A stretch of DNA of 64,000 nucleotides from Massilia psychrophila (GTDB taxonomy: Bacteria; Pseudomonadota; Gammaproteobacteria; Burkholderiales; Burkholderiaceae_D), in NCBI RefSeq assembly GCF_002760665.1, contig NZ_PDOB01000002.1, forward strand, positions 1 through 64,000. The letters are read 5' to 3'. This document shows positions 1 through 64,000 of the stretch, piece by piece. The stretch's first letter is position 1, and each line of letters begins with the position of its first letter. The notes beneath the pieces are model-generated. The model was not told where the DNA came from, did not search any database, and was given only the letters and a program-made list of their open reading frames with translations. The translations under genes were made by a program, and so were the position numbers.

Positions 1-1258
1 TGTAGATACCGCCGCAGTCGTGCAGTCGGACGCAAGCGCCGTCGACCACGCTGTTCTTCACGGAAGTGTTGCGGTTATGCAGCACGCTAATGCCGTGGTA
101 GCCCGAATTGGTGACCCGCACATTGTCAATGGTGTTGGTGCCGCCGTCGCCGAACATGATGCCCGCATCGGTCGTCGACGGCATGCCGCTCATACCGGTG
201 TTGCTGACGGTCGAGTTGGTGATTACAGCGCCGTTGACCGAGTACCAGCCGTCGATACCATTGCGGCGCGAATTCGAGACGTTGCTCAGGTTCACTTGCA
301 AACCCTTGCTGCCGCTGGCCCAGATACCGTCCCTGGCGCTGTTGGTGATATCGGTATTCAACACTTTCAGGTTGGTCGAGGTGTTCGCGCTGACGCCGTC
401 GGTGGCCGAGAAAATCCTGACGCCATCGATCGTGATGCCGCTCGAATTGTCGGCATTGACGCCGTTGCCGTTGGCCGAGGCCCAGACCTTTCCTTCAGGA
501 TTCGAGCCGTCGGGCGACCACATGTGGATGCGGCCGTTCGACACTGCCCATTCGCCGGGTGAATCGAGCATCCACAACTTGCCTTCGACGTAGAACGGCT
601 TGCCCGTGCTGACGCTGTTACCGGTCAACACTTGCGATCGGATGACTGATTGGTTATCCAGGAATACGTGGTTGGCGCCGGCCAGGTCGCTGCTCGGCAT
701 GCCGCTGGTGCTGGTTGCCCAAGGCTGGTTCGGCCAGTGCGCGGCGGGGACCAAAGTGCTGTCGACGGCAACTTGCACGACGGCGAAGCTGATCGGTGCC
801 GAGTAGATGTTGCCTGCACCCTTGACCCAACCGGTGATGGCGCGGCCCGGCGAAATGCCTGCCTTGCCGCACGTGCCGACGGTCTTGACCGTCACGTTGG
901 TCTTGCCGTTGAGCTCGAGCGTACCCTGGTAGGTCGTGCCGCATTGCAGGCTGACGGTGGTGCCACTGGCGACGTTGGTCGGCGTCGGCAGAACCGTGCC
1001 GATCGGCGGTGTGGCGGCCACAGTCGCTGCCGCGGCAAGCGCTGGTGCGTCAGCGGCGGCGGGCGTGGCGGGCGTTGGTGCGTGCCGCAAGTTGGCGGCA
1101 AGTTGAGTGCTATCAGCGGCGGGCGATGCCACGCCTGGCGTGGTGTCGGCGGTTGACGTGCCGCCACCACAAGCAATCAGGGAGCCTATCAGGCTGGCGC
1201 CGATGGTAAGACGGGTTACAAGTTGATTGAGGGAATGTGAATGACCGTTTTGTAGCAT
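1..1258 (-). CDS. Right-handed beta-helix repeat lipoprotein (N-terminal part, runs off window)
   Basis: An open frame of 419 codons starts at ATG 1258-1256 and continues past the left edge without a stop. AGGA lies about 9 nt upstream of the start. The first 30 residues form a lipoprotein signal ending in a lipobox-like LIAC followed by GGG, so the mature protein is probably anchored to a membrane through that Cys. A linker of about 60 residues rich in Ala, Pro and Thr follows. The rest shows short repeating rungs rich in Asn, Gly, Val and Ser (for example SGITIDGVRIFSATDGVSAN), typical of parallel beta-helix proteins of the pectate-lyase/NosD type. Cell-surface polysaccharide binding or cleavage is plausible for this fold, but no catalytic residues can be assigned because the C-terminus is missing. 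The family call is from repeat style, not from a search. Confidence 0.8.
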   Translation of the reverse strand, partial: MLQNGHSHSLNQLVTRLTIGASLIGSLIACGGGTSTADTTPGVASPAADSTQLAANLRHAPTPATPAAADAPALAAAATVAATPPIGTVLPTPTNVASGTTVSLQCGTTYQGTLELNGKTNVTVKTVGTCGKAGISPGRAITGWVKGAGNIYSAPISFAVVQVAVDSTLVPAAHWPNQPWATSTSGMPSSDLAGANHVFLDNQSVIRSQVLTGNSVSTGKPFYVEGKLWMLDSPGEWAVSNGRIHMWSPDGSNPEGKVWASANGNGVNADNSSGITIDGVRIFSATDGVSANTSTNLKVLNTDITNSARDGIWASGSKGLQVNLSNVSNSRRNGIDGWYSVNGAVITNSTVSNTGMSGMPSTTDAGIMFGDGGTNTIDNVRVTNSGYHGISVLHNRNTSVKNSVVDGACVRLHDCGGIY

Positions 1259-1286
1259 GAATTGATCCTAATAAATATTAAGGTGT

Positions 1287-1334
1287 GAACTGGTGGACTG
1301 GTGAACTGGTGAACTGGTGAACTGGTGAACTGGG
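1287..1334. repeat. Six-copy 8-bp tandem repeat
   Basis: Six head-to-tail copies of GAACTGGT start at 1287, 1295, 1303, 1311, 1319 and 1327. The second copy reads GGACTGGT and the last GAACTGGG. The array lies about 30-75 bp upstream of the beta-helix lipoprotein start, inside its probable promoter or leader region. Confidence 0.9.
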
Positions 1335-1701
1335 CCGACCATCCCGAATAAACACGTCAGCGCGGCAGGCCACGCGAAAGTCGATCCAGACAAAAAAGCA
1401 AGCCCTTCGTTAAAACAATTTGATCCGCATCAAAAGCAGAACAAGTTCAGACAGACTCAATAATTGAAAGTTTCCGAAAAACCGTGGTTATGGTGAATTT
1501 TTTTCTTGGTAGCATGCGCGCCCACCGGGTGGCGATCCAATCGTGGCCAGCAGAACTTGAAGCGCAGCGCAGCCAAGGCTGGGCAGGTAATAGGCCAGTC
1601 ACAAACGAAACGTATAACTGCTGCATTGACACGGCATTTTTGATAATCGTTTGTACGAGGCGACCGCCAGCTGGCGCTTCAGGCAACTACGGGAGTTCAC
1701 A
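1335..1701. other. Intergenic region between divergent lipoprotein and TBDR genes
   Basis: About 370 bp lie between the 8-bp repeat array and the TBDR start. The sequence is more AT-rich than its surroundings, as expected for a divergent promoter region. A TTGACA hexamer is at 1626-1631, but no acceptable -10 box lies 16-18 bp downstream, so I do not call a promoter. No coding frame or stable hairpin is evident. Confidence 0.5.
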
Positions 1702-4116
1702 TTGATTCAGCAAAAAATGAAGTTGCCATGCCGTTTGCCCCCCAGCCTGATCGCCGCCGCATGCACTGCCCTGCTCTCTGCCCTACTCTCTGCCCTACCC
1801 TCTTGTCCCGCGCAGGCGCACACCAGCGCCACGGGCGACATGGAAGCCAACAGCGCCGCCACAGCGACCGAGGCGAGCATGCAAACGGTGGTGATTTCGA
1901 CGCGCACGACCCGCTCCACCGTGGCGATGAGCGGCGCGGAAGTGCAGAAAATTTTGCCGGGCACTAATCCGATCAAGGCGTTGCAAACCCTGCCTGGTGT
2001 AAGCTTCCAGAGCGCCGACCCGTGGGGCAACAACGAACAGAACCTGTCGCTGTTCGTGCATGGCTTCAGCGGTTCGCAGCTGGGTTACACGCTCGACGGC
2101 GTACCGCTCGGCGACCAGCAATACGGCAACTACAACGGTTTGTCGCCACAGCGCGCGGTGATCAGCGAAAACGTCGGCGCGGTGGTGCTGTCGTCAGGCG
2201 CCGGCGACCTCGCTACGCCGTCGACCAGCAATCTGGGCGGCACCATTGACACCTTTTCGTCCACCCCGCTGCAGCAGCGCCGCGCTACCGTCGAACAGAC
2301 CTTCGGCAGCTACAAGGCGTCGCGCACCTACGGCCGCTTCGATACCGGCGAATTCGGCGGCGGCAATACCATGTATGTGTCGGCCATGCGGCTCGACGCC
2401 AAGGCCTGGGACTTCGAGGGCCAGCAAGGCGGCAAGCAGCTCAACGCCAAGTTCGTGCGCGATACCGGCGCCGGCGTGCTGACCGCCTACTTCAATTACA
2501 ACGACAAGATCGAACCGAACGAAGACAGCACCGTGCACCTGGCCGGCGAAACGAGCTCGCCCTACACCCGGCCCTTCACCTATCCGGACTTCGCCGCGGC
2601 GCTGAAATACCTGTCGCCAACCGGCGCCACGCCGGCGGCCGACGGCAACAACTATCGCAACTACTACAGCGATGCCCAGCGTACCGACTACCTGGCGTAC
2701 GTCAAATACGAAGCGCACCTGGGCGACGCCACCAAATGGACCAACCAGGCCTACCACCACATCGATGACGGCGTCGGCGTGGTAGCCGGCCCGATCGGCG
2801 TGGCCGGCTTGCCGGGCCTGTTCAGCGTGTACTTCCCGAACCAGAACCTGAAGCAGGTATTTGGCAATTCCGGCTACGCCACCCGCACCACCGAATACGA
2901 CATCAAGCGCGGCGGCCTGATCTCGAACGTCGTGACCGAAGCGGGCGCGCACAAGATCGGTTTCGGCATCTGGTGGGAGCACAACAAGGCGTCGGCCTAC
3001 CGCCGCTGGTATGCGCTCGACGTGAACAACCCGTCGACACCGTACGACCGCCCGGCCAATGCGCTCATTACCCAGTACGGCAGCCTGATCGACAACAACG
3101 TGGTGCAGCTGCATTTACAGGATGAGTGGCGCATGCGGCCCGATTTCGCCCTGCAGGCCGGCTTCAAGTCGAGCCTGCAATTTGCCGAGGGGACCTTCCC
3201 GGTCCAGCCGGCGCCCGGCGCCATTGCCGGCGGCTCGAAAGCGCTACCGGTCGGTAAAATCATCACCAAAAAATGGTTCTTGCCGCAGTTCGGCGCACGC
3301 TGGGACGTGACGCCGCGCGACCAGGTCTTTGTCAACATCCAGAAGAACCTGCGCCAGTTCGTCACCTACGGCGCCGGCGGCGCCTCGCCATGGAGCCTTG
3401 CCAGCCAGGCCGGATTCGACCTGTTCAAAAGTACCGCCAAACCGGAAACGTCGGTGACGTATGAAGTGGGCGTGCGCGGCAACCGCGAGCTCGACCTGGG
3501 CGCGGTGTCCCGGATCGAAGGCCAGGCCAACATCTACCACGTCGATTTCAGCAACCGGATTTTGCAGATCAGCCCGAACCCGGTGGTATCGTCCATCATC
3601 GGCGGCAACCCGATCCTGGCCAACGTCGGCAGCGTGCGCACCACCGGCCTCGACGTCGCCGGCACCGTTTATTTCGGCAAGCACTTTTCGTTCTACGATG
3701 GCGTGTCGTACAACCGCTCCGAGTATGCCGACGACTACAGCAACGGCGCCGCCGTGGTCCGTACCGCCGGCAAGAAGGTGCCGAACAGCCCGGAATGGAT
3801 GAACAAGTTCGTCGCCAGCGCCAACCATAGCGGCTGGGAAGTGCAGCTGGTGGGCGACTATGTCGGCAAGCGTTACGCCACCTTTACCAACGACCTGGCA
3901 GTCGACCCGTACTTCCAGATGAGCCTGTCGATCGGTACCAAGTTCACGATGCCGGCAGGGTCCATGCTGAAGCAACCGCGCCTGAAACTCACCGTCAGCA
4001 ACCTGACCCAGGAAACCGGCGCCTCGGTGGTGCTGGTGGGCGCTGCCAGCGGCACCTACAACACGTTTCCGATTGCGCCGCGCCAGGTGTTCCTGACGCT
4101 CGGCGCAAGCTTTTGA
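1702..4116 (+). CDS. TonB-dependent receptor, possibly for a phosphodiester substrate
   Basis: About 800 residues: an outer-membrane beta-barrel that imports a ligand using TonB energy. A signal peptide (basic start, hydrophobic LIAAACTALLSALLSAL) precedes a TonB-box-like MQTVVIST. A plug domain follows, containing LDGVPLGDQQYGNYNG and ending near VGTILNL-type plug strands, and then a long barrel with alternating aromatic strands that ends in a terminal Phe (TLGASF). Start choice: GGGAG at 1691-1695 sits 6 nt before TTG 1702, while the next in-frame ATG at 1717 has no ribosome binding site, so TTG 1702 is preferred but not certain. The gene ends 13 bp before a Tat-exported glycerophosphodiesterase on the same strand, which suggests co-transcription and a phosphorus-containing substrate. 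That substrate is an inference. Confidence 0.88.
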   Translation: MIQQKMKLPCRLPPSLIAAACTALLSALLSALPSCPAQAHTSATGDMEANSAATATEASMQTVVISTRTTRSTVAMSGAEVQKILPGTNPIKALQTLPGVSFQSADPWGNNEQNLSLFVHGFSGSQLGYTLDGVPLGDQQYGNYNGLSPQRAVISENVGAVVLSSGAGDLATPSTSNLGGTIDTFSSTPLQQRRATVEQTFGSYKASRTYGRFDTGEFGGGNTMYVSAMRLDAKAWDFEGQQGGKQLNAKFVRDTGAGVLTAYFNYNDKIEPNEDSTVHLAGETSSPYTRPFTYPDFAAALKYLSPTGATPAADGNNYRNYYSDAQRTDYLAYVKYEAHLGDATKWTNQAYHHIDDGVGVVAGPIGVAGLPGLFSVYFPNQNLKQVFGNSGYATRTTEYDIKRGGLISNVVTEAGAHKIGFGIWWEHNKASAYRRWYALDVNNPSTPYDRPANALITQYGSLIDNNVVQLHLQDEWRMRPDFALQAGFKSSLQFAEGTFPVQPAPGAIAGGSKALPVGKIITKKWFLPQFGARWDVTPRDQVFVNIQKNLRQFVTYGAGGASPWSLASQAGFDLFKSTAKPETSVTYEVGVRGNRELDLGAVSRIEGQANIYHVDFSNRILQISPNPVVSSIIGGNPILANVGSVRTTGLDVAGTVYFGKHFSFYDGVSYNRSEYADDYSNGAAVVRTAGKKVPNSPEWMNKFVASANHSGWEVQLVGDYVGKRYATFTNDLAVDPYFQMSLSIGTKFTMPAGSMLKQPRLKLTVSNLTQETGASVVLVGAASGTYNTFPIAPRQVFLTLGASF

Positions 4117-4129
4117 AAGGCGGCGCGGC

Positions 4130-5227
4130 ATGACGCTCAATCGCAGGAAGTTCATCGCCGGCGCCGGCTCGCTGTGCCTCACCCCGGCCGTTTTTTCGGC
4201 CGCACCGCCGAAGCGCAAAGTCGACGTGTTCGCCCACCGCGGTGCCTCGGCGCTGCGGCCAGAGCACACGCTGGCGGCGTACGCGCGCGCCATCGCCGAC
4301 GGCGCCGATTACGTTGAACCGGACCTCGTCATTACCAAAGACGGCGTGCTGGTGGCGCGCCACGAGGCGGAACTGACCGAAACGACCGACGTCGCCCAAC
4401 GGCCGGCATTCGCCGGCCGACGCACCAGCAAGACGATCGACGGCAAGACCCACAGCGGCTGGTTCGTCGACGATTTTACGCTGGCCGAACTGAAGACGCT
4501 GCGGGCGATCGAGCGTTTGCCCAAGGTTCGTCCCGCCAACGCGCTGTACGACGGCATGTTCCAGGTACCGACGTGGGACGAGGTCATCGACTTCGTCGCC
4601 GCCGAAGCGGCCACCCGCGGGCGCACCATCGGCGTGGTGCCCGAGCTGAAAAGTTCGACCTACTTTGCCAAGGCCGGCCTCGCGCTCGAGGACCGCTTCC
4701 TGGCCTCATTAGAGGCGCACGACTACACGCGCCGCCATCCGGTCGGGATCCAGTCGTTTGAAGTGGCCAACCTCAACTACCTGCGCGCGAAACTCGGCAA
4801 GCGGCCCAACATCCGCATCATGCAGCTGGTCGGCGACGCCAACGCCAGGCCGGGCGACGTCGCTGCGGCCGGCGGCGCGCTGACGTATGCCCGGATGGTC
4901 ACGCCCGACGGCTTGAAGGACATCGCCCGCTACGCCGACGTGGTGGCGCCGCAGGTGCGCGCCATCATCCCGCTGCAGCCTGACGGCCGGCTCGGCACGC
5001 CGACCGCGCTCGTCGCCAACGCCCACCAGGCCGGCCTATTGGTGCAGATCTGGACCTTCCGCCCGGAAAACCGTTTTTTGGCAGCGGACTTCCGCGACGG
5101 CAATGGCGAAAACGCCCGCAATGAGGCCGGTTCGGTGGCCGAAATGCGGCGCTACATCGCCGAAGGGATCGATGGGTTTTTCAGTGACGATCCGGGGCTG
5201 GGACGGGTGGCGGTGGGGACCGGCTGA
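4130..5227 (+). CDS. glpQ: Glycerophosphodiester phosphodiesterase, Tat-exported
   Basis: 365 residues. It hydrolyses glycerophosphodiesters such as glycerophosphocholine to sn-glycerol 3-phosphate and an alcohol. The N-terminus has a twin-arginine signal (NRRKFIAGAGSL), so it is probably exported folded to the periplasm. The mature part begins with the GDPD signature AHRGASALRPEHT. His36 and His78 are the expected catalytic pair, and Glu63 and Asp65 in VEPDLV are metal ligands. Length and the late E-x-K pocket resemble GlpQ rather than the shorter cytosolic UgpQ. The gene lies 13 bp after the TBDR stop with AAGG just upstream, and a terminator follows it. Assignment to the GDPD family is firm; the exact substrate is not known. 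Confidence 0.9.
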   Translation: MTLNRRKFIAGAGSLCLTPAVFSAAPPKRKVDVFAHRGASALRPEHTLAAYARAIADGADYVEPDLVITKDGVLVARHEAELTETTDVAQRPAFAGRRTSKTIDGKTHSGWFVDDFTLAELKTLRAIERLPKVRPANALYDGMFQVPTWDEVIDFVAAEAATRGRTIGVVPELKSSTYFAKAGLALEDRFLASLEAHDYTRRHPVGIQSFEVANLNYLRAKLGKRPNIRIMQLVGDANARPGDVAAAGGALTYARMVTPDGLKDIARYADVVAPQVRAIIPLQPDGRLGTPTALVANAHQAGLLVQIWTFRPENRFLAADFRDGNGENARNEAGSVAEMRRYIAEGIDGFFSDDPGLGRVAVGTG

Positions 5228-5254
5228 AGAGCGGGAGAATCCGCGCCTTGCATG

Positions 5255-5292
5255 GCCGAAAAAAACCCGCGGACCCCGCGGTTTTTTCTTCG
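5255..5292 (+). terminator. Intrinsic terminator after the glycerophosphodiesterase gene
   Basis: A run of A residues and CCGCGG is followed after a 3-4 nt loop by CCGCGGTTTTTT, making a GC-rich stem flanked by complementary A and T tracts. It lies about 30 bp after the stop codon. The flanking A tract means it could also work on the other strand. Confidence 0.8.
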
Positions 5293-5473
5293 GGGCCACA
5301 ATGAACACCTGCCCCATCCCTCCATATGCAACGGCTTGGCCCGATAGCGTTTGCCGTGCGTTTCATTGCTCAGTTTCTTGACATTGGCCGAGCCGAAGTC
5401 GTCGCGCTCGAACTGCGAACACATCGTCATTGGACATGTCTAATAAGTCTAACTTGAGACAAGGAAACAAGCG

Positions 5474-6436
5474 ATGAAAGCTCTTACCTCTGGCTTGGCC
5501 GCAGCGATGGCCATCACTTTCGTGCCATCGCTGGCCTACGCCAGCTGCAGCTCTGCATTTTGCACAGTCAATACCAATTGGAGCGCCCAAAGCGCGCTGG
5601 TGGAAGCGGGGTCGTCGTTCGACCTGCGCTATGAATATATCGACCAGACGCAGCTGTTTTCCGGCACCGACAAGATCGCCGCTGGCCAGTTTGCGCGCCC
5701 CGACGACGAGATCAGCACGGCAAATCGTAACCTGGTAGCTACTTACAGCCGCAACTTCGGCAACGGCTGGGGTCTGACGCTGAGCGCGCCGGTTACACAA
5801 CGCGATCACGTCCACCTGCACAAGCGCGATGGAGAACCGGAACGCGAAGAATGGAAGTTTACCAAGCTGGGCGACATGCGCGCAGTCGGCCGTTATCAGT
5901 TTGCAGCAGTCGGCGACCCGCTCAACCCGAGTACCAGCGGCGTGACGCTAGGCCTGAAGCTGCCCACCGGACACACCAGCGTCAGCAATGCAAACGGCGA
6001 TGTGGCGGAGCGCAGCTTACAGCCAGGCACCGGAACCACGGACCTGATCGCCGGCTACTTTTACCACCAGAAGCTAAGCGCCAGCAATGCGTCGTGGTTC
6101 GGCCAGGCGCAGTTCCAGCATGCCTTGAACAGCCACAGCGGGTTCAAGCCGGGCGCGCAGCTGAACATGGACGTCGGTTACCGGCGCGGCGTTGGCGACC
6201 GACTCGGTCTGCTGATGCAACTGAACCTGGTACACAAGCGTGCCGACCGCGGCAGCGAAGCTGAGCCACTCGACAGCGGTTCCCGATTCGTATTCGCCAG
6301 CCCCGGCTTGTCCTATGCGGTTTCCGATAATTTGCAGGTGTACGGCTTTTTTCAGTTTCCGCTGTACCGGCGCGTTACCGGGGTCCAGTTGAGCGCTGAC
6401 CGTGCCTTCGTTGTTGGATTGTCGGGCCTGCTTTGA
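5474..6436 (+). CDS. Outer-membrane beta-barrel (transporter-like) protein, function unknown
   Basis: 320 residues with a clear signal peptide (lysine, then hydrophobic GLAAAMAITFVPSLAYA, cleaved before SCSS). The mature protein is rich in alternating amphipathic strands such as LVATYSRNFGNGWGLTLSAPV and ends in a short hydrophobic strand, as beta-barrel outer-membrane proteins do. It resembles uncharacterised MetA-pathway/phenol-degradation-type barrel proteins, but I cannot name a substrate. Three Cys near the mature N-terminus (SCSSAFC) may form disulfides. That fits with the thioredoxin-like gene 17 bp downstream on the same strand. GGA lies a few bases before the ATG. Confidence 0.75.
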   Translation: MKALTSGLAAAMAITFVPSLAYASCSSAFCTVNTNWSAQSALVEAGSSFDLRYEYIDQTQLFSGTDKIAAGQFARPDDEISTANRNLVATYSRNFGNGWGLTLSAPVTQRDHVHLHKRDGEPEREEWKFTKLGDMRAVGRYQFAAVGDPLNPSTSGVTLGLKLPTGHTSVSNANGDVAERSLQPGTGTTDLIAGYFYHQKLSASNASWFGQAQFQHALNSHSGFKPGAQLNMDVGYRRGVGDRLGLLMQLNLVHKRADRGSEAEPLDSGSRFVFASPGLSYAVSDNLQVYGFFQFPLYRRVTGVQLSADRAFVVGLSGLL

Positions 6437-6453
6437 GCGCAACGGAGAAAAAA

Positions 6454-6903
6454 ATGAAACGCTTCTTCGTTGCACTGATGCTCATGAGCGCGCTGGGGTG
6501 CGTCGAGGCCGCGCCGTTTCAGCTGACCGATACGAAAGGCATGACGCACACGCTGGCGGCGTACCGCGGCAAGTGGGTGCTGGTCAATGCATGGGCAACG
6601 TGGTGTTCTCCATGCCTTGTCGAGATGCCGGAACTCGAAGCGCTGAGCAGGTCGCACCCGGATCTGATCGTGCTCGGCCTGGCCGTCGACGGCCAGGATG
6701 CGCGCCGGGTGATGCAGTTTGCCGAGCGGCTGCGCGTAACTTATCCGATCATCGCGGCCGATCAAGCAGCGCTGCGCCAGTTCACACTGCGTGCGTACCC
6801 GACCAGTATGTTGTACGACCGTTCGGGCGCCGTGGTGCTGACGAAGGAAGGCAAAATCACGCGCCAGGAAGTGGAAGCGATCATCGGCCCCCCTTCCAAC
6901 TGA
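6454..6903 (+). CDS. TlpA-family thioredoxin-like thiol-disulfide protein
   Basis: 149 residues from ATG 6454, chosen because GGAG sits 6 nt upstream; an upstream TTG at 6433 would overlap the previous stop. It has a signal peptide (KRFFVALMLMSALGCVEA) and a thioredoxin fold with the redox motif WCSPC (Cys51 and Cys54), preceded by VLVNAWATW. The cis-proline motif is AYPTS. It should act in the periplasm as a disulfide reductase or oxidase. Its position directly after the Cys-containing barrel protein suggests that protein, or cytochrome-type partners, as a client; this is an inference. A bidirectional terminator follows. Confidence 0.9.
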   Translation: MKRFFVALMLMSALGCVEAAPFQLTDTKGMTHTLAAYRGKWVLVNAWATWCSPCLVEMPELEALSRSHPDLIVLGLAVDGQDARRVMQFAERLRVTYPIIAADQAALRQFTLRAYPTSMLYDRSGAVVLTKEGKITRQEVEAIIGPPSN

Positions 6904-7028
6904 ATCTGGTCGAAAAATATTACAAGGCCGACAATGCCGGCCCCTGCCAAATCCGAACTGCTGCACAAGACGCTACCGTGCAGCTGAACTTCGGTACATG
7001 ATCGCGTGCCACTTCACTGCGCGGGACG

Positions 7029-7060
7029 AAAAAAAACCCGCAAACGACGCGGGTCTTTTT
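7029..7060. terminator. Bidirectional intrinsic terminator between thioredoxin gene and typA
   Basis: The stem is ACCCGC (7036-7041) with GCGGGT (7049-7054) around a 7-nt loop. It is flanked by eight A on the left and TCTTTTT on the right, so it can stop transcription from both convergent genes. Confidence 0.85.
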
Positions 7061-7091
7061 GTTCAGGGCGGGTCAAGCGCCCGGTTGCTTG

Positions 7092-8924
7092 TTACGCGTC
7101 GCGGCCTGCACGCTTGCGCTCGTTCTCTTTCAAGTAACGCTTGCGCAGGCGGATCGACTTCGGCGTGATCTCGACCAGTTCGTCGTCGGCGATGAATTCG
7201 ACGGCGTATTCGAGCGACATCTGGACCGGCGGCACCAGGCGCACCGCTTCGTCGGTACCGGACGAACGCACGTTGGTGAGCTGCTTGCCCTTGATCGGGT
7301 TGACGACCAAGTCGTTGTCACGCGAGTGAATGCCGATAATCATGCCTTCGTACACCGGATCGTTGTGGACCACGAACATGCGGCCGCGATCCTGCAGTTT
7401 CCAGATGGCGTAGGCAACGGCGGCGCCGTCGTCCTGCGAGATCAGCACGCCGTTACGGCGGCCAGCCATTTCGCCACGGGTGTTGTCGACCGGTGCGTAC
7501 TCGTCGAACACGTGCGACATCAGGCCGGTACCGCGGGTGAGCGTCATGAATTCGCCCTGGAAGCCGATCAGGCCGCGCGCTGGAATCTTGTACTCGAGGC
7601 GCACACGGCCCTTGCCATCCGATTCCATGTTCTGCAGGTCGCCGCGGCGGCGGCCCAGTTCTTCCATCACGCCGCCCTGGTTGACTTCTTCGACGTCGAC
7701 CGACAACTGCTCGAACGGCTCGTGACGCACGCCGTCGACCATCTTGAAGACCACGCGCGGACGCGATACGGCCAGTTCGAAGCCTTCGCGGCGCATGGTT
7801 TCGATCAGGATCGTCAGGTGCAATTCACCGCGGCCCGATACTTCGAAAATGGTGTCGTCGTCGGTCGGCGCCACGCGCAGCGCAACGTTCGCTTTCAGTT
7901 CGCGGTCGAGGCGGTCGCGCAGCTGGCGGCTGGTGACGAACTTGCCTTCGCGGCCGGCCAGCGGCGAGTTGTTGACCATGAAGTTCATCGTCAGCGTCGG
8001 CTCGTCGACGGTCAACATCGGCAGCGCTTCCGGAGTGTCAGGCTGGCAGATGGTCGAACCGATACCGATTTCGTCGATACCGTTGATCAGCACGATGTCA
8101 CCGGCAACCGCTTCGTCGACCAGCACGCGCTCGAGGCCCTTGAAGTTCAGCACTTGGTTGATGCGGCCCTTGATCGGGGTCGCATCGGGACCGTTCAAGA
8201 CCAGCACGTCCTGACCCGACTTGATACGGCCGCGCGAGATGCGGCCAATGCCGATCTTGCCGACGTACGAAGAGTAGTCGAGGGAAGTGACCTGCATCTG
8301 CAGCGGACCGTCCGGATCGTCGTCGCGCACCGGCACGTGGGCCAGAATCGCTTCGAACAGCGGGGTCATGTCGCCTTCGCGCACTGAGGAGTCGAGGCTG
8401 GCGTAGCCGTTCAGGGCCGACGCGAACACGACCGGGAAGTCGAGCTGCTCGTCGGTGGCGCCGAGCTTGTCGAACAGTTCAAACGTGGCGTTGATTGCCC
8501 AGTCAGGACGGGCGCCCGGACGGTCGATCTTGTTGATGACGACGATCGGCTTCAAACCCAGCGCCAGCGCCTTGCGGGTGACGAAGCGGGTCTGCGGCAT
8601 CGGGCCTTCCTGGGCATCGACCAGCAACAGCACCGAGTCGACCATCGACAGCACGCGCTCGACTTCGCCGCCGAAGTCGGCGTGGCCTGGGGTGTCGACG
8701 ATGTTGATGTGGGTGCCGTTGTACTCGACAGCACAGTTCTTCGACAGAATCGTGATGCCGCGTTCTTTTTCGAGGTCGTTCGAATCCATCACGCGGGCTT
8801 CGACTTGCTGGTTTTCACGGAAAGTACCGGATTGGCGCAGCAGCTTGTCCACCAGCGTGGTCTTGCCGTGGTCAACGTGGGCGATGATAGCGATGTTACG
8901 AATTGCGCGTTTTGGATTTGACAT
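7092..8924 (-). CDS. typA: Ribosome-binding GTPase TypA/BipA
   Basis: 610 residues, the usual length for the family. It is a translational GTPase that binds the ribosome and is needed for growth under stress and cold and for ribosome assembly. The N-terminal G domain has AHVDHGKTT (Walker A), [16 protein letters not shown] (G3) and [10 protein letters not shown] (G4). EF-G-like domains II, III and V and the TypA-specific C-terminal domain follow, ending in lysine- and arginine-rich [16 protein letters not shown]. Translation starts at ATG 8924 with no strong Shine-Dalgarno site. A promoter-like pair of boxes lies about 85 bp upstream. The assignment is firm. Confidence 0.98.
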
Positions 8925-9005
8925 GGTCGTAAGGAACTAAGAAGGTACGTACTAAGGTACGAGGTGTACGAAGGTGTACGGTGTTTCTGATTTCTGGAAC
9001 CGACT

Positions 9006-9034
9006 AGTATAGCACGGTAACACCCATTATTCAC
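9006..9034 (-). promoter_or_regulatory. Candidate sigma70 promoter for typA
   Basis: Read on the minus strand, GTGAAT (9034-9029) and TATACT (9011-9006) are separated by exactly 17 bp. The -10 box is close to consensus and the -35 box is weak. The predicted start would give a leader of about 75 nt that contains repeated GTAC motifs (8944-8981). Confidence 0.5.
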
Positions 9035-9186
9035 GGATGGCCGGCGCAAGGACCTGTAATTTCAATGGCTGGCCGAATTGAAAGACAGACGGCCTTGGGA
9101 GCCGGCTTGTGAATTGGCGGACGTACGCTGCGCGTGCAATGGCTGGCGAGATTGTAAAGATGAAATATGCCGGGGAGATGACGTCG

Positions 9187-10116
9187 CTACAAAGCGCCGC
9201 CTTTAAACACGATCAGCCGCTCAGGTGCAAGCACCGCGTATTCCCGCAAGACGGCAGTGCCAAGCAGGTGCTCGTGGTGATACACGCGCACCCGGCCCAG
9301 TTGCTCCGGCACGGCGACGTCTTCCTTGCCCAATGCCAGCCGCTGGCCGTTGAGGAAGCGCTTCGCCAGTTCGTCCGTCAGTTGCACCGCCGGAAAGCTC
9401 GACAGCAGCGCATCGACCGGCGCCAGCATCGACAGCGGCGCCGGGTTCGCCTGCAAGGTCTCCAGCGTCACCATGCCGTCGACCGTCAGCGCGCCGACCC
9501 GAATGCGGCGCAGCGCATTCAGGTGGGCGCCGCAGCCGAGGGCGTTGCCGATGTCTTCGCCCAGCACGCGGATGTAGGTGCCCTTGCTGCAGGTGACCAG
9601 GAGCTTGAGGAACGGCGCCTCGTAGGCAACAAAGTCGAGCTGGTGGATCGTCACGGGGCGCGCTTCGCGCTCCAGCGTGATGCCTTCGCGGGCGTACTCG
9701 TAATACGCACGGCCGTCGCGCTTCAAGGCCGAATACATCGGCGGCACCTGCATGATCGGGCCGCGCCACTGCGCCAGCACGGCGTCGATCTGCGCGCGCG
9801 TGACGTTCACTTCGCCGGTAAAAATCGCTTCGCCTTCGGTGTCGCCGGTGTTGGTGCTGATGCCAAGGTGGACCGTGGTCTCGTAGGTCTTGTCCGCTTC
9901 CAGCAGGTCTTGCGAAAACTTGGTCGCTTCGCCGAAGCACAGCGGCAGCAGGCCGGTGGCGAACGGATCGAGGGTGCCGGTGTGGCCGGCCTTTTTGGCG
10001 TTGAGCACCCGCTTGGCCTTGATCAGGGCGTCGTTCGACGACAGGCCGACCGGTTTGTCGAGCAGCAGCACGCCGTCGACCAGGTCGCGGACCCGTTTTA
10101 CGTGAGGCTGTTTCAT
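9187..10116 (-). CDS. truB: tRNA pseudouridine(55) synthase TruB
   Basis: 309 residues. It converts U55 of tRNA to pseudouridine and also acts as a tRNA chaperone. The N-terminal GVLLLDKPVGLSSNDAL and the catalytic GHTGTLDPFATGLL, with its Asp nucleophile, are diagnostic. The C-terminal PUA-like region ends in RLIVFKGGAL. The ATG (10116-10114) directly abuts the rbfA stop codon, so the two genes are translationally coupled. No intrinsic terminator is obvious downstream before typA. Confidence 0.98.
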   Translation of the reverse strand: MKQPHVKRVRDLVDGVLLLDKPVGLSSNDALIKAKRVLNAKKAGHTGTLDPFATGLLPLCFGEATKFSQDLLEADKTYETTVHLGISTNTGDTEGEAIFTGEVNVTRAQIDAVLAQWRGPIMQVPPMYSALKRDGRAYYEYAREGITLEREARPVTIHQLDFVAYEAPFLKLLVTCSKGTYIRVLGEDIGNALGCGAHLNALRRIRVGALTVDGMVTLETLQANPAPLSMLAPVDALLSSFPAVQLTDELAKRFLNGQRLALGKEDVAVPEQLGRVRVYHHEHLLGTAVLREYAVLAPERLIVFKGGAL

Positions 10117-10530
10117 TTATTGTGGTTCGGCTTCCGGCTTTTCGTCCGGCTCGGCGTCGGCCGCGCGGGTGGCGTTGGCCTGGTCGATCAGCAACGACAT
10201 TTCCATGCCGCGCGAGGTCGAGGTGTCGTGCACGAAATGCAGTGCCGGCAGGGTGTGGATGTGCAGCAGCTTGCCCAACTGGTTGCGGATGAACCCGGAC
10301 GCGGCGGCGAGGCCCTCGTTGGTGTTCTTGATCGCTTCCTTCTTGTCGTTGAGCATGGTGTAGAACACCTTGGCATGGGCGTAGTCGGGCGTGATCTGCA
10401 CTTCGGTAATGGTGACCATGCCGATGCGGGGGTCTTTCAAGCCGGAGGCAAGGATTTCGGCCAGGTCGCGCTGGATCTGGTCGGCCACGCGCAGGCCGCG
10501 CGCGGGAATGTTTTTGCTGTGTTTTGCCAT
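10117..10530 (-). CDS. rbfA: 30S ribosome-binding factor RbfA
   Basis: 137 residues. It is a KH-domain protein that binds immature 30S subunits and helps process the 5' end of 16S rRNA. It opens with [20 protein letters not shown], and the family signature [22 protein letters not shown] follows. An acidic, low-complexity tail (DEKPEAEP) extends beyond the usual core. The stop touches the truB start. Upstream there are only about 20 bp before a strong terminator hairpin, which leaves little room for its own promoter; expression probably depends on read-through from infB or on a promoter inside infB. Confidence 0.97.
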
Positions 10531-10549
10531 GATCGTCTATTACTTCTCT

Positions 10550-10597
10550 AAAAAAACGCAGGGCGTCAATCAGCGTGATGCCGATTGACGCCCTGCG
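10550..10597 (-). terminator. Strong intrinsic terminator between infB and rbfA
   Basis: On the minus strand a perfect 15-bp stem (arms 10597-10583 and 10571-10557, around CGCAGGGCGTCAATC) with an 11-nt loop is followed by seven T (10556-10550). It lies about 30 bp after the infB stop and about 20 bp before the rbfA ATG. It therefore splits what is usually one operon. Confidence 0.92.
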
Positions 10598-10625
10598 ATG
10601 TTGCTGCTGTTTTTCGATTAACCGA

Positions 10626-13448
10626 TTACAGCGTCCGGGCGATCTCTTGGACTTCGAACACTTCCAGGGTGTCGCCAACCTGGATGTCGTTGTAGTTCTT
10701 GAGCGACAGGCCGCACTCGAGGCCGGCGCGGACATCTTTGGCGTCGTCCTTGAAGCGTTTGAGCGAATCGATTTCGCCAGTCCACACCACGATGTTGTTG
10801 CGCAGCAGGCGCACCGACGACGACCGCTTGACCACACCATCGGTGACCAGGCAACCGGCAACGGCGCCAACTTTCGACACCAGGATGACCTGGCGAATCT
10901 CGACCTGGCCGGTGATGGTCTCGCGCTTCTCAGGCGAGAGCATGCCCGACAACGCGGCGCGCACTTCGTCGATCGCATCGTAGATGATGTTGTAGTAGCG
11001 GATGTCGACGCCGTTCGACTCGGCCAGCTTGCGCGCCTGGGCGTCGGCCCGGGTGTTGAAGCCGATAATGACCGCTTTCGAGGCCACTGCCAGGTTGACG
11101 TCCGACTCGGTAATACCGCCCACTGCAGCATGCACGACTTGTACACGCACTTCGTTGGTCGACAATTTCTGCAACGAGCTGACGAGCGCTTCCTGCGAAC
11201 CTTGCACGTCGGTCTTGATGATCACCGGCAGGTTCTTGACCTCGCCTTCGGCCATCTGGTCGAACATGTTTTCCATCTTCGCTGCCTGCTGCTTGGCCAG
11301 TTTCACGTCGCGGAACTTACCTTGACGGAACAGACCGATTTCACGCGCCTTGCGCTCGTCGGCCATGACCATCACTTCTTCACCGGCAACCGGCACTTCG
11401 GTCAGGCCCTGGATCTCGACCGGAATCGATGGACCGGCTTCGGTGATCGATTTGCCGTTTTCGTCGAGCATGGCGCGCACGCGGCCGAACGAGGAACCGG
11501 CTAGGATCACGTCGCCGCGACGCAAGGTACCGGATTGCACCAGGATGGTGGCGACCGGGCCTTTACCCTTGTCGAGGCGGCTTTCAACCACCAGGCCACG
11601 GGCCGGCGCATCGCGCGGTGCTTTCAGTTCCAGCACTTCGGCCTGCAACAGCACCTGCTCGAGCAGCTCGTCGATACCCTGGCCGGTCTTGGCCGACACT
11701 GGCACGAATGGCGACTCGCCGCCGTATTCTTCCGGCAGAACCTGCTCGGCGACCAGTTCCTGCGTCACGCGGTCCAGGTTGCCGCCCGGCTTGTCGATCT
11801 TGTTGATCGCCACCACCAACGGCACGCCGGCAGCTTTTGCGTGGGCGATCGCTTCCTTCGTCTGCGGCATCACGCCGTCGTCCGCCGCCACCACCAGGAT
11901 GACGATGTCGGTCGCTTTTGCTCCCCGTGCACGCATGGCCGTAAAGGCTTCGTGACCCGGGGTGTCGAGGAAAGTGATCATGCCGCGCGGCGTTTCGACG
12001 TGGTAAGCGCCGATGTGCTGCGTAATGCCGCCCGCTTCGCCGGACGCCACTTTGGCGCGGCGGATGTAGTCGAGCAGCGAGGTCTTGCCGTGGTCGACGT
12101 GACCCATGACGGTGACCACCGGTGCGCGCGACATCGACTCGAAGTGGGTTTGCTCGCCCTGATCGGCCAGCAGTGCTTCCGGATCGTCTTCGGCGGCGGC
12201 AAATGCTTTATGGCCCATTTCTTCGACCAGAATCATGGCCGTTTCCTGGTCCAGCACCTGGTTGATGGTGCACATCTGGCCCAGCTTCATCAATTGCTTG
12301 ATGACTTCCGATGCCTTCACGGACATCTTGTGCGCCAGTTCGGCGACCGTGATGGTCTCCGGCACGTGGACGTCCTTGATGACCGCTTCGGTCGGCGCCT
12401 GGAAATTGGTTTCGCGGTCTTCGTGGTGCGAAGGACGGCGACCGCCCTTGCTGGCGCCACCGCGCCAGCCGTCGCGTCCGCCGGTACCGACGTTGCCGCG
12501 AGGCTTGATCGAACCCGGGGCACCACGTTTTTTGGCGTCGTCCGACCAAGTCGACGAAACGTTCGCCGATTTGATCGACTTCTTGTCGGCCGTGAGCGGC
12601 TTCTTGTCGGCGACTTTTTCGCCCGGCTTTTTATCGGCCGGCTTGTGCAGCGTGCCTTCCGGCGCCTTCGGCTTCAGGGCGGCAACGGGCGGCGCGACCG
12701 GCTCGGGCGCCTTGATGGCACGGCGCGGCGCGTTCATCATGGCCTTGATCGCAGCGACTTCGTCGGCCACGGCCTTGCGCGCCCTGTCGTTCGCTGCGAC
12801 GCGGTCGGCAGCTTCCTTGGCGGCAGCGGCAGCCTTGGTCTTGGCATCGGCGGCGGCAGCTTTCTTCGCTTCGTCGTCGGCAGCGGCAACACCGGCGCTG
12901 GCGGCTTGGGCCGCGGCGCGCTTGGCGTCTTCGGCCGCTTCCTTCTTCGCTTCGTTTTCAGCCTGCTTGGACTGGGCTTCTTTTTCAGCGTCGAGCTTGG
13001 CGAGGCGTTCCTGCTTTTCGCGCAGGTCCGCTTCTTGGCGCAAGATCAGCTCGGCCTGGCGGCGCGCTTCGTCTTCACGGCGCGTCACTTCGGCGACATC
13101 AATGACCGGCGGCGGCGCCTCGATCACTGGCGGCGCGACCGGTTCGTCGCGCTGCACGAAGGTGCGCACTTTTTTGACCGCTACCTGGATCGTGCGTGAC
13201 TTGCCCGAAGCGTCAGCCTGCTTGATCTCGGTCGTTTCCTTGCGCGTCAGCGTGATCTTCTTCTTTTCGGTGTCCGCCGCCGTGCCGTGGGTATGGCGCA
13301 GATGGGTCAACAGCTTATCCTTATCATCTTTCGACAATGGATCTGACGTCGAGCTTTTCTCGACGCCGGCAGAACGCAGCTGCGTCAGCAGCAAGTCTGC
13401 CGGCATCTTCAGTTCGGTGGCAAATTGGGCTACGTTGTTACTCGCCAT
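10626..13448 (-). CDS. infB: Translation initiation factor IF-2
   Basis: 940 residues. This GTPase delivers fMet-tRNA to the 30S subunit. It begins with an IF2_N domain ([21 protein letters not shown]). A long Ala/Lys/Glu-rich linker, probably a coiled coil, follows at about residues 100-270, then a second IF2_N-type domain near 365-415. The G domain starts near residue 445 with [14 protein letters not shown], then [16 protein letters not shown] and NKIDKPGG. The C-terminal domains bind fMet-tRNA. The start is supported by AGAGGA upstream of ATG 13448. It lies 47 bp downstream of nusA in the same operon and is followed by a strong terminator. Confidence 0.98.
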
Positions 13449-13495
13449 TCAGTCCTCTTTTCTTTGTGTCGCGACAGATGATAAAGATACTCAAA

Positions 13496-15546
<2,051 letters not shown>

Positions 15547-15598
15547 TCAATCTCTCCAGATACCAGGCCCGCGCGCGGACCGCTAAAAACGTTTTACC

Positions 15599-15689
15599 AA
15601 AAAAAAAATGGGCATCTGCCCATCTTCTTATATTCCCTGCCAGATGAAGCACTTGCATCAGGCTAACGCTGGCAAGGGACTTTATTCGA
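15599..15689 (-). ncRNA. rimP leader RNA with intrinsic terminator (candidate attenuator)
   Basis: Between the promoter at 15696-15724 and rimP the transcript would carry two hairpins. The first pairs TCCCTTGCCAG (15679-15669) with CTGGCAGGGA (15643-15634), leaving one bulged T. The second is a compact terminator, ATGGGCA and TGCCCAT around a 2-nt loop, followed by ten T (15608-15599). Most transcripts could end here, releasing an RNA of about 90 nt, unless the terminator is overridden. A rimP leader with a terminator has been described in gammaproteobacteria (from memory). This is a counterpart by position and layout; sequence homology is not claimed. Confidence 0.65.
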
Positions 15690-15695
15690 CTGCAG

Positions 15696-15724
15696 ATTAT
15701 AACGCTTTTCAGGCCCGCCCGCAA
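15696..15724 (-). promoter_or_regulatory. Sigma70 promoter of the rimP-nusA-infB operon
   Basis: On the minus strand a perfect TATAAT (15701-15696) lies 17 bp after TTGCGG (15724-15719). It is 150 bp upstream of the rimP TTG and just after the rluB stop. It is the best promoter match noticed in the window. Confidence 0.8.
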
Positions 15725-15805
15725 TCGCTCGCAAGTCAAATATCCATTAGTGCAACACTTGCTCTGCAATTAGCGGGATGCCTTCAAAGCCGGGCAGTCA
15801 TTGCA

Positions 15806-17839
15806 TCAACCGCGGCGGCCGCGGCGTGGCAGGCCATGGTCGGCGCCACGCGGACCTTGCGGGCCCTGGGGACGGCGCGCCGAACCGGCGTTGCCGAAGC
15901 CAAAAGTGGTCTGCAGCGGATCCGGCTGGCGCCCTTTCGGCGCACCGCCGGCGGACTGGCCGCCTGGACGACCCTGGCCTTGCGGACGACCGCCCTGGCC
16001 CTCCTGCGGACGGCCGCCTTGCCCACCATCGGACCGGCCCTGCCCTTGCGGACGGCCCTGCCCTTGCGGACGGCCCTGTCCCTGCCCTTGCGGACGGCCT
16101 TGACCCTGGCCGCCACCGGCGGTTGGATGACCGCCGGGCATGCCGCCGAAGCCGGCGCCGACCGGCGCCGCCTGGCTGCGGCCATGCGGCCGGCCGCCAC
16201 GACCCATGCCACGGCCGTTCGGCGGACCGAACGGGTCGGCATTGCGGTTGGCGTCGACGCGGTCGATGCGGTTGCCGTCGTTGCGGCTATCCTCGTCGAG
16301 CACGCGCGGACCGGCGGCAGCGCGGCCTTTGGGACCGCGGGCATCCGGCGCGCTGGCGCGCTCGCCTTTTTCGCTCCGATCACTTTTTTCGCCTTTTTTC
16401 TCCACGCCGAACGCCGACAGCAGCGCGCGCACGTCATTTTCTTCCAGCTCTTCCCAACGGCCACGCTTGAGGCCGCTCGGCAGGGTCATCGCGCCGTAAC
16501 GGGTACGGATCAGGCGCGAGACGGTCAGGCCGATTGCCTCGAACATGCGGCGCACTTCACGGTTGCGGCCTTCGCCGATCACCACGCGGTACCACTTGTT
16601 GATGCCTTCGCCGCCGCCGTCGGCGATCTTGGTGAACGCCGCGGTGCCGTCGTCGAGCTCGACGCCGGCCAGCAGCTTCTGGCGCATGCCTTCTTCCAGT
16701 TCGCCCAACGTACGCACCGCGTATTCACGGTCGATGTTGTAGCGCGGGTGCATCAGCCGGTTGGCCAGGTCGCCCGAGGTGGTAAACATCAGCAGACCTT
16801 CGGTGTTGAAGTCGAGGCGGCCGACGGCGAGCCATTTGCCGGCTTTCATGGTCGGCAGGCGGTCGAACACCGATGGCCGGCCTTCCGGGTCGTCGTGGCT
16901 GACGATTTCGCCGGCCGGCTTGTGGTACACCAGCACACGCGGCGGCTTGCTGCTCACTTTACGGTGAATCAGCTTGCCGTTGATGCGCACCGCGTCCGAC
17001 GGCAGGATGCGCTGGCCGATGTGGGCCGGCTCGCCGTTGACCGACACGCGGCCGGCGACGATCAGGTCTTCCATGTCGCGGCGCGAGCCGAGACCGGCCT
17101 CGGCCAGCACCTTGTGCAGCTTGGGCGCATCGTCGTCCGACGTCAGGTCGCGCTTGACCGGCTTGGATGGCTGCGAGCGGGGGCCATCGTTGGCGTCGAA
17201 CGCGTCGGACGTGACGTACGAAAACGCTTCGTCGGCGTCGTTACCGCGCGGTTTGCGGTGATGCTGCAGGCCGGGATTGCCCTTCTTGTTGGTCTTCGGA
17301 CGCGGAGCGCGCTCCGGGCGTGGAGGCCGCGGCGCACGCGCCTCGGCACCTTCAGCCGCGGCAAGCGGGATGGCGGCGGCCGCCTCGGCCCCGGCGTCTT
17401 GCACCGGCGGCTGCAGCTGCGGGGCGAGCGCGTCACGCTGCTGGCGCTGTTCGCGCATCTGGCGCGGACCGCGCGGCGGACGCTGGCCACGGGCGCCTGG
17501 CACCTCGGCGCCTGCAACCGCATCTGCAGCATCGGCCGGCCCTGTCGGCTCGGCCAATGCTGCAGGTGCGGCGGCGATCGTTTGCGCCTTCGGCGGGCGC
17601 GGCTTGCGCGCGGCTGGCGCCGCTGCGGCCGGATCGGCGGCTTCGACGGTGATTGCGGCGGCGGCGTCATTGGGCGCGGCCTTGGCCACGCGCTTGGCGC
17701 GCGGCGCCTTGACGCCGGCTGCCGTGTCGGCCTCGATCTGGGCTTTGGTACGGCGCTTCGGCTTGGCCGCTGCTGCGTCCTTGCCGGCCATGTCGGCCAT
17801 ATCGGAGGCTGCTGTGTCTGTGGATTTAATTGGATTCAT
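15806..17839 (-). CDS. rluB: 23S rRNA pseudouridine synthase RluB with long low-complexity extensions
   Basis: 677 residues from ATG 17839, far longer than the roughly 290 of E. coli RluB. It should make pseudouridine 2605 in 23S rRNA. An Ala/Lys/Pro-rich N-terminal extension of about 230 residues is followed by an S4 RNA-binding domain ([20 protein letters not shown]). The catalytic domain has [15 protein letters not shown], with the Asp nucleophile, and [14 protein letters not shown]. The last 150 or so residues are Gly/Gln/Pro/Arg-rich repeats (GQGRPQ units). An upstream in-frame start at 17932 was rejected because ATG 17839 already overlaps scpB by 14 bp, a normal coupling arrangement. 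Confidence 0.93.
16036..16095. repeat. 18-bp tandem repeat inside rluB
   Basis: Two exact copies of GGCCCTGCCCTTGCGGAC (16036-16053, 16054-16071) are followed by a third with a 6-bp insertion (16072-16095). They encode Gly-Gln-Gly-Arg-Pro-Gln type repeats in the RluB tail. Copy number could vary by slippage. Confidence 0.85.
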
Positions 17840-18602
17840 CGTTCGTTTCTGGGTTGTGCTGACCTGGCGCAGCGTCAACCGGTTTCTCTGGCGCAGGGTC
17901 GTGAATTGGGACTTCAACGGGTGAAGTGTCAAGGCCGGGGACGTCTATCTCGCCGCCTGCGCCATCATTGCCGGCGGCCATTGGGGCCGCCGCTTTGTCA
18001 AAATTTTCCTGCAAGGCCGCTTCCAGCGCCGCCATCTCGAGGCCGCTGCCGCGCATGTCGGCCACTTCCTGCAACGGCGGCAACTGCGACAGCGTCGCCA
18101 GGCCGAGGTCGTCGAGAAACTGCTTCGTCGTCCCCAGCAGCGCCGGGCGCCCGATCACTTCGCGGTGGCCCAGCACGTCGATCCAGCCGCGGTCCTCGAG
18201 CATCTTGATGGTCTGTGAATTGACCGCGACGCCACGAATTTCCTCGATGTCGCCGCGCGTAACGGGCTGGCGGTAGGCAATGATCGCCAGCGTTTCAAGT
18301 GTCGCGCGCGAATATTTGGGCGGCTTTTCCGGCGTCAGGCGGTCAAGGTATTGCTTCATTTCAGGCCGGCTCTGGAAGCGCCATCCGGTTGCCAGGCTAA
18401 CGACCTCGATGCCGCGCCCATCCCAGTCGTGGCGCAATTCTTCGAGCATCAGCTTGATGGAATCGGCGCCGACGCCAGTGCCCATCGCGCGACCGTTGTC
18501 GTCAGCATCGACGAACAGCTTTTTCATGCCATGGATCGAGATTGGCTCACGTGCGCACAGCAAGGCGGTTTCGAGGACAATTTTAGCCTCATCAGTATTC
18601 AT
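17826..18602 (-). CDS. scpB: Segregation and condensation protein B (ScpB)
   Basis: 258 residues. It is the winged-helix kleisin partner in the SMC-ScpA-ScpB condensin complex for chromosome segregation. It starts with [20 protein letters not shown]. The core is recognised from [40 protein letters not shown] and [20 protein letters not shown]. About 70 variable acidic residues follow the core. Its 3' end overlaps the rluB start by 14 bp. scpA is not in this window. Confidence 0.95.
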
Positions 18603-18985
18603 AGCGATGTCGTCAGCGGATCTTGCGCATGCAATGCAATGAAAATATCAAAAACCCGATCAACGAAGCGTCGAACCGTGGTCAATACGGCCGATTGGCA
18701 AACAACTTTCGTTACACTGGAATCCGTCGCCCGGGCCGGTGCGCGGTGGGCAGGATGGTACTGGTGGCGAGATCCATCCTCTGCCACACGGCTGCCGGCA
18801 CACATGGCGGGCCGCAAGCCGTTGATTTTCAAGCGAAACGCTTCATTTGCGAGCGGCGGAAAGGCTTGGGGCCGGGCAAGCGCTACGTGAACGATCGACA
18901 TCGTTTCTTTAAACTGGCGCCATTGTACCTGATAAAACGGCGAACGGCGCACAGCCTTCAGGCAGGCAACGACCGGCGTTGTCAA
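18603..18985. other. Region between glk and scpB: weak ORF and a hairpin
   Basis: This stretch of 383 bp has no confident gene. A minus-strand frame of 128 codons (TTG at 18985 to TGA at 18599) fits exactly between the glk stop and the scpB ATG, with an ATGA overlap. Its third-position GC is only about 60 %, against about 85 % in neighbours, and its product looks like no family I know. The sequence also holds an imperfect inverted repeat, 18746-18758 (GTGGGCAGGATGG) with 18774-18787 (CCATCCTCTGCCAC), around a 15-nt loop, which could be an RNA structure. I call neither a gene nor an RNA. Confidence 0.35.
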
Positions 18986-20029
18986 TCAGCTTGCCAGTTT
19001 CTCCGCCAAAATCGCCGAGACGCCGAGAAAGGCCGGATAGTCGGCGGTGATGACGAAGGTCGGCACCTGCGCCAGGTAAGCGACGAAGCGGCCCTTCTGC
19101 TCGAAGCGGCTGCGAAACGGCGAGGCGGCGAAGCGCTCGCCCAGGCGCGGCACGATGCCCCCGCCTATATAGATGCCGCCTTGGGCGCCGAGGGTGATGG
19201 CGAGGTTGCCGGCCACGGTGCCGAGCATGCCGCAAAACACGTCGATGACCTGGTCGCACAACGCGCATTCGCCGCCCAGGGCGCGGCGGGTGATTTCCGG
19301 CGCCGCCAGCTTGCAATCGGGCTGGCCGGTGTGATGGGCCAGCGCGCGGTAGATCAGCTCGAGCCCGACGCCGGACAACAGCCGTTCGGCCGAGACGTGC
19401 TCGAACTGGCCCCAGGCAAAGCGCAGGATGGCGATCTCGGTGTCGTTGACCGGCGAAAAAGTGACGTGGCCGCCCTCGCTGCGCAGCGCGCTCCACCCCT
19501 CCCGGCACGGCACCAGGCCGGACACGCCGAGGCCGGTGCCGGCGCCCAGCAGCCCCATCGCACCGTGCTCGCGCGCGGCGCCGCCGCCGATCTGGCATTT
19601 CTGGCCGGCGTCGAGATACGGCAGGGCACGCGCCAGCGCGCTGAAATCGTTTTCCACCAACAGCGTGTCGAAACCGCACTCCCGGCGCAGCGCATCGATC
19701 GAAAATTCCCAGTGGTGGTTGGTCATCCGCACCAGGTCGCCCGTGACCGGATTGGCGATGGCAATTGCCGCGTGGCGAATCCTGCCGGCGCACATGCCAG
19801 CCGACAGCGCCGGCGAGGCCAGGTAGGCCTGCAATGCCGCTGCCAACGTCGGATAGCCGGCGCACGGCAGCACGGCGATGAAGCCGATCTGCCCCGGCGC
19901 CGATTCGAGCGCAAAGCGCGCGTTGGTGCCGCCGACATCGGCCAGCAGGCGGGGGCCATCGGCATAGGCGGCGGCGTGGGTAACGGCAGTTGCGGCTGGT
20001 AGCAACGGGGCGTGAATCGAAACAGTCAT
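18986..20029 (-). CDS. glk: Glucokinase (ROK-independent Glk type)
   Basis: 347 residues from ATG 20029; an upstream TTG at 20056 is possible but has no ribosome binding site. It phosphorylates glucose with ATP to glucose 6-phosphate in the cytosol. The N-terminal [15 protein letters not shown] is the phosphate-binding loop of bacterial Glk (COG0837). [19 protein letters not shown] matches the sugar-binding segment, and [15 protein letters not shown] is the adenosine-binding motif. [20 protein letters not shown] near the end is also typical. It stands alone upstream of scpB. Confidence 0.95.
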
Positions 20030-20179
20030 GATCGGAATTGAAAAGGCGACTGCCAAGCTTAAGGACTTCCGCTCAAGGACGCAAGCATTCTTTGTAGTTT
20101 AGGTACATCGTCTCGCAAAATACGCAAAATTTAGCCGAATTACTCCCTCGACAAGACGTAGTCGAGCTACTCCACTGCG

Positions 20180-21886
20180 CTACACCCCGCGCGGGATCGC
20201 ACCCAGCAGCGTCCTGGTGTACGCATGCTGGGGATTGCGGTACAACTCATCCGAGTCGGCCAGTTCCACCACGCTGCCCTGGTGCATCACCATCACCTGG
20301 TCGGCCATGTACTTGACCACCGACAGGTCATGCGAAATGAAGATGTAGCTCATCCCCAGCTCGTCCTGCAGGTCCTGCAGCAAATTGAGCACCTGCGCCT
20401 GCACCGACACGTCGAGGGCCGACACCGACTCGTCGCACACCAGTATTTCCGGCTTCATCGTCAGGCAGCGCGCAATCGCGATGCGCTGGCGCTGGCCGCC
20501 CGAAAACTCGTGCGGGTAGCGGCCGAACGCCTGGGCCGGCAGGCCAACCTTCTGCAGCAGCGCGTGGGCCTCGGCGATGCGCTCGCCATCGTTGGCGCCG
20601 ATGCGGTGGATCCGCATCGGCTCGAGCAGGATCTGGCCGACCGTGAAGCGCGGGTTGAGCGAGGCGTACGGATTCTGGAAGATGATCTGGATGCGCCGCT
20701 TGTAGGGCATAAAATCGCGTTCGGACATCGAGATCAGGTCGCGTCCTTCGAACATCGCCGTGCCCGAGGTGGCCTGGTGCAGCCGCAGCAAGGTCAAGCC
20801 GACGGTGGTCTTGCCGGAACCGGATTCGCCCACCACGCCGAGCGTCTTGCCGCGCGCCAGGGTGAACGACACGTCCTTGACGGCCTTGAATTCGCGCTTG
20901 CCGAACAAGCCTTCGCGAAAGAAAAAACTCTTCGACAGCTTGTCCACCACCAGCACCGGCACGTCGCCCGCCTGCGTGCCGCGCGAGCGCTGCGGCTGCG
21001 CCGCTACCGCCACCATTGCACCGCCGGCAATATAGTCGTCGATCACCGGCAAGCGCATCGGCCGCTCGTCCAGGTTCGGCCGGCAATGCAGCAGCGCCTT
21101 CGTGTAGTCGTCGGCCGGCTGGCTGAAAATCTGCCGCACTGCGCCCTCCTCGCGCACCACGCCGTGCCGCATGACGATGACGCGGTCGGCGATCTCGCCC
21201 ACCAAGGCGAGATCGTGGGTGATGAACAGCACCGACATCCGGTGCTTTTTTTGCAGCTCGGCGATCAGCGCCATGATCTGCTTCTGGATCGTCACGTCCA
21301 GCGCCGTGGTCGGCTCGTCGGCGATCAGCAGCTTGGGCTCGCAGGCGATTGCCATCGCGATCATCACGCGCTGCTGCTGGCCGCCCGACAGCTGGCTCGG
21401 GTAGGCGTCGATCTTGCGCTCAGGGTCGGGGATGCCGACTTCGCCCAGCAACGCCAAGCTGCGCGCGCGCGCCTGGCGGCGGCTCATGCCCATGTGCAGG
21501 CGCAGCACCTCGGCGATCTGGAAGCCGACCGTGAACACCGGATTGAGCGACGACATCGGCTCCTGGAAGATCATCGAGATGTCCTTGCCGCACAAGGTGC
21601 GCCGCTCGGCCGGCGCCATTTTCAACAGGTCGCGGCCATCGAACAGGATGCGGCTGGCCGCATCGACCTTGCTGTTTTCCGGCGCCAGCAGGCCCATCAC
21701 GGCGAGCGAGCTGACCGATTTGCCGCTGCCCGATTCGCCCACCAGCGCCACCGTCGCATTGCGCGGCACGTCGAACGAGATGCCCTTGACGGCCTCGAAG
21801 CTGGTTTTTTTATCGAGCCGAAAGGAAACGCGCAGGTCACGCACCTGCAGCAGCGGGCCGGCGTCGTGAGTGGAATCTTGATTCAT
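20180..21886 (-). CDS. Peptide/solute ABC importer ATPase, two fused ATP-binding domains
   Basis: 568 residues with two complete ABC cassettes in tandem, as in YejF and related proteins of the peptide/opine/nickel uptake class. Domain 1 has GESGSGKS, LSGGQQQRVMIAMAIA and LLIADEPTTALDV. Domain 2 has GESGSGKTT, FSGGQRQRIAIARCL and ILVCDESVSALDV. Fusion removes the need for separate D and F ATPases. It is the last gene of a four-gene minus-strand operon (binding protein, two permeases, ATPase) and starts 9 bp after the second permease gene. ATG 21886 is the start. Confidence 0.95.
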   Translation of the reverse strand: MNQDSTHDAGPLLQVRDLRVSFRLDKKTSFEAVKGISFDVPRNATVALVGESGSGKSVSSLAVMGLLAPENSKVDAASRILFDGRDLLKMAPAERRTLCGKDISMIFQEPMSSLNPVFTVGFQIAEVLRLHMGMSRRQARARSLALLGEVGIPDPERKIDAYPSQLSGGQQQRVMIAMAIACEPKLLIADEPTTALDVTIQKQIMALIAELQKKHRMSVLFITHDLALVGEIADRVIVMRHGVVREEGAVRQIFSQPADDYTKALLHCRPNLDERPMRLPVIDDYIAGGAMVAVAAQPQRSRGTQAGDVPVLVVDKLSKSFFFREGLFGKREFKAVKDVSFTLARGKTLGVVGESGSGKTTVGLTLLRLHQATSGTAMFEGRDLISMSERDFMPYKRRIQIIFQNPYASLNPRFTVGQILLEPMRIHRIGANDGERIAEAHALLQKVGLPAQAFGRYPHEFSGGQRQRIAIARCLTMKPEILVCDESVSALDVSVQAQVLNLLQDLQDELGMSYIFISHDLSVVKYMADQVMVMHQGSVVELADSDELYRNPQHAYTRTLLGAIPRGV

Positions 21887-21895
21887 GTGCGCGCC

Positions 21896-23020
21896 TTATT
21901 TCAATTTCGGGTCGAGGGCGTCGCGCAGCGCATCGGTAAACAGCGAGAACGCCGTCACCAGCAGCGCCATCGCGAACGCGGCGGCGGTCAACTGCCACCA
22001 TTTGCCGAGGATCAGCTCGTTCTGCGCCTCGTTCAGCATGCTGCCCCACGACACCACTCCGACCGGCACGCCGAAGCCGAGGAAGGACAGGATCACTTCG
22101 GCCTTGATGAAGCCGACCACCAGGATCGACAGCTGCACCAGCGCGACGTGGCTGACGTTGGGGAAGATGTGGGCGAACATCTTGCGCCAGCTCGATGCGC
22201 CGATGGCGTCGGCCGCCATCACGTATTCGCGCGCCTTGTGTTTCATATATTCGGCGCGGATCAGGCGAAATGGGCCGGTCCAGCCGGTCAGGCCGAGGAT
22301 CAGCACCATGGTGGTGACACCCTTCTGCTGCAGCACGGCGGCCACTGTCAGGATCATCAGGATCGACGGGATCGACGTAAAGATGCTGTAGAACCAGTTG
22401 AAGAAATCGTCGACCAGTCCGCCGTAATAGCCGGACACGGCGCCGAACAGCGTGCCCAGCGACACCGCCAGCAAGGCCGCCACCAGGCCGACCACGATCG
22501 AGGTTTCGGCGCCTTTGATGGTTTTCTTGATGACGTCGTGGCCCCATTTGTCGGCGCCGAACGGCAGCGTTTCACGGCGCGCAGTTTGCTTGGCCGCGAC
22601 GTCGCCGGGCGTGGCGGCGCGCAGTTCGGCGCGCAATTGTTCAACCTCGGCGGCGAGCGGGTCGACCTGGCCGTACATGTCCAGCGCAGCGGATGTAACC
22701 TGCCGCGCGCCTTTCCCCAATTCTGCGCGGAGTGCCTTGATATCGTCGGCCAGCGGGTCGAAGGCGTTGTCGGGCAGCGCCGCTTCCGGCGCGCCAGGTG
22801 ATTTTGCGGCGAGGCCGCCGGCCGCTCCGGCAAAGCTCGGCGGCGCGTAGTTGACGCCGACTTCGTCTTCCCAGTCCGCCACGATCAGCCCGCTCGAGGA
22901 CAGCGCCAGCATCGCCAGGAAGGCCGCCACCACCGCCAGCGACACCATCGCCACCTTGTCGGCGCGCAGGCGGCGCCAGGCCAGCGCCCACAGGCCGGGG
23001 GAAGTTGCTCGATTGGTCAT
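21896..23020 (-). CDS. ABC transporter permease, DppC/YejE type
   Basis: 374 residues from ATG 23020, with AAGGAC upstream. It is an inner-membrane permease with the OppC-type N-terminal segment (LAWRRLRADKVAMVSLAVVA), then a large periplasmic insert of about 120 residues, and then the permease core with five membrane segments. The EAA-type loop, which contacts the ATPase, is EYVMAADAIGASSWRKMFAH. The insert between the first membrane segment and the core is longer than in OppC, as also seen in YejE. It forms a heterodimer with the product of 23040-23978. Confidence 0.93.
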   Translation of the reverse strand: MTNRATSPGLWALAWRRLRADKVAMVSLAVVAAFLAMLALSSSGLIVADWEDEVGVNYAPPSFAGAAGGLAAKSPGAPEAALPDNAFDPLADDIKALRAELGKGARQVTSAALDMYGQVDPLAAEVEQLRAELRAATPGDVAAKQTARRETLPFGADKWGHDVIKKTIKGAETSIVVGLVAALLAVSLGTLFGAVSGYYGGLVDDFFNWFYSIFTSIPSILMILTVAAVLQQKGVTTMVLILGLTGWTGPFRLIRAEYMKHKAREYVMAADAIGASSWRKMFAHIFPNVSHVALVQLSILVVGFIKAEVILSFLGFGVPVGVVSWGSMLNEAQNELILGKWWQLTAAAFAMALLVTAFSLFTDALRDALDPKLK

Positions 23021-23039
23021 GCTGTACGGGTCCTTCGAA

Positions 23040-23978
23040 TCAGGCAAGTTGAACCCGCGGATCGACGGCCTGGTACATCAGGTCGGTCAGCAGGCTGAAG
23101 ATCATGGTGGCGGCGGCGACGTAGACGGTGATTGCCTTGATCACTGGAAAATCGCTGCGTTCGACCGCGAGGATCACTTCGCGCCCGATGCCGGGAATGC
23201 CGAAGAAACGCTCGAGCAGGAAGGCGCCGATCAACAGCGCCGGCAGGTTCGACATGACGTGGGTGATGATCGGGATCGCGGCGTTGCGCAGCACGTGGAC
23301 CCACATGATGCGCGTCTCGCCCAGGCCCTTGGCGCGGGCGGTGCGCACGTAGTCCTGGTTGGCCTCGTCGAGCACGAAGCTGCGGTACAGGCGCAAGGTC
23401 GGCGCGATCGACACGGCCAGGCCGATGAGGATCGGCAACATTGCGTAGCGCAGCAGGTTTTCGCCGAACTGCTCGCCCCAGCCCTGCACCGGGAACAGGC
23501 CCAGCTTGTAGGCGAAGCCGTACTGGAACACGATGATGTAGACCAGGATCGAAATCGACATGCCGACGGTGCAGGCGATCATCACCGCGCGGTCGGTGAG
23601 CGAACCGCGCACGAAAGCGATTGCCAGCGCCAGCGCGATGCCGAAGAAGGTTTCGAGGATGGTCAGCGGAATCAACACCGTCAGCGACGGCCCCAGCCGC
23701 GTGGCGATGATGCGCGACACCGCCTCCCCGGTGGCCCAGGAATTGCCGAAGTCGAAGGTGACTATCTGCTTGACGAAAATCCCCAGCTGCACGTAATACG
23801 GCTGGTCGACGCCGAGCTGCTTGCGGATGTTGGCGATCGCCTCGGCGTTTGACATCTTGCCGGCCAAAATGTAGGCAGGATCGCCACCGACCCAGTTAAA
23901 CAGCAGGAACACCAGCACGACCACACCGGCCATGGTCGGCAGCATCTGCCACAGGCGGCGCAGGATATATGAAAACAT
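23040..23978 (-). CDS. ABC transporter permease, DppB/YejB type
   Basis: 312 residues with about six membrane segments. It begins FSYILRRLWQMLPTMAGVVV, the usual OppB-type opening, with the conserved periplasmic DPAYILAGKMSNAEAIANIR segment. The EAA loop is VRTARAKGLGETRIMWVHVL. GGAG lies upstream of ATG 23978. It sits 18 bp after the binding-protein gene and 19 bp before the second permease gene. Confidence 0.94.
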   Translation of the reverse strand: MFSYILRRLWQMLPTMAGVVVLVFLLFNWVGGDPAYILAGKMSNAEAIANIRKQLGVDQPYYVQLGIFVKQIVTFDFGNSWATGEAVSRIIATRLGPSLTVLIPLTILETFFGIALALAIAFVRGSLTDRAVMIACTVGMSISILVYIIVFQYGFAYKLGLFPVQGWGEQFGENLLRYAMLPILIGLAVSIAPTLRLYRSFVLDEANQDYVRTARAKGLGETRIMWVHVLRNAAIPIITHVMSNLPALLIGAFLLERFFGIPGIGREVILAVERSDFPVIKAITVYVAAATMIFSLLTDLMYQAVDPRVQLA

Positions 23979-23996
23979 GTTGAATACTCCAAGGGG

Positions 23997-25772
23997 TCAG
24001 CCCCCTAAGTCGATGTACTGCCACTCCTGCTTGAGGATCGGGTGCTTCTTGTAGCCCATCACCTTCGGTTGCGCCAGCATGTTGCGGTAGCGTGCGTAGC
24101 CCATGCGCGAGGCGGCGGTCACTTCGATGCGGCGTGCCATCTGGTGGTACAGCACGTCGCGCTCTGGGCCGGCCGGCAATTTCTGCGTCTTGGCATACAT
24201 GGCGTCGTATTGCGGGTCGGCGAAGCAGCCGGCGTTGTTCTGGTTCACGTTGGGGCCGTAGTACAGCTGCATGAAGTTGTCACCGTCCGGGTAGTCGGCC
24301 ATCCACTGGTAGTTGCGGCTTTGCACTTTGCAGAGCTGCTCGGCCTTCAGCAGGTCGCTAAAGATCATGCGGTCATTGACCATCCTGATGCCGATCGACA
24401 AGTACGTCTTGCGCCACACTTCGGCCTGCAGCACGCCGCTGGCCTCGTTGCGCGAAACGTAACGGATGACCAGCGGCTTGCCGTCGGGCAGAGTGCGCCA
24501 GCCGTCCTTGCCTTTCTTGTAGCCGAAACGGTCGAGCAGGCGGTTGGCCAGCGCCGGGTCGTATTGCAGCAGGCTTTTATAGGCCGGGTCGTGGCCCACC
24601 ACGCCGGGCGGGATCGGGAAATCGACCTGCTCGGCCTGGCCGTTCCAGACGATGGCGATTTCCTCGTCGATGTTGTGGGCGATGGCGATGGCGCGCCGCA
24701 GCGCGATCTTCTCGCGACTCATGCCGCCCAACAGCGGGTCCTGCATGTTCCAGTAGTAATAGGTTACTTCCGGGTCCATCTGGCGCGACAGTTGCACGCC
24801 CTTGGCCGCCAGTTCCGGGCGCAGTTTGCCATTCAGCAGTGCTTTCGGCGCCAGCGGGCCATCCAGCCAGAACAGGTCGGTACCGCCGCTCTGGAACGAC
24901 AGCCAGCGCGACTGGTCCTCGGTCATCACCGAAATGTCGACCCGCCCGATCTGGCCGATCCGCTTGCCCTTCATCTGGGCGATGATGCGCTCGTCATCAG
25001 GCGTGCCGTTGCCTTTGAAATCCCAGGTTTCCACCCGGTGGTGCGGATTGCGCTCGAGCACGATGCGGCTGCCGCGCACCCATTCGCCCAGGGTGTAGTA
25101 GCCGGTGCCGACCGGATTGGACGCCACTTCGCCTTTGACGTCGCCATATGCGGCCACCACTTCGCGCGCCAGCGCCGAAGTCGGGTCGTGCGCCAGGATC
25201 ATGCCGAGGTTGAAGTCGGTCCGGGTCAGGTGGATGCGCAGCGTGTATGGGTCGAGGACGTCGAAACCTTCGACCTTGGCGTCGTAATCGAAGCGGCCGG
25301 TCTTTTGGGCATCAAGAGCCAGTTTGTCGAAGCCGATCACCTTGCCTTCGAACAGCCAGGCGTGCGGCGCACCCAGTTTTGGATCGAGCAGCCGTTTCCA
25401 GGAATACACAAAGTCGGCCATCGTCAATTCGCGCGGCCGGCCCTTGAAGGCCGCGTCGGGCGTGAACAGGATGCCGCGCCTGAGGCGGATGGTGTAGGTC
25501 TTGCCGTCGGCCGACACTTCCGGCAGCGCGGCGGCGGCCTGCGGCACCAGTTTGGCTGGGCGCGCCAGATAGTCGTAGGTGTACAGGGTTTCGAAGATGG
25601 CCTGGGTGACGTGGGCCGAGTACAGGTCGCGCGCGGTGGCCGGATCGAAACCGGTTTCGGCGGCGGGGAAAATGTAGCGCAGCGTCTTGACCGGTTCGGC
25701 TGCTGCCACCATCACCGGTGCAGCGCCCAGCAGGCCGAGGCAGAGCAGCAGGGTAGCCCAGGCGGTTTTCAT
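23997..25772 (-). CDS. ABC transporter substrate-binding protein, family 5
   Basis: 591 residues from ATG 25772; an earlier in-frame start at 25856 would add 28 residues before the signal peptide and was rejected. The signal peptide is KTAWATLLLCLGLLGAAPVM, cleaved near AAAEP; there is no lipobox, so the protein is soluble in the periplasm. The SBP_bac_5 (OppA/DppA) fold is recognised from DGKTYTIRLRRGILFTPDAA and the ELTMADFVYSWKRLLDP signature. It should deliver peptides or a similar ligand to the two permeases encoded directly downstream. The sequence does not resemble YejA itself, so the ligand is open. Confidence 0.92.
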   Translation of the reverse strand: MKTAWATLLLCLGLLGAAPVMVAAAEPVKTLRYIFPAAETGFDPATARDLYSAHVTQAIFETLYTYDYLARPAKLVPQAAAALPEVSADGKTYTIRLRRGILFTPDAAFKGRPRELTMADFVYSWKRLLDPKLGAPHAWLFEGKVIGFDKLALDAQKTGRFDYDAKVEGFDVLDPYTLRIHLTRTDFNLGMILAHDPTSALAREVVAAYGDVKGEVASNPVGTGYYTLGEWVRGSRIVLERNPHHRVETWDFKGNGTPDDERIIAQMKGKRIGQIGRVDISVMTEDQSRWLSFQSGGTDLFWLDGPLAPKALLNGKLRPELAAKGVQLSRQMDPEVTYYYWNMQDPLLGGMSREKIALRRAIAIAHNIDEEIAIVWNGQAEQVDFPIPPGVVGHDPAYKSLLQYDPALANRLLDRFGYKKGKDGWRTLPDGKPLVIRYVSRNEASGVLQAEVWRKTYLSIGIRMVNDRMIFSDLLKAEQLCKVQSRNYQWMADYPDGDNFMQLYYGPNVNQNNAGCFADPQYDAMYAKTQKLPAGPERDVLYHQMARRIEVTAASRMGYARYRNMLAQPKVMGYKKHPILKQEWQYIDLGG

Positions 25773-25993
25773 CAACGGAGGTTTCCTTCGTGCACGGCAA
25801 GGCCGAAAAAGAGCGTAACGATAGCGCATATTTGCCTGTCGCGGCGGCAATTCCACCGCACTCGCGTCGGCGCCGCCGGCGCTTTTTTGCGGCAGCGCAG
25901 CAATCCGCCTCCTTCGTTACGCATGTCGGCCCGGCACTGCAGGTTATTGCATCGCAGCAAATTTATCTTTCCAGTTTTCACCTAAAAAGAACT
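25773..25993. other. Upstream region of the ABC operon
   Basis: This 220-bp stretch must hold the promoter of the minus-strand ABC operon, but I see no convincing -10/-35 pair. A GC-rich hairpin with six T on the plus strand (25870-25888) resembles a terminator, but no intact plus-strand gene precedes it. Confidence 0.4.
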
Positions 25994-26135
25994 AGCAATG
26001 GCGTGCGCGTCGATCGCGAGTCCAAAGGAAATCTGCAATGGGATACCCGCCTCGACATGAACGTTGTATACGCCGACCTATAACCGCGTCACCAGCTATA
26101 CCGATCCGAGCGCAGTGCGCTTCACCGTAAAATAA
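25994..26135 (+). pseudogene. Remnant of the C-terminus of an Oar-like TonB-dependent receptor
   Basis: In one plus-strand frame 25994-26077 reads as SNGVRVDRESKGNLQWDTRL then DMNVVY. After a frame change near 26072-26079 the sequence reads YTPTYNRVTSYTDPSAVRFT then VK and a stop at 26133-26135. Both pieces look like the last strands of Oar-like TonB receptors: a W-D-T-R-L-D-x-N-V-x-Y strand, and a Y-x-R-V-x-S-Y-T-x-P-x-x-V-R-F-T strand just before the C-terminus. The segment that normally separates them is missing, so an internal deletion with a frameshift is inferred. A terminator follows immediately. No upstream part of the gene remains. Confidence 0.45.
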
Positions 26136-26163
26136 AAAAACCCCGGGAAGGCCCGGGGTTTTT
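26134..26163. terminator. Bidirectional intrinsic terminator
   Basis: CCCCGGG (26141-26147) pairs with CCCGGGG (26152-26158) around a 4-nt loop, with seven A on the left and five or more T on the right. On the minus strand it ends the TBDR gene that stops at 26223. On the plus strand it directly follows the receptor remnant. Confidence 0.9.
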
Positions 26164-26222
26164 GATTGCGCCGCATGCGCAGCGCGGTCGCCAGCAAAGG
26201 CTTGCGCCCCCACCACGACGAA

Positions 26223-29021
26223 TTACTTGAACTTGTAACCGGCGCTGACGTAGACGAAACGGCCGCGTGGATCGTACTGGTTGATGTCGTAGCCGCCCTG
26301 GAACTGATTGCTGACAGGAACGAAAATCCCTGGCTGCTTGTCAAATAGGTTGCGAACGCCGAAATTCAGGTTCAGGTTCTTGATCGCCTTGTACGACAGG
26401 TTGAAGTCATACAGCGACTGCGCCGAGATGAAGTTGCGCACACCGTCGACCGCACGGTTACCCGTCTCGTAACGGCTTGAGTAGTTCTGGGTCAACGTCA
26501 GGGCCAGCTTGTTGAGCGTCCAGGTCGTGCTCAGCGCATGCTTCCAGCGCAGCACCACACCGCCGCTGTCAGCACCGAGTACCGGGTCGCCATTAGCATC
26601 GACGATGGTGCCAACCTTGTGCGACACAGTGCCGCCCGGGCTGGTCTGGTCGAACCTCTGCATGTACGTACCGTTCAGGCTGAAGTCGAACTTGCCAACG
26701 GTGCCGGTGTTCAGGCGATACAGCGCGAACAGGTCGGCGCCGCGAACGTCGGCACTGCCGGTGTTCGCCAGGATAGACTTGACGAGGTCGACGTCGTTGC
26801 CGCTCAGTGTGACCAGGTTGGCGTACGCCGGATCGCCGCGACGGAAGCCCGAGACCACTTCCTGGGTCGACGGAGTAGCCAGGATGTCGCTGACCGCAAC
26901 CTTGAAGTAGTCGATACCGATCGTCAGGTTGTTGATCGGCGAGAGCACCAGGCCAGCCGAATACTGCTTCGATTTCTCTGGCTGCAGGTCCGGGTTACCG
27001 CCGCTGAGCGCATTGACTTGCAGGTTGCTCTGCTTGGTTGCCGGGTCGGTGAACTGCGCCGAGGTGCCAACGCTTTGTGGCGTCCACAGGTCGGTCAGGG
27101 TTGGCGCGCGAAAGCCGGTGCCGGTCGACGCGCGTACCAGCACGCTCTTGACTGGCTGGTAACGAACGTTGACCTTGTAGTTGGTCGATTGGCCGACGTC
27201 GTCGTAACGGTCGTTGCGCACCGCAGCGCCGAGGTCGAGGTTCTTGAGCAGCGGCACGTTCACTTCGGCGAAGGCCGAATTGATCGTACGGCTGCGGCTC
27301 ACCGGAGGAACGCTGCCACCCAGGCCGGCCACGTCGCCCGCTTCGAGCGCAGGGCTCGGGTTGGTGTTGTAGCTCTCGTGGCGCGATTGCAAGCCAGCGG
27401 CGTACTGCGACGTGATGCCGGCAAGTTTCGGCAGGTCGCCGGCAACCTTGGCGTCGAATACCTGGCTTTTCGACTGCGCGTTCAGGGTGTCGCCGGTGTA
27501 TTGGGCCGCCTTCAGCTTCGTCGCCAGGGCGCCGGTCTGGACACCGCCGTCAACCCACGGATTCCAGTTGTTGGTCGGATCGTTGATGATCCTGGCATAA
27601 GCAACCTGGGAGAAATAACCACCGGGCACGGAGCCGTGCAGGGTACTGCGGTTGCTGGTCATCGCCACTTCGTAGTCCTGCTCGGCGAAGCTACCCTTGA
27701 CGCCGACCACGACACGCGATTGCGCCGCTTCGTCGAGGCTGGAACGGCCGCCGAAGTCGAACACGCGCGAAGTGATCGCCAGCGGCTGGCCGACCAGGCT
27801 CGAGAAACCTTGGCTGTTCAGGTAAGGCACGGCGATCGACTGGTACGCCGGGTTGCTCGGATACAGCAACAGCGCCGGGTCGACGCCCTGCTTCTTGAAC
27901 TCGGCATCGCTGGTCAGGAAGCTGCGGCGGACCGGACTGCCCTGGAAGGTTTGCGTCACATTGCTCTTCGAGTACATCATGTCCGAGAACAGTTCGGCGT
28001 TCGCGCCCAGCTTGACAGTGAAGTTACCGGTAAAGTTGGTCAGTTCGCGATCCGGCACCAGGCCGACAAAACCGTTGCTGTCGAATGCGCAAAACGGCGC
28101 ACCTTTGGTGGTGTTGGTGGCGCTCTTGTACATCTGGATCTTGGCGCAATTGTTGCTCGCGGCCAGAGGATTGCCGTAGCCGGTACCCGGCGAGTTGCCG
28201 AAGCCGGCAACGCGATCTGGCAGACCCTTGGCATAGTTGCCAGGAATGATCGCGCCTTCAATATTACCTTGGCCGGTAGCGCCGGCGGTGTAATACGGCG
28301 CGTTGTTGCCCGAGGCCGCGTAGGCGCGGTCCTTGGCGAACAGCGCTTCTTCCTTCTCATGCGAGGCGGACAGCACGACGCTGAAACCATCGGTGTCGAT
28401 GTTGCCGAAACCGCCGGTGGCGCTGAATTTCTTGCTCTGGCCGCCGCCTTTGGTGCTCGGCGTGCCGTACCCGGCGGTCGCTTCAAAGCCCTTGAAGTTC
28501 TTCGACAGGATGAAGTTGACCACGCCGGCGACGGCGTCGGAGCCGTACACACCAGATGCGCCGTCTTTCAGCACTTCGACGCGCTCGATTGCCGCCAGCG
28601 GAATCACGTTGACGTTGACGGTGGCGCCGCCGCCGCCGGCGAACGCCGCGAGGCGGCGACCGTTGACCAGCACCAGAGTGCGCTCTGCACCGAGGCCGCG
28701 CAGCGAGATCGACGACAGGCCATAGGTGGACGAACCGGCACCGGTGGCGTTGCTGGTGCCGCCCGACGACGATAATGCGGTAATCGAGGTCAGCAGCTGC
28801 TCGGTGCTGGTGGCGCCGGTACGGGTAATTTCTTCACGGGTCATGACCTGGACCGGCAACGCAGTCTCCGAATCGACACGTTTCAGGGACGAACCGGTAA
28901 TTTCAATACGCTGCATCGCAGCTTCCTGCGCGATTGCCGGAATTGCAAACCCCAGGCTGGCGACGACGCCGCCAGCGAAGATGATTCGAACCGAGCGCGC
29001 AAGCATTTTTTCTTTTAACAT
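26223..29021 (-). CDS. TonB-dependent receptor
   Basis: 932 residues. It is an outer-membrane importer with signal peptide SVRIIFAGGVVASLGFAIPA, cleaved before QEAA. A TonB-box-like MQRIEITGSSLKR is followed by the plug (ISLRGLGAERTLVLVNGRRL; VEVLKDGASGVYGSDAVAGV) and a barrel of about 700 residues ending in VYVSAGYKFK. The GS-x-(I/L)-KR start is typical of a large TBDR family in Massilia-like and Xanthomonas-like bacteria that often takes up carbohydrates or peptides. The substrate cannot be read from the sequence. GAGGAG upstream supports ATG 29021. An AT-rich perfect inverted repeat lies about 90 bp upstream of the start. Confidence 0.93.
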   Translation of the reverse strand: MLKEKMLARSVRIIFAGGVVASLGFAIPAIAQEAAMQRIEITGSSLKRVDSETALPVQVMTREEITRTGATSTEQLLTSITALSSSGGTSNATGAGSSTYGLSSISLRGLGAERTLVLVNGRRLAAFAGGGGATVNVNVIPLAAIERVEVLKDGASGVYGSDAVAGVVNFILSKNFKGFEATAGYGTPSTKGGGQSKKFSATGGFGNIDTDGFSVVLSASHEKEEALFAKDRAYAASGNNAPYYTAGATGQGNIEGAIIPGNYAKGLPDRVAGFGNSPGTGYGNPLAASNNCAKIQMYKSATNTTKGAPFCAFDSNGFVGLVPDRELTNFTGNFTVKLGANAELFSDMMYSKSNVTQTFQGSPVRRSFLTSDAEFKKQGVDPALLLYPSNPAYQSIAVPYLNSQGFSSLVGQPLAITSRVFDFGGRSSLDEAAQSRVVVGVKGSFAEQDYEVAMTSNRSTLHGSVPGGYFSQVAYARIINDPTNNWNPWVDGGVQTGALATKLKAAQYTGDTLNAQSKSQVFDAKVAGDLPKLAGITSQYAAGLQSRHESYNTNPSPALEAGDVAGLGGSVPPVSRSRTINSAFAEVNVPLLKNLDLGAAVRNDRYDDVGQSTNYKVNVRYQPVKSVLVRASTGTGFRAPTLTDLWTPQSVGTSAQFTDPATKQSNLQVNALSGGNPDLQPEKSKQYSAGLVLSPINNLTIGIDYFKVAVSDILATPSTQEVVSGFRRGDPAYANLVTLSGNDVDLVKSILANTGSADVRGADLFALYRLNTGTVGKFDFSLNGTYMQRFDQTSPGGTVSHKVGTIVDANGDPVLGADSGGVVLRWKHALSTTWTLNKLALTLTQNYSSRYETGNRAVDGVRNFISAQSLYDFNLSYKAIKNLNLNFGVRNLFDKQPGIFVPVSNQFQGGYDINQYDPRGRFVYVSAGYKFK

Positions 29022-29107
29022 TAAATTGAACTCCTCTTTGGATTTTTGGGTGCCGTCTTACGCGCCGGGACACGGTACGCGACGTTCTTTCCTACATACG
29101 ATCCGCA

Positions 29108-29130
29108 TATATAAATAACCTATTTATATA
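29108..29130. promoter_or_regulatory. Perfect AT-rich inverted repeat upstream of TBDR
   Basis: TATATAAATA (29108-29117), ACC, TATTTATATA (29121-29130): 10-bp arms without mismatch, 87 bp upstream of the TBDR start at 29021. It could be an operator for a dimeric regulator. It is too AT-rich, and has no T tract, to serve as a terminator. Confidence 0.5.
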
Positions 29131-29231
29131 CAACGCATGCCGCATGGAACCATTTCGTCAGAGGAGCTGTCAAATTTCAATTTTTTTAAATGCAAGAAAA
29201 CAACAAAACACGAAACTTCTCCCTTGACGGG

Positions 29232-30293
29232 TCAGCTGTCGTCGCGCAGGCGGCGCTGACGCACCGCCTGCGCCAGCGTTTCGAGCACCTGCAGGCTCTG
29301 CTCCCAGTCGATGCAGCCGTCGGTAACCGACTGGCCGTACACCAGCTTCTGGCCCGGCACCAGGTCCTGGCGCCCGCCGACCAGGTTCGACTCGACCATC
29401 ACGCCGACGATGCGGTCGTCGCCGCCCGCTACCTGGGCCGCGATGTCGGCGCATACCGGCACCTGGTTGTCGGGCTTTTTCGAGCTGTTCGCATGCGAGG
29501 CGTCGATCATCAGGCGCGCCGCCAGCCCCTGCAGGGCGACTTGGCGGCAGGCGTCCTCGACGCTGGCAGCGTCGTAGTTTGGCGTCTTGCCGCCGCGCAG
29601 GATGATGTGGCAATCCTCGTTGCCGTTGGTCGACACGATCGCCGAGTGGCCACCCTTGGTCACCGACAGGAAGTGGTGCGGCTGCGAGGCCGCCTTGATC
29701 GCCTCCACCGCAATCTTGATGTTGCCGTCGGTGCCGTTCTTGAAGCCGACCGGGCACGACAGGCCGGAGGCCAGTTCGCGGTGCACCTGCGACTCGGTGG
29801 TGCGGGCGCCGATCGCACCCCAGCTGATCAGGTCGGCGATGTACTGCGGGCTGATCACGTCGAGGAATTCGGTGCCGGCCGGCAGTCCCAGTTCGTTAAT
29901 GTCGCGCAGCAGTTCGCGCGCCATCCGCAAGCCATCGTTGATGCGGAAACTGTTGTCCATGTACGGGTCGTTGATCAATCCCTTCCAGCCGACCGTGGTG
30001 CGCGGCTTTTCAAAATACACCCGCATGACGATCTCGAGATCGGCGGCAAAGCGCACCCGCTCCTTGGCCAGGCGCCGCGCGTATTCCATCGCCGCGCCGG
30101 TGTCGTGGATCGAGCACGGGCCGATCACCACCATCAGGCGGCCGTCCTGGCCATGCAGGATGCGGTGCAGCGCCACCCGCGCCGCCGCCGCGGTCTGGCC
30201 GGCGGCATCGCTGCACGCGAACTCGCGGATCAGGTGCGCGGGGGGCGTCAATTCCTTCATTTCGCGGATGCGTAAATCGTCGGTGCGGGGCAT
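29232..30293 (-). CDS. aroG: 3-deoxy-7-phosphoheptulonate synthase (DAHP synthase, class I)
   Basis: 353 residues from ATG 30293, chosen because GGAG lies 7 nt upstream. It catalyses the first step of aromatic amino acid synthesis: phosphoenolpyruvate plus erythrose 4-phosphate give DAHP. The class I signatures are LMVVIGPCSIHDTGAAMEYA, RVYFEKPRTTVGWKGLINDP, GARTTESQVHRELASGLSCP and LMIDASHANSSKKPDNQVP. The length matches the AroF/G/H family. Which amino acid inhibits the enzyme cannot be fixed with certainty from sequence alone, but the leader upstream carries a Phe-rich ORF and a terminator, so expression appears tied to phenylalanine supply. The symbol aroG is used on that basis. Confidence 0.95.
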   Translation of the reverse strand: MPRTDDLRIREMKELTPPAHLIREFACSDAAGQTAAAARVALHRILHGQDGRLMVVIGPCSIHDTGAAMEYARRLAKERVRFAADLEIVMRVYFEKPRTTVGWKGLINDPYMDNSFRINDGLRMARELLRDINELGLPAGTEFLDVISPQYIADLISWGAIGARTTESQVHRELASGLSCPVGFKNGTDGNIKIAVEAIKAASQPHHFLSVTKGGHSAIVSTNGNEDCHIILRGGKTPNYDAASVEDACRQVALQGLAARLMIDASHANSSKKPDNQVPVCADIAAQVAGGDDRIVGVMVESNLVGGRQDLVPGQKLVYGQSVTDGCIDWEQSLQVLETLAQAVRQRRLRDDS

Positions 30294-30343
30294 GCGGTTC
30301 TCCGTTTTCAAAGTGACTCGTCACATTACTGGTGTGCCTGGCT

Positions 30344-30372
30344 AAAAAAAAACCGCCATCGCTGGCGGTTTT
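30344..30372 (-). terminator. Attenuator terminator in the aroG leader
   Basis: On the minus strand AAAACCGCCA (30372-30363) pairs perfectly with TGGCGGTTTT (30358-30349) around a 4-nt loop, followed by a run of T reaching 30344. It lies after the Phe-rich leader ORF and about 50 nt before the aroG ATG. Its 5' arm can alternatively pair with GGCGGT at 30430-30425, inside the leader ORF. Confidence 0.88.
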
Positions 30373-30417
30373 CAGAAGTTTTGCTGGATCTGGTTCTGCT
30401 GTTGCGTGAACCTGCCG

Positions 30418-30486
30418 CTACTCCACCGCCTTGGGGTTGGAATCGCTAAAGAAAAAATGGCAGCTAAAAAGCATCACACAGCGCAT
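30418..30486 (-). CDS. Phenylalanine-rich leader peptide of the aroG attenuator
   Basis: A 22-codon ORF runs from ATG 30486-30484 to TAG 30420-30418, with GGA about 8 nt upstream. Four of 22 residues are Phe, at positions 7, 11, 12 and 13, including a Phe-Phe-Phe run (codons TTT TTC TTT). The local context reads LFSCHFFFSDSNPKAVE. Codons 19-21 contain the GGCGGT element that can pair with the 5' arm of the downstream terminator. A ribosome stalled at the Phe run would leave this element free, giving antitermination. A ribosome reaching the stop would cover it, giving termination. This is classic attenuation logic, as in enterobacterial pheA leaders; no expression evidence is available. Confidence 0.78.
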   Translation of the reverse strand: MRCVMLFSCHFFFSDSNPKAVE

Positions 30487-30512
30487 GGCAGTATCCGAAT
30501 GTCGTTTCGACG

Positions 30513-30542
30513 ACTATAGCAATAATGCGCGCCGCTTGGCAA
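30513..30542 (-). promoter_or_regulatory. Sigma70 promoter of the aroG leader
   Basis: On the minus strand TTGCCA (30542-30537) and TATAGT (30518-30513) are 18 bp apart. The predicted transcript would start about 20 nt before the leader-peptide ATG, so leader ORF, terminator and aroG all lie in one transcript. Confidence 0.72.
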
Positions 30543-30833
30543 GCGCTTTGTCCGGCAGGGTCCGCACAATCTGGCGCCTACTTGCCCGCAAGCTCGTTGC
30601 GTGAATCACACACTAGCGATGCCAACCCGGCGGAGTTTGACGCGCGTCAGTCGAATCGGCGCAACCGATGCAAAACTCGACACACCTGACACCCCAGTCT
30701 ACTTCGTGGAATGGGGTTTGATCCGAAACAAATTTTCTCTACGGTTTTAATGAATTAAATCAACGTTTTTGCACGCCCGACGGATGCGCTCTGCGCTGCG
30801 GGATGTAGTTCGCCTTCTACCTTGGAGTCTGAC
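30543..30833. other. Divergent region between aroG leader and TBDR
   Basis: This 290-bp non-coding stretch must contain the promoter of the plus-strand TBDR. Two symmetric elements are seen: ACCCCA (30691-30696) with TGGGGT (30712-30717), and TTTAAT-GA-ATTAAA (30746-30759), a perfect 6+6 AT palindrome 75 bp before the TBDR start. GGAG at 30824-30827 is the TBDR ribosome binding site. Confidence 0.5.
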
Positions 30834-33725
30834 ATGAAAGAAACCATCTTGTCCCATTCGTTGCGCCGTATTTTCGCGGGCGGCGCCGCTGCCGGCCTCA
30901 GCTTGCTGGCCCAGGGCGTACAGGCGCAGGACCAGGCGCCGGCCGCCGCGCAGCCGATCGCCCGGGTCGAAATCACCGGCTCGAACATCCGCCGGGCGCA
31001 AGCCGAAACCGCCTCTTCCGTGCAAACCCTGAACCGCGCCGACATCGAAAAAACCGGCCGCACGACGGTCGCCGAACTGCTGCAGACGCTGGCGATCGAC
31101 AACCAGGGCTCGGTGCCGACCAGTTTCGGCGGCGGCTTCGCCCAAGGCGCCTCGGGCATCTCGCTACGCGGCCTCGGTGCCGCCTCGACGCTGGTGCTGC
31201 TCAACGGGCGCCGCATCGCGCCGTACGGCCTGGCCGACGACGGCCAGAAGGTGTTTGCCGACCTCAACATCATCCCGGCCGAAGCGGTCGAGCGGGTCGA
31301 GATCCTCAAGGACGGCGCCTCCGCCATTTACGGCTCGGACGCGATTGCCGGCGTCGTCAACGTGATTTTGCGCAAAGACTTCCAGGGCACCACTGTCAAG
31401 GCCAGCTACGGCAAGTCGGGCGACTGGGATGGGCGCGACACGCGCCTGGCGATCACTCACGGCTTCGGCGACCTCGACGCGGACCGCTACAACGTCCTGT
31501 TCAGCCTGGAATTCGGCGGCAAGCGCGAAGTTTACAACCGTGACCGTGCCGGGCGCGACCAAATTGGCCGCGCCGATCTGCGCGACAAGGGCTTTTCCGC
31601 CCAGGAAGGATTCGGCGGCACCGGCGCCATCATCGACGGCAGAACCGCCGCCGGCAGCGCCGTCAATGGCAACGTGCGCAGTCCCTTCCTCTCCAACCCC
31701 GCCGATCCCGACTCGCCGCGCTTGTACTACAACCGCGGCAATCCGGCCGGCGTCGGCTTCACCCGTTTCTTCCCGGCGGCCGCCTGCGGCAATTTCACCA
31801 GCCACCCGCAGGGCGACCCCGGCGGCGGCTGCCTGACCGACGCGCAACAGCAGTACCAACAGATCCAGCCCCGGCAAAACTCCTACAACCTGTTCGGACG
31901 CGGCTCCTTCAAGCTCAGCCAGACGCTCGAGGCGTATGCCGAGATGAATTACTACTGGACAGAATCGCAATCATTGAGTACCCCATCGAATGTCAGCGCA
32001 TCGGTTGGCTACCCCGGCGGGCCGGTCAGCAACGCTGGCGCGGCGCTCGGCGCGGCCCATCCGGACAATCCCTACTTCGGCACCGCGGCGCGGCTGCGCT
32101 ACCTGGCCACCGACGTCGGGCCGCGCACCAGTGCGATCAACTCCAAATTCGGCCGTGCGCTGGTGGGCATCAAGGGCACCGCCATGAACTGGGACTTCGA
32201 CAGCTCGCTGTTGTATTCGACCAGCAGGGTAAAAAACAACCGGAATGGCTTCTTGCAGCGTAACGTCGCCTTTGCGCTGCTTAATCCGACCGCGGCCAAC
32301 GTGGCGGCGGCCAACACCAATCCAGCCTACGCGGCACTGCCGCCCGGTACGGTCTGGCGCATTGCCGAAAACGCCGGACTGAATTCACCGGCGATGTACG
32401 CAGCGCTGTCGCCAGCCATTTCAAACAAGGCACAGACCAGCATCACCCAGATCGATTTCAAGGGCACGCGCGAATTCAACCAGGTAATGCTGCCCGGCGG
32501 GCCGCTCGCGGTGGCAGCGGGCATCGAATATCGCAACGAGCGCACCGAGCTGGCGCCGACTTCGGGCACCGAGCTCGGCAACATTATCGGGCTCGGCTAT
32601 TCAGCCTATTTCGGCAAGCGCGACGTGACCGGGGTGTATGCCGAAGCGCTGGCCCCGCTGCTCAAGACGCTCGAACTGACGGGCGCGCTGCGCTTCGACC
32701 ATTACTCCGACGTCGGCAACTCGTACACGCCGAAGGTCGGCATCAAGTGGACCCCGATGCGCGAGCTGGCGCTGCGCAGCACGTTCGCCAAGGGTTTCAG
32801 GGCCCCGAGCTCGGCCGAAAACGGTGTCGGCGGGCTGGCCGCGTTCTCCACCGCCAGCGACCCGCTGCGCTGCGCACTGGGCGTCGATTCGGCCTGCGTT
32901 GCCGGTCCGATCGCCATCATCACTTCGCCCAATGCCGCACTGAGTCCGGAACGCTCGAAGAGCTGGTCGGTGGGCGCGATCTGGGATCCGCTGCCGCGCA
33001 CCAGCATCTCGCTCGACTTCTGGCAGATCAAGCGCAAGAATGAAATCAACCAGGAGCAAACCGACGTCGCAATTGCGGCCGGCCAGGTGGCGCGCGACCC
33101 TAGCACCGCGACCAGGCCCGGCGACCCGGGCCAGATCACGGCGGTGCTGGCCAACTACGTCAACTCGGCCAACACCAAAGTGCGCGGCGTCGACCTGGAC
33201 GGGCGCACGTCATTCAACCTCGGCAGCGGCCGCGGCACCCTGGCGATGGACGCCAAGTGGACCCACCTGTTCAAATGGCTGCGCACCGAAAAGGACGGCA
33301 GCGAGCGCGACTTCGCCGGCACCCACGGCAACTGCGACGTCACCAACTGCATCGGCACGCCGGACGACCGGGTCAACCTGGGCGCGACCTGGGACCTGAC
33401 GCCATGGCGTGTGTCGGCCACGGTCAACTACCGGGCGCCGATCAAGAACACCCTGTTCAAGAACGACCCGGCCGGCTGCGCGTTTACCTTCGCCGATGGG
33501 CGCGACGCCCCCAATGGCTGCGAGATCGCCTCGTTCACCACGCTCGATTTGACCGCGCGCTGGACGCTGAGGAAAAACACCGAACTGTTCGGCACCATCC
33601 AGAACGTGTTCGACAAGATCGCGCCGCTCGATCCGCTGACCTACGGCGCAACCTCGTACAATCCGCTCGACTACAGTGGTGCGCTGGGGCGTTACTTCCA
33701 GGTCGGCATGCGCCACAAGTTCTGA
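30834..33725 (+). CDS. TonB-dependent receptor
   Basis: 963 residues from ATG 30834, with GGAG 7 nt upstream. It is an outer-membrane importer with a signal peptide (IFAGGAAAGLSLLAQGVQAQ). A TonB-box-like ARVEITGSNIRR is followed by a plug (GISLRGLGAASTLVLLNGRR; VERVEILKDGASAIYGSDAI) and a barrel that ends RYFQVGMRHKF. The barrel has extended loops with paired Cys (for example AACGNFTSHPQGDPGGGCLT), suggesting disulfide-stapled external loops. It shares the family start (ITGS-x-I-RR) with the receptors at 26223-29021 and 46144-48930 but is clearly a separate paralogue. Its ligand is unknown. It is divergent from aroG and followed by a bidirectional terminator. Confidence 0.93.
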   Translation: MKETILSHSLRRIFAGGAAAGLSLLAQGVQAQDQAPAAAQPIARVEITGSNIRRAQAETASSVQTLNRADIEKTGRTTVAELLQTLAIDNQGSVPTSFGGGFAQGASGISLRGLGAASTLVLLNGRRIAPYGLADDGQKVFADLNIIPAEAVERVEILKDGASAIYGSDAIAGVVNVILRKDFQGTTVKASYGKSGDWDGRDTRLAITHGFGDLDADRYNVLFSLEFGGKREVYNRDRAGRDQIGRADLRDKGFSAQEGFGGTGAIIDGRTAAGSAVNGNVRSPFLSNPADPDSPRLYYNRGNPAGVGFTRFFPAAACGNFTSHPQGDPGGGCLTDAQQQYQQIQPRQNSYNLFGRGSFKLSQTLEAYAEMNYYWTESQSLSTPSNVSASVGYPGGPVSNAGAALGAAHPDNPYFGTAARLRYLATDVGPRTSAINSKFGRALVGIKGTAMNWDFDSSLLYSTSRVKNNRNGFLQRNVAFALLNPTAANVAAANTNPAYAALPPGTVWRIAENAGLNSPAMYAALSPAISNKAQTSITQIDFKGTREFNQVMLPGGPLAVAAGIEYRNERTELAPTSGTELGNIIGLGYSAYFGKRDVTGVYAEALAPLLKTLELTGALRFDHYSDVGNSYTPKVGIKWTPMRELALRSTFAKGFRAPSSAENGVGGLAAFSTASDPLRCALGVDSACVAGPIAIITSPNAALSPERSKSWSVGAIWDPLPRTSISLDFWQIKRKNEINQEQTDVAIAAGQVARDPSTATRPGDPGQITAVLANYVNSANTKVRGVDLDGRTSFNLGSGRGTLAMDAKWTHLFKWLRTEKDGSERDFAGTHGNCDVTNCIGTPDDRVNLGATWDLTPWRVSATVNYRAPIKNTLFKNDPAGCAFTFADGRDAPNGCEIASFTTLDLTARWTLRKNTELFGTIQNVFDKIAPLDPLTYGATSYNPLDYSGALGRYFQVGMRHKF

Positions 33726-33822
33726 ATTTGTTTGACAACCGGGGACCGGAAGCTTGCAACTTTCGGGTAGCGGAGATCGAGGATCGCATAGCGTAGCGAT
33801 GTCGACGCATCTGCGCACATAT

Positions 33823-33852
33823 AAAAAAGCCCGGAATTCCGGGCTTTTTTTT
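33823..33852. terminator. Bidirectional terminator between TBDR and tldD
   Basis: A nearly perfect palindrome: A-rich arm plus GCCCGGAATTCCGGGC plus T-rich arm (33823-33852). It can stop both the plus-strand TBDR and the minus-strand tldD operon. Confidence 0.92.
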
Positions 33853-33867
33853 CTTCGCTGCGCTGCG

Positions 33868-35328
33868 TTACGCGGTGCCGCCGACCGTCACGTCTTCGAT
33901 GCGTAGCGTCGGCTGGCCGACGCCGACCGGCACGCTCTGGCCTTCCTTGCCGCATACGCCGACGCCGGAATCGAGGCGCATGTCGTTGCCGATCATCGAC
34001 ACCCGGTTCAGTACGTCAGGGCCGTTGCCGATCAGGGTGGCGCCCTTGACCGGGTAGGTGACCTTGCCGTTTTCGATCATGTACGCTTCGCTGGCCGAGA
34101 ACACGAACTTGCCGTTGGTGATGTCGACCTGGCCGCCGCCGAAGTTGACCGCGTACAGGCCGTTCTTGACCGACGCCAGGATTTCCTCCGGGTCCTTGTC
34201 GCCGCCCAGCATGTAGGTGTTGGTCATGCGCGGCATTGGCAGGTGGGCGAACGATTCGCGCCGCGCGTTGCCGGTCACCGGCATCTTCATCAGGCGCGCG
34301 TTCATGGTGTCCTGGATATAACCTTTCAGGATGCCATCCTCGATCAGGGTGGTGCACTGCGTCGGGTTGCCCTCGTCGTCGATGTTGAGCGAGCCGCGGC
34401 GGTTGGCAAGCGTGCCGTCGTCGACCACGGTGACGCCCTTGGCCGCCACCCGTTCGCCGATGCGGCCGGAAAACGCCGACGAGCCTTTGCGGTTGAAGTC
34501 GCCCTCGAGGCCGTGGCCGATCGCTTCGTGCAGCAGCACGCCGGGCCAGCCTGGCCCGAGCACAATGGTCATCGGACCGGCCGGCGCCGGTCGCGCGTCG
34601 AGGTTGACGACCGCCGCCTTGACGGCTTCGGCGGCGTATTGGTCGAGGATGGCGTCGTCGAAGTAGGCGTAGTTGAAACGCCCGCCGCCGCCGGACGAAC
34701 CCATCTCGCGGCGGCCGTCCTGTTCGACGATGACGGTGACGGACACGCGCACCAGCGGGCGGATGTCGGCGGCCAGCACGCCGTCGCTGCGCGCCACCAG
34801 CACGACGTCGTATTCGCCGGCCAGGCCAGCCATCACCTGCACCACGCGCGAGTCCTTGGCGCGGGCCATTTTTTCAACCCGTTCGAGCAGCTTGACCTTG
34901 GCCGTGGCGTCGAGCGAATCGAGCGGGTCGTTCGGCAGGTACAGCGAGCGCCCGCCAATGGCGCGCGTGGTGGAGGCGATCTTGACCTTGCCGTTGCCAA
35001 CCCGCGCGATGGTGCGGGTGGCGGCTGCCGCTTCCAGCAGCGCCTCCTCGGAAATTTCGTCGGAGTACGAAAACGCCGTCTTGTCGCCCGAGATGGCGCG
35101 CACGCCGACTCCCTGGTCGATCGAGAAGCTGCCGGTCTTGACGATGCCTTCTTCCAGGCTCCAGCCTTCGCTCTTGGTAAATTGGAAATACAGGTCCGCG
35201 TAGTCGACCTTGTGCGTAAACATCGTCCCGAGGGCTTTGAGCAGCTTCGCCTCGTCGAGGCCAAAAGGGGTGAGCAGGACGTCGCGCGCCACGGCCAGGG
35301 TAATCAGGTTCGGTTCAAATGGAGTCAT
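33868..35328 (-). CDS. tldD: Metalloprotease TldD
   Basis: 486 residues. It is one half of the TldD/TldE heterodimeric zinc protease known to process modified peptides such as microcin B17 and to degrade CcdA. The zinc site H-E-x3-H is at about residues 268-273 in [20 protein letters not shown]. Conserved C-terminal features include [20 protein letters not shown] and [24 protein letters not shown] precedes ATG 35328. It ends the yhdP-nitrilase-tldD minus-strand operon. The partner gene tldE/pmbA is not in the window. Confidence 0.97.
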
Positions 35329-35388
35329 TTTGCAGGTCCTTCAGTAGTAGTGAAGGTATTGTGCCATAGTCTGGAAATCGCTTCAGGC

Positions 35389-36198
35389 TCACAGCTTGCG
35401 ATGCTTGAGCGCAGGCAAGCTTTCGCGCACGCCGGCGAGGAAACCGGTGTCGATGGCGCCCTCGACGACGCCCTCGCCTTCCGCCAGCACCGCCTTGACC
35501 TCGCCCCACGGATCGACCAGCATGCTGTGGCCGAAGGTGCGCCGGCCGTTCCGGTGCGTCCCGCCCTGGGCCGCGGCCAGCACGTAGCACTGGTTTTCAA
35601 TGGCGCGCGCGCGCAGCAGCACTTCCCAGTGCGCGCTGCCGGTGGTGTAAGTGAAAGCGGCCGGCACGACGATCAGCGCGCACTCGCCCATCGCCCGGTA
35701 CAGTTCGGGAAAGCGCAGGTCGTAGCAGACCGACAGGCCGACCCGGCCGAATGGCGCTTCGAAGCTGCCGATTCTCTCGCCCGGCACGATGGTGCGCGCT
35801 TCGTCGTACGCCTCCACGCCCTGGTTAAAGCCGAACAGGTGGATCTTGTCGTAGCGTTCGATCAGCGTGCCGTCCGGCTTGTAGACCAGCGTCGTGTTCA
35901 TCACCTTGGCGACGTCGTTCGACACCAGCGGCAAGGTGCCGCCGATCAGCCAGATGCCGTGTTCGCGCGCCGCCTGCGCCATGAAGTGCTGGATCGGGCC
36001 GTCGCCAGGCTGCTCGGCGTGGCTGACCTTGTCGAGGTCGGTCATGCCCATGATGGGCCAGTACTCCGGCAGGCTGACGAGCGTTGCGCCGGCGCCCGCG
36101 GCCTGCGCCACCAGGCGGCGCGCGGTGGCGATGTTTTCCGCCACGTCGGGTGTTGACACCATCTGAATAGCTGCCACGGTCGTCAATTTTGCTGTCAT
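35389..36198 (-). CDS. Carbon-nitrogen hydrolase (Nit1-type, probable deaminated glutathione amidase)
   Basis: 269 residues with the complete nitrilase-superfamily triad: Glu45 in SLPEYWP, Lys118 in YDKIHLFGFN and Cys158 in VGLSVCYDLRFPELYRAMG. The DKIHLFGFNQGVEAYDE segment and total length fit the Nit1 subgroup. That subgroup hydrolyses deaminated glutathione to alpha-ketoglutarate and Cys-Gly, a metabolite-repair reaction in the cytosol. It starts 27 bp after the yhdP stop and ends 60 bp before tldD. The E. coli neighbourhood has yhdP and tldD adjacent, so the nitrilase is an extra member here. The subgroup assignment is from motif pattern only. Confidence 0.9.
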   Translation of the reverse strand: MTAKLTTVAAIQMVSTPDVAENIATARRLVAQAAGAGATLVSLPEYWPIMGMTDLDKVSHAEQPGDGPIQHFMAQAAREHGIWLIGGTLPLVSNDVAKVMNTTLVYKPDGTLIERYDKIHLFGFNQGVEAYDEARTIVPGERIGSFEAPFGRVGLSVCYDLRFPELYRAMGECALIVVPAAFTYTTGSAHWEVLLRARAIENQCYVLAAAQGGTHRNGRRTFGHSMLVDPWGEVKAVLAEGEGVVEGAIDTGFLAGVRESLPALKHRKL

Positions 36199-36225
36199 TT
36201 TAACAATCCTGTCATCGTTGCGATC

Positions 36226-39200
36226 TTATTGCCCGGCCGCCGCCGGCAGCGGCGTGCGGTGATCGAGCTTGGTAATGACCGGCGCCTTCCACGGTCCCGT
36301 GATCCGCATCTGGTACGTCAAGGCCTTCATCATCGGCGCGCGCAAGAACAGCTGGGCCAGGAAGCTGCCCAGCCCGATCACCGGGTTGACCGCCAGCGCG
36401 TACACCAGCGGCCCGGTGCCGAGGTTAAATTCAGGGATCACCACCACCTGCAGGTTGGTCGATTCGTTGGCGATGTCGGCGGTGCCGTCCATCAGCACGG
36501 TGGCGGCGACGCCATGCATTTTCAGGTTGTCGGTCTTGATCACGCCCTTCGAGATGATGGCGTTGGCGCTGATGCCGTCGAACGCCAGCCCTTCGGAAAA
36601 AACGTCGTGGAAGTCGAGCTTGAGCAGGCGCGGCAGCGCTTGCAGGCTGAGCACGCCGAGCAGCTTGGCCGCGCCGGGGTCCTGCTTGAGGAACTGGCCG
36701 GCTTCGACGTTGAGCTGAATCTGGCCGGACAGGCTCGGGATGTCGAGCGAATACGGCAGTCCCATCCAGGCGACGTCGCCCGACAGCTTGCCCTTGCCGC
36801 GCTTGAGCGTGTCGGGAAAACCGAAGCGGTCGAGCAGGCGGCCGGCGTCGGCGATGTCGATATTGAAATTGAGGTTGGTGCTGCTCTTGCCGTCCTTTGT
36901 CAGCCACTTGCCGGTCGCTTTCAGGTCGCCGTCCGGATTGGCCAGCGACAGCCGGTTGATCCGCCATTCGCGCCCGGCCAGCGCTTTTTCATTGCTGGCA
37001 GCCAGCTCGAGCCGGCCCAGCTGCTTGTTGAACAGTTCGAAGCGCTCGGCCACGATGTCGAGCGCGGGAATGGTGGCGGCGGCGCTCTTGCTGCCCTCGA
37101 GCAAATCCTTGACTTCGGCGGCGGCCGATTCGGGGATGATCAGCGTGGCCAGCCGCGCCGTCACCTTGCCCAGGCCCTGGCCGGTCGGCGACTCGTTCCA
37201 CGTCACGTAACCGGACGCCTGGCGCGAATCGATGCTGGCCTGCCAGGTGCCCTTCTGGTACGAGGCGCCCACCACGACGTTGTCGAGCTTGCGGTCGCCG
37301 ACGATCAGCTCGCCCGCGCGCGCCGCCATCACGTCAGGCACCACGTACTGGGCCAAACCGGGGCCGCCGGGGCCGGCCCCGGCGTCAGTGTTCAAGATGA
37401 CCGGCGCCTCCGCCATCTGCGGCGCGGCCGGCCCGGCGATTTCGCCGCCGAGGGCCAGCCACTGGTCGACGTTGAGCGCTTTCATGTTGGCGTTCAGCAT
37501 CAGGCCGCTGTCCGGTTCCGGCGCCGGCACGTTGACGCCGATACCGCCGCGCACCACGCGCCAGCCGCCGCCGCCCTGCCTCTGGCGCACGTAGCGCGCC
37601 GAGATGGCCGAACCGAGCGTGACGCGGATTTCGTCGCGCGCCAAGCCCGCATCGGTGGTCGGCATACCGGACAGCACGAAATGCAGCGGCATCGCTTCGG
37701 ACGCGGCCGGCTTGTTGGCCGGCGCCGGGAACGCCAGGGCCAGGCCGCCCAGGGTGGAATCGACCGTCACCTCGACCTTGCGCTCCTTGACCGAGACGGC
37801 GCCGGTAAATTTGGTGGCGCCGCTGAAGTGGCCGGCCAGCCGCTGCATGGCCGGCGCCGGCCAGGCCTTGCGCATGGCGTCGGCGCTGGCGGTGCCAGCC
37901 AGCCTGACAACGATGCCGCCGTCGCGCTGGGTACCGCCGGTCAGCGCCAGCGGCCCGCCCAGGAAGCTGGCGCCGACGCCGTTGAGTACCACGCCGCGTT
38001 CGGTAAAGTCGATCTTGCCGATCGCCGCCTGCAACGGCGGCAGGTCGTCGAACAGCACAACGTCATTGTTAATCAACTGCAAGCTGCCTTGTACCTTGGT
38101 GTCGTGCATGTGTGCAATCGGCATGCGCAATTTGAGGCCAAGCTTGGCGTTGGCGCTGGCCTTGGCGCCGTCGGTGAAGTGGCCGATCCAGTCGCTCACG
38201 GGACTGGCTGCCACGTAGCCGAGGAAATCCTGCAGCGGGGCGGCGCCGGTACCGTCGATCTCGACCTGCATGTCATGCGACAGCAGGTCCGGCACGACCG
38301 CTTTGACGTTGGCCAGGGCAATTGCGCCGGTGAGCGCGGTGTCGGCCTTGATCTCCATGCGCACGCGGTCGAACAGGATGCTGCCGTTGATTTTTTCGGC
38401 CACCGGCCACAGCGCCGATTTGCCATCCTTGGCAAGCCGCCCCGGTGTGTAGTTCAGCTTGCCATTTTCGATACGGCCGGCCACCCGAAATTCGCCGCGG
38501 GAGCGCTCTTGCGCGCTGTCGGCGCGAAACGGAAAATGCGCCAGCTCGCCGCGCAGGCGCACGGTAACGTCCTGCGCCGAGCCGTCTTGCAGCGCGCCGA
38601 CCAGCCACTCGCGCAGGTGCGGCCCGGTTTGCAGCGGCAGGAAACGGCCGATGGTGTTGAGCTGGAAACCGCTCAAGGTGCCGGCCAGGTCGACCTCGCC
38701 CATGCCTTTGCCCGGCCCCGGCCCCAGCGACAGCGATACCAGGTGCGTGCCGGCCAGCGACCCCTTCAGCATGCCCTGGGCAAACGTCAGCGAGTCGAGC
38801 TGCAGCGCCACCTGCTCGCCCTTCGGGTAAGTCCAGCGCGCGTGCATCTTGAGCTGGTCGAACGGCAGCGCCGGATCGGCGAACCAGGCCGGCAGCTGCA
38901 GCACCACATTGCGGGAATCGAGCGCGATAGTGCCGCCCTTGTCGCTGGCGTCGATGGTGCCGGTCAGGTTATCGAAGCCGGGAATGGCCGGCATCGCGGC
39001 CAACGCCTCGGTGGCCGCAGTCTTTACTTGCGCTGGATGGGGCCGCTGCGCGTTGAGGCCGAGCCCGACGACCTTGCCCTTGACGCGGTAGGTCGCAATG
39101 GCCGGATAGGCGCCTTCCCATTCCGCCGAAAAATCGACCAGCTTGCCGCGCGGCGCGAAGTCGGCCAGCATGGCGCGCTTGGCCGCGTTCATCGGCAGCC

Positions 39201-40422
39201 GTCCCGCCAGTTCGGCCAGGGTCGCCAGGTCGAGTTCGCGCGCGCTGACAACGACTTTTTCGCCCTTGCCGTTGGCGGCGGGCGTAAACGATTCGGACAA
39301 GGTGGTCGGCGGCAAGCTCAGGCCGTCGACGGTGACGACCGAGAAATTATCCAACGTGATGCTGTGGCCGCGGGCGCCAAAGGTCGGCTTGCCGTCTTCT
39401 ACTCCGGCAGGAAACGTTTCGCGCGCCGACAGGCGGCCGGTGGCGCGCGCCAGTTCGAGCGGCGCCAAGTCCTTGCCGAGGACGGCACTGACGCCAGACA
39501 AGGCGACGTCGGCGGTGAAGCCGGCCAGCTTGGCATGGTCGAGCGAAAGCCAGGCGCGTACCGAGCCTTTGCCCTGGGTCAGTGCGAACGGGTAATCGAC
39601 ATACGCCTTCCAGCCTGCCAGGTCGGTGTCGCGCAGGTCGGCGTACAGCTCGCCCTTCCACAAGGCGACGTCGGCGCGGCTGGCGGCAAAGCGCGGATGG
39701 GTGAAATCGGCGCGCATGTCGAACGGCTTGGCCAGGCTGGCTGGCGGCGTCGCCTGCAAGGCGAAACGGTGGCGGTTCCAGGTGTTTTGCAGCGTCATGT
39801 TGACGTTCTCGAGCGCAAGCACCGGCGCGCCGCGCTGCTGGTCGGTCCAGCTGATCTTGCCTTCGCGGATGACGATGTGGTGCTGGCGCAGCGCCCAGTC
39901 GTTGGGCGGGCCGCCCTGGCCGCCGCCAAGCGCGATGCCGGCCACCGTCAGCCGGCCGGCACCGTCGCGCCGCACGTCGAGCGAGGGGCGGATGATGTCG
40001 AGCGTTTCGAAGCGTGCTTCGCCGGCCGCCAGGCTCCACCACGCCAGGGTGGCCGACACGCTCGGCAGGTGGAGTGCTGCGCGGCCCTGCGGATCGCGCA
40101 GCACGACGTCGCCAAGGAACAGGTTCGGCCGCAACCCTTCCCACGAGGCGTAGATGCGGGCGATCGACACCTGGTTGCCGACCGCGCGGCTGGCGAGGCG
40201 CTCGATGTCGCCCTTGTAATAGTCGATGTTCGGCAGGATTGCGTAGCGCAGCAGCAGGAACAGGATGGCAAAGAAAAAATAAACCAGCAGCGCCAGTTTG
40301 ACGGTGAAGCCAAGGATATGATGAGTGGCAAGATTGCAGAATCGATAGGCCGCACGCAGCCGCCGCCAGCGCTCAGCCAGCGGCAGGTGCGCAGTGACGG
40401 CGTCGGTTTCCTGGTTCTGCAT
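36226..40422 (-). CDS. yhdP: AsmA-like envelope protein YhdP (phospholipid transport)
   Basis: 1398 residues. One N-terminal membrane anchor (GFTVKLALLVYFFFAILFLL) is followed by a very long periplasmic beta-rich region that should form a hydrophobic groove bridging inner and outer membranes. The family is known to carry phospholipids to the outer membrane together with TamB and YdbH. The conserved C-terminal TIGR02099/AsmA region includes LLGVLSLQALPRLLKLDFHD and VVIPEFNLGTGPLVYALAVN. The protein is about 130 residues longer than E. coli YhdP. It is the first gene of the operon with the nitrilase and tldD, and divergent from glnE. A promoter candidate lies just upstream. Confidence 0.95.
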   Translation of the reverse strand: MQNQETDAVTAHLPLAERWRRLRAAYRFCNLATHHILGFTVKLALLVYFFFAILFLLLRYAILPNIDYYKGDIERLASRAVGNQVSIARIYASWEGLRPNLFLGDVVLRDPQGRAALHLPSVSATLAWWSLAAGEARFETLDIIRPSLDVRRDGAGRLTVAGIALGGGQGGPPNDWALRQHHIVIREGKISWTDQQRGAPVLALENVNMTLQNTWNRHRFALQATPPASLAKPFDMRADFTHPRFAASRADVALWKGELYADLRDTDLAGWKAYVDYPFALTQGKGSVRAWLSLDHAKLAGFTADVALSGVSAVLGKDLAPLELARATGRLSARETFPAGVEDGKPTFGARGHSITLDNFSVVTVDGLSLPPTTLSESFTPAANGKGEKVVVSARELDLATLAELAGRLPMNAAKRAMLADFAPRGKLVDFSAEWEGAYPAIATYRVKGKVVGLGLNAQRPHPAQVKTAATEALAAMPAIPGFDNLTGTIDASDKGGTIALDSRNVVLQLPAWFADPALPFDQLKMHARWTYPKGEQVALQLDSLTFAQGMLKGSLAGTHLVSLSLGPGPGKGMGEVDLAGTLSGFQLNTIGRFLPLQTGPHLREWLVGALQDGSAQDVTVRLRGELAHFPFRADSAQERSRGEFRVAGRIENGKLNYTPGRLAKDGKSALWPVAEKINGSILFDRVRMEIKADTALTGAIALANVKAVVPDLLSHDMQVEIDGTGAAPLQDFLGYVAASPVSDWIGHFTDGAKASANAKLGLKLRMPIAHMHDTKVQGSLQLINNDVVLFDDLPPLQAAIGKIDFTERGVVLNGVGASFLGGPLALTGGTQRDGGIVVRLAGTASADAMRKAWPAPAMQRLAGHFSGATKFTGAVSVKERKVEVTVDSTLGGLALAFPAPANKPAASEAMPLHFVLSGMPTTDAGLARDEIRVTLGSAISARYVRQRQGGGGWRVVRGGIGVNVPAPEPDSGLMLNANMKALNVDQWLALGGEIAGPAAPQMAEAPVILNTDAGAGPGGPGLAQYVVPDVMAARAGELIVGDRKLDNVVVGASYQKGTWQASIDSRQASGYVTWNESPTGQGLGKVTARLATLIIPESAAAEVKDLLEGSKSAAATIPALDIVAERFELFNKQLGRLELAASNEKALAGREWRINRLSLANPDGDLKATGKWLTKDGKSSTNLNFNIDIADAGRLLDRFGFPDTLKRGKGKLSGDVAWMGLPYSLDIPSLSGQIQLNVEAGQFLKQDPGAAKLLGVLSLQALPRLLKLDFHDVFSEGLAFDGISANAIISKGVIKTDNLKMHGVAATVLMDGTADIANESTNLQVVVIPEFNLGTGPLVYALAVNPVIGLGSFLAQLFLRAPMMKALTYQMRITGPWKAPVITKLDHRTPLPAAAGQ

Positions 40423-40443
40423 CGATTGACTGATAATGAGCTC

Positions 40444-40472
40444 GGTATAAAATAATAAGATACAACTTGCAA
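40444..40472 (-). promoter_or_regulatory. Candidate promoter of yhdP
   Basis: On the minus strand TTGCAA (40472-40467) and TATACC (40449-40444) are 17 bp apart, placing the start about 15 nt before the yhdP ATG. The -35 hexamer lies inside a 12-bp tandem duplication. Confidence 0.5.
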
Positions 40473-40490
40473 CACAACTTGCAACACAAC
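40462..40490. repeat. 12-bp tandem duplication in the yhdP/glnE intergenic region
   Basis: ACAACTTGCAAC occurs at 40462-40473 and again at 40474-40485, followed by a partial ACAAC at 40486-40490. Each copy carries the palindrome TTGCAA. Confidence 0.9.
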
Positions 40491-40645
40491 ATGAAACGAA
40501 ACCTGAATCCCAGCATGAAGTAACAGAGCGCTTGCGCCAACGCCACTGCCTGACTTACCATCGTGCTCACCCTGCGAGGGCGGCGCCCAATTCTACCGCA
40601 TAGCACGCTGCCTCAAGCCCACTTTCACTCTGCCGGACCATTCCC

Positions 40646-43414
40646 ATGCACCCAGTTTCCCCCGCCATGTCGTCGCGCTTCTACCAACGCTGGCTGGCAG
40701 CCGATCCGGCCCGCGCCGGCCGGATCGAGACACTGTCCCGGTTGCCGCTCGACAAGCTCGATTTGAAAGCCGAACTGGCGCACGAAGCTGGCGAGGGCGC
40801 CAGCGCGGGTCCGAATACGAGGTTGTTGCCACTTCCGCGCGCCATGCGCCGCCTGCGCAACCTGCTGGTGGCTGCGATCATCGAGCGCGACCTGGGCGGC
40901 CAGGCTGACCTGGCCGAAGTGGTCACCGCGATGACGGCGCTGGCCGACTTTGCCATCCGCACCCAGCTTGGCGCGCTGATGGACGAGATGGTGGCGCAGC
41001 ACGGCATGCCGATCGGCGCCGAATCGGGATTGCCGCAGAATATGATAGTGCTGGCGATGGGCAAGCAAGGCGGTGGCGAGCTGAACGTGTCGTCCGACAT
41101 CGACCTGATCTTCGTCTATCCGGAAGACGGCGATACCGCGGCGCGCCCGGACCAGCGCGCGCTGTCGAACCACGAGTTTTTCGGCCGCCTCGGCAAGAAG
41201 CTGATCGCCGCGCTGTCGGAAGTGATCGAGGACGGCTTCGTGTTTCGCGTCGACATGGCGCTGCGCCCGAACGGCGCTTCCGGCCCGCTCGTAGCGAGCC
41301 TGAACATGGTCGAGAACTACCTGATCGTGCAGGGCCGCGAATGGGAACGCTATGCCTGGGTCAAGGCACGCGCGGTGACCGGCACGGGCGCTGACATCGC
41401 CGCGCTCGACGCTATCGTGCGCCCGTTCGTGTTCCGCCGCTACCTCGACTTCGGCGTGATCGACGCCATCCGCACCATGCACGGCCAGATCCGCGCCGAG
41501 GTCGACCGCCAGGAACGGCTGCATCCGGACCGCAGCAACAACGTCAAGCTTGGCCGCGGCGGCATCCGCGAGATCGAATTTCTGGCGCAAGTGTTCCAGC
41601 TGATCCGGGGTGGCCGCGACAGCGCACTGCGCGAGCGCTCGACCCGGCTGACCCTGGGCGTACTGGCCGACAAGACACTGTTGCAGCCGGACACAGTGGC
41701 GCAACTGCTCGATTCGTATACGTTTTTGCGCAACCTCGAGCACCGCCTGCAATACCTCGACGACGCCCAGATCCACACCCTGCCGGCCAATGACGCCGAC
41801 CGCGAAGTGATCGCGCACATGATGAATTTGCCCGACGCGCAAGCGCTGCTGGCCGCGCTCGAGGCGCACCGGCGCTTCGTCGCCGGCCAGTTCGACGCCA
41901 TTTTCAGCGACAAGACAGACCAGGGCAGCGATGGCGACGACAACAGCGTCAACCCGCACTCGAGCGGTCTGGACGCCGACCTTGATAACCGCGCCTCGAT
42001 CGAGGCGCGCCTGGCCGGACTCGGCTTCGACAATGCCGCCGGCGCCGCCCAGCGCGTGATGGCCACCTGGCAATCGCCGCGTCTGGTGCAGTTGCCCGAG
42101 GCCAGCCGCACGCGGCTGCTGGCGCTGCTGAACGCGGCGCTGCCGCGGATCGCCCGGGTCATCAAGGAGGCCGGCATCGGCAGCCACAGCGCCACCCTGG
42201 CGCGCCTGCTCGATTTTTTCGAGGCGATCGCGCGCCGCTCGGCCTACCTGTCGCTGCTGACCGAATATCCGCACACGCTCGAGCGGGTGATCCGCATGAT
42301 GAACGCCAGCGGCTGGGCCGCCACTTTCCTGGCCAAACATCCGATCCTGCTCGACGAACTGCTCGACGACCGCCAGCGCGGCGGCGCGCCCGACTGCGGC
42401 GCGCTTGCGCTCGAGCTGCAGCAACAGTTGGACGGCGCCGCTGGCGACACCGAGCGCCAGATGGATATCCTGCGCGAAACCCACCACGCCCAGCTGTTCG
42501 GGCTGCTGGCCCAGGACCTGGCGGGCGAACTGACGGTCGAGCGGCTGGCCGACTACCTGTCGGCGCTGGCCGACCTGATCGTCGCCGCCACCATCAACGC
42601 GGCCTGGCAGACCATCGCCACGCGCCACCGGCCGCTGCCGCGGTTCGCGGTGATCGCCTACGGCAAGCTGGGCGGCAAGGAACTGGGTTACATCTCGGAC
42701 CTCGACGTGATCTTCTTGTTCGACGACGACGACCAGGACGCGCCCGGCAACTACGCCAAGCTGGCGCAGCGCTTCATCACCTGGATGACGGCGCACACCT
42801 CGGCCGGCATCTTGTTCGACGTCGACACCGCGCTGCGCCCGGACGGCCCCTCCGGCATGCTGGTGTCGTCGGTGGCCGCGTTCGAACGCTACCAGGACAC
42901 GGCGGCCTGGGTGTGGGAGCACCAGGCGCTGACGCGGGCGCGGTTTTGCGCCGGCGACGCCGCCATCGGCGCGCGCTTCGAGACGATCCGCGAGCAGGTG
43001 ATGGGCAAGGACAGGAGCAGCCCCGACAATCCGCTCAAGGCCGAAGTGCTGAAGATGCGCGCCAAAATGCACGACGCCTACCCGCAGCGCGACGGCCGGT
43101 TCGACCTCAAGCAGGCGGCCGGCGGCATGATCGACATCGAATTCATGGTGCAGTACCTGGTGCTGCGCCACGCCTGCGGCTACCCGCAACTGACCGCCAA
43201 CCGCGGCAACATCGCGCTGCTCAGGATATGCGGCGAACTGGGACTGGTCGACGCCACGCTGGCCGCCGCGGTCGGCGACGCCTACCGCGCGATGCGTAAA
43301 TTGCAGCACCAGGTGCGCCTGCAGGGCCAGGACAATGCGCGCGTGGAACCGGCACTGGTGGCGCATCACGCCGCCAACGTGGTGCGCCTGTGGCAGGCGA
43401 TCTTCGACCTTTAG
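40646..43414 (+). CDS. glnE: Glutamine synthetase adenylyltransferase/deadenylase GlnE
   Basis: 922 residues. It adenylylates (inactivates) and deadenylylates glutamine synthetase in response to the PII signal. It has two nucleotidyltransferase domains. The N-terminal deadenylase motif is MGKQGGGELNVSSDIDLIFV (about residues 137-156). The C-terminal adenylylase motif is GKLGGKELGYISDLDVIFLF (about 672-691). Each is followed by a regulatory helical domain. ATG 40646 is the likely start; ATG 40667 is an alternative. Its target gene glnA and the regulators ntrB/ntrC are at the right end of the window. Confidence 0.97.
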   Translation: MHPVSPAMSSRFYQRWLAADPARAGRIETLSRLPLDKLDLKAELAHEAGEGASAGPNTRLLPLPRAMRRLRNLLVAAIIERDLGGQADLAEVVTAMTALADFAIRTQLGALMDEMVAQHGMPIGAESGLPQNMIVLAMGKQGGGELNVSSDIDLIFVYPEDGDTAARPDQRALSNHEFFGRLGKKLIAALSEVIEDGFVFRVDMALRPNGASGPLVASLNMVENYLIVQGREWERYAWVKARAVTGTGADIAALDAIVRPFVFRRYLDFGVIDAIRTMHGQIRAEVDRQERLHPDRSNNVKLGRGGIREIEFLAQVFQLIRGGRDSALRERSTRLTLGVLADKTLLQPDTVAQLLDSYTFLRNLEHRLQYLDDAQIHTLPANDADREVIAHMMNLPDAQALLAALEAHRRFVAGQFDAIFSDKTDQGSDGDDNSVNPHSSGLDADLDNRASIEARLAGLGFDNAAGAAQRVMATWQSPRLVQLPEASRTRLLALLNAALPRIARVIKEAGIGSHSATLARLLDFFEAIARRSAYLSLLTEYPHTLERVIRMMNASGWAATFLAKHPILLDELLDDRQRGGAPDCGALALELQQQLDGAAGDTERQMDILRETHHAQLFGLLAQDLAGELTVERLADYLSALADLIVAATINAAWQTIATRHRPLPRFAVIAYGKLGGKELGYISDLDVIFLFDDDDQDAPGNYAKLAQRFITWMTAHTSAGILFDVDTALRPDGPSGMLVSSVAAFERYQDTAAWVWEHQALTRARFCAGDAAIGARFETIREQVMGKDRSSPDNPLKAEVLKMRAKMHDAYPQRDGRFDLKQAAGGMIDIEFMVQYLVLRHACGYPQLTANRGNIALLRICGELGLVDATLAAAVGDAYRAMRKLQHQVRLQGQDNARVEPALVAHHAANVVRLWQAIFDL

Positions 43415-43436
43415 CGCCGCAATTGGCCCGGCGACA

Positions 43437-44813
43437 TCAGCTGCCATCACTTGCCACCTTATTCGCCACCTCACTCGCCACCTCGGTCACCACCAGCTGG
43501 CGCTTGCCGTTGGCCGCCAAGGGAATGTCGTCGACTTCCTCGATGCCGATGTCGAACCAGCCGCCCCAGCGCCGCAGCTGCGCGGCCAGCACGAACTGTT
43601 TTTGCGCCGCGCTCAGGCGGCCGGCGCGCGCCACCACGCATAAGGTGATCGCGCCCGGCGTACGCTGGCGCACCTGGTACAGGCGCACGAAATCCCAGGT
43701 CGCTTCGTCGATCACGATCGACAGGCCGGGGATGCGGTTGCCGTCGCGCGACAGCAGGAACTCCTGGGCGCGGCCATCGATCGCATGGCAAAACCCGGTT
43801 GCGTCGAGCGTGCCGAAGTCGCCGCTGCGGTAGCGGATCAGCGGCATCAGGTCGTTCCACAGCGAGGTCCCGACGATTTCATGGCTGTCAATGGCACCAT
43901 GGCTTTGCCTGGCGCCGGTGGCGGCGAGGTTTTCGTGCACCGCATACAGCGGCTCGAAGTGGTACGGGCCGGTCGAGCCGCGCCAGTGCGTCGCGAACGC
44001 CAGGCCCGTGCGCTCGGTCAGGCCGTAGTTGATCGATATTGGGCAGCCGAACAGGCCGGCGATCGCCGCCAGCTGCTGGTCCGTGGCAGGCTCGGACGCC
44101 AGCAGCACGGCGCGCACGCCAAGCCGCAGCCGCGGGCGGTCCGGCTCGATCAGCTCGGCCAGCGTGGCGGCTGAACTGGGGTAGGCATGCACGTACAGCG
44201 GCCGGAAACGGGCGATGGCGTCGACGATGGCGGCGCGGTGCCGCGCCGTCAGGTGGTAAGGCGACAGCATCAGGCGGTTGCCCACTACCCGCGCCGGCCC
44301 TTCGTGGACGGGCAAGCGCGCGTCGGCGCCGATGCGCAGCGTGCGCGACCTGTGCATGCAAAAGCCGAACTGGGCCCACTCATGGGCGAAAAAAGCTTTT
44401 TCGATGTCGGCCAGCCGCTTGCTGCGCCACATGCCGATGCCCTGCCCCGACGAGCCGCCGCTGGTGACGTAATGCAGCCGGCGCGGATCAAAGCGCTCGT
44501 CGAGGAAATCGCCCTGGCACGCCATCACCTGCGCTTTGTCGATCGGAGGAAAACATTGCAGCAGGTCGAGCGGCGCTTCGTTGGCCAGCTGCGCGTTTGA
44601 CAACCTGACGCTGCGCCGGTAGAACGGCACGTGCGCCACCGCGCTGCCGAGCACGTGGCGCAGGCGCTGCGCCACCGCCGCCGCGACCAGCTTGGGCGAA
44701 TCGGCCGCCAGCAGCCGGCGCACGCGGAAGTAGTCGGCGTGATACAGCAAGCGCTCCGGCACCCAGCGGCGACAGCTGTAGTAACGTTGCAGCAGCCAGT
44801 CGTGGTAATCCAT
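43437..44813 (-). CDS. Adenylate-forming ligase, PaaK/CapK-like
   Basis: 458 residues from ATG 44813; an upstream TTG at 44858 is less likely. It should activate a carboxylic acid as an acyl-AMP and probably pass it to CoA. All core motifs of the ANL superfamily are visible: VTSGGSSGQGIGMWRS (phosphate loop), INYGLTERTGLAF, MPLIRYRSGDFGTLD, the hinge DGRAQEFLLSRDGNRIPG and the catalytic-lysine region PLAANGKRQLVV. It looks most like phenylacetate-CoA ligase relatives, including those labelled CapK. It is encoded 54 bp after an opine-type dehydrogenase gene on the same strand, and I infer the two act in one pathway. It converges on glnE with a gap of only 22 bp. Confidence 0.85.
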   Translation of the reverse strand: MDYHDWLLQRYYSCRRWVPERLLYHADYFRVRRLLAADSPKLVAAAVAQRLRHVLGSAVAHVPFYRRSVRLSNAQLANEAPLDLLQCFPPIDKAQVMACQGDFLDERFDPRRLHYVTSGGSSGQGIGMWRSKRLADIEKAFFAHEWAQFGFCMHRSRTLRIGADARLPVHEGPARVVGNRLMLSPYHLTARHRAAIVDAIARFRPLYVHAYPSSAATLAELIEPDRPRLRLGVRAVLLASEPATDQQLAAIAGLFGCPISINYGLTERTGLAFATHWRGSTGPYHFEPLYAVHENLAATGARQSHGAIDSHEIVGTSLWNDLMPLIRYRSGDFGTLDATGFCHAIDGRAQEFLLSRDGNRIPGLSIVIDEATWDFVRLYQVRQRTPGAITLCVVARAGRLSAAQKQFVLAAQLRRWGGWFDIGIEEVDDIPLAANGKRQLVVTEVASEVANKVASDGS

Positions 44814-44867
44814 GTTGTCCAGGCACGGTTCAGCCGGGGCGCGGCAGAGCGTCAGCAAGCGCGGCGC

Positions 44868-45983
44868 TCATGGCCCGGCCGTCTCCGCGCCATGAGCGCC
44901 GTTGACCGCACGCATGAAACCGTCGGCCGTCAGGGGCAGGCCGAGCGAAGCGACGGTGCGCGCCTCGGCGTTGAAGTCGCGCCCGAGCAGGCCGCCGGCG
45001 ATGACGATGAGGGCGTCGGCCACCGGCGTTTGCACCCCCATCAGGCGGCCGATCGACGCCATCAGCCCGAGTCCCATCGGCACGTCTTCGGTGATGAAAC
45101 GGCTTTGCAGGCTGGACGGGCCTTTCGGGCCGCCTTCTTCGGCGTAGCGGCGAAACACCGCCAGCGGCGACGCGTCGAGGTCGTCGCCGTTGCGGAAGCG
45201 GCACTCGTCGAGATACGGCGACGGCTTGCCGCCGGTGGCGGCGATCACGGCGTTTTTTTCGCCATCGAGCTGGGCCAGCAGCTTGAGCACCGACGGCGTG
45301 AACGCTTCGCGGTACATCCAGAATTCGCCTTGCGAAAATTCGATCCGGCTGGCCGACAGCAGCGTGCCTAGCGTATGCACCACCAGGTTCGGATTGTGCA
45401 TGGCCGATTCGACCAGGTTGGTGCGCGTGGCAACATAGGTCGGGAAGAATTTTGCCGCCAGCGCGAGGCCTTCGGCGCTGCGCGCGCGCGGCAGGAAGGC
45501 CAGCGCATTGCGGGTGTTGCGGTACAGGATGTTGACGACGCCGGGCGCCAGCAGGCGGGCGTCGTATGGCAGGCTCTCGCCCTCGGCCAGCAGGAAGGGC
45601 ACGCGCACCTGGTAGGGCAAAAAGCAGCTGGCGCCAAGATAGCCGGGCGCCAGCAGCACCAGCTGGTGCGGCTGCAGATGCGGGCCGATCAGCTTTGCTA
45701 CCGCCGGGTGGCAGCCGGTCTGGGTGGTGACCATGACGAGGTCGGGCGCGATCGAAAACGCCTCGTCGACGTCGCGCGTGCACAGCGCCAGCTGCACCAT
45801 GGTGCGCTCGCCGTTGTCCGGATTGCTGACCACGGCAATCCGGCAACGCGCGGTGAGCGCATCGAAATTGGCGTCGTGCAGCGCATGCGAGGTTTTTAGC
45901 AGCACGACCCGGTGGCCGTCCCGCGCCAGCACCGCCGCCAGCGCACACCCGGCGTTGCCGGCCCCTACCATCAGCACGTTCAT
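44868..45983 (-). CDS. Opine dehydrogenase family (octopine/nopaline dehydrogenase-like)
   Basis: 371 residues from ATG 45983, with GAGGG 5-8 nt upstream. The N-terminal Rossmann fold begins [20 protein letters not shown] with a clear G-x-G-x-x-G, so it uses NAD(H) or NADP(H). The C-terminal helical domain contains [20 protein letters not shown] and other features of octopine/nopaline/lysopine dehydrogenases. Such enzymes reductively couple an amino acid with a 2-oxo acid, or the reverse. A ligase gene follows on the same strand. A terminator separates it from the TBDR gene upstream. Substrates cannot be predicted from the sequence. Confidence 0.85.
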
Positions 45984-46082
45984 TGTGTCCCTCATTGAAA
46001 TCACATGTGCTTTAAGTTAGCAGGCGAGCGGCGCGCTTTATTTGCGCACACTCAGCGTAGTGCGGGGAACAAAACGCGGACG

Positions 46083-46112
46083 AAAAAAAACCGGCGCATG
46101 GCCGGTTTTTTG
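46083..46112 (-). terminator. Terminator after the fourth TBDR gene
   Basis: CCGGC (46091-46095) pairs with GCCGG (46101-46105), extended by A and T tracts on both sides (eight A from 46083, six T to 46111). It serves the minus-strand TBDR that stops at 46144. Confidence 0.85.
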
Positions 46113-46143
46113 TGCCCGTTTAAAGGCGCCAGTCAGGATTGGC

Positions 46144-48930
46144 TCAGAACGCGTACTCGGCAGCGACCTTGAGCGTACGCGGACGAATCACATAACCACC
46201 ACGCAGGTCGACCGGAGCCGAATTGAGCAGCGCGTTACGGATGTTGAGCGACAGGCGCATGTTCTTGATCCCGGTGTAAGACAGGTTCAAGTCGGCGCGC
46301 ACCGAAGCACGCGTGAAGCATGGCAGGTCGTCGGTCGGCTTGATGCGGGCCTTGCAACCAGCAACGCTCCAGGTTTTTTCGTCGTTTTCGTCGACGTTCA
46401 AAGCGGTCGCCGAACTGCGGTTCACGCGCAACGAGGTTGCATAGTCACCTTTTTTCCACACCGCGCTGAACACCGAGGTGTACTTCGGGCTGCCGCGCAG
46501 GCCGATGGTGTTCGGACGGTAGGCGTTGGCATCGATATCCCAATTGCGATAGGTCAGCGCGATGGTGGTCATCACACCCAGGTTCAGCGTGCCGTATTGG
46601 CCGCTGAAGCGGGTCGCCACGTCGATGTCGACGCCCGAGGTTTCGGTCTTGCCGAAATTCTCGTAATTCAACAACAGCGACTGGATGTTACCCACCTTGA
46701 AGGCCTGGTTGGCGCCAGGCTGGAGCGTGTTGGCACGCTCGGCCAGGCGACGGTCCGTATCGCTGACCGGATTGCGCACCAGCAGCGGAGCGTACTCGGG
46801 CTTGTCTTCGCGCGCCAGTACGTAAGACACAGCACGGTAAGCGATCTCGTCATTGCGCTCGATCCTGAAGTAGTCGACGGCAACGTTAAACTGTTTGATC
46901 GGTTCCAGCACGATGCCCAGGGTCATGCTTTTCGACGTTTCCGGCTTCAGCGTCGTGCTGGACGAAATCATTGCCGGAATCGAGGTCAGGCAGCCCGAGT
47001 TGTACGCCGTCGTTGCGTCGTTTTTGTCGTTGGTGTTGCCGTTTTTCAGGATGTCGCGGATCGCCGTGGCGGTATCGCAACGCTTCGGGTCGAGGGTGTT
47101 GTTGAAAAAGCCGGTCAGGCCTACTTTACCCAGTGTTTCCGGGATGTTCGGTGCGCGGAATCCCCCGGCGAACGTACCGCGGAACAGCAACTGCGGCATA
47201 GCTACATATTTCACGCCCACTTTTGGCGAGACGTGGGCCTTGAAGCCGTCGGCCTTGTCGAGGCGCAGGGCACCCTCCACTTCGAGTTTCTTGGTCACCG
47301 GCGCTCTCAATTCCATGAACGCGGCGGACAAGTTGCGCTGACCATCGATCCACAGCGAGCCGCGGCCGATGATCTGGGCCTGGACCACGTTGTCGGTCGA
47401 TTTGACGAACATCTTTTCACGCCGCACTTCGCCGCCGACGGCGAACGACAGCGGGCCGCCCGGCAGCGCCGTCAGGTCGCCGCTGACCTTGCCGTCGATC
47501 CAGTCCTGCGACAATTTGGCGTCGGTGCCGATCGCCGGGAACATGCGGGCCAGCAGCTCAGGGCTGTTTGGACCACCGAGCTTGTATTCGCCGCTCTGCA
47601 CGGCGGCCGGCATCGCGGTGCGCTCCGGACCGTGATCGCGCGATTTCGCATCGCCGCCCACGCGGCCGAGCGCTACCTGCCATTCCCAGCCGCGCGCAAA
47701 CACGCCGTCCAGGCCGGCCATCGCGCGGTACTGGTTCGCCACCGATGGGCTGACCCACATGTCGAGGTTGTCCATGAAACGGTAATCGATGCCGACCGGG
47801 AAGCTGAACGGATTGGCAGGGTTGCCAACTGCCAGTTTTGGCCTGGCAGCCGATTGCGACGTCTTGGTATTGCCATCGAACCAGTTGGTCGGCGAGCCTG
47901 CGGCAGTCGCGTAAGGCACGGAGCGGTAGTCGGTACGGGTTCGCGAGTACGACACTTCGGCAAAACCGCGCAGCTCGTTGTTGAGCTTGAAGCGGGCCTG
48001 GCTGAAGAAATTGAGCCGTTCGGCGGCGTCGGACGACTGGATAAGACCGGTCAGGTCGCTGGTGCACAGGCCGCCGCTATTGACGCGCGCCGCCGGGCAG
48101 CTTGCTACTGCCTGGCGGATCGCCGTCGGATTGGTCGCGCTCCTCGCTTCGTTCAGGTTACCCGGGAACGAAAGCAGGCTCGGGTCGCCGAATGCCGGGT
48201 TGACGTATTTCCGGTGCCACGGCGCGTAAGCACCGATGATTTCGGACTGCATGTAACCGCGGCGCTTGTAGCCTTCCAGGTTGGCGTACACGTTATAGCC
48301 GTCGCGTTCGAGGTCGCCCAAGCCACCGACCACGCCGACCGTATCCTGGCCGCCGAAGCGCACGCTCTCGGGGCGTTCGACGCTGCCGCTCAGGCGCAAG
48401 CCCTTGAAGGTGGTGCGGGTGATGATGTTGATGACGCCCGACATCGCGTCGGAGCCGTACACTGCCGAAGCACCGTCTTTAAGTATTTCGACGCGGTCGA
48501 TCACGTCGGCCGGGATGGCGTCGAGGTTGACGAACACGTCTTTGCCGCCGTCGGCGAAGGCATAGTTCGATACGCGCCGGCCATTGACCAGCACCAAGGT
48601 GGCGCCCTTGCCCAGCCCGCGCATCGAAGCGCCCGAGGCGCCGCGCGCAAAGCTGGTCGAACTGCCGTCATCGCGCAAGGTGTTGGTGTCGAATGAGGTA
48701 AGGGTATCGAGCACCTGGCGGACCGTATTGGCGCCGGTCGCCTTGATGTCTTCGCGCCGCAGGACGGTGACCGGGGAAGCGGTTTCGCCGTCGATACGCT
48801 TGATGTTCGAGCCGGTGACGATGACGCGGATCGGCGCCTGGGCCGCTTCCTGCGCCATCACCACGTGGGAGGACGCGAGCGTGAGGGCCACGGCGATGAC
48901 GCTGCGCTTCAGTGTGAACTGGTGTTTCAA
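46144..48930 (-). CDS. TonB-dependent receptor (TTG start)
   Basis: 928 residues. It is an outer-membrane importer. The start is TTG 48930-48928, supported by AGGGGAA just upstream, giving a normal signal peptide (KHQFTLKRSVIAVALTLASS). A TonB-box-like IRVIVTGSNIKR is followed by a plug (GASMRGLGKGATLVLVNGRR; IDRVEILKDGASAVYGSDAM) and a barrel ending RTLKVAAEYAF. It belongs to the same receptor family as those at 26223-29021 and 30834-33725. It could be linked to the opine dehydrogenase cassette downstream, but a terminator lies between them, so any link is speculative. Confidence 0.93.
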   Translation of the reverse strand: MKHQFTLKRSVIAVALTLASSHVVMAQEAAQAPIRVIVTGSNIKRIDGETASPVTVLRREDIKATGANTVRQVLDTLTSFDTNTLRDDGSSTSFARGASGASMRGLGKGATLVLVNGRRVSNYAFADGGKDVFVNLDAIPADVIDRVEILKDGASAVYGSDAMSGVINIITRTTFKGLRLSGSVERPESVRFGGQDTVGVVGGLGDLERDGYNVYANLEGYKRRGYMQSEIIGAYAPWHRKYVNPAFGDPSLLSFPGNLNEARSATNPTAIRQAVASCPAARVNSGGLCTSDLTGLIQSSDAAERLNFFSQARFKLNNELRGFAEVSYSRTRTDYRSVPYATAAGSPTNWFDGNTKTSQSAARPKLAVGNPANPFSFPVGIDYRFMDNLDMWVSPSVANQYRAMAGLDGVFARGWEWQVALGRVGGDAKSRDHGPERTAMPAAVQSGEYKLGGPNSPELLARMFPAIGTDAKLSQDWIDGKVSGDLTALPGGPLSFAVGGEVRREKMFVKSTDNVVQAQIIGRGSLWIDGQRNLSAAFMELRAPVTKKLEVEGALRLDKADGFKAHVSPKVGVKYVAMPQLLFRGTFAGGFRAPNIPETLGKVGLTGFFNNTLDPKRCDTATAIRDILKNGNTNDKNDATTAYNSGCLTSIPAMISSSTTLKPETSKSMTLGIVLEPIKQFNVAVDYFRIERNDEIAYRAVSYVLAREDKPEYAPLLVRNPVSDTDRRLAERANTLQPGANQAFKVGNIQSLLLNYENFGKTETSGVDIDVATRFSGQYGTLNLGVMTTIALTYRNWDIDANAYRPNTIGLRGSPKYTSVFSAVWKKGDYATSLRVNRSSATALNVDENDEKTWSVAGCKARIKPTDDLPCFTRASVRADLNLSYTGIKNMRLSLNIRNALLNSAPVDLRGGYVIRPRTLKVAAEYAF

Positions 48931-48984
48931 ATTTATTCCCCTGTTTTAATTTTCCCGGTCTGACAGATCCGGTTTTTTGTGCGT

Positions 48985-49004
48985 CACGTACTTACGCATA
49001 CGTG
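48985..49004. promoter_or_regulatory. Inverted repeat CACGTA-N8-TACGTG upstream of TBDR
   Basis: CACGTA at 48985-48990 and TACGTG at 48999-49004 form perfect 6-bp arms, 55 bp before the TTG start of the minus-strand TBDR. The geometry suits a dimeric repressor or activator. Confidence 0.4.
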
Positions 49005-49126
49005 CAACAAACGAGGTTCGCACAAACATTGGCTTGGGGTAAAGTATTGTCAGCATCGGGGTGTAGATTCAGGTAAATATGTTGTATTTCAACAAAACCA
49101 AGCCCCTACATGCAAGAGTGTTGGCG

Positions 49127-49156
49127 AAAAAAAACCCGAGCGGCAAGGCTCGGGTT
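49127..49156 (-). terminator. Terminator after gap
   Basis: On the minus strand AACCCGAG (49156-49149) pairs with CTCGGGTT (49140-49133) around an 8-nt loop and is followed by T residues to 49127. It is 35 bp after the stop of gap. Confidence 0.9.
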
Positions 49157-49190
49157 CTGGCAGCGCGGGACGGACCCCGACGGCGAGGGA

Positions 49191-50204
49191 TTACTTGGCG
49201 TTCATCAGCGCCACGGTAGTGTCGAGCATGCGGTTCGAGAAACCCCACTCGTTGTCGTACCACGACGACACCTTGACCAGCCGGCCGGACACTTTCGTCA
49301 AGGTCGAATCGAAATTCGACGACGCCGGGTTGTGGTTGAAGTCGATCGATACCAGCGGCTCGGTCTGGTACGTCAGGATGCCTTGAAGCGGGCCTTCCGA
49401 CGCCGCCTTTTCCATCAGCTGGTTGATTTCCTCGACCGTGGTGTCGCGCTTGGCGATGAAAGTCAGGTCGACCAGCGAGACGTTGATGACCGGCACGCGG
49501 ATCGCAAAACCGTCCAGCTTGCCGTTCAGCTCAGGCAACACCAGGCCGACCGCGGCGGCGGCGCCGGTCTTGGTCGGGATCATGCTCATCGTCGCCGAAC
49601 GGGCGCGCCGCAGGTCTTCGTGCATCACGTCCGACAGCACCTGGTCGTTGGTGTAGGCATGGATCGTCGTCATCAGGCCGGATTCCAGGCCAATCGCGTC
49701 GTTGAGCGGCTTGACCATCGGCGCCAGGCAGTTGGTGGTGCACGACGCGTTCGAGATCACCGTGTCGGTCGCTTTCAGCACACCTTGGTTGACGCCGAAC
49801 ACGATGGTGGCGTCGACATCCTTGCCGCCCGGCGCCGAGATGATGACTTTTTTGGCGCCGCCCTTCAGGTGGGCCGAGGCTTTTTCCTTGGTGGTGAAAA
49901 AGCCGGTGCACTCGAGCACGACGTCGACCCCCAGCTCGCCCCATGGAATCTCGGCCGGGTTGCGCTGCGCGAACACACGGATCGAATCGCCGTTGACGAT
50001 CATGTTGTCGCCCTCGACGGTCACGGTGCCGGGAAATTTACCGTGCGCCGTATCGTAACGGGTCAGGTGGGCGTTCGACTTGGCGTCGCCCAAGTCGTTG
50101 ATGGCAACGATCTGGATGTCATGTTTCTTGCCGCCTTCGTAGAACGCGCGCAGCACGTTGCGGCCGATGCGGCCATAACCGTTGATTGCAACTTTGATCG
50201 TCAT
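49191..50204 (-). CDS. gapA: Glyceraldehyde-3-phosphate dehydrogenase (type I)
   Basis: 337 residues from ATG 50204, with AGGAG upstream; an earlier frame opening at 50270 was rejected. It oxidises glyceraldehyde 3-phosphate to 1,3-bisphosphoglycerate. [20 protein letters not shown] is the NAD-binding start. Asp in VAINDLGD favours NAD over NADP. The catalytic Cys155 is in [12 protein letters not shown]. The substrate-binding [19 protein letters not shown] and C-terminal [15 protein letters not shown] are typical. It lies 95 bp downstream of tkt on the same strand, a common betaproteobacterial pairing. Confidence 0.98.
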
Positions 50205-50299
50205 GCTCTGCTCCTGATGAAATAAAAAATTGTTTTCATGTGGCACCGGCAGGTTCGGCTCGCGTCGCAACCCGCCCGTGTCACTCTTTTTACCTTTAT

Positions 50300-52294
50300 T
50301 TACGCCATTACCAGCTTCGCTTTGGCCACCACGTTTTCGACGGTGAAGCCGAAATAATTGAACAGCTCCGGCGCTGGGGCCGATTCGCCGAACGTGTCGA
50401 TACCGACGACGGCGCCTTCGAGACCGACATATTTGTACCAGAAATCAGTCACACCAGCCTCAATGGCAACACGCGGCGTGCCGCGCGTCAAGACGCTGGC
50501 CTTGTAGGCGGCATCCTGGCGGTCGAACACGTCGGTCGACGGCATCGACACCACGCGCGCCGGCACGCCCTGCTCTTTCAAGGCGGCTGCCGCCTTGACC
50601 GCCAGTTCGATTTCCGAACCGGTAGCGATCAGGATGACTTTTGCATTTTCCTCGTCTTGCAGCACGTAACCGCCGCGAACGATGTCGGCGATCTGCTGCC
50701 CGGTGCGTGCCTGGTACGGCAGGTTCTGGCGCGAGAAGATCAAGGTCGACGGGCCATCCTTGCGGCGCACCGCGCAGCCCCAGGCCGCCGCCGACTCGAC
50801 CGTGTCGCACGGGCGCCAGTTGTCCAGGTTCGGGATCAGGCGCAGCGACGAAACGTGTTCGATCGACTGGTGGGTAGGGCCGTCTTCGCCCAGACCAATC
50901 GAATCGTGGGTGAAGACAAAAATCGAACGCAGCTTCATCAGCGCGGCCATGCGCAACGCGTTGCGGCTGTAGTCGGAGAACGTCAGGAACGTCGCGCCGA
51001 ATGGAATAAAACCGCCGTGCAGGGCGATACCGTTCATGATGGCGCTCATGCCGAATTCGCGCACGCCATAATTGATGTGATTGCCCGGCTTACCGGAACG
51101 CAAAGCAATGCTTTCTTTCCAGTTAGTCAGGTTGGAACCGGTCAGGTCGGCCGAGCCGCCGAGGAATTCCGGCAGCGTTGGCGCCAGCGCCTGGATTGCG
51201 TTCTGGCTGGCCTTGCGGGTGGCAATGTTTTCTTTCTTGTCGACGCAAGCGGCAATCGCCGCCGCCACGTTTTGCTCGAAGCCGGCCGGCAAATCGCCCT
51301 GCATGCGCCGCTCCAGTTCGGCCGCTTCAAGCGGGAAGGCAGCGCGGTAAGCGTCGAAGCCGGTATTCCACGTGGCCTCGAGAGCAGCGCCTTTTTCCTT
51401 CGCGTCCCACGCGGTGTAGACGGCGGCCGGGATGTCGAACGGTATCGAATCCCACAGCAGGTTTTTTCGCGCGGCGGCAATTTCGGTGTCACCCAGTGCG
51501 GCGCCGTGGACCTTGTCGCCGCCTTCGAGGTTCGGCGCGCCCTTGCCGATGATGGTCTTGCAGCAGATCAGGGTCGGCTTGTCGGAGGTGCGCGCCTGGG
51601 TCAGCGCGGCGTCGACCGCGGCGACGTTGTGGCCATCGACATCGGCGATCACGTTCCAGCCGTAGGACGCGAAGCGCTGCGGGGTGTCGTCGGTGAACCA
51701 GCCCTCGACCTTGCCGTCGATCGAGATGCCGTTGTCGTCGTACAGGGCGATCAGTTTATTCAGTTTCAAGGTGCCGGCCAGCGAGCACACTTCGTGCGAA
51801 ATGCCTTCCATCAGGCAACCGTCGCCCAAAAATGCATAGGTGTAATGATCGACCACGTCATGGCCGGGCCGGTTAAATTCAGCCGCCAGCAGATATTCGG
51901 AGAGCGCCATGCCGACCGCGTTGGCGATACCCTGGCCGAGCGGGCCGGTGGTGGTCTCGACGCCGGGGGTGATGTCGACTTCCGGGTGGCCCGGGGTTTT
52001 CGAATGCAGCTGGCGAAAACTTTTCAGGTCGTCGATCGTCAGGGCATAGCCGGTCAGGTGCAGCAGCGCGTAATGCAGCATCGAGCCGTGCCCGTTCGAC
52101 AGCAGGAAACGGTCGCGGTTGGCCCACTTCGGATTGGCCGGGTTGTGGCGATAATGTCCATCCCACAGCGCAACCGCGATATCGGCCATGCCCATTGGCA
52201 TGCCAGGGTGGCCGGAGTTGGCTTTCTGGACAGCGTCCATCGCCAGTGCGCGGATTGCGTTGGCCATCAGGGTAGTGGTTTGCATAGGTTTCAT
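50300..52294 (-). CDS. tkt: Transketolase
   Basis: 664 residues from ATG 52294; ATG 52285 is an equally plausible start three codons later. It is a thiamine-diphosphate enzyme of the pentose phosphate pathway. The N-terminal [20 protein letters not shown], the ThDP/metal motif [12 protein letters not shown] and the C-terminal half with [20 protein letters not shown] identify it. It precedes gap in the same direction, tying together pentose-phosphate and triose-phosphate flux. Erythrose 4-phosphate from this enzyme is also a substrate of the DAHP synthase elsewhere in the window. Confidence 0.97.
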
Positions 52295-52427
52295 CGGTCG
52301 AATTAGTGGAGTCGCAAAAATGGGAAATGCGGGGCGGGGCAGGAATAACTGAGCCAACTATTTTACCAGACCAAGAGGCGCCGACTTAAAATGCGGTCAA
52401 TTTTTAGCACTTCGACAGGACCCTAGC

Positions 52428-53153
52428 ATGCCGCGTTTTTACTGTCCCCAGCCAATGGCGGTGGGCGAAACCATCACCCTGCCCGACCAGGTCGCCCACC
52501 ACGCCTGGGTAGTACGACTGCTGGCGGGCGCCGCGCTGACGCTATTCAACGGCGATGGCGGCGAATATGCCGCCGAGCTGGCAGAGCTGGGCAAGAAGAG
52601 CGCGACCGCGCGCGTCATTGCTTTCGTGCCGCGCGAGTGCGAGCTGGCGTACGAAATCACGCTGGCGCAGGCGCTGCCGGAAGCGGCCAAGATGGACTGG
52701 ATCATCGAAAAAGCGGTCGAGCTGGGGGTGGCGGCGATCCAGCCGCTGGCGGCGCAGCGCTGCGTTGTGCGCCTGTCGGCCGAGCGGGCCGAAAAGAAAC
52801 AGGGGCACTGGCAGGCAGTCATCGTGTCGGCGTCCGAACAGAGCGGACGCAACCGTCTGGCCAGGCTGGGCCAGCTGTGCGACGTCGGCCAGTGGATCGC
52901 ACGCGCGGACATGGCGGATTGCCTCTTGCTGACGCCACGGGCAACGCAGTCGCTGGCCGACTGGTCGCGCGCCACGCCGCCGCGGGCAATCAGCCTGATG
53001 ATCGGTCCTGAAGGAGGCTTTACGCAGCAGGAGGAAGATGCGGCGATCGCGCGCGGGGCAATTGCCTTGTCGATGGGGCCGCGGATCTTGCGCACGGAGA
53101 CGGCGGCACTGGCGGCACTGGCGGCAATTTCAGCGGTCTGGGACGGGGCGTAG
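52428..53153 (+). CDS. rsmE: 16S rRNA (uracil(1498)-N3)-methyltransferase RsmE
   Basis: 241 residues. It methylates N3 of U1498 in 16S rRNA. It has an N-terminal PUA-like part (PRFYCPQPMAVGETITLPDQ; AHHAWVVRLLAGAALTLFNG) and a SPOUT methyltransferase domain with KMDWIIEKAVELGVAAIQPL, SASEQSGRNRLARL and the SAM-binding knot ISLMIGPEGGFTQQEEDAAI, then GPRILRTETAALAALAAISA. AGGA lies upstream of ATG 52428. It is divergent from tkt. Confidence 0.97.
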   Translation: MPRFYCPQPMAVGETITLPDQVAHHAWVVRLLAGAALTLFNGDGGEYAAELAELGKKSATARVIAFVPRECELAYEITLAQALPEAAKMDWIIEKAVELGVAAIQPLAAQRCVVRLSAERAEKKQGHWQAVIVSASEQSGRNRLARLGQLCDVGQWIARADMADCLLLTPRATQSLADWSRATPPRAISLMIGPEGGFTQQEEDAAIARGAIALSMGPRILRTETAALAALAAISAVWDGA

Positions 53154-53532
53154 CTTTTGGGTGCTGAATCGAAGGCCTGATGGTGCACTGCGCCAATTAA
53201 AATCATCGAACCGGAACTATCGGCCGTGGTGCCGCTGGACCGGGCTGCAATTGCGTGCGCAAGTCTCAAAACCAAGGACGAGTTGATTGAAGCGCCACGA
53301 AATCACAAGCCGTAAACACAGGCGTACCGGGTGTGGTTTTTATGCGACCTTTTCAAAACTTTTAACATTGACACCGTGCTGTAGAGAATGTTCTCATGCT
53401 TCCTAACTTTTCTTTGCAGAAAAGATACCGGAGCAAAGCTAACTGACCGCTGATCTATCAGATTTGCGCCTAGCTTTTAAAATATTTTGGATTTGCTCTG
53501 ATTTTAAAAAAAATCAATTATACGGGAGAATT
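53154..53532. other. Intergenic region before the Oar-like receptor
   Basis: These 379 bp have no confident gene. The left part (about 53178-53315, plus strand) is an open frame reading IIEPELSAVVPLDRAAIACA and ending at TAA, without a start codon or ribosome binding site; it may be a gene remnant I cannot name. The right part is AT-rich and holds two symmetric elements: GAGAA-TG-TTCTC (53384-53395) and TGATTTT-AAAA-AAAATCA (53499-53516). The latter sits 17 bp before the receptor ATG. No clear -35/-10 pair was found. Confidence 0.45.
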
Positions 53533-56500
53533 ATGTTGCATTCTGAGAAACAAAAATCAAGGGCAGCCATGCTGCGCCGGTCTGCAATATCATTGGCAGT
53601 TGGCATGTGCTTCATCGGCGCTGCGTGGGCGGCTGAATCTGGCGGCTTGCGTATTAAAATTACCGGCGCTGAAGGCAAGCCGGTCGCTGGCGCTACGGTA
53701 AAGATCAGTTCGCCAAGCAGCCTGGTGACCAAGACCGCTATGACTGAGGCAGATGGCTCGGTCCGCGTTGCGGGCCTGGATCCCGCTTCGGACTACAAAG
53801 TGGAAGTGGTCGCACCCGGCTACTCAGCTTTCAGCGCCGCTGACGTCGTGGTGGTCAGTGGCCAAAACCTCAGTTTGGCTTATCCATTGGGCAACGACAA
53901 TGTGCAACGCGTGGTTGTCACCAGCTCGCGCCTGGCGCAGGTCGACGCGACTTCTGCTACCGTCGGCACCATTTTGAACCTGGGCGTCGTAGAGTCGCTG
54001 CCGACGAGCCGCAGCTATCAAGGTTACCTGCAACTCGTGCCTGGTGTGAAGCCTTCCGCAGGCGGCAACCCGTCTTCGAAGTCAGGTGTCAACTATGCAG
54101 ACATCGGCGGCGCCACCGGCACATCATCCGACAACGTGTACATTCTCGACGGCGTCGACGTCACTGATTCGAATACGGGTACTTTTGGTTCGAACATCAA
54201 CTCCGAGATCATCCAGGAACAACAGATTCTGACTGGCGGCATTCCGGCCGAGTACGCAGGGGGTTCGGGCCTAGTCTCCAAGGTGATCACCAAATCGGGT
54301 AGCGACGAGCTTCACGGCTCTATCAACTATTACTTCCAGAACGACAGCCTCGTTGCCAAAAACAAGAACAAGACCAGCTCTGGCTTTTCCACCTACGATG
54401 CGGCCGTCACGCTCGGCGGCCCGATCATCAAAGAAAAGCTGTGGTTTTTCACTTCGTATCAGAAAAAAAGCCGCGATACCGACGTGACCGACGTAACGAC
54501 CGGCGCACCATTGCGCACGGTTAGTCGCAATGAAAAATTAGGTTTCGCCAAGCTCACCTGGCAGCCGACCGAGAACGATCGGTTGGTGGCGTCTTTTTTC
54601 AATGACCCGACGGTCATCAGCGGTTCGACGACGCCAACAACGCTCAACAACCGTGACCAGAAACAGATTCAGGGCGGCGACAACTACAAGGTCGACTACA
54701 CACGCGACATGGGCAACCTTCGGGTGAACGTTTACGCCTTTAACCATGAAGGTCAAGTGTCGACGTATGCGGCCGACCTGTCGACACGCAATGACATCGC
54801 TTTCCGCAATGCATCACCGTCACCGACCACGGCACAGCGTAGCCAGGGTGGTTTGGGTTCCGCGCTGGCATCATCGCGCAACCGTGACGAAATTGGCGTG
54901 AGTGGTGAGTATTTCCTCGAGACCGCTTCGATGGGCTCCCACACCATCAAGGCCGGCTTCTCGAAGTCAAATAACGAATACCTCGAGGATTCCATCGTAA
55001 CCGGCCCGGAAAAGGCGCGTTACTCCTCCATTGCAGCGGCCAACGCTGGTGTTACCTTTGCCGAATTCGTTGCCGCGGGTGCCGGCTGGACCGGTACGCG
55101 TGGCTTGGTCGTGGGTGATGTTCCGCGTTTCCAAAATGCTATTAATAACAGTGCAGACAAGGCCTACTACCTTGGCCTGCTCGATACCGACCGCAATGGC
55201 ACTGTTTCCCCGGCTGAAATCAACGCCTACAAATTTGCCAGCACGACTGGAAATCCGACCGGGCAGGTAAACAACTATCGCATCCGTGAGGTGCAAGCTG
55301 CGCCGTACTCCGTCAAGGCCACTGGCAAAACCTTTTACCTCCAAGATACGTGGACGAATAAAAAGTTGACGGTCAATGCCGGTGTGCGTGCCGAAGAGTG
55401 GGCGCACTTCGACTCTAAAAACGAGCAGTCCGCCAAGTTCAAATGGAAATTGGCGCCACGCCTGAGCACGGTTTATGACCTGGCTGGCGATGGCCGCAGC
55501 AAAGTCTGGGCTTTCGTTGGTCGTTACTATGACCCGGTTCGCACCAACATGTCTGACTTCGCTGGCAATTTGACCGGTCCAATTCTGGATGAACAGGTCC
55601 ACCTGGGTGACAAATGGCTGACATTCCGCACACGTGGCGGCCCGCAGACTCCGGATGGCCTGATTGCACCGACAACCAAGACACCTTACACCGATGAATT
55701 CATGCTCGGCTGGGCAACTTCTTTGGGCAAGGATTACACCTTGTCGGCAGCCTACACCAAGCGTGCGACCAGAGACATTCTCGAGGATTATGATTTGGAA
55801 CTGTACTCGGATCCAAGCCTCACGGTTGCCACCGCGCCCCACGGTAGTGCGGCTCCTGGGTCTGCTTACTACTTGCCATATTCGTACTTTGGCTACTCTG
55901 CGAAGCCGAATTCGAACTACGTGATCGGTACCCTTGCAGGCGGCAAACGCGACTACCAGGGCGTGGAAGTAAGTCTGACGAAGGCAAAGCGCGATAATTG
56001 GCAGGGTGCGGCTTCGTACTCCTGGAACGATGCCAAGGGCAATACCAACTCGGATAGTAACGCTGACTTCCAGGGCGACTGGGTTGCACTGGATCCACGC
56101 GCACCCAACGCGTATGGCCCTCAGCCTGGCAATATCAAGCATCAGGTCAAGGGTTATGGCTCGTACTTCTTTAACAATGGCATCGAGTTGAGAGGTGTGT
56201 TCAACTGGAACAGCGGCGTGTTGTATAGCCGTACGCAGCTCATTTCCGGCCGCAACCTGCCAGTCATGGACGCGGAATACCTCAATGGTGGCGTGATCGA
56301 TACGTTCATTTCACCGGGTTCGGTCGGTAGCCAGACCGCCCCTGCGTATTACACCGTCGATGTCCGCCTGAAGTACGTGTACAAGATGACCGGCAGTCAG
56401 AAAGTCGAGTTTTTCTTCGACGTGTTCAACTTGCTCGACAAGCAGTCGGCGACGTCGGAAATGCCATTGGTTGCTGGCAGCGGCGCGTTCAAGTTTGGCC

Positions 56501-56559
56501 AGGCCAATGCCTGGGTTGAACCACGTAGGCTGTACGTCGGCGCACGTTATTCTTTCTGA
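53533..56559 (+). CDS. Oar-like TonB-dependent receptor with carboxypeptidase-like regulatory domain and EF-hand loop
   Basis: 1008 residues from ATG 53533, with GGGAGAA just upstream. A signal peptide (RRSAISLAVGMCFIGAAWAA) is followed by a CarboxypepD_reg-like domain (residues ~35-115: GAEGKPVAGATVKISSPS). A plug with NVYILDGVDVTDSNTGTFGS and the Oar-typical GGIPAEYAGGSGLVSKVIT follows, then a barrel ending RRLYVGARYSF. Oar-like receptors are implicated in protein or large-ligand handling at the outer membrane. Residues 551-562 form a canonical EF-hand loop (DTDRNGTVSPAE) in what should be an external loop, suggesting calcium binding. Codon use is less GC-rich than in neighbours. A terminator follows. 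Confidence 0.92.
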   Translation: MLHSEKQKSRAAMLRRSAISLAVGMCFIGAAWAAESGGLRIKITGAEGKPVAGATVKISSPSSLVTKTAMTEADGSVRVAGLDPASDYKVEVVAPGYSAFSAADVVVVSGQNLSLAYPLGNDNVQRVVVTSSRLAQVDATSATVGTILNLGVVESLPTSRSYQGYLQLVPGVKPSAGGNPSSKSGVNYADIGGATGTSSDNVYILDGVDVTDSNTGTFGSNINSEIIQEQQILTGGIPAEYAGGSGLVSKVITKSGSDELHGSINYYFQNDSLVAKNKNKTSSGFSTYDAAVTLGGPIIKEKLWFFTSYQKKSRDTDVTDVTTGAPLRTVSRNEKLGFAKLTWQPTENDRLVASFFNDPTVISGSTTPTTLNNRDQKQIQGGDNYKVDYTRDMGNLRVNVYAFNHEGQVSTYAADLSTRNDIAFRNASPSPTTAQRSQGGLGSALASSRNRDEIGVSGEYFLETASMGSHTIKAGFSKSNNEYLEDSIVTGPEKARYSSIAAANAGVTFAEFVAAGAGWTGTRGLVVGDVPRFQNAINNSADKAYYLGLLDTDRNGTVSPAEINAYKFASTTGNPTGQVNNYRIREVQAAPYSVKATGKTFYLQDTWTNKKLTVNAGVRAEEWAHFDSKNEQSAKFKWKLAPRLSTVYDLAGDGRSKVWAFVGRYYDPVRTNMSDFAGNLTGPILDEQVHLGDKWLTFRTRGGPQTPDGLIAPTTKTPYTDEFMLGWATSLGKDYTLSAAYTKRATRDILEDYDLELYSDPSLTVATAPHGSAAPGSAYYLPYSYFGYSAKPNSNYVIGTLAGGKRDYQGVEVSLTKAKRDNWQGAASYSWNDAKGNTNSDSNADFQGDWVALDPRAPNAYGPQPGNIKHQVKGYGSYFFNNGIELRGVFNWNSGVLYSRTQLISGRNLPVMDAEYLNGGVIDTFISPGSVGSQTAPAYYTVDVRLKYVYKMTGSQKVEFFFDVFNLLDKQSATSEMPLVAGSGAFKFGQANAWVEPRRLYVGARYSF

Positions 56560-56583
56560 CCTAAAACGTCTTAGTATTTAAAG

Positions 56584-56611
56584 CCGGCCCCGCAAGGGGC
56601 CGGTTTTTTTT
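56584..56611 (+). terminator. Terminator after the Oar-like receptor
   Basis: CCGGCCCC (56584-56591) pairs with GGGGCCGG (56596-56603) around GCAA, followed by eight T. Confidence 0.95.
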
Positions 56612-56732
56612 GGCCTCCCGACAGGGCGCAAGCGGGCGGGATGACATCGTCATGTCGGCGTTACCTACGCTTCGCAGGTAAAATAGCGGGTTGCACCGCC
56701 CCGCCCTCACTTTGTACTGACAGATCACTGTA

Positions 56733-58367
56733 ATGCTGCGAATTAACGAACTGAAATTGCCACTCAATCATAACGAAGCCGAGCTTGAAGCGGCGCTGGT
56801 CACCCGGCTCGGCATTAGCAGGGAAGCGCTGCGCGGCTTCACCGTCTACAAGCGTAGCTACGACGCCCGCAAGCGCAGTGCCATCGTGCTGATCTATACA
56901 ATCCACGCCGAGGTCAAGGACGAAGCGGCTGTACTGGCGCGTCTGAAGCACGACATGCACGTATTGCTGGCGCCTGACACCAACTACCGCTTCGTTGCCG
57001 GCGGCGCGCAGCCGCAGGGCCACGACCGCAACGAGCGCCCGGTGGTGATCGGCACCGGGCCATGCGGGCTGTTCGCCGCGCTGATCCTGGCGCAGATGGG
57101 CCTGCGCCCGCTGATCCTCGAGCGCGGCAAAGTGGTGCGCGAACGCACCGTCGATACTTTCGGATTCTGGCGCAAGCGCGAACTGAACCCCGAGTCGAAC
57201 GTGCAGTTCGGCGAAGGCGGCGCCGGTACTTTTTCGGACGGCAAGCTGTATAGCCAGATCAAGGATCCGAAGCACTACGGCCGCAAGGTGCTGACCGAGT
57301 TCGTCAAGGCCGGCGCGCCCGACGAGATCATGTATGTGAGTAAGCCGCACATCGGCACCTTCCGCCTCGTCAAGATGGTCGAGCAGATGCGCGAGAACAT
57401 CATTGCGCTGGGCGGCGAGTACCGTTTCTCGAGCAAGGTGGTGGACATCGAGATCGAGCGCACTGGCGCCGACCCCACCAGCGGCCAGGTGCGTGCGGTT
57501 GTGCTCGATAGCGGCGAGCGCATCGCCACCCGCCACCTGGTGCTGGCGATCGGCCACAGCGCGCGCGACACCTTCGAGATGCTGCACGAACGCGGCGTCT
57601 ACATCGAGGCCAAGCCGTTTTCGATCGGCTTCCGGGTCGAGCATCCGCAGTCGCTGATCGACACGGCGCGCTTTGGCCCGCACGCCGGCAACAAGATCCT
57701 CGGCGCGGCCGACTACAAGCTGGTGCACCATGCCTCCAACGGCCGCTCGGTATACAGCTTTTGCATGTGCCCAGGCGGCACCGTGGTGGCCGCCGCGTCC
57801 GAGCCGGGCCGGCTGGTCACCAACGGCATGAGCCAGTATTCGCGCAACGAGCGCAACGCCAACAGCGCCATCGTGGTCGGCATTACCCCAAGCGATTATC
57901 CGGGCCACCCGCTGGCCGGCATCGAACTGCAGCGCCGGATCGAGGAAACCGCGTTTGCGCTGGGCGGCGGCACCTACGAGGCGCCGGGCCAGCTGATGGG
58001 CGACTTCGTCAAGGGCCGTGCCTCGACCGAATTTGGCGCGGTGGTGCCGTCATATACGCCGGCGGTGCGGTTGACCGACCTCGGGAGTGCTTTGCCCGAC
58101 TACGCCATCCTGGCCATGCGCGAAGCGTTTCCCGCGTTCGACAAGCAGATCAGGGGCTACTACCAACCCGACGCGCTGCTGACCGGGGTCGAGACGCGCA
58201 CTTCGTCGCCGATCCGCATCAAGCGCCGCGACGACGACCTGCAAAGCCTGAACACGCGCGGGCTGTTCCCGGCCGGCGAAGGCGCCGGTTACGCCGGCGG
58301 CATCCTGTCGGCGGCGGTCGATGGCATCAAGGTAGCCGAAGCGGTGGCGCTGTCGATGGCGAAGTAA
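56733..58367 (+). CDS. FAD-dependent dehydrogenase of the COG2509 type
   Basis: 544 residues. An N-terminal domain of about 100 residues (RINELKLPLNHNEAELEAAL; GFTVYKRSYDARKRSAIVLI) precedes a Rossmann FAD-binding domain, VVIGTGPCGLFAALILAQMG, with its G-x-G-x-x-G near residue 107. Later motifs include QFGEGGAGTFSDGKLYSQI, FCMCPGGTVVAAASEPG and the C-terminal LFPAGEGAGYAGGILSAAVD, which binds FAD again. The family is widespread and conserved, but no member's physiological substrate is known to me. The start ATG 56733 has no strong ribosome binding site. It stands alone between two terminators. Confidence 0.9.
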   Translation: MLRINELKLPLNHNEAELEAALVTRLGISREALRGFTVYKRSYDARKRSAIVLIYTIHAEVKDEAAVLARLKHDMHVLLAPDTNYRFVAGGAQPQGHDRNERPVVIGTGPCGLFAALILAQMGLRPLILERGKVVRERTVDTFGFWRKRELNPESNVQFGEGGAGTFSDGKLYSQIKDPKHYGRKVLTEFVKAGAPDEIMYVSKPHIGTFRLVKMVEQMRENIIALGGEYRFSSKVVDIEIERTGADPTSGQVRAVVLDSGERIATRHLVLAIGHSARDTFEMLHERGVYIEAKPFSIGFRVEHPQSLIDTARFGPHAGNKILGAADYKLVHHASNGRSVYSFCMCPGGTVVAAASEPGRLVTNGMSQYSRNERNANSAIVVGITPSDYPGHPLAGIELQRRIEETAFALGGGTYEAPGQLMGDFVKGRASTEFGAVVPSYTPAVRLTDLGSALPDYAILAMREAFPAFDKQIRGYYQPDALLTGVETRTSSPIRIKRRDDDLQSLNTRGLFPAGEGAGYAGGILSAAVDGIKVAEAVALSMAK

Positions 58368-58452
58368 GGAAATCGGGCGGCAAGCCGCTCGCCTACGGAG
58401 CGATCGGTCCTTGCAGGGACCGATTCCCAAAACATACAGTCAAGTAACAGCG

Positions 58453-58490
58453 AAAACCCCTCGGCAGCGTCAGCTTCCGAGGGGTTTTTT
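58453..58490. terminator. Bidirectional terminator
   Basis: AAAACCCCTCGG (58453-58464) pairs with CCGAGGGGTTTT (58477-58488), then T. It ends the plus-strand dehydrogenase and also lies at the 3' end of the decayed minus-strand gene. A second hairpin, ATCGGTCC with GGACCGAT (58403-58424), sits between it and the stop codon. Confidence 0.9.
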
Positions 58491-58495
58491 CGATG

Positions 58496-59178
58496 GCAGC
58501 ACCGGCCGCAGCCTCGAATGTCGGGAAGCTTGTCGACGGGCGGCTCGGTCAGGGAGGCGTTGCCCAAGATGAGAGTCAGCGTCGACACCCCCGTTCTCCT
58601 TGTAATGCTGGCCGGGCTGAACGCTTTTTTCAGTGTCGGGGCGACGCGAACTGCGGTGACGTCCAGGGTGTCCATCGCCGCCGCCGCCAGATTATTGCCG
58701 TTACAAGTTTGCAAGGTGCCAGCGGGCAAAGTGTTGACATAGCAACCCGCCGCCGCAGGTATTGCTGCCATAGCCGGCAACCTTCACGCCGTTGGGTAAA
58801 TTGTCGACCAGCGGCGGCGACAAGGTGGCGGGAGCACTGGCAGAATTGCTCAGAGTGAGCGTGAGCGTCGACCTGCCGCCCTGGGCGATGGTCGCCGGGC
58901 TGAAGGCCTTGCCGAGCGTGGGCGGCACCGCGCACGTGGCGACCGACACGTTCGAGTCCAGCGTGACGGCGCCGTTTTGCGCCAGGGCCCTGCCTGCAAG
59001 GGTCGCGTTGGTCGTCAGGCCCCGGCACCAGCGTCAATCCGACGAGATCGGTTGGTACGCCAAACGTCGTATCGCAGGCCTGACTCGCCAGGGCGTTATA
59101 GGCGGTTGTATTGGCATTTTGAGCCAGCGCCGCTACCGCGTCCGCAGCATGAATGACGCCGCTGAAGGCACGCTCTGG
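58496..59178 (-). pseudogene. Decayed surface-protein gene: DUF3494 (ice-binding-like) plus AFSPATI-type repeats
   Basis: Reading the minus strand from 59178, one frame gives ERAFSGVIHAADAVAALAQN and later DTTFGVPTDLVGLTLVPG, which resemble the middle of DUF3494 domains. After a frame break near 59020 a second frame gives TTNATLAGRALAQNGAVTLD, the end of such a domain, then PTLGKAFSPATIAQGGRSTL and PPLVDNLPNGVKVAGYGSNT, a DUF11/DUF7933-like repeat. After another break near 58745 a third frame gives CYVNTLPAGTLQTCNGNNLA and a second copy, PTLKKAFSPASITRRTGVST. The missing segments at both breaks point to internal deletions. There is no intact start and stops lie upstream, so this is a remnant of a large exported protein. 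Confidence 0.75.
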
Positions 59179-59302
59179 TTATTACAGGTTTTTCTTTCCG
59201 AGCCATTCACCCTGTGCTATCCCGGCAACCTGGAAGCACAAGCCGCGTGCGCGCCAACGACGGCTTCCAGGCTACTGCCGCCAAACTTAAAAAACGGCGC
59301 CG

Positions 59303-60268
59303 CTACAGCCAGCCGGATCGCTTGAAGCGCCGGTACAGCACGAAGCACACGGTGAGCATGATGCCGACCGCCATCGGATAGCCGTACTTCCATTCGAGCT
59401 CCGGCATGAACTTGAAATTCATGCCCCACAGGCCGGCGAACGCCGTCACGACCGCGAAGATCGCCGCCCACGCTGCCAGCCGCTTGTTCACCTCGTTTTC
59501 GTCGATCGCCACCATCGACAGATTGACCTGGATGGCGGTGCTGATGGTGTCGCGGATGGTGTCTAGGCTCGAAGCGATGCGGTACAGGTGGTCGTGAACG
59601 TCGCGGAAGTACTCCCCGGTGCCGACGCACATGGCCGGCACGCGGCCGCCATACAGCCGCCCCACGCTTTCCATCAGGGGCGACACCGCGCGGCGCAGTA
59701 CCAGCACCTTGGCCTTGAGCTCATACAAATGCTCGATGTTGGCGCGCTGCGAGCCGCGGATGAAGATGCGGTCCTCGATCGTTTCGAGTTCGGTCTCGAG
59801 CATGTCGACCACCGGGAAATAGCGGTCGACGACGGCGTCCATCAGCGCATACAGCACGAAGGCGGCGCCGAGCGCCAGCAGGTGCGGCTCGCGCTCGGCG
59901 CGCGCGCGCACGCCGAGAAAGCCTTGCGAAGCGTTCAGGCGCGAAGACAGCACGTAGTTGGGGCCGACGAACACGTCCACTTCGCCGATCACCAATTTGC
60001 CGTCCTTCAGTTCGACCGTCTGCATTACCGCGAACAGCGAGTCGCCGTACTCCTCGACCTTGGGGCGCTGGTTGCCGCGCCGGGCGTCTTCGATCGCCAG
60101 TTCGTGCAGGCCGAACTCTTTCTGCATGACCGCCAGCTCTTCCGGCGCCGGCTCGCGCAGCGCAACCCAGACGAACGTGTCGGGCCGGTCGAGGTAATCG
60201 CTGATTTCCTCGATCGGTATGTCGGACAGTTTTTTGCCTGCCTGGTAGGCGACGCAATTGATCAGCAT
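59303..60268 (-). CDS. corA: Magnesium/cobalt transporter CorA
   Basis: 321 residues from ATG 60268; ATG 60274 two codons earlier is possible. It is a homopentameric Mg2+ channel of the inner membrane. A large cytoplasmic N-terminal domain (HELAIEDARRGNQRPKVEEY; VDRYFPVVDMLETELETIED) is followed by two C-terminal membrane helices with the signature GMN in AGLWGMNFKFMPELEW between them. The last helix is AVGIMLTVCFVLYRRFKRSG. It lies 70 bp downstream of ntrC on the same strand. Confidence 0.96.
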   Translation of the reverse strand: MLINCVAYQAGKKLSDIPIEEISDYLDRPDTFVWVALREPAPEELAVMQKEFGLHELAIEDARRGNQRPKVEEYGDSLFAVMQTVELKDGKLVIGEVDVFVGPNYVLSSRLNASQGFLGVRARAEREPHLLALGAAFVLYALMDAVVDRYFPVVDMLETELETIEDRIFIRGSQRANIEHLYELKAKVLVLRRAVSPLMESVGRLYGGRVPAMCVGTGEYFRDVHDHLYRIASSLDTIRDTISTAIQVNLSMVAIDENEVNKRLAAWAAIFAVVTAFAGLWGMNFKFMPELEWKYGYPMAVGIMLTVCFVLYRRFKRSGWL

Positions 60269-60346
60269 GGGCATCCACTATAGCCGGGGCCAAGCGCCCC
60301 GATGCGAGAGCTTACTATATCGGAGCACCGGGTGCGAGACAGTGCC

Positions 60347-61858
60347 CTACTCGTCCTTGGCGCCGTCGATGCCCAGTTCGGCGATCTTGCGGGTAATAGT
60401 GTTGCGGCCGATCCCGAGCCGCACGGCGGCGTCGTTCTTGCGCCCGTGGGTGTGTTTCAGCGCTGTCTTGATCAGCGCCGATTCGAACTGCCGGCCCAGC
60501 ACGTCCATCACCTCGGACTGGCCGGCGCTGAGCATGCTGGCGGCCTGCATTTCGAGCAGGCCGATCCAGCCAGCCGCTGCGTTAAAATCCGCCAGGGCCG
60601 GCGCCGCCGCCGCAACCGGGTGGATCAGCACGTGGCCGCCCGCATGGGCGCCGCGCTGGCCGCCAGAAAATTCGATCGGCGCCGGCGCCGGCTCGGTGCC
60701 CTCGGGCGCCTGCGTCAGTTCGAGCGGCAGGTCCTTGATGTCGACCGTCTGGCCAGGCGCCATCACGGTGATCCAGTTGCACAGGTTTTCCAGCTGGCGC
60801 ACGTTACCCGGCAGGTCGAGCCCGGACAAGAACTGCAGCGCGCCGTCGCTCATGCGCTTCGCTTCGACCCCTAGCTGGCGCGCACTCTGCACCAGGAAGT
60901 AGCGCACCAAAAGAGGGATATCCTCGCGCCGCTCCCGCAAACTGGGCAGGCGCAGGCGGATCACGTTGAGGCGGTGGTACAGGTCTTCGCGGAACAGGCC
61001 GTCGCGCACGCGCTGCTCGAGGTTCTGGTGGGTGGCGGTGATGACGCGCACGTTCGCCTTCATCGGCTGGTGTCCGCCGACGCGGTAGAAGTGGCCGTCC
61101 GACAGTACCCGCAGCAGCCGGGTTTGCAAGTCGAACGGCATGTCGCCGATTTCGTCGAGGAACAGGGTGCCGCCCTCGGCCTGCTCGAAGCGGCCGCGCC
61201 GCGTGGCCTGGGCGCCGGTGAAGGCGCCGCGCTCGTGGCCGAACAGCTCCGACTCGAGCAGGTCCTTCGGGATTGCCGCTGTATTGAGGGCGATGAACGG
61301 CTGCTGCGCGCGCGGGCTGTGCTTGTGCAGCGCGCGCGCCACGAGTTCCTTGCCGGTGCCCGATTCGCCCGTGATCAGCACCGTCACGTTCGACTGCGAC
61401 AGGCGGCCGATGGCGCGAAATACTTCCTGCATGGCCGGCGCCTGGCCGAGGATTTCGGGGGTCTCAGTTGGCCCGGATTCGACGCTCGTCTCGCGCAGGC
61501 TTTCTTCCAGCGCGCGGCGAATCAGCTCGACCGCCTTGTCGATGTCGAACGGCTTGGCAAGGTATTCGAAGGCGCCGCCCTGGAACGCGGCGACGGCCGA
61601 GTCGAGGTCGGAAAACGCGGTGATGATGATGACCGGCAGGCCCGGGTAGCGCGCCTTGACGGCTGCCAGCAGGCCGAGGCCCGATTCGCCCGGCATGCGG
61701 ATGTCGGACACCAGCACCTGCGGTGTTTCGGTCTCGAGCGCGGCCATCGCATCGCGGGCGTTGGAAAAGCTGCGGGTGGCCAGGTTCTCGCGCGCCAGTG
61801 CTTTTTCCAGCACCCAGCGGATCGACGCGTCGTCGTCGACTATCCAGATCGGTTTCAT
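60347..61858 (-). CDS. ntrC: Nitrogen regulation response regulator NtrC
   Basis: 503 residues. It is a sigma54-dependent activator of nitrogen-limitation genes. The receiver domain starts KPIWIVDDDASIRWVLEKAL, with phospho-acceptor Asp52 in LVSDIRMPG. The central AAA+ domain (about 140-380) has GESGTGKELVARAL, the sigma54-contacting GAFTGA loop in HERGAFTGAQA, and GTLFLDEIGDMP. A Fis-type helix-turn-helix ends the protein (GRKNDAAVRLGIGRNTITRK). A linker of about 60 residues before the helix-turn-helix is longer than in enterobacteria. It is 72 bp downstream of ntrB. Confidence 0.97.
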   Translation of the reverse strand: MKPIWIVDDDASIRWVLEKALARENLATRSFSNARDAMAALETETPQVLVSDIRMPGESGLGLLAAVKARYPGLPVIIITAFSDLDSAVAAFQGGAFEYLAKPFDIDKAVELIRRALEESLRETSVESGPTETPEILGQAPAMQEVFRAIGRLSQSNVTVLITGESGTGKELVARALHKHSPRAQQPFIALNTAAIPKDLLESELFGHERGAFTGAQATRRGRFEQAEGGTLFLDEIGDMPFDLQTRLLRVLSDGHFYRVGGHQPMKANVRVITATHQNLEQRVRDGLFREDLYHRLNVIRLRLPSLRERREDIPLLVRYFLVQSARQLGVEAKRMSDGALQFLSGLDLPGNVRQLENLCNWITVMAPGQTVDIKDLPLELTQAPEGTEPAPAPIEFSGGQRGAHAGGHVLIHPVAAAAPALADFNAAAGWIGLLEMQAASMLSAGQSEVMDVLGRQFESALIKTALKHTHGRKNDAAVRLGIGRNTITRKIAELGIDGAKDE

Positions 61859-61930
61859 GTATTCGCGCTTCCCCGCAATATGGATCTTCGATTGTGTGGG
61901 ATCCGTCTTCAGGCATTTCGCGTACGTTCC

Positions 61931-63001
61931 TTATGGCAAAGGCAGCAAAATCCTGAAGTCCGTCAATCCAGGCCGGCTCTCGCATTCGATCACGCCCAGG
62001 TGCTGTTGCACGAAGGTCTGAGCCAATGTCAGCCCCAGCCCGCTGCCGCCGTCCCTGCCCGACACCAGCGGGTAGAAAATACGATCGCGGATCTGGGGTG
62101 AGATGCCCGGTCCATTGTCGATGATATGCAAGTCTAATGCCAGCCCGTAGCGGACCTTGGCCAACGTCACCTGGCGCGCCACTCTGGTGTGGAAAACCAG
62201 CTCGGCGTCGCCGGCTTCGATACGAAGATGGAGGGCCTGGGCAGCATTGCGCGCAATGTTGAGCACCGCCTGGATCAACTGCTCCATATCGCCGCGAAAT
62301 TCCGGGATCGAGGCGTCGTAGTCGCGCCGGATCGACAGGCCGCTGGGAAACTCGGCCAGCATCAGGCTGCGCACCCGCTCGCACACCTCGTGGATGTTGA
62401 CGTCGCCGACGATGTGCGGGCGGCGGTGCGGCGCCAGCAGGCGGTCGACCAGCGTCTGCAGCCGGTCGGCTTCCTTGATGATGACCTGGGTGTATTCGCG
62501 CAGCGCCACCAGGTGCACCGCCGGCAGCTCCAGTTCGAGCAACTGGGCGGCGCCGCGGATGCCGCCCAGCGGGTTCTTGATTTCATGCGCCAGGTTGCGG
62601 ATCAGTTCCTTGTTGACCTGGCTCTGGTCGAGGATGCGCTCTTCGCGGTCGAGTTTCAACTGCTGGACGTTCTCGCGCAGCTCGATGACGATCTCGTTAC
62701 CGGTGGCGCTGACGATGCTGTGCACCTGCAACGGCTCGCGCCCGATGCGCTCGAGCGTCAGGTCCTGGCGCAGGTCGGCGTACTTGTGCTCCAGCGCTTG
62801 CTGGCACAGGCCGTCCAGTTCATCGGCGTTGACGAACAGCGCCGTCAGCTGCAGCCGCGAGAGCGCCTTCAGGGAACTTTCGAGCAGGTGCTCGGCGGCC
62901 GTATTGGCATAGGTGATGCGCCCGTCGGCGCCGACCAGCAGCACCGCCGACGCCAGTAAATCGAGGCCGGCGAACGCCGAGCGCGATGCAAGGTCTGTCA
63001 T
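61931..63001 (-). CDS. ntrB: Nitrogen regulation sensor kinase NtrB (NRII)
   Basis: 356 residues, soluble. It phosphorylates NtrC under nitrogen limitation and dephosphorylates it when PII is bound. A PAS-like N-terminal domain (VLLVGADGRITYANTAAEHL) is followed by the H-box with phospho-acceptor His139 in NLAHEIKNPLGGIRGAAQLL and the ATPase domain (NIARNAAQAL as N-box, HIIDNGPGISPQIRDRIFYP, GGSGLGLTLAQTFVQQHLG). It starts 7 bp after the DUF4124 gene, so the two are co-transcribed. Confidence 0.97.
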   Translation of the reverse strand: MTDLASRSAFAGLDLLASAVLLVGADGRITYANTAAEHLLESSLKALSRLQLTALFVNADELDGLCQQALEHKYADLRQDLTLERIGREPLQVHSIVSATGNEIVIELRENVQQLKLDREERILDQSQVNKELIRNLAHEIKNPLGGIRGAAQLLELELPAVHLVALREYTQVIIKEADRLQTLVDRLLAPHRRPHIVGDVNIHEVCERVRSLMLAEFPSGLSIRRDYDASIPEFRGDMEQLIQAVLNIARNAAQALHLRIEAGDAELVFHTRVARQVTLAKVRYGLALDLHIIDNGPGISPQIRDRIFYPLVSGRDGGSGLGLTLAQTFVQQHLGVIECESRPGLTDFRILLPLP

Positions 63002-63008
63002 TTGACTG

Positions 63009-63542
63009 TCATTTGATATTCGCGATTTCGCGCTTGAGGGCGTCGACGTTTTTTTCGGCGCGGCCGATGTTGTCCTTCAAGTGGGCCACGCGATCGAGAT
63101 ACTTGGCGTAATTGCGCTCGTTGCCCTGGCGCTCGGGCTCGCCGCCATTGAACTCGCGCCGCAGCTCGGTCAGCTTGCTTTCCTCGCTGCGCAATTCGTC
63201 GTTGAGGATCTCGCGGCGGTCGTCGTCGCGAGCGCGCTGCTGGGAGGTATTTACCTTCGGGAAGTCGGACGGCGCGGCCGGCGCAGCCGCACCGGCAACG
63301 CGGGCCGGCGCGCCGGCGCGCCGCGCCGGCCCTGGAATGGCGGTGGTCGCGCCGCTTGATGGCAAGTCGAGGGTCTTGCAATTGGGCCGCGCAGTATCGG
63401 TGTACAAGGTGGCGCCGCCGGCATCGACGCACTTGTAGACCGCCTGGGCGCGCGCGGCGCCGGGCAGCGCCAGCGCCAGCGCGGCCAGCACGGACACCTT
63501 GATGCGGCTTGCGAAAAACCTCGTTGTCATTAATGTCAGCAT
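63009..63542 (-). CDS. DUF4124 domain protein with C-terminal coiled coil
   Basis: 177 residues from ATG 63542; ATG 63530 is an alternative. It has a signal peptide (RIKVSVLAALALALPGAARA), then a DUF4124 domain (AQAVYKCVDAGGATLYTDTA) with two Cys that could pair, an Ala/Pro-rich linker, and a charged helical C-terminus likely to form a coiled coil (DELRSEESKLTELRREFNGG). It is probably periplasmic. Function is unknown, but in related bacteria such genes commonly sit between glnA and ntrB, as here. It is separated from ntrB by 7 bp. Confidence 0.88.
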   Translation of the reverse strand: MLTLMTTRFFASRIKVSVLAALALALPGAARAQAVYKCVDAGGATLYTDTARPNCKTLDLPSSGATTAIPGPARRAGAPARVAGAAAPAAPSDFPKVNTSQQRARDDDRREILNDELRSEESKLTELRREFNGGEPERQGNERNYAKYLDRVAHLKDNIGRAEKNVDALKREIANIK

Positions 63543-63608
63543 GGGATCACGGCGATGCGTACTCAAAATAGATTCAGCCCGAATATACAACATCGATTGC
63601 CGCGTCTA

Positions 63609-63648
63609 TCAAAAAAAACGGGAAAAGCCGTGGCTTTTCCCGTTTTTT
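63609..63648 (-). terminator. Terminator after glnA
   Basis: On the minus strand AACGGGAAAAGCC pairs with GGCTTTTCCCGTT over 13 bp around a very short loop (63644-63617), followed by eight T. It separates glnA from the DUF4124-ntrB-ntrC group. Confidence 0.92.
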
Positions 63649-63733
63649 ACACCTTGTTTACACATTCGATGACAGCACGATCACAGCTGCTGACATCTGC
63701 ATAACGCTTTCACGACATTTACGACTGTTTCGC

Positions 63734-64000
63734 TTACAGCGAGTAGTACATGTCGAATTCGACCGGGTGGGTCGTCATGCGCATGCGCTGCACGTCCTGC
63801 ATTTTCAGTTCGATGTAGGCATCGATCATGGAGTTGCTGAAGACGCCGCCGCGGGTGAGGAACTCGCGGTCCTTGTCGAGGTTCTCGAGTGCTTCTTCGA
63901 GCGATGCACAGACGGTCGGGATCAGCGCGTCTTCTTCCGGCGGCAGGTGGTACAGGTCTTTCGACGCCGCTTCGCCCGGGTGGATCTTGTTGGCGATGCC
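63734..64000 (-). CDS. glnA: Glutamine synthetase, C-terminal fragment (runs off window)
   Basis: The last 88 codons of an ORF that enters from the right edge and ends at TAA 63736-63734. The product includes [40 protein letters not shown] and [17 protein letters not shown], which are the C-terminus of type I glutamine synthetase. The adenylylated Tyr, target of the GlnE protein in this window, lies further upstream and is outside the window. The order glnA, DUF4124, ntrB, ntrC forms the nitrogen-assimilation control cluster. Confidence 0.95.

Follow-up and report, generated by a model that had tools for sequence, protein, structure and literature searches.

The window, by which we mean the whole 64,000-nucleotide stretch of Massilia psychrophila DNA analysed here, carries on its minus strand aroG (29235 to 30293), assigned by NCBIfam, Pfam and structure matches to the type I 3-deoxy-7-phosphoheptulonate (DAHP) synthases, AroG subfamily. 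The ATG lies at 30293 with GGAGAA upstream. The product scores 576.3 bits against the NCBIfam equivalog NF006723 (cutoff 568), in line with an earlier proposal, made from the bare sequence, that the gene 3′ of the attenuator encodes a DAHP synthase. It also matches Pfam PF00793, and its nearest solved structures are of the Phe-regulated AroG of E. coli. As judged by these matches, the window gene is a predicted AroG-type enzyme, the Phe-sensitive class of DAHP synthase. The genome encodes a further DAHP synthase (C8), 51% identical to this one; no leader of the kind described below was found before it. TonB-dependent-receptor-like ORFs flank aroG at 30822 to 33725 on the plus strand and at 26223 to 29021 on the minus strand; the upstream of the two is divergent and lies between aroG and tldD.

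The leader of aroG starts with a sigma-70-type promoter (30513 to 30542, minus strand) made up of TTGCCA (30542 to 30537), an 18-bp spacer and TATAGT (30518 to 30513), the last preceded by the TGC of an extended −10 element. A promoter scan gave a single sigma-70-type site in 3 kb, with 10/12 matches, against a chance expectation of 0.6. The TTGCCA/TATAGT pair is kept in 43 of 105 leaders, mostly with a spacer of 18. There follows on the same strand a leader ORF of 22 codons, MRCVMLFSCHFFFSDSNPKAVE (30418 to 30486), running from an ATG at 30486 to a TAG stop at 30420 to 30418. Its four regulatory Phe codons are at positions 7, 11, 12 and 13, the last three being consecutive, and its Shine-Dalgarno sequence is weak. 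A homologous aromatic-rich ORF is found in 104 of the 105 leaders. Between the leader ORF and aroG sits an intrinsic terminator (30344 to 30372, minus strand) with a 10-bp stem (arms 30372 to 30363 and 30358 to 30349), a GCGA loop (30362 to 30359) and a T tract reaching 30344. A simple terminator scan did not list the window hairpin; later scripts did detect it. The sequence-only reading had described the promoter pair with its 18-bp spacing, the 22-codon ORF with its Phe positions, GGCGGT at 30430 to 30425 and the perfect 10-bp hairpin with its T tract, and all are present where it placed them.

Folds of the leader RNA

The 164-nt leader RNA folds more stably than shuffled sequences (z −2.4). 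Folding and covariation define a 1:2 anti-antiterminator hairpin that overlaps the leader ORF. Its 5′ arm is region 1, ATTCCAACCCC (30433 to 30443, minus strand), within codons 15 to 18, and pairs with codons 19 to 22 (GGCGGTGGAG). Region 2, GGCGGTGGAGT (30420 to 30430, minus strand), comprises codons 19 to 22 and the first base of the stop, and serves both as the 3′ arm of 1:2 and as the 5′ arm of the antiterminator 2:3. Folding predicts 1:2 in 84 of the 86 distinct leaders. Its arms change jointly between families, being UUCCA/UGGAG in the Oxalobacteraceae type, UCUC/GAGA in Burkholderia and UUUCUGCC/GGCGGAAG or UCCC/GGGA in other families. The pairs that belong together beat cross-family pairs on energy, a result exceeded in only 1 of 2000 permutations. 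Among the covarying elements of the leader, 1:2 has the best support, and it explains the default-off state.

Region 3, AACTTCTGAAAACCGCCA (30363 to 30380, minus strand), was delimited from the ribosome-masked fold and contains the 3′ side of the antiterminator together with the 5′ arm of the terminator. In the predicted fold the antiterminator extends beyond GGCGGT/ACCGCC; GGCGGTGGAG pairs with ACTTC...ACCGCC, GGAG:CTTC included. Pairing of GGCGG with the terminator 5′ arm, exclusive with the terminator, is predicted in 99% of the 105 leaders. The mutual exclusion of folds through GGCGGT/ACCGCC proposed from the sequence therefore stands, but not the count of two folds, as the 1:2 hairpin had been overlooked and the antiterminator is longer.

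GGCGGT is invariant across 56 aligned leaders, although its codon frame differs in some. The usual reading of GGCGG is xxG GCG Gxx; four leaders (L014, L041, L116 and L151) use another frame and three (L026, L094 and L095) the third. In these seven the tail peptide is wholly altered while GGCGG and its partners are kept, thus it is the RNA, not the peptide, that is conserved there. Since the 2:3 core does not vary, covariation is unable to test it, and its support comes from conservation across different codon frames. The distal part of 2:3 gave no significant covariation (479 of 2000 permutations). The terminator stem does carry compensatory changes among relatives. The orthologue comparison proposed in the sequence-only reading accordingly bears it out for retention of a Phe-containing ORF, the antiterminator and the terminator, and for compensatory changes in the terminator but not in 2:3. 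Owing to the variable length of the linker, RNAalifold on MAFFT alignments recovered hardly more than the invariant core and the terminator. Past the leader stop, 30418 to 30380 on the minus strand (GCGG..GGTTCACG) is strongly conserved within the family, for example in L081, L001 and L002; predicted inner helices of the antiterminator partly explain this.

Conservation and distribution

The 80 closest aroG orthologue loci were compared. The terminator, with GGCGG 45 to 77 nt upstream of its 5′ arm, is present in 78; in the two exceptions, L036 and L049, the entire leader is missing. The check set by the sequence-only reading, whether near relatives drop the pairing or the Phe codons yet retain aroG, did not refute it. 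With a covariance model trained on 44 leaders of one family, the genome of the window gives a single strong match (E = 6.7e-28), and 186 of 195 genomes of its family, representing 39 of 44 genera, are matched. A chance coincidence of hairpin and ORF is ruled out by this conservation, in the orthologue loci and in the family genomes alike. Across the order the model, trained on the one family, matches 37 of 200 genomes, several of these being chance terminators. When the ORF and terminator were searched for directly, the element turned up in 28 of 69 inspected Burkholderiales genomes, from many families. Only 1 of 29 loci from other gammaproteobacterial orders has it, thus the element appears largely confined to Burkholderiales.

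That single locus (L152) belongs to the same class but another order; its aroG is 71% identical, its leader is MNTPCARFYRWYYFPKPPAEEGVRAF and its terminator is the same. Horizontal transfer, or a placement near Burkholderiales, is possible. One locus (L130) was excluded from the leader set as its region came from the wrong side of the gene. The weak model matches that were inspected (E 1e-5 to 1e-3) resemble ordinary terminators, and we rejected them as copies of the element at other genes. One genome gave a second strong match, but this is no second gene: a 5.55 Mb contig carries its one aroG locus at each end (L194 and L195, ends of G425 C1), apparently through untrimmed overlap of a circular chromosome.

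Probable control of aroG and its amino acid signal

Taken together, aroG is very probably controlled by a classical three-hairpin, ribosome-mediated transcription attenuator. We infer that RNA polymerase initiates near 30506 and transcribes the 22-codon leader. If the leader is not translated, region 1 would pair with region 2, allowing the terminator (3:4) to form. A ribosome released at the stop would likewise leave 1:2 to pair, or would itself cover region 2, again giving 3:4, and transcription would end near 30344. When charged tRNA-Phe is scarce, the ribosome would stall at codons 11 to 13 and mask region 1; region 2, lying just beyond the footprint, could then pair with region 3, the terminator would be blocked and aroG would be transcribed.

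Predicted folds agree with this scheme. Folded without a ribosome, the RNA holds region 2 in a 5′ structure and the terminator forms. With a ribosome masked at codons 11 to 13, the transcript as far as the terminator 5′ arm adopts the antiterminator (−23.6 kcal/mol), and with the stop codon in the A site the terminator alone remains; masked folding rests on an assumed ribosome footprint. The last aromatic codon lies 8 to 20 nt from GGCGG in all but 2 of 104 leaders, and exactly 14 or 20 nt in 79. Under the same assumed footprint this spacing would hide region 1 beneath the stalled ribosome and leave region 2 free at its edge. Against the scheme speak the weak Shine-Dalgarno sequence of the leader and those leaders with long tails (e.g. 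AVKSGKRS), where GGCGG would be covered only in part by a ribosome at the stop. The folds and spacing support the earlier suggestion that the Phe codons are so positioned that a stalled ribosome frees GGCGGT and a terminating one covers it. Attenuation of the ribosome-mediated type thus survives from the sequence-only reading, with three hairpins in place of two and with a different view of the family's specificity.

In the leader peptides Phe makes up 19% of residues and Tyr 9%, and aromatic codons are strongly enriched. Of 104 leaders, 68 have Phe and Tyr, 31 Phe, Tyr and Trp, three Phe and Trp, and two Phe alone. The Phe-only leaders are the window's own and L140. The term "phenylalanine attenuator" fits the window sequence; it does not fit a family with Tyr codons in 99 of 104 leaders and Trp codons in 34, for which the codon content suggests "aromatic attenuator" as the better name. 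It is quite possible, if somewhat short of probable, that one betaproteobacterial attenuator family at the entry to the shikimate pathway responds jointly to the charging of tRNA-Phe and tRNA-Tyr, and in some lineages of tRNA-Trp as well, by way of a mixed codon run, with codon substitutions retuning specificity on a fixed three-hairpin RNA, and that the window species became Phe-only.

A rival to the Phe-tRNA reading concerns specificity and not mechanism. It holds that the element responds to aromatic amino acids as a group and not to Phe in particular, and that the Phe-only run reflects recent drift (loss of a Tyr codon) of little functional meaning. We find this plausible without thinking it probable. 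The frequent Tyr and Trp codons beside Phe speak for it, as do the four genus-mates of the window species, all of which (the fourth being L001) carry F-Y-F. In addition, PMC11802643, describing Neshat et al. 2014, reports that in C. glutamicum the aroR leader, with a Phe-Tyr-Phe run, controls an operon containing the DAHP synthase gene aroF and responds to Phe limitation. Against this, the window ORF has no Tyr or Trp codon, so that direct input from either amino acid is impossible in the window genome.

A role of the leader RNA or peptide mainly in trans, as for rnTrpL/peTrpL of Sinorhizobium, with attenuation secondary or absent, we regard as unlikely. S. meliloti leader products are described as acting in trans (peTrpL, PMC7298713), a short and abundant terminated RNA would be expected here too, and the conserved region past the stop could be read in the same way. 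However, the leaders with another GGCGG frame replace the whole peptide tail and keep the RNA pairing, the fixed spacing of the aromatic run to GGCGG is what attenuation requires, and the element remains tied to aroG.

The attenuator reading also has close parallels. As in the window, the enterobacterial pheA (pheL) and pheST (pheM) attenuators combine a Phe-rich ORF, three alternative hairpins and a T-tract terminator; they differ in their target genes, and relatives of the window element commonly add Tyr and Trp codons. In E. coli, aroF, aroG and aroH are controlled by TyrR and TrpR. The same step and an orthologous enzyme are thus controlled there by DNA-binding repressors in place of a leader RNA. 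The contrast with E. coli drawn in the sequence-only reading is fair, but a Phe-containing leader at a DAHP synthase gene has a precedent in the C. glutamicum aroR/aroF system (PMC11802643). In that system and, very probably, in the window family, a DAHP synthase gene is attenuated by way of the translating ribosome, and the aroR run is that of many window relatives. C. glutamicum is an actinobacterium, unlike the window host, and with aroR taken here from its description, convergence is likely. Within Proteobacteria, attenuation of DAHP synthase genes has been predicted for the Vibrio aroA-I-alpha(Y)>tyrA operon (Merino database, as given in Table 7 of PMC1173090), and for E. coli aroF an attenuator that senses Tyr-tRNA was put forward (Camakaris 1980, as cited in PMC2659441). 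Both proposals are predictions, for Tyr-type genes of Gammaproteobacteria, and in this they differ from the window element.

The Rfam model RF01859 (Phe_leader) matches the window over its full length with 21 bits (E 0.25), below its gathering score of 55, and the Rfam scan of the window gave no gathering-level match. An element near-universal in the window's family is thus without an above-threshold Rfam match. One survey gives a Phe leader as still absent from Rfam in 2013. The main text of the attenuator surveys searched does not mention the element, and the literature searched, mostly other than subscription papers, yielded no earlier description in Betaproteobacteria. That the aroG element is real, conserved and mechanistically familiar is well supported. 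For Burkholderiales (Burkholderia, Paraburkholderia, Caballeronia, Massilia, Herbaspirillum, Janthinobacterium and others) it suggests a concrete way, open to experiment, in which flux into aromatic amino acids may be set at aroG. The mixtures of Phe, Tyr and Trp codons on one fixed RNA switch form a natural series for the evolution of attenuator input, and the attenuator could be put to use in engineering Burkholderiales hosts for aromatic overproduction.

Gene order upstream of aroG

It is hardly credible that the terminator simply ends an upstream gene (tldD, in the ancestral order) and that the ORF is incidental: at 58 of 149 loci tldD is indeed the next gene upstream, on the strand of aroG, but in the window the divergent TonB-receptor ORF separates it from aroG and its stop is followed by a terminator-like hairpin and T tract of its own, the promoter, aromatic ORF, 1:2 hairpin and antiterminator are conserved alongside the terminator, and in leaderless loci only 57 to 207 nt separate the tldD stop from aroG. 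The divergent gene and tldD's own terminator-like sequence leave the attenuator terminator without a gene-end role in the window. Where the leader is present, tldD stop and aroG are at least 278 nt apart; as the spacing is short where it is absent, leader loss goes with compaction. The leaderless loci with a close tldD include L036, L049, L084, L092, L093, L097 and L109, among others, and in these aroG is presumably read from the tldD promoter.
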